Below, in pieces: positions 1 through 10,164 of a DNA stretch of 10,164 bases; position 1 is the first letter of the stretch; every line of letters starts with the position of its first letter. Source of the DNA: Desulfocapsa sp. (GTDB lineage: Bacteria > Desulfobacterota > Desulfobulbia > Desulfobulbales > Desulfocapsaceae); NCBI GenBank assembly GCA_029942265.1, contig JAOZTO010000058.1, positions 1 to 10,164 of the forward strand. The letters run 5' to 3'. The notes under the pieces were generated by a model. The model saw nothing but the letters and a program-made list of their open reading frames with translations, made no database searches and was not told the origin of the DNA. Made by a program: the position numbers and the translations under genes.

Positions 1-1
1 G

Positions 2-1513
2 CAGAAAAGGTTGTTGTTGATCGGTGCCGGAGACGCTGCTGAGAATGTACTAAGGGAGCTTCAAAACAATAACAAGGTTCCCTACACTGCAGTTGCTCTT
101 GTTGATGATGATCATTCAAAAACCGGTTTAAAGATACACGGCGTCCCTATCGTTGGCAGTGTTGATGATCTCAACGAGCATATAATCCGGTTTAGAATCG
201 ACGAAGTCCTGATATCTATTGCGTCAGCAAGTGGAAAAGAAATGAAAAGACTCGTTGGGTTTTGTCTGGAAAGTAAAATTCCTTACAAGGCATTACCTGG
301 GTTAGGCGAATTAATTGATGGTAAGATTTCCTTAAAATCAATCCGTGATATTTCTTATGCAGATCTTCTGGGCAGAGAAGAAGTGATACTTAATCAGAAT
401 GAAATTGGTGATTATCTCAAGGAAAAAATTGTTCTGGTAACTGGAGCTGGAGGAACCATTGGTTCTGAGTTATGTCGACAGATTCTCCGTTTTGCCCCGG
501 AACAAATTATTCTTTTTGACGCAGGTGAAGAAAATTTATATTCCATTCAGATGGAACTTCAACACGTAAAAAACTTTCACAAAATTGTTCCTGTTCTTGG
601 TAAGGTTCAGGATCAAGGTCTTCTCGAGCTGGTCTTTACCCAGTACAAACCAACTGTTGTTTTCCACGCAGCAGCCTATAAACATGTTCCTTTAATGGAA
701 AAAAATCCCTGGCAGGCTATACACAACAATGTTTTTGCCGCTCAATTACTAATCGAGACATCTATCGTGCATGGAGTACACCGTTTTGTACTGGTCTCAA
801 CCGACAAGGCAGTACGCCCTACAAATGTAATGGGTGCATCAAAAAGACTGACTGAATTACTGATGCTGGCGTATGGTAAAAGTTCATGGGATGGGAGTTT
901 CAGCCCTACTCGTCAAAAATTACAACACGACAAAAGCCACCCCAGTTCCTCTATTCATAACACCATCTTTATGGCAGTTCGATTTGGAAATGTTCTTGGT
1001 TCGTCCGGGTCAGTAATACCGTTATTTAAACGACAAATAGAAAATGGCGGCCCAGTCACTGTCACCCACCCCGACATAACCAGATATTTTATGTCCATCG
1101 AAGAAGCAGCCCAATTAATTTTGCAGGCTGGAGCCATGGGCAAAGGTGAAGAGATTTTTATTTTAAAAATGGGTGAGCCTATCAAGATAGCTCAAATGGC
1201 AAGAGATCTTATTAAGCTTGCCGGACGTGAGCCTGACTCTGAAATAGAAATAAAATATACTGGCCTGCGTGAAGGCGAAAAACTATACGAAGAATTGATC
1301 ACTGAAGGAGAAGGGATCGTCGACACTGACCATAAAAAGATTATGGTTCTTCGAGGTAACGGAAAAAGCTGTGCTGATCTCGCCACAGGCTTGGAACAAC
1401 TCCAGCAAAAGACAAGATCACATAATGGCCACGCCATCAAAGATATCCTACAGCAACTTATCCCAGAATACACTCCAGATTATGATTCGAAATCGATTAG
1501 AAACAACAAATAA
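2..1513 (+). CDS. Nucleotide-sugar 4,6-dehydratase, WbpM/PglF/CapD family (5' partial)
   Basis: This enzyme family converts UDP-GlcNAc (or a related UDP-HexNAc) to a 4-keto-6-deoxy sugar, an early step in making surface-polysaccharide sugars. Numbering from the TTG at 11, a first Rossmann motif (GAGDAAENVLREL, about residues 5-17) is followed by a second one, TGAGGTIGSEL (144-154), then AAYKHVPLME (221-230), STDKAVRPTNVMGASKR (263-279) and VRFGNVLGSSGSVIPLFK (323-340). The position of the usual SDR catalytic Tyr is Met (M274, with K278), as is known for the WbpM/PglF group. The reading frame is open to the window edge and gives QKR before LLLIGAG, and full-length members usually carry four N-terminal membrane helices. 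The true start is therefore upstream and the TTG at 11 is not a start. An extra segment of about 27 residues (291-317), rich in Ser, His and Lys, sits just before the VRFGNVLG motif, where relatives I know are shorter. The gene converges on the export operon and probably ends another polysaccharide transcript. The family call is firm; the exact sugar substrate cannot be read from sequence. Confidence 0.93.
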   Translation, partial: QKRLLLIGAGDAAENVLRELQNNNKVPYTAVALVDDDHSKTGLKIHGVPIVGSVDDLNEHIIRFRIDEVLISIASASGKEMKRLVGFCLESKIPYKALPGLGELIDGKISLKSIRDISYADLLGREEVILNQNEIGDYLKEKIVLVTGAGGTIGSELCRQILRFAPEQIILFDAGEENLYSIQMELQHVKNFHKIVPVLGKVQDQGLLELVFTQYKPTVVFHAAAYKHVPLMEKNPWQAIHNNVFAAQLLIETSIVHGVHRFVLVSTDKAVRPTNVMGASKRLTELLMLAYGKSSWDGSFSPTRQKLQHDKSHPSSSIHNTIFMAVRFGNVLGSSGSVIPLFKRQIENGGPVTVTHPDITRYFMSIEEAAQLILQAGAMGKGEEIFILKMGEPIKIAQMARDLIKLAGREPDSEIEIKYTGLREGEKLYEELITEGEGIVDTDHKKIMVLRGNGKSCADLATGLEQLQQKTRSHNGHAIKDILQQLIPEYTPDYDSKSIRNNK

Positions 1514-1762
1514 CTACCCAGAAGCGTAGAAGCCCGGTCTCTTGGGCGATTCCCACCCCTTTGAGGTAAATATTCGGCTAGCACCCCATCTTCGTTTGAT
1601 CCGGCTTGTTCACATATGAACAAATATAGTTCACAAGCCGGATCAAACGAACCTGGGGCACTATCCAAACATTTACAGTTCAGTAGTTGAGCCTATTTTC
1701 GCCCCCAACCCGAATGTTTACCATTTGAGCATAGTAGCAGAATAAAAATATGTTTATTAAAA
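1514..1762. other. Convergent intergenic region
   Basis: This stretch of about 250 bp separates the stop codons of two convergent genes. It holds the 19-bp inverted repeat described separately and a weak A/T-only hairpin at 1741-1758 (AATAAA / TTTATT) close to the end of the minus-strand operon. I see no tRNA, no convincing open reading frame with a ribosome binding site, and no classical GC-stem plus T-run terminator. GC content seems higher in 1520-1660 than in the rest of the spacer, which may mean that part has a different origin, such as a decayed mobile element. Confidence 0.6.
1591..1651. repeat. Perfect 19-bp inverted repeat around a 23-nt loop
   Basis: The arms 1591-1609 (TTCGTTTGATCCGGCTTGT) and 1633-1651 are exact reverse complements. 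After two mismatches the pairing resumes outward for five more pairs (1584-1588 with 1654-1658, ACCCC type), giving a structure of about 75 nt. The 23-nt AT-rich loop contains GTTCACA twice in direct orientation if the arm edges are included (1608-1614 and 1629-1635). There is no T-run on either side, so it does not look like a standard intrinsic terminator. It could still stop both convergent transcripts, act as an mRNA 3'-end stabiliser, or be a small palindromic mobile element. Confidence 0.85.
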
Positions 1763-3193
1763 TCATTGCGTATCAAACCGATAATTTAATTCCAGAATTT
1801 CAAGTTTGTTTCTTTGGTTGTTTAATAAAAAGGATATCTGTCCCTGTCCCTCATCCTTACTACCATCAAAGTATTCTATTAGTATATGAAATCGTCCATC
1901 AGCAATGATACCTCTGCGTTCCTTGTTCCATTTTGACAGAGCAATAGAAAACAGAATTGTTTTAGATTTTTGAAATAATTCAGAATAGGTAGGGAGAGTT
2001 TCCACCAGTGGTTTTCCATTTTCCGTTGCGTGTATATTATAGAAATGGCTGAATGCAAGCAAGTCTTTATTTTTATAAGACTCAGTGTATGCAAGCAAGA
2101 ATTGCTCTACTCTCTTCTGTAGTACTGCTTTCCGTTCTTCATCTGTGCGATCAAGCTTTGGAGGAACCACTATCGGATTCTTTTTTGCAACTGCAACTGA
2201 AGATTTATAAGGTTTTGCTGTTAAGATCTTTTTGGGAGTTCGGGAAATTGTGATGGGTTCATGATCTGTATTTGGCTCGTTTTTCTTCACTACTGCACTG
2301 GATTGCTGCGGTGACAACATATCTTTCGATTCGTATGAAACAGGATCGATTGTTTTTGACTGCGTAGCACCTTCATCTTTAATGATACGTTCTGTCTTGC
2401 TTTCACTACTGACAATTTCGATATTTTCCGTAGGTTCTTTATCTTGTATTTTTTCAATAGGTATTTCTTTGGGAGCTTCTTTTATTTCTTCCTCCTCCGG
2501 GATCAAATCTTCAACCAGCAATGCTGTCTCAGGTGGGATAAATGCTGAATGATTGTTTTGCAACCCGACAATCATTGCACGATTTCTATAATTCACTGCT
2601 ACAACCAAGCTAACGATAACCATCAAAATTGTAATGGCAGCAAACCACAATAAGTTCCTTTTCTTTTGTGTACCACTGATCTCGCTCTTTCTCTCGACTC
2701 GCCAGTTTTGTTCGGAAACAGGAGTGAATGGCTGTTGAGGTTCTTCAACATCCCCATCTAATAGCGCATGATATGCCTTGGTCATCTGAACAAATTTTTC
2801 ACCATTTTCATCCGCACCAGACTCGGCTGTATCAGGATGGTATTTTCTACTTAGTTTTCGATATGCCTGCCGGATCTCCTCACTGCTTGCATCTTCTTCC
2901 ACTCCAAGTACATCATAATTATTGTCATTTTTAAGTTCCGGCTGAAAGATTGAGACCACCTGCTCAACCTCATACAGGAATCCACGTACATCAACAGTAT
3001 GTTTATGGCATTCTTCGTCCACCCAGGCAATAATTTGCTGATCGTTGCGGTTATTACTTGCAACAAGTTCTTTACATACAGAGAGCATACCACTGGTATC
3101 TGCAACAAAGGCAATCATTGCGTCTGTTGAAACATTCCCCGCATATTTTTTTATAAGGCGAGATGCCAATTGTTTATCTTGTATGGTGAACAT
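1763..3193 (-). CDS. Membrane-anchored J-domain protein with NTF2-like C-terminal region
   Basis: Probable Hsp70 co-chaperone tied to the inner membrane. Residues 1-90 form an all-helical N-terminal region that I do not recognise with certainty; it is somewhat TerB-like. Residues 92-146 are a J-domain: [20 protein letters not shown], then KYHPD with the HPD tripeptide at 119-121, then [12 protein letters not shown]. One transmembrane helix follows at about 181-201, preceded by KKR, so the J-domain should face the cytoplasm. Residues 220-350 are a low-complexity Pro/Glu/Lys/Ser linker. Residues 355-476 ([20 protein letters not shown], then [20 protein letters not shown]) resemble the NTF2-like/SnoaL-type fold seen at the C terminus of some envelope proteins, and would be periplasmic. 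The ATG overlaps the upstream stop by one base (TAATG). I see no strong ribosome binding site, so translation is probably coupled to the upstream gene. It is the last gene of the operon. The J-domain is certain, the NTF2 call moderate, and the role in polysaccharide export is inferred from position only. Confidence 0.85.
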
Positions 3194-4413
3194 TATTTTT
3201 CATCAAGGATAGTGTAAATTTCACTGGACTCTGCAATTTCAAGATTGGCCAGCCAAATATCACCGCCCAGTATATTGTCAATATGAGTACTTTCTTTTCT
3301 GCGTAATCGGACAACCATAGCATCGCAATCATCTGGCACTTGGATTAGCAGAAAAATTTCAGTCCAGTCCTGATCACTACTGAACATCTTAGTTGTGTTA
3401 CGAGGTGCTTTACATTTATATCCGTACACTTCAAAAAATGGTAATTGATCGGTGGTAAGATTTTTCGTTTTCACCTCACCTTTTAAAGCATAAACTCGCC
3501 CCCCCTGCAATGGGACAATCTGCATGATATTGTGAAGATTAATGTTTTTTTGACGTTTAAAATGAAGCTTAAAGGCATAACGGGGTTCTTTCTTTGTTGG
3601 CTCTGTAATTTGCCATGTTGCACCTTTATTTTTTCCTATGCGCCACCCAAATGCTGTTTGTAATGGTTTTTTGTTGAAATCACCGTTAAAAAGGAATGGA
3701 GGATTGTTAAAATAGTTTTTCCAAATAGTTGCGGCACTTGCTATTTCACTTTTCCCGATCAGCATATTGATAAAAGCCAGCGTATCTTTTTCCTGACGGT
3801 CAAATGTTTTTGTTCTAAAATTTTCCCAAAGGATCAGCCCCTGCTCCACCTTTCTTTTACGAGTTGCATATTGGAACAGATATTCCAACGATTCTTCTCC
3901 TAACTGTTTTTGTAGTTCTTTCGCATCTGGCCACAATGAAAAAGCCATTCGCAATGCATTATTACGTGTTTTCCCAGGAATTTCTGCAATAATATAGGAA
4001 AGATCAGAGGCAAGCACATCATTTCTACCAAACTGATAGGCAACTAACACTTTATCCCAACGCCAACGCTTTACATCTTCAGATAATACGCCTGTATAGT
4101 CTAATATTGCATTAGCATTTTCGTTTTCATTCTGATCAACCTGTAATTCTGCAAGGCCAAGCCAAGCCGGAATATAAACAGGATTAACAATTAAAGCCTG
4201 TTTATACAGGTCATTGGCTTGTGTAAGATCTGCATCAAAAAGATGTTTTTGTTTACCAAGCCAAGTTAGTATATAAGGGTTACTTTGAAACGCATGGTGC
4301 GAATCCATACTTTCATTGCGGCTATATTCTGTCTGTTCATAAAGAGCAAAACGTATCTGCACAGTAGCAAGTGCGCACAAAATAGTTACGCATAAAAAAC
4401 GTAAGAACAGCAA
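3193..4413 (-). CDS. TPR protein with C-terminal carbohydrate-binding-like (CBM4/9-like) region
   Basis: Likely an envelope protein of the polysaccharide machine. Residues 2-19 are a hydrophobic N-terminal segment (signal anchor or signal peptide); neither nearby Cys (8, 13) sits in a good lipobox. Residues about 58-105 match the tetratricopeptide pattern ([20 protein letters not shown], then GLAELQ). Residues 120-235 are mostly helical and may hold diverged repeats. The C-terminal half, about 240-397, starts with [11 protein letters not shown] and continues with W/F-rich beta segments ([45 protein letters not shown]), a pattern like the jelly-roll CBM4/9 fold, whose members begin with a similar NGDFE motif. 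The start is TTG. AAGGAG lies six bases upstream, and the TTG follows the previous stop codon directly, so this start is well supported. Periplasmic TPR proteins are common in exopolysaccharide synthases (AlgK, PelB), where they act as scaffolds; that parallel is an inference. Confidence 0.8.
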
Positions 4414-6711
4414 TTAACTCTCCTTCCCATACTCATAATTATAGGCGTAATACTTATATCCCCCGTAGGAGCTATATCCATACCCTTTTTTCTGCCCTGA
4501 TTTGTTGATGATTGCTCCAAGTATTCGACCACCAACATTAGTCAATGCCTTGCGAAAATGCCTAACGCCTTCACGTGGCGTATCACCTTCAACGGCAATC
4601 AAAATCACGCCATCAGCCATATTTGCCAATACAAGAATTTCTGCAAATCCCTGGTACGGAGGGCCATCAAGAATGACTTTATCATATTTTCTTGTTGCCA
4701 TGTGTAGTAACTGACGCATCCGTTTAGAAGAAAGCATTTCTGCGGGATTTGGTGGTAATGGCCCACTACTGATAAAGTCAAGGCCCTCAAAATCGGTTTT
4801 GGTGATTACATCGCTGAATTTTTTCATACCACTCAGCACAGAGGAGAGTCCAGTACCTTTTTCACCATTTTTAAATACACGATGTAAGCTTGGCTTTCTT
4901 AAATCACAATCAATCAGTAAGCAGGTTTCATCATCTGCAAGATATGAGAGACAAGCGTTACTTGACAAAGAACTCTTACCAGCACCGGGCAAGACACTTG
5001 TAACCAGGATCACCTTTGGCGGATCATCAGCAACTGAAAGGCGAACCGCTGTCATGGTGGTACGAAATGATTCTGCGACAGGTGAACGGGGGTCATTGAA
5101 GAATTTTAGTGCCATCATTGTCCGATCATCAACAGATTCTTTATCGTAGGGAATAAGACCAAGAACAGGAATATGAAACCGATCGGCCATTTCATCAGGG
5201 CTCTTAATGGTATTATCAAAATATTCCAGAAGAAAAGCTGCGCCAATGCCTGCAAATAAGCCAAGAACCATACCAAGCAGGAGATTTAAAGCAACCCGTG
5301 GTTTATAGGGAAAGAGCGGTGGTCTAGCGCGATCGATAATCTGAATATTTGTAACAGCTGCCCCAACAGTTGCCTCAATTTCTTTAGAGCGTTGCAATAA
5401 ACTCTGATAGATAGTCTTACTACTTTCAACTTCACGTTGATATATTTTGTATTGTGTTGCTTTTTCTTCAAGATCAAGTGCTCTCTGTTTCTGGATATCT
5501 GCCTGCTCTGTGAGGTATTTTTCTGTCTTTACTGCTGTTTTGTAATCATTTTTAATTGAGTTGATAATATTTACACGCTCTGCTTCAACTCGACTAACCA
5601 ACTCCTCCATTTTGGCATTAATTTTTTGCATTCCAGGATATCCAGGTTTAAACGTTGTACCCATATCTTCATATTCTGCCTTTAATGTTGCATACTTACT
5701 TCGCAAATCCTGAACAAGAGGACTCTGAGAGAGTTGGGCAAATTCTTTTAAATCCATCTCTCCAACCTGTTCGTATCTTGCCTCTGCTGAAATCTTTGCT
5801 GATCGTGCTTTGGCCAGTGAATCGTTGAGCACTTCCATCTGTCGAAGAACCATATTAAGCTTAGGATCCATTGAAACAACACCAATCTTTCGTGCAAACT
5901 TCTGCAATGCAATTTCTGATTTTTCAAGCTTAATTTGAGCAGAAAGAATCTGCTTACCCAGAAAACGTGATGCGTCACGGGATCGTTGTAAACCACCATC
6001 CATGTGCATATTTATAAATTCATCCATCGCAGCATTGGTAATTTCAGCTGATAAGACAGGATCAGGTGTTTCAAATGTTAATTCGATGAGTTCACTATTT
6101 CGAATTGGGCTAACTTTAAAACGATTCTTAAAGCTTCCAAGGATTCGATCTTGGAGGATATGTTGTTTTGCATCATCTGAAAGAATATTAACAGAATCGT
6201 TGGACTTATCGGCACGTACAAAATTCTTAATGGTATCAAGCAATCCTACAGCATCAGACCCTTCGGCTTTCTCACCAATTTTAGAGTTAAAAACTTTATT
6301 TTGATTTAACTCCAGCAGATCCATTACTCTCAATGCCAATTGTTCACTTTGAAGTAACTTCACCTGAGTTTGTTGAAACTCCATGGTTTTAAGAGCATTT
6401 CCTTCAAGACTATCAAATTTGGTAAGGTTGGATGATTGGGCAGATACCTTCAGGGAACCGCGAGCTTTAAACTGTGGTGTCATAGAAAACGTAATGAGGG
6501 CAACAGAAAAAAAGATAAAAACCAGCGATGTGACAACAACCCATTTTCGCCTGATCAACACATCCAGAAGATCTCTAAGATCAATCTCATCTTTAAATTC
6601 AGGTACAACTTCACGTACCTCAACACTAGGTAGTTGTTGCTGGTTTTCACGAACAAGTAATTGATTGTCCGATTCAAGATACTGGTTTTTATTGTTATTT
6701 AGCATGGGCAT
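4414..6711 (-). CDS. Wzc-like polysaccharide co-polymerase with C-terminal BY-kinase
   Basis: An inner-membrane tyrosine autokinase that controls chain length and export of the polymer. Residues 42-77 (DEIDLRDLLDVLIRRKW then the first membrane helix, about 57-77) begin the Wzz domain. Residues 240-450 form the long periplasmic coiled-coil region. The second membrane helix (about 472-496) follows the Pro-rich RPPLFPYKP motif typical of co-polymerases. The cytoplasmic kinase has Walker A at about 573-581 (LPGAGKSSL; many relatives have GEGKS), Walker A' LLIDCDLRKP (598-607) and Walker B KVILDGPP (678-685). The tail, residues 744-761, holds nine tyrosines (GYGYSSYGGYKYYAYNYEYG), the usual autophosphorylation cluster. 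Wza-type partner and phosphatase genes are in the same operon. The start overlaps the phosphatase gene by 17 nt and lacks an obvious ribosome binding site; ATG at 6711 or the third codon ATG at 6705 are both possible. The single-polypeptide kinase is the form common in Gram-negatives. Confidence 0.95.
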   Translation of the reverse strand: MPMLNNNKNQYLESDNQLLVRENQQQLPSVEVREVVPEFKDEIDLRDLLDVLIRRKWVVVTSLVFIFFSVALITFSMTPQFKARGSLKVSAQSSNLTKFDSLEGNALKTMEFQQTQVKLLQSEQLALRVMDLLELNQNKVFNSKIGEKAEGSDAVGLLDTIKNFVRADKSNDSVNILSDDAKQHILQDRILGSFKNRFKVSPIRNSELIELTFETPDPVLSAEITNAAMDEFINMHMDGGLQRSRDASRFLGKQILSAQIKLEKSEIALQKFARKIGVVSMDPKLNMVLRQMEVLNDSLAKARSAKISAEARYEQVGEMDLKEFAQLSQSPLVQDLRSKYATLKAEYEDMGTTFKPGYPGMQKINAKMEELVSRVEAERVNIINSIKNDYKTAVKTEKYLTEQADIQKQRALDLEEKATQYKIYQREVESSKTIYQSLLQRSKEIEATVGAAVTNIQIIDRARPPLFPYKPRVALNLLLGMVLGLFAGIGAAFLLEYFDNTIKSPDEMADRFHIPVLGLIPYDKESVDDRTMMALKFFNDPRSPVAESFRTTMTAVRLSVADDPPKVILVTSVLPGAGKSSLSSNACLSYLADDETCLLIDCDLRKPSLHRVFKNGEKGTGLSSVLSGMKKFSDVITKTDFEGLDFISSGPLPPNPAEMLSSKRMRQLLHMATRKYDKVILDGPPYQGFAEILVLANMADGVILIAVEGDTPREGVRHFRKALTNVGGRILGAIINKSGQKKGYGYSSYGGYKYYAYNYEYGKES
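4420..4425 (-). promoter_or_regulatory. Ribosome binding site deciding a TTG start
   Basis: AAGGAG on the minus strand lies six bases before the TTG at 4413-4411 and inside the last codons (Gly-Lys-Glu-Ser) of the kinase gene. No other start codon near the beginning of the TPR gene has such a signal, so it selects TTG. Confidence 0.8.
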
Positions 6712-7438
6712 TCATTGTAATTTTTTGAGGATTATCGATGCATAAGGTACAGTGAAGTTTATCACCAAGGATATCGTTTATCTGTTTCCATTCTGCTACA
6801 TCCAACGGTTTTCTATTCTCAACAGAATGAGCATCCGACGCTAGATAATGGACACTCTTTGCTGCAATAAACTTCATTGCCGTCTCTTTACATACTTCTC
6901 CAAATTTTCCGAGAAGACTACCACTGTTTAGCTGTACTTCCAAGCCGCTTTGTATGGCTTCATAAAGAGCAGTCTGTTTTTTCTGGAACGCTTGAATTCG
7001 TTCAGGATGCGCCATAATCACCTTATGCCCTTGCTCCATAAACTGTCTTGCGCATTGCAAGAGATCATACTGCGAATCTTGAAAGGAAGGTTCAAGAAGA
7101 TAATAATTGCTGTTTGCCAATGATTGCAAAATCCCCTTTTCAAGCCTGGCCATCAATTTTCCATGATAGGCTATTTCCATACCAGGATGAAGCTTCAAGG
7201 CTATATTTTGTTCGTTAAAATAAGTTTGTACTTCTTCTGTTTTTTGTCTAACTTTTTCACGATTTGCTGCCCAGGCAGTCCCTGGGATAAAGTGCGGTGT
7301 TGCAATTATTGTATGGATACCCAATGCCACATAACAGCGTGCCATGGAGGCACTCTCTTCCATATTTTGGGGGCCATCATCAATATCTGGTAGAATATGG
7401 GTATGGATATCGATAAATTTACTAATGTCAGGTATCAT
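6695..7438 (-). CDS. PHP-family protein-tyrosine phosphatase, CpsB/CapC/YwqE type
   Basis: Predicted manganese-dependent phosphatase that dephosphorylates the tyrosine cluster of the partner BY-kinase. All family metal-binding motifs are visible: FIDIHTHILPDIDDGP (His12, His14, Asp20/21 region), TPHF (His49), HPGMEI (Glu88), IMAHPER (His144) and LASDAHS (Asp202, His204). Length (247 residues) is normal for the family, and there is no signal peptide, consistent with cytoplasmic action. The ATG at 7438 has GAGGG eight bases upstream. It begins 12 nt after the Wzy-like gene and its last codons overlap the kinase gene by 17 nt, which ties phosphatase and kinase expression together. In many Gram-negatives this job is done by a low-molecular-weight phosphatase (Wzb); here the PHP type, best known from Firmicutes capsule loci, takes that place. 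Confidence 0.95.
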   Translation of the reverse strand: MIPDISKFIDIHTHILPDIDDGPQNMEESASMARCYVALGIHTIIATPHFIPGTAWAANREKVRQKTEEVQTYFNEQNIALKLHPGMEIAYHGKLMARLEKGILQSLANSNYYLLEPSFQDSQYDLLQCARQFMEQGHKVIMAHPERIQAFQKKQTALYEAIQSGLEVQLNSGSLLGKFGEVCKETAMKFIAAKSVHYLASDAHSVENRKPLDVAEWKQINDILGDKLHCTLCIDNPQKITMNAHAK

Positions 7439-7450
7439 GTTCAGTACCCT

Positions 7451-8902
7451 CTAATTTTTTTTCTGTGGATTTTTTCTTTTTCCATGCCATTCAAGGCCAT
7501 AAGAAACAAGGGCTGCCAGCGTAACTACATAAAAGAGATTAGCGGGTAAACGCCAGCCAAAATCAACTATTCCATGGACGAAAAAACCGACTAATCCGCA
7601 AAATGCGCCACCTGCAATAATAACCGGAGCACCCAATTGTACTCCTTCCGTTCTGTTATTAATTATTCTAAAGAGCTTACCACCGGCTAGAGACATTGCA
7701 ACAGCAAGCCAGATAAAAAACAGTGTTGCCATTGGTATTCCAAGCTCTATAGTGAACTGAATATATTCATTATGTACCTTATCCCAATTCACGTTAGGGG
7801 AGAATCCTTTTAAATAGACGGCCGAGAGTAACGAGTAGGAACCAAAACCTATGCCTGTAAAAACATGATCCATCATCATTGGTATACTTGCCATATACGC
7901 TTCAAGCCGCGTTGCTCCCGACTGACCAATGGAGTCAAACCTTGCAAAAACGGTGTCTAGCCCCAGCATTGCACCAAAAGCTGACATAAATAAGAGAAAT
8001 AAGCCTATAAAAAGAACTTTTATTTTTCTAGATACCGGTAAATAAAAATTAAGCAATATCATAACAAGCAACATGGCAATCATTCCACCTCTGGAGAGAG
8101 AAAAGAGAACCGATAATATCATAATTCCTGTTGCCAGAAAGAAAAGAGGAGCAGATTTTGCCTTTTCATCCATCCTTCTTATTCGCTCTTTGATCGATTT
8201 TTTTCTTTTTTTCCCAGATACCGATGTCAAATAGCTTTGTAAATAAACACTTGCCGCCGCCAGTGCCAATGGCCAACACATATTTAAAAATGACGCGTAC
8301 TGGTTTTTGTAGATGATTGTACCGTATGCCGCTCGGCCTCCTGTAACAGGAAGCCAGAGAATACCTATTCGGGGACTGAGAAACTGGAAAATTCCGTATA
8401 GAGCCTCAAGGACACCAACAACTATAATGATAAGGTAAATTGTATGAAAAAAGGTATCTTTGTGCGTTAACAGCGCTTTTAATCCACAATAATAGAGCAA
8501 CAACGCAATGAGTAACAGTGTGGGGGCAATACTGAGTTGGCCATGTTCACTTAATGTGACATACTGCTGGTTGGTATGAGCAAGTGTATTCACCATCATT
8601 ACTCGCTCTGCTCTAGCAGGAGAGAGTATTTCTATCCATGACAAGGGAAGAGGTACAGACTGGAATATGCAGTACAACAAAAGTAACAACAGAGGAAAAA
8701 GCCAGCGCTTTTGTATTAAAGGTGTGTTGGTCCAGGAAAATGGGTATGCAAAGCATAAGTAACTACCTATACCAATATAAACTATTGCAGAATACGTGGC
8801 ATAAACAATGGGATGAACAGCTCCAAATATGAATGGAACTGTAAACAACACAAAACAGATAATAAAGAAAGGTGCATTACTAATTTGATTTTTGATATTC
8901 AC
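7451..8902 (-). CDS. O-antigen ligase/polymerase (Wzy_C, WaaL/Wzy) family membrane protein
   Basis: A polytopic inner-membrane protein expected to join lipid-linked repeat units (Wzy) or ligate them to an acceptor (WaaL). About a dozen hydrophobic segments span residues 10-470. Family marks are FSLSRGGMIAMLL (about 267-279, Arg271), the periplasmic loop GATRLEAYMASIPMM with GIGFGSY (about 329-356), and KVHNEYIQFTIELGIP (375-390, His377), with a second conserved HGIVDFGWRLP (443-453). A Lys/Arg-rich cytoplasmic loop lies at 231-249. The likely start is GTG at 8902; I see no good ribosome binding site before it, so the exact start is open. It lies 27 nt after the Wza-like gene. Sequence alone does not separate polymerase from ligase, but the neighbours (export pore, co-polymerase with kinase) favour a polymerase. 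Confidence 0.92.
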   Translation of the reverse strand: MNIKNQISNAPFFIICFVLFTVPFIFGAVHPIVYATYSAIVYIGIGSYLCFAYPFSWTNTPLIQKRWLFPLLLLLLYCIFQSVPLPLSWIEILSPARAERVMMVNTLAHTNQQYVTLSEHGQLSIAPTLLLIALLLYYCGLKALLTHKDTFFHTIYLIIIVVGVLEALYGIFQFLSPRIGILWLPVTGGRAAYGTIIYKNQYASFLNMCWPLALAAASVYLQSYLTSVSGKKRKKSIKERIRRMDEKAKSAPLFFLATGIMILSVLFSLSRGGMIAMLLVMILLNFYLPVSRKIKVLFIGLFLLFMSAFGAMLGLDTVFARFDSIGQSGATRLEAYMASIPMMMDHVFTGIGFGSYSLLSAVYLKGFSPNVNWDKVHNEYIQFTIELGIPMATLFFIWLAVAMSLAGGKLFRIINNRTEGVQLGAPVIIAGGAFCGLVGFFVHGIVDFGWRLPANLFYVVTLAALVSYGLEWHGKRKNPQKKN

Positions 8903-8929
8903 GGCGTTCTAAAAGTAAGTTAAATACTG

Positions 8930-9970
8930 TTACTTACTTGATGTGGTGGATTTAGGATCACGATATGTAAACCCGGTTCCCAAAAAACCGACCGAGATTC
9001 CGGAACCGGAAGTCATAAGTCCCATGCTACTTGATTCTGCAAAAATCACATCCTGATCCTGCAAAAAGAGTGTGTCTCCCATTCCACCCTGTAAATCACT
9101 GTAACGAAGTGACACAATAGCACGTTCACGATCTGGCCCCATATAACGAATAAGTTTGATTCCATTATCATCAGCATAAGAAGCAAGTCCCCCTGCCAAA
9201 GCAAGAGCTTCGGTGATGGTCATTTTTCCTTTTAGAGGATAATTACCAGGTTTCCGAACAGCACCATCAACAAAGCATTGTCCCGATTTGGCGATAAAAA
9301 TTACATCTCCGCCAAGAATTACCATATTCTCACGCATGTTTCCCTGCTGTAGCAATGATTCAAGGTTGATTGCATAGCGCTTTCGTTCTTTGGTCTCTGG
9401 ATCTTCTCTTGTTACATAAGCAATTGCTCCAGCTTTTTCAGATAGTCCATTACCAACGGCAAGTACGTCAAGCAATCTTCTCCTGGTCACGTAATCATAA
9501 GTGCCTGGTTTATTAACTGCCCCCACGAGAGTGATCTGTTTACTAACATGTTCTTTAATATGAATAATAACATGAGGATCATGAATATACTTTTCCTGAT
9601 AAAGCGATTCTATTTTCTCTTCAGCTTCTGCAGTGGTCAGATTAAAAACATCAACGTTATCCAACAATGGCAAGCTTATCTCACCACGCGATGATACTCG
9701 AACCTCTGTATCTAATTCATCACTCTCATAGACCTTTACTGTGAGTAAATCACCAGCTCCTAACAGATAATCACCTGTACCGGTATCGCCACTCAATGTG
9801 TCAGGCGAAAAAACATCTTTTTGACTCCTGTTAAACGTCTTCTGTTTCTCTTCATATTGCTGCCTGAATTGCTCGAGATTGGTGGTAGCTTGAAATTGTT
9901 CATCCGCACATCCACTAAGTAGCAGGATGGGGAGAAGAAAATATAGCTGTACTATCCTTTTTAGCAACAT
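8930..9970 (-). CDS. Wza-like outer-membrane polysaccharide export lipoprotein
   Basis: Forms the outer-membrane/periplasmic channel for the polymer. Residues 1-20 are a lipoprotein signal peptide with lipobox LLSGC (Cys21 would be the lipidated residue, followed by Ala-Asp). The Poly_export domain spans about 66-138 (YLLGAGDLLTVKVYESDEL, then SSRGEISLPLLDNVDV). Two SLBB domains follow: about 144-225 (ITLVGAVNKPGTYDYV) and 231-310 (CFVDGAVRKPGNYPLKGKMT, then ITEALALAGGL). The C-terminal 30 residues are Gly/Ser-rich. It lacks the C-terminal amphipathic membrane-spanning helix that is clear in E. coli Wza, and it is a little shorter than Wza, like many GumB/Wza relatives. The ATG has GAGAG four bases upstream. 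It is the first gene of the operon, directly after a hairpin terminator. Confidence 0.95.
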   Translation of the reverse strand: MLLKRIVQLYFLLPILLLSGCADEQFQATTNLEQFRQQYEEKQKTFNRSQKDVFSPDTLSGDTGTGDYLLGAGDLLTVKVYESDELDTEVRVSSRGEISLPLLDNVDVFNLTTAEAEEKIESLYQEKYIHDPHVIIHIKEHVSKQITLVGAVNKPGTYDYVTRRRLLDVLAVGNGLSEKAGAIAYVTREDPETKERKRYAINLESLLQQGNMRENMVILGGDVIFIAKSGQCFVDGAVRKPGNYPLKGKMTITEALALAGGLASYADDNGIKLIRYMGPDRERAIVSLRYSDLQGGMGDTLFLQDQDVIFAESSSMGLMTSGSGISVGFLGTGFTYRDPKSTTSSK

Positions 9971-10001
9971 ATCGCTCTCAACTAATTGTAAACATCTGAC
10001 A

Positions 10002-10036
10002 CAAAAGAAGGACTGTCAACAGTATGTTGACAGTCC
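10002..10036 (-). terminator. 12-bp perfect hairpin with T-rich tail, probable intrinsic terminator
   Basis: The arms 10010-10021 (GGACTGTCAACA) and 10025-10036 (TGTTGACAGTCC) pair perfectly around the three-base loop GTA. Read on the minus strand, the stem is followed by TTCTTTTG (10009-10002), a fair T-tail, and it lies about 40 nt after the stop codon of the upstream minus-strand gene. That position suits termination of that gene. It also lies only 39 nt before the Wza-like start, so it may act as an attenuator or leader hairpin for the export operon, or be a protein-binding palindrome (TGTCAACA-N3-TGTTGACA). Confidence 0.75.
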
Positions 10037-10075
10037 CTTATAGTTCCTTTTTTCCTACTTAAACTATCGACCCAA

Positions 10076-10164
10076 TCAAGCGCTTGGGCTTGGCGGAGGA
10101 GTTGGGGCTGGAGGAGTTGGGGCTGGAGGAGTTGGGGCTGGAGGAGTTGGGGCTGGAGGAGTTG
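10076..10164 (-). CDS. 3' end of a gene with a proline-rich (TPPAP) repeat tail
   Basis: In one minus-strand frame the window edge reads as repeated Thr-Pro-Pro-Ala-Pro, ending PPPSPSA and a TGA stop at 10078-10076. Only about 28 residues are visible, so the protein cannot be named. That it is coding is supported by the repeat unit being a multiple of three, the open frame, the stop codon next to the end of the repeats, and the hairpin terminator 40 nt later. Pro/Thr/Ala-rich tails like this are common at the ends of secreted or surface-exposed proteins, where they act as spacers, but here that is only a guess. Confidence 0.6.
   Translation of the reverse strand, partial: TPPAPTPPAPTPPAPTPPAPTPPPSPSA
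10095..10164. repeat. 15-nt tandem repeat, four full copies plus part of a fifth
   Basis: The unit GGAGGAGTTGGGGCT occurs at 10095, 10110, 10125 and 10140 without a single base change, and ten bases of the next copy run into the window edge, so the array continues outside. The unit keeps the reading frame and encodes five residues on the minus strand. Lack of silent changes suggests recent expansion or ongoing slippage and homogenisation. Confidence 0.95.

Follow-up and report, generated by a model that had tools for sequence, protein, structure and literature searches.

The window, i.e. the whole 10,164-nt stretch of a Desulfocapsa sp. contig analyzed here, contains a polysaccharide export operon whose last gene (1763..3193, minus strand) encodes a 476-aa membrane protein with a J-domain and an NTF2-like domain. 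We propose, with middling confidence, that it is a single-pass membrane J-protein (class C Hsp40) dedicated to one Wza-Wzc subtype, bringing DnaK to the Wzc-Wza complex. The comparative data that most strongly suggest such a DnaK adaptor are its restriction to one Wzc subtype, the retention of the HPD tripeptide in the operon copies (bar that of locus L182) versus its loss outside the operon, and a motif in the cytosolic tail of Wzc.

The operon consists of six co-directed genes on the minus strand. These encode a Wza-type OPX export lipoprotein (8930..9970; Pfam Poly_export and SLBB), a Wzy_C polymerase/O-antigen ligase-like protein (7451..8902; Pfam E 2.4e-16), a CpsB/CapC PHP-type phosphatase (6695..7438; Pfam CpsB_CapC, E 3.6e-52), a Wzc-type polysaccharide co-polymerase/BY-kinase with a Tyr-rich tail (4414..6711), a TPR protein (3193..4413), which is the partner gene of J, and finally the J protein. 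The stop codon of the TPR gene overlaps the start codon of the J gene in the sequence TAATG (3191..3195, minus strand). With an OPX protein, a PCP-2a protein with kinase and Tyr-rich tail, a phosphatase and a Wzy_C protein encoded together, the locus represents a Wza-Wzc (PCP-2a/BY-kinase) operon; no Wzx flippase was found among the seven window proteins scanned. A WbpM-like gene (2-1513, plus strand), its 5′ end cut by the contig, converges with the J gene, whereas in 11 related loci WbpM lies downstream of J on the same strand. A long, imperfect inverted repeat with 44-nt arms (84% complementary) is located between the two convergent genes of the window (1566-1676).

Five segments were distinguished along the J protein, all encoded on the minus strand: an N-terminal five-helix cytosolic domain (residues 1-86; 2936..3193; model pLDDT 91.5), the J-domain (residues 92-146; 2756..2920; Pfam DnaJ, E 3.7e-17, 62.6 bits vs a cut-off of 27.8) with an intact HPD tripeptide (residues 119-121; 2831..2839), one membrane helix (residues 181-201; 2591..2653) within a longer model helix (174-215), a disordered charged linker (residues 215-339; 2177..2551; pLDDT <50) and a periplasmic NTF2-like domain (residues 351-476; 1766..2143). 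The structure model of the full protein has a mean pLDDT of 72 and a pTM of 0.33, with block means of 91-96 (residues 1-80), 74-90 (91-140), 89-91 (181-200) and 88-98 (351-476). The J-domain, membrane helix, linker, NTF2-like C-terminal region and TAATG coupling described in an earlier note were thus all confirmed by Pfam, the model or the sequence itself. That note had also proposed fold checks of both ends of the protein: an NTF2-like fold was matched across the entire C-terminal domain, while a fold search of the PDB with the N-domain (residues 1-91) gave no convincing match. Lysine and arginine are more abundant on the N-terminal side of the membrane helix in 77 of 80 homologues of at least 400 aa (the other 3 being ties), and the predicted location of the J-domain is the cytosolic side of the membrane.

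DnaJ is the sole Pfam family above its cut-off in this protein, and all listed NCBIfam DnaJ and curved-DNA-binding models fall below theirs, as in class C Hsp40 proteins; neither Pfam nor NCBIfam revealed a DnaJ zinc finger or a C-terminal substrate-binding domain. By these profiles the window protein is classified as a class C J-domain (Hsp40) protein, predicted to stimulate a partner Hsp70. The Pfam match stops at profile position 55 of 63, so that helix IV of the J-domain is unmatched, which speaks against a co-chaperone. Assignment to DnaJ itself was rejected (equivalog TIGR02349, 55.7 bits vs a cut-off of 377.2), as was assignment to the DjlA family by its NCBIfam equivalog (29.5 bits vs 162; E 5.5e-7, residues 39-121), and Pfam detected no TerB domain beside the J-domain. 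DjlA shares with the window protein a membrane-anchored J-domain. It has, however, an N-terminal membrane segment and a C-terminal J-domain, whereas here the J-domain precedes the membrane helix, the NTF2-like domain follows it in the periplasm, and the gene lies in an exporter operon. Csd6 of Helicobacter and Bd1075 of Bdellovibrio are periplasmic proteins that combine an NTF2-like domain with another, catalytic domain; the NTF2-like domain of the window protein is instead tethered across the membrane to a cytosolic J-domain.

A database search returned 24 homologues that share the full architecture (P0002-P0025), weaker matches being to the J-domain alone. Named relatives belong to Desulfocapsa, Desulforhopalus, Desulfobulbus sp. 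Tol-SR and the cable bacterium Candidatus Electrothrix gigas, whose genome (L032) carries the same module. Within the order, the J protein occurs in 12 of 69 genera; in the genus of the window it was present in just 4 of 19 other genomes, which counts against our preferred explanation.

The genomic surroundings of the J gene are highly conserved. In 38 of the 39 carriers of the order (window included), the J gene is immediately preceded by a co-directed TPR gene, which in 37 carriers itself follows a Wzc-type BY-kinase gene; the exceptions are contig ends (G120 for both genes, G006 for Wzc). The architecture sought beside Wza/BY-kinase genes of other genomes is recurrent. If the start codon nearest to the TPR stop is taken as the J start, 26 of the 37 related loci, the window aside, show an overlap of the two codons. 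A search of 395 genomes drawn evenly from the phylum (match threshold E 1e-18) gave a match in 188, and most of the matches listed were confined to the J-domain. Those listed that reached past it, 19 loci outside the order, were fetched; two are cut pieces (L172 and L176), 15 of the 17 testable ones have Wzc and/or TPR as operon neighbors, also where the gene order is permuted, and two do not (L178 and L180).

A J-domain gene merely sitting in the operon by accident would agree with the presence of the J protein in just 39 of 257 genomes of the order and with the two extra-operon copies. This explanation is nevertheless extremely improbable, and as far as genomics reaches it is refuted by the synteny counts: the gene is in the operon in all 38 genomes of the order with a readable upstream neighbor, and among the matches listed it keeps this placement in most testable loci elsewhere despite the permuted order. 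The earlier note had named homologues lying mostly away from polysaccharide genes as the sign of a chance association; the reverse was found, and gene order argues that the link of the J gene to polysaccharide export is not accidental. Two further observations concern the surveyed loci. The Wzc gene of L113 (G106) is divided into two open frames by a frameshift or an assembly error, and a Fic/DOC-domain protein is encoded near the polysaccharide operon of a Desulfocapsa MAG (L025:14936-15586).

Wzc matches at E 1e-60 were obtained in 107 of the 257 genomes of the order, and two groups can be distinguished by their identity, one of 43 to 100% (43 genomes, counted by hand) and one of 27 to 37%. 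The J gene is present in 38 of the 43 genomes with the former subtype, the remaining five being cut by contig ends (G076, G090, G135, G059 and G133), and in none of the 64 genomes with other Wzc subtypes only. The 39th carrier, G118, is outside the 107, as its Wzc is a 101-aa piece at a contig end. In G180, a second copy of the J-linked Wzc subtype stops 260 bases before the contig end, and the copy of G120 is contig-cut. Since J tracks the Wzc subtype, the J protein belongs to one exporter subtype. Together with the operon tie, this tracking lends good genomic support to the suggestion of the earlier note that the J protein serves the Wzc-Wza complex.

The TPR partner family was found in 42 genomes of the order, and in 38 of these it adjoins the J gene. 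Among the four with a TPR gene alone, three (G076, G090 and G135) lose the downstream side to a contig end. The remaining one, G121 (L163), has the TPR gene and that of the Wzy_C protein; no Wzc, CpsB or J gene was found next to these two, which weighs against our explanation, and a partial loss of the export module is possible there. A distant full-length TPR relative in L175 carries a CBM_4_9 carbohydrate-binding domain (E 3.2e-9), and its C-terminal half aligns to that of the window TPR protein. CBM_4_9 is weakly matched in 3 of 19 nearer members of the family (best E 0.0037), and the window copy gave no CBM match at E 0.01.

The HPD tripeptide of J-domains is required for the stimulation of Hsp70 and not for the fold. 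Of 91 distinct homologous sequences gathered in total, which are not independent of one another, 83 include the J region, and HPD is retained in 80 of the 83. The tripeptide is lost in L178 (EPQ), L180 (RPD) and L182 (ISA). The first two are second copies outside the operon, and the operon copies of the same genomes retain HPD; L182 is an operon copy that has kept its place and architecture, a case that counts against the DnaK adaptor. The extra-operon J-NTF2 copies (L178:8425-10341 and L180:8246-9673) also lack the N-domain, one of them has tandem NTF2 domains, and they are surrounded by genes for FtsH, an amidohydrolase and other non-exporter proteins. The eight sequences without a J region comprise three cut by contig ends (L071, L172 and L176) and five small NTF2/SnoaL-like proteins encoded between J and CpsB, two in L175 and one each in L183, L184 and L185; these five lie just past the J gene, and their presence resembles a duplication of the periplasmic domain.

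Such a pattern might also be produced by a structural or sensor subunit, a fixed part of the exporter anchored through the NTF2-like domain and through the TPR/CBM partner, in which the J-domain, hardly active on DnaK, would be no more than a Wzc docking module or a relic. The NTF2-only proteins adjoining J, the loss of HPD from the operon copy L182 and the strong conservation of the C-terminal domain among the homologues are in line with it. We nonetheless consider a structural subunit rather unlikely, given the almost general retention of a tripeptide that serves Hsp70 stimulation.

A candidate docking site for the J protein was recognized in the cytosolic N-tail of Wzc. This motif, LPSVEVRE in the window (6610..6633, minus strand), lies just before the first membrane helix and has variants such as LPSVDYQE, LPSTRVYE and LPSEEVLD. 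The pattern LPS..[VYFLI].[EDG] was drawn after viewing the tails of J-linked Wzc proteins and then applied alike to all Wzc; it matches 40 of the 45 J-linked Wzc that could be read and none of 20 Wzc of other subtypes, 11 of them from genomes that also carry the J operon. N-domain and motif are present together in 39 loci (the window, 31 others in the order and 7 beyond it), and no locus has the N-domain without the motif. The motif without the N-domain was found in a single locus (L070/G022), a clean in-frame loss compared with its sister G142 that argues against docking. Five loci (L175, L177, L182, L184 and L185) have neither; they may be one lineage, in which case one event could underlie the correlation. 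Some N-domain matches outside the order are weak, those of L170, L179 and L181 (E about 2e-5 to 2e-6) and of L173 (E 0.006), which also counts against it. The co-occurrence suggests that the N-domain of J may read the cytosolic tail of Wzc.

A full-length DnaK is encoded in all six relatives tested. The Hsp70 hits in the MAG of the window (89% complete) were limited to an atypical protein of 770 aa and a single match that is weak and partial, which speaks against a DnaK adaptor; because all six relatives have a full DnaK, we attribute the absence of a canonical one to the incompleteness of the MAG. The 770-aa Hsp70 (L186:1489-3801) has a CxxC..CxxC zinc-ribbon-like segment, and G111 has a frame of similar length (802 aa) with an Hsp70 match.

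On these grounds we propose the following course of events for the DnaK adaptor. The cytosolic half of the J protein (the N-terminal helical domain and the J-domain) would dock on the tail that Wzc, the BY-kinase, exposes to the cytosol, with the LPSxxVxE-like motif as the probable site. From there it would pass Wzc or a client bound to Wzc on to DnaK, and DnaK may then help to build, remodel or dismantle the Wzc ring between export rounds. The periplasmic NTF2-like domain, on its flexible linker, would most likely pair with the co-encoded TPR/carbohydrate-binding protein, and this pairing would couple the action of DnaK to the polymer in transit. The conservation of HPD, the topology and the Wzc-tail motif are in keeping with a recruitment of DnaK, with an effect on the kinase ring and with polymer sensing in the periplasm. 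DnaK recruitment itself, the docking of the N-domain on the Wzc tail, the contact between NTF2 and TPR and any effect on polymer export are inferred, and the client could be another operon product instead. In its boldest form, which we think improbable, the protein would be the built-in Hsp70 adaptor of a class of bacterial exporters, whose new helical domain reads the LPSxxVxE-like Wzc tail while the NTF2/TPR-CBM pair reads the polymer, DnaK dismantling the Wzc ring after each chain as auxilin/Hsc70 do with clathrin.

A closely related system is Wza-Wzc of E. coli, which has the same core, an OPX protein and a PCP-2a BY-kinase with a Tyr-rich tail that forms an octamer governed by phosphorylation (PMC12881504). 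Its Wzc octamers are reported to form on dephosphorylation and proposed to dissociate on autophosphorylation, in a cycle that the authors themselves call hypothetical, and glycans are recognized by the Wzc jellyroll domain (PMC12881504). Octamer cycling and glycan recognition, as reported there, would be plausible points of action for the J-domain and the CBM-type partner, respectively. Neither “DnaK” nor “chaperone” appears anywhere in the main text of that paper; compared with the E. coli system, the window type adds a TPR/CBM-type protein, the J protein and the Wzc-tail motif.

The earlier note knew of no described role for such a protein in polysaccharide export. An operon-encoded J protein of an exporter was likewise not found in the literature searched, but Hsp70 and J proteins more generally have been linked to polysaccharide. 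In Nostoc punctiforme, hormogonium polysaccharide is reported to require DnaK1/DnaJ3, which are proposed to affect polysaccharide production via an unidentified protein (PMC9239167). They resemble the present case as a dedicated Hsp70/Hsp40 set for polysaccharide production; they differ in being tied to type IV pilus motors, and in the passages considered here no Wza-Wzc operon and no protein of J-TM-NTF2 architecture is mentioned. The Hsp70-like protein StkA of Myxococcus xanthus is described as restraining the level of exopolysaccharide, a similar Hsp70-type control, although StkA itself is of the Hsp70 type rather than a J protein and its place of action is upstream of the Dif pathway (PMC4319316). 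DjlA, in turn, acts on envelope systems (PMC11709261, PMC10754441), among them the Rcs phosphorelay of capsule synthesis. Hsp70 control of polysaccharide already has precedents in these reports.

The DjlA and DnaK1/DnaJ3 reports are precedents for the proposed DnaK adaptor and bear on two other explanations as well. Caulobacter DjlA is reported to raise efflux by the trans-envelope pump AcrAB-NodT, for which the HPD histidine is required, to associate, directly or not, with AcrA and AcrAB-NodT components, and to lower the aggregation of AcrA (PMC10754441). The window protein might similarly perform DjlA-like quality control, feeding new or misfolded Wza, Wzc or Wzy to DnaK before or during insertion, with no specific role in the kinase cycle, and its position in the operon would suit such a private chaperone; its restriction to one Wzc subtype, its periplasmic NTF2 domain and the Wzc-tail motif suggest a more specific link, however, and we judge quality control unlikely. 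In E. coli, overexpressed DjlA is reported to weaken the IgaA-RcsD interaction and thereby to switch on the capsule phosphorelay (PMC11709261). The J protein might accordingly report the state of the exporter to a separate regulator and not act on the exporter, a route that the intermediary proposed for DnaK1/DnaJ3 would also allow. Such envelope signalling appears very improbable: the recurrent neighbors identified are exporter genes, with few of the other neighboring ORFs annotated.

A J protein gene beside one exporter type in sulfate-reducing and cable bacteria suggests that this exporter has its own link to Hsp70. For capsule and biofilm-polymer export, the cycle in which Wzc alternates between octamer assembly and disassembly is so far hypothetical (PMC12881504). 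A J protein hard-wired to one exporter subtype, together with the docking motif proposed for its Wzc, would open chaperone control of this cycle to direct testing. The J protein would then connect the cytosolic Hsp70 system with the periplasmic state of a trans-envelope machine.
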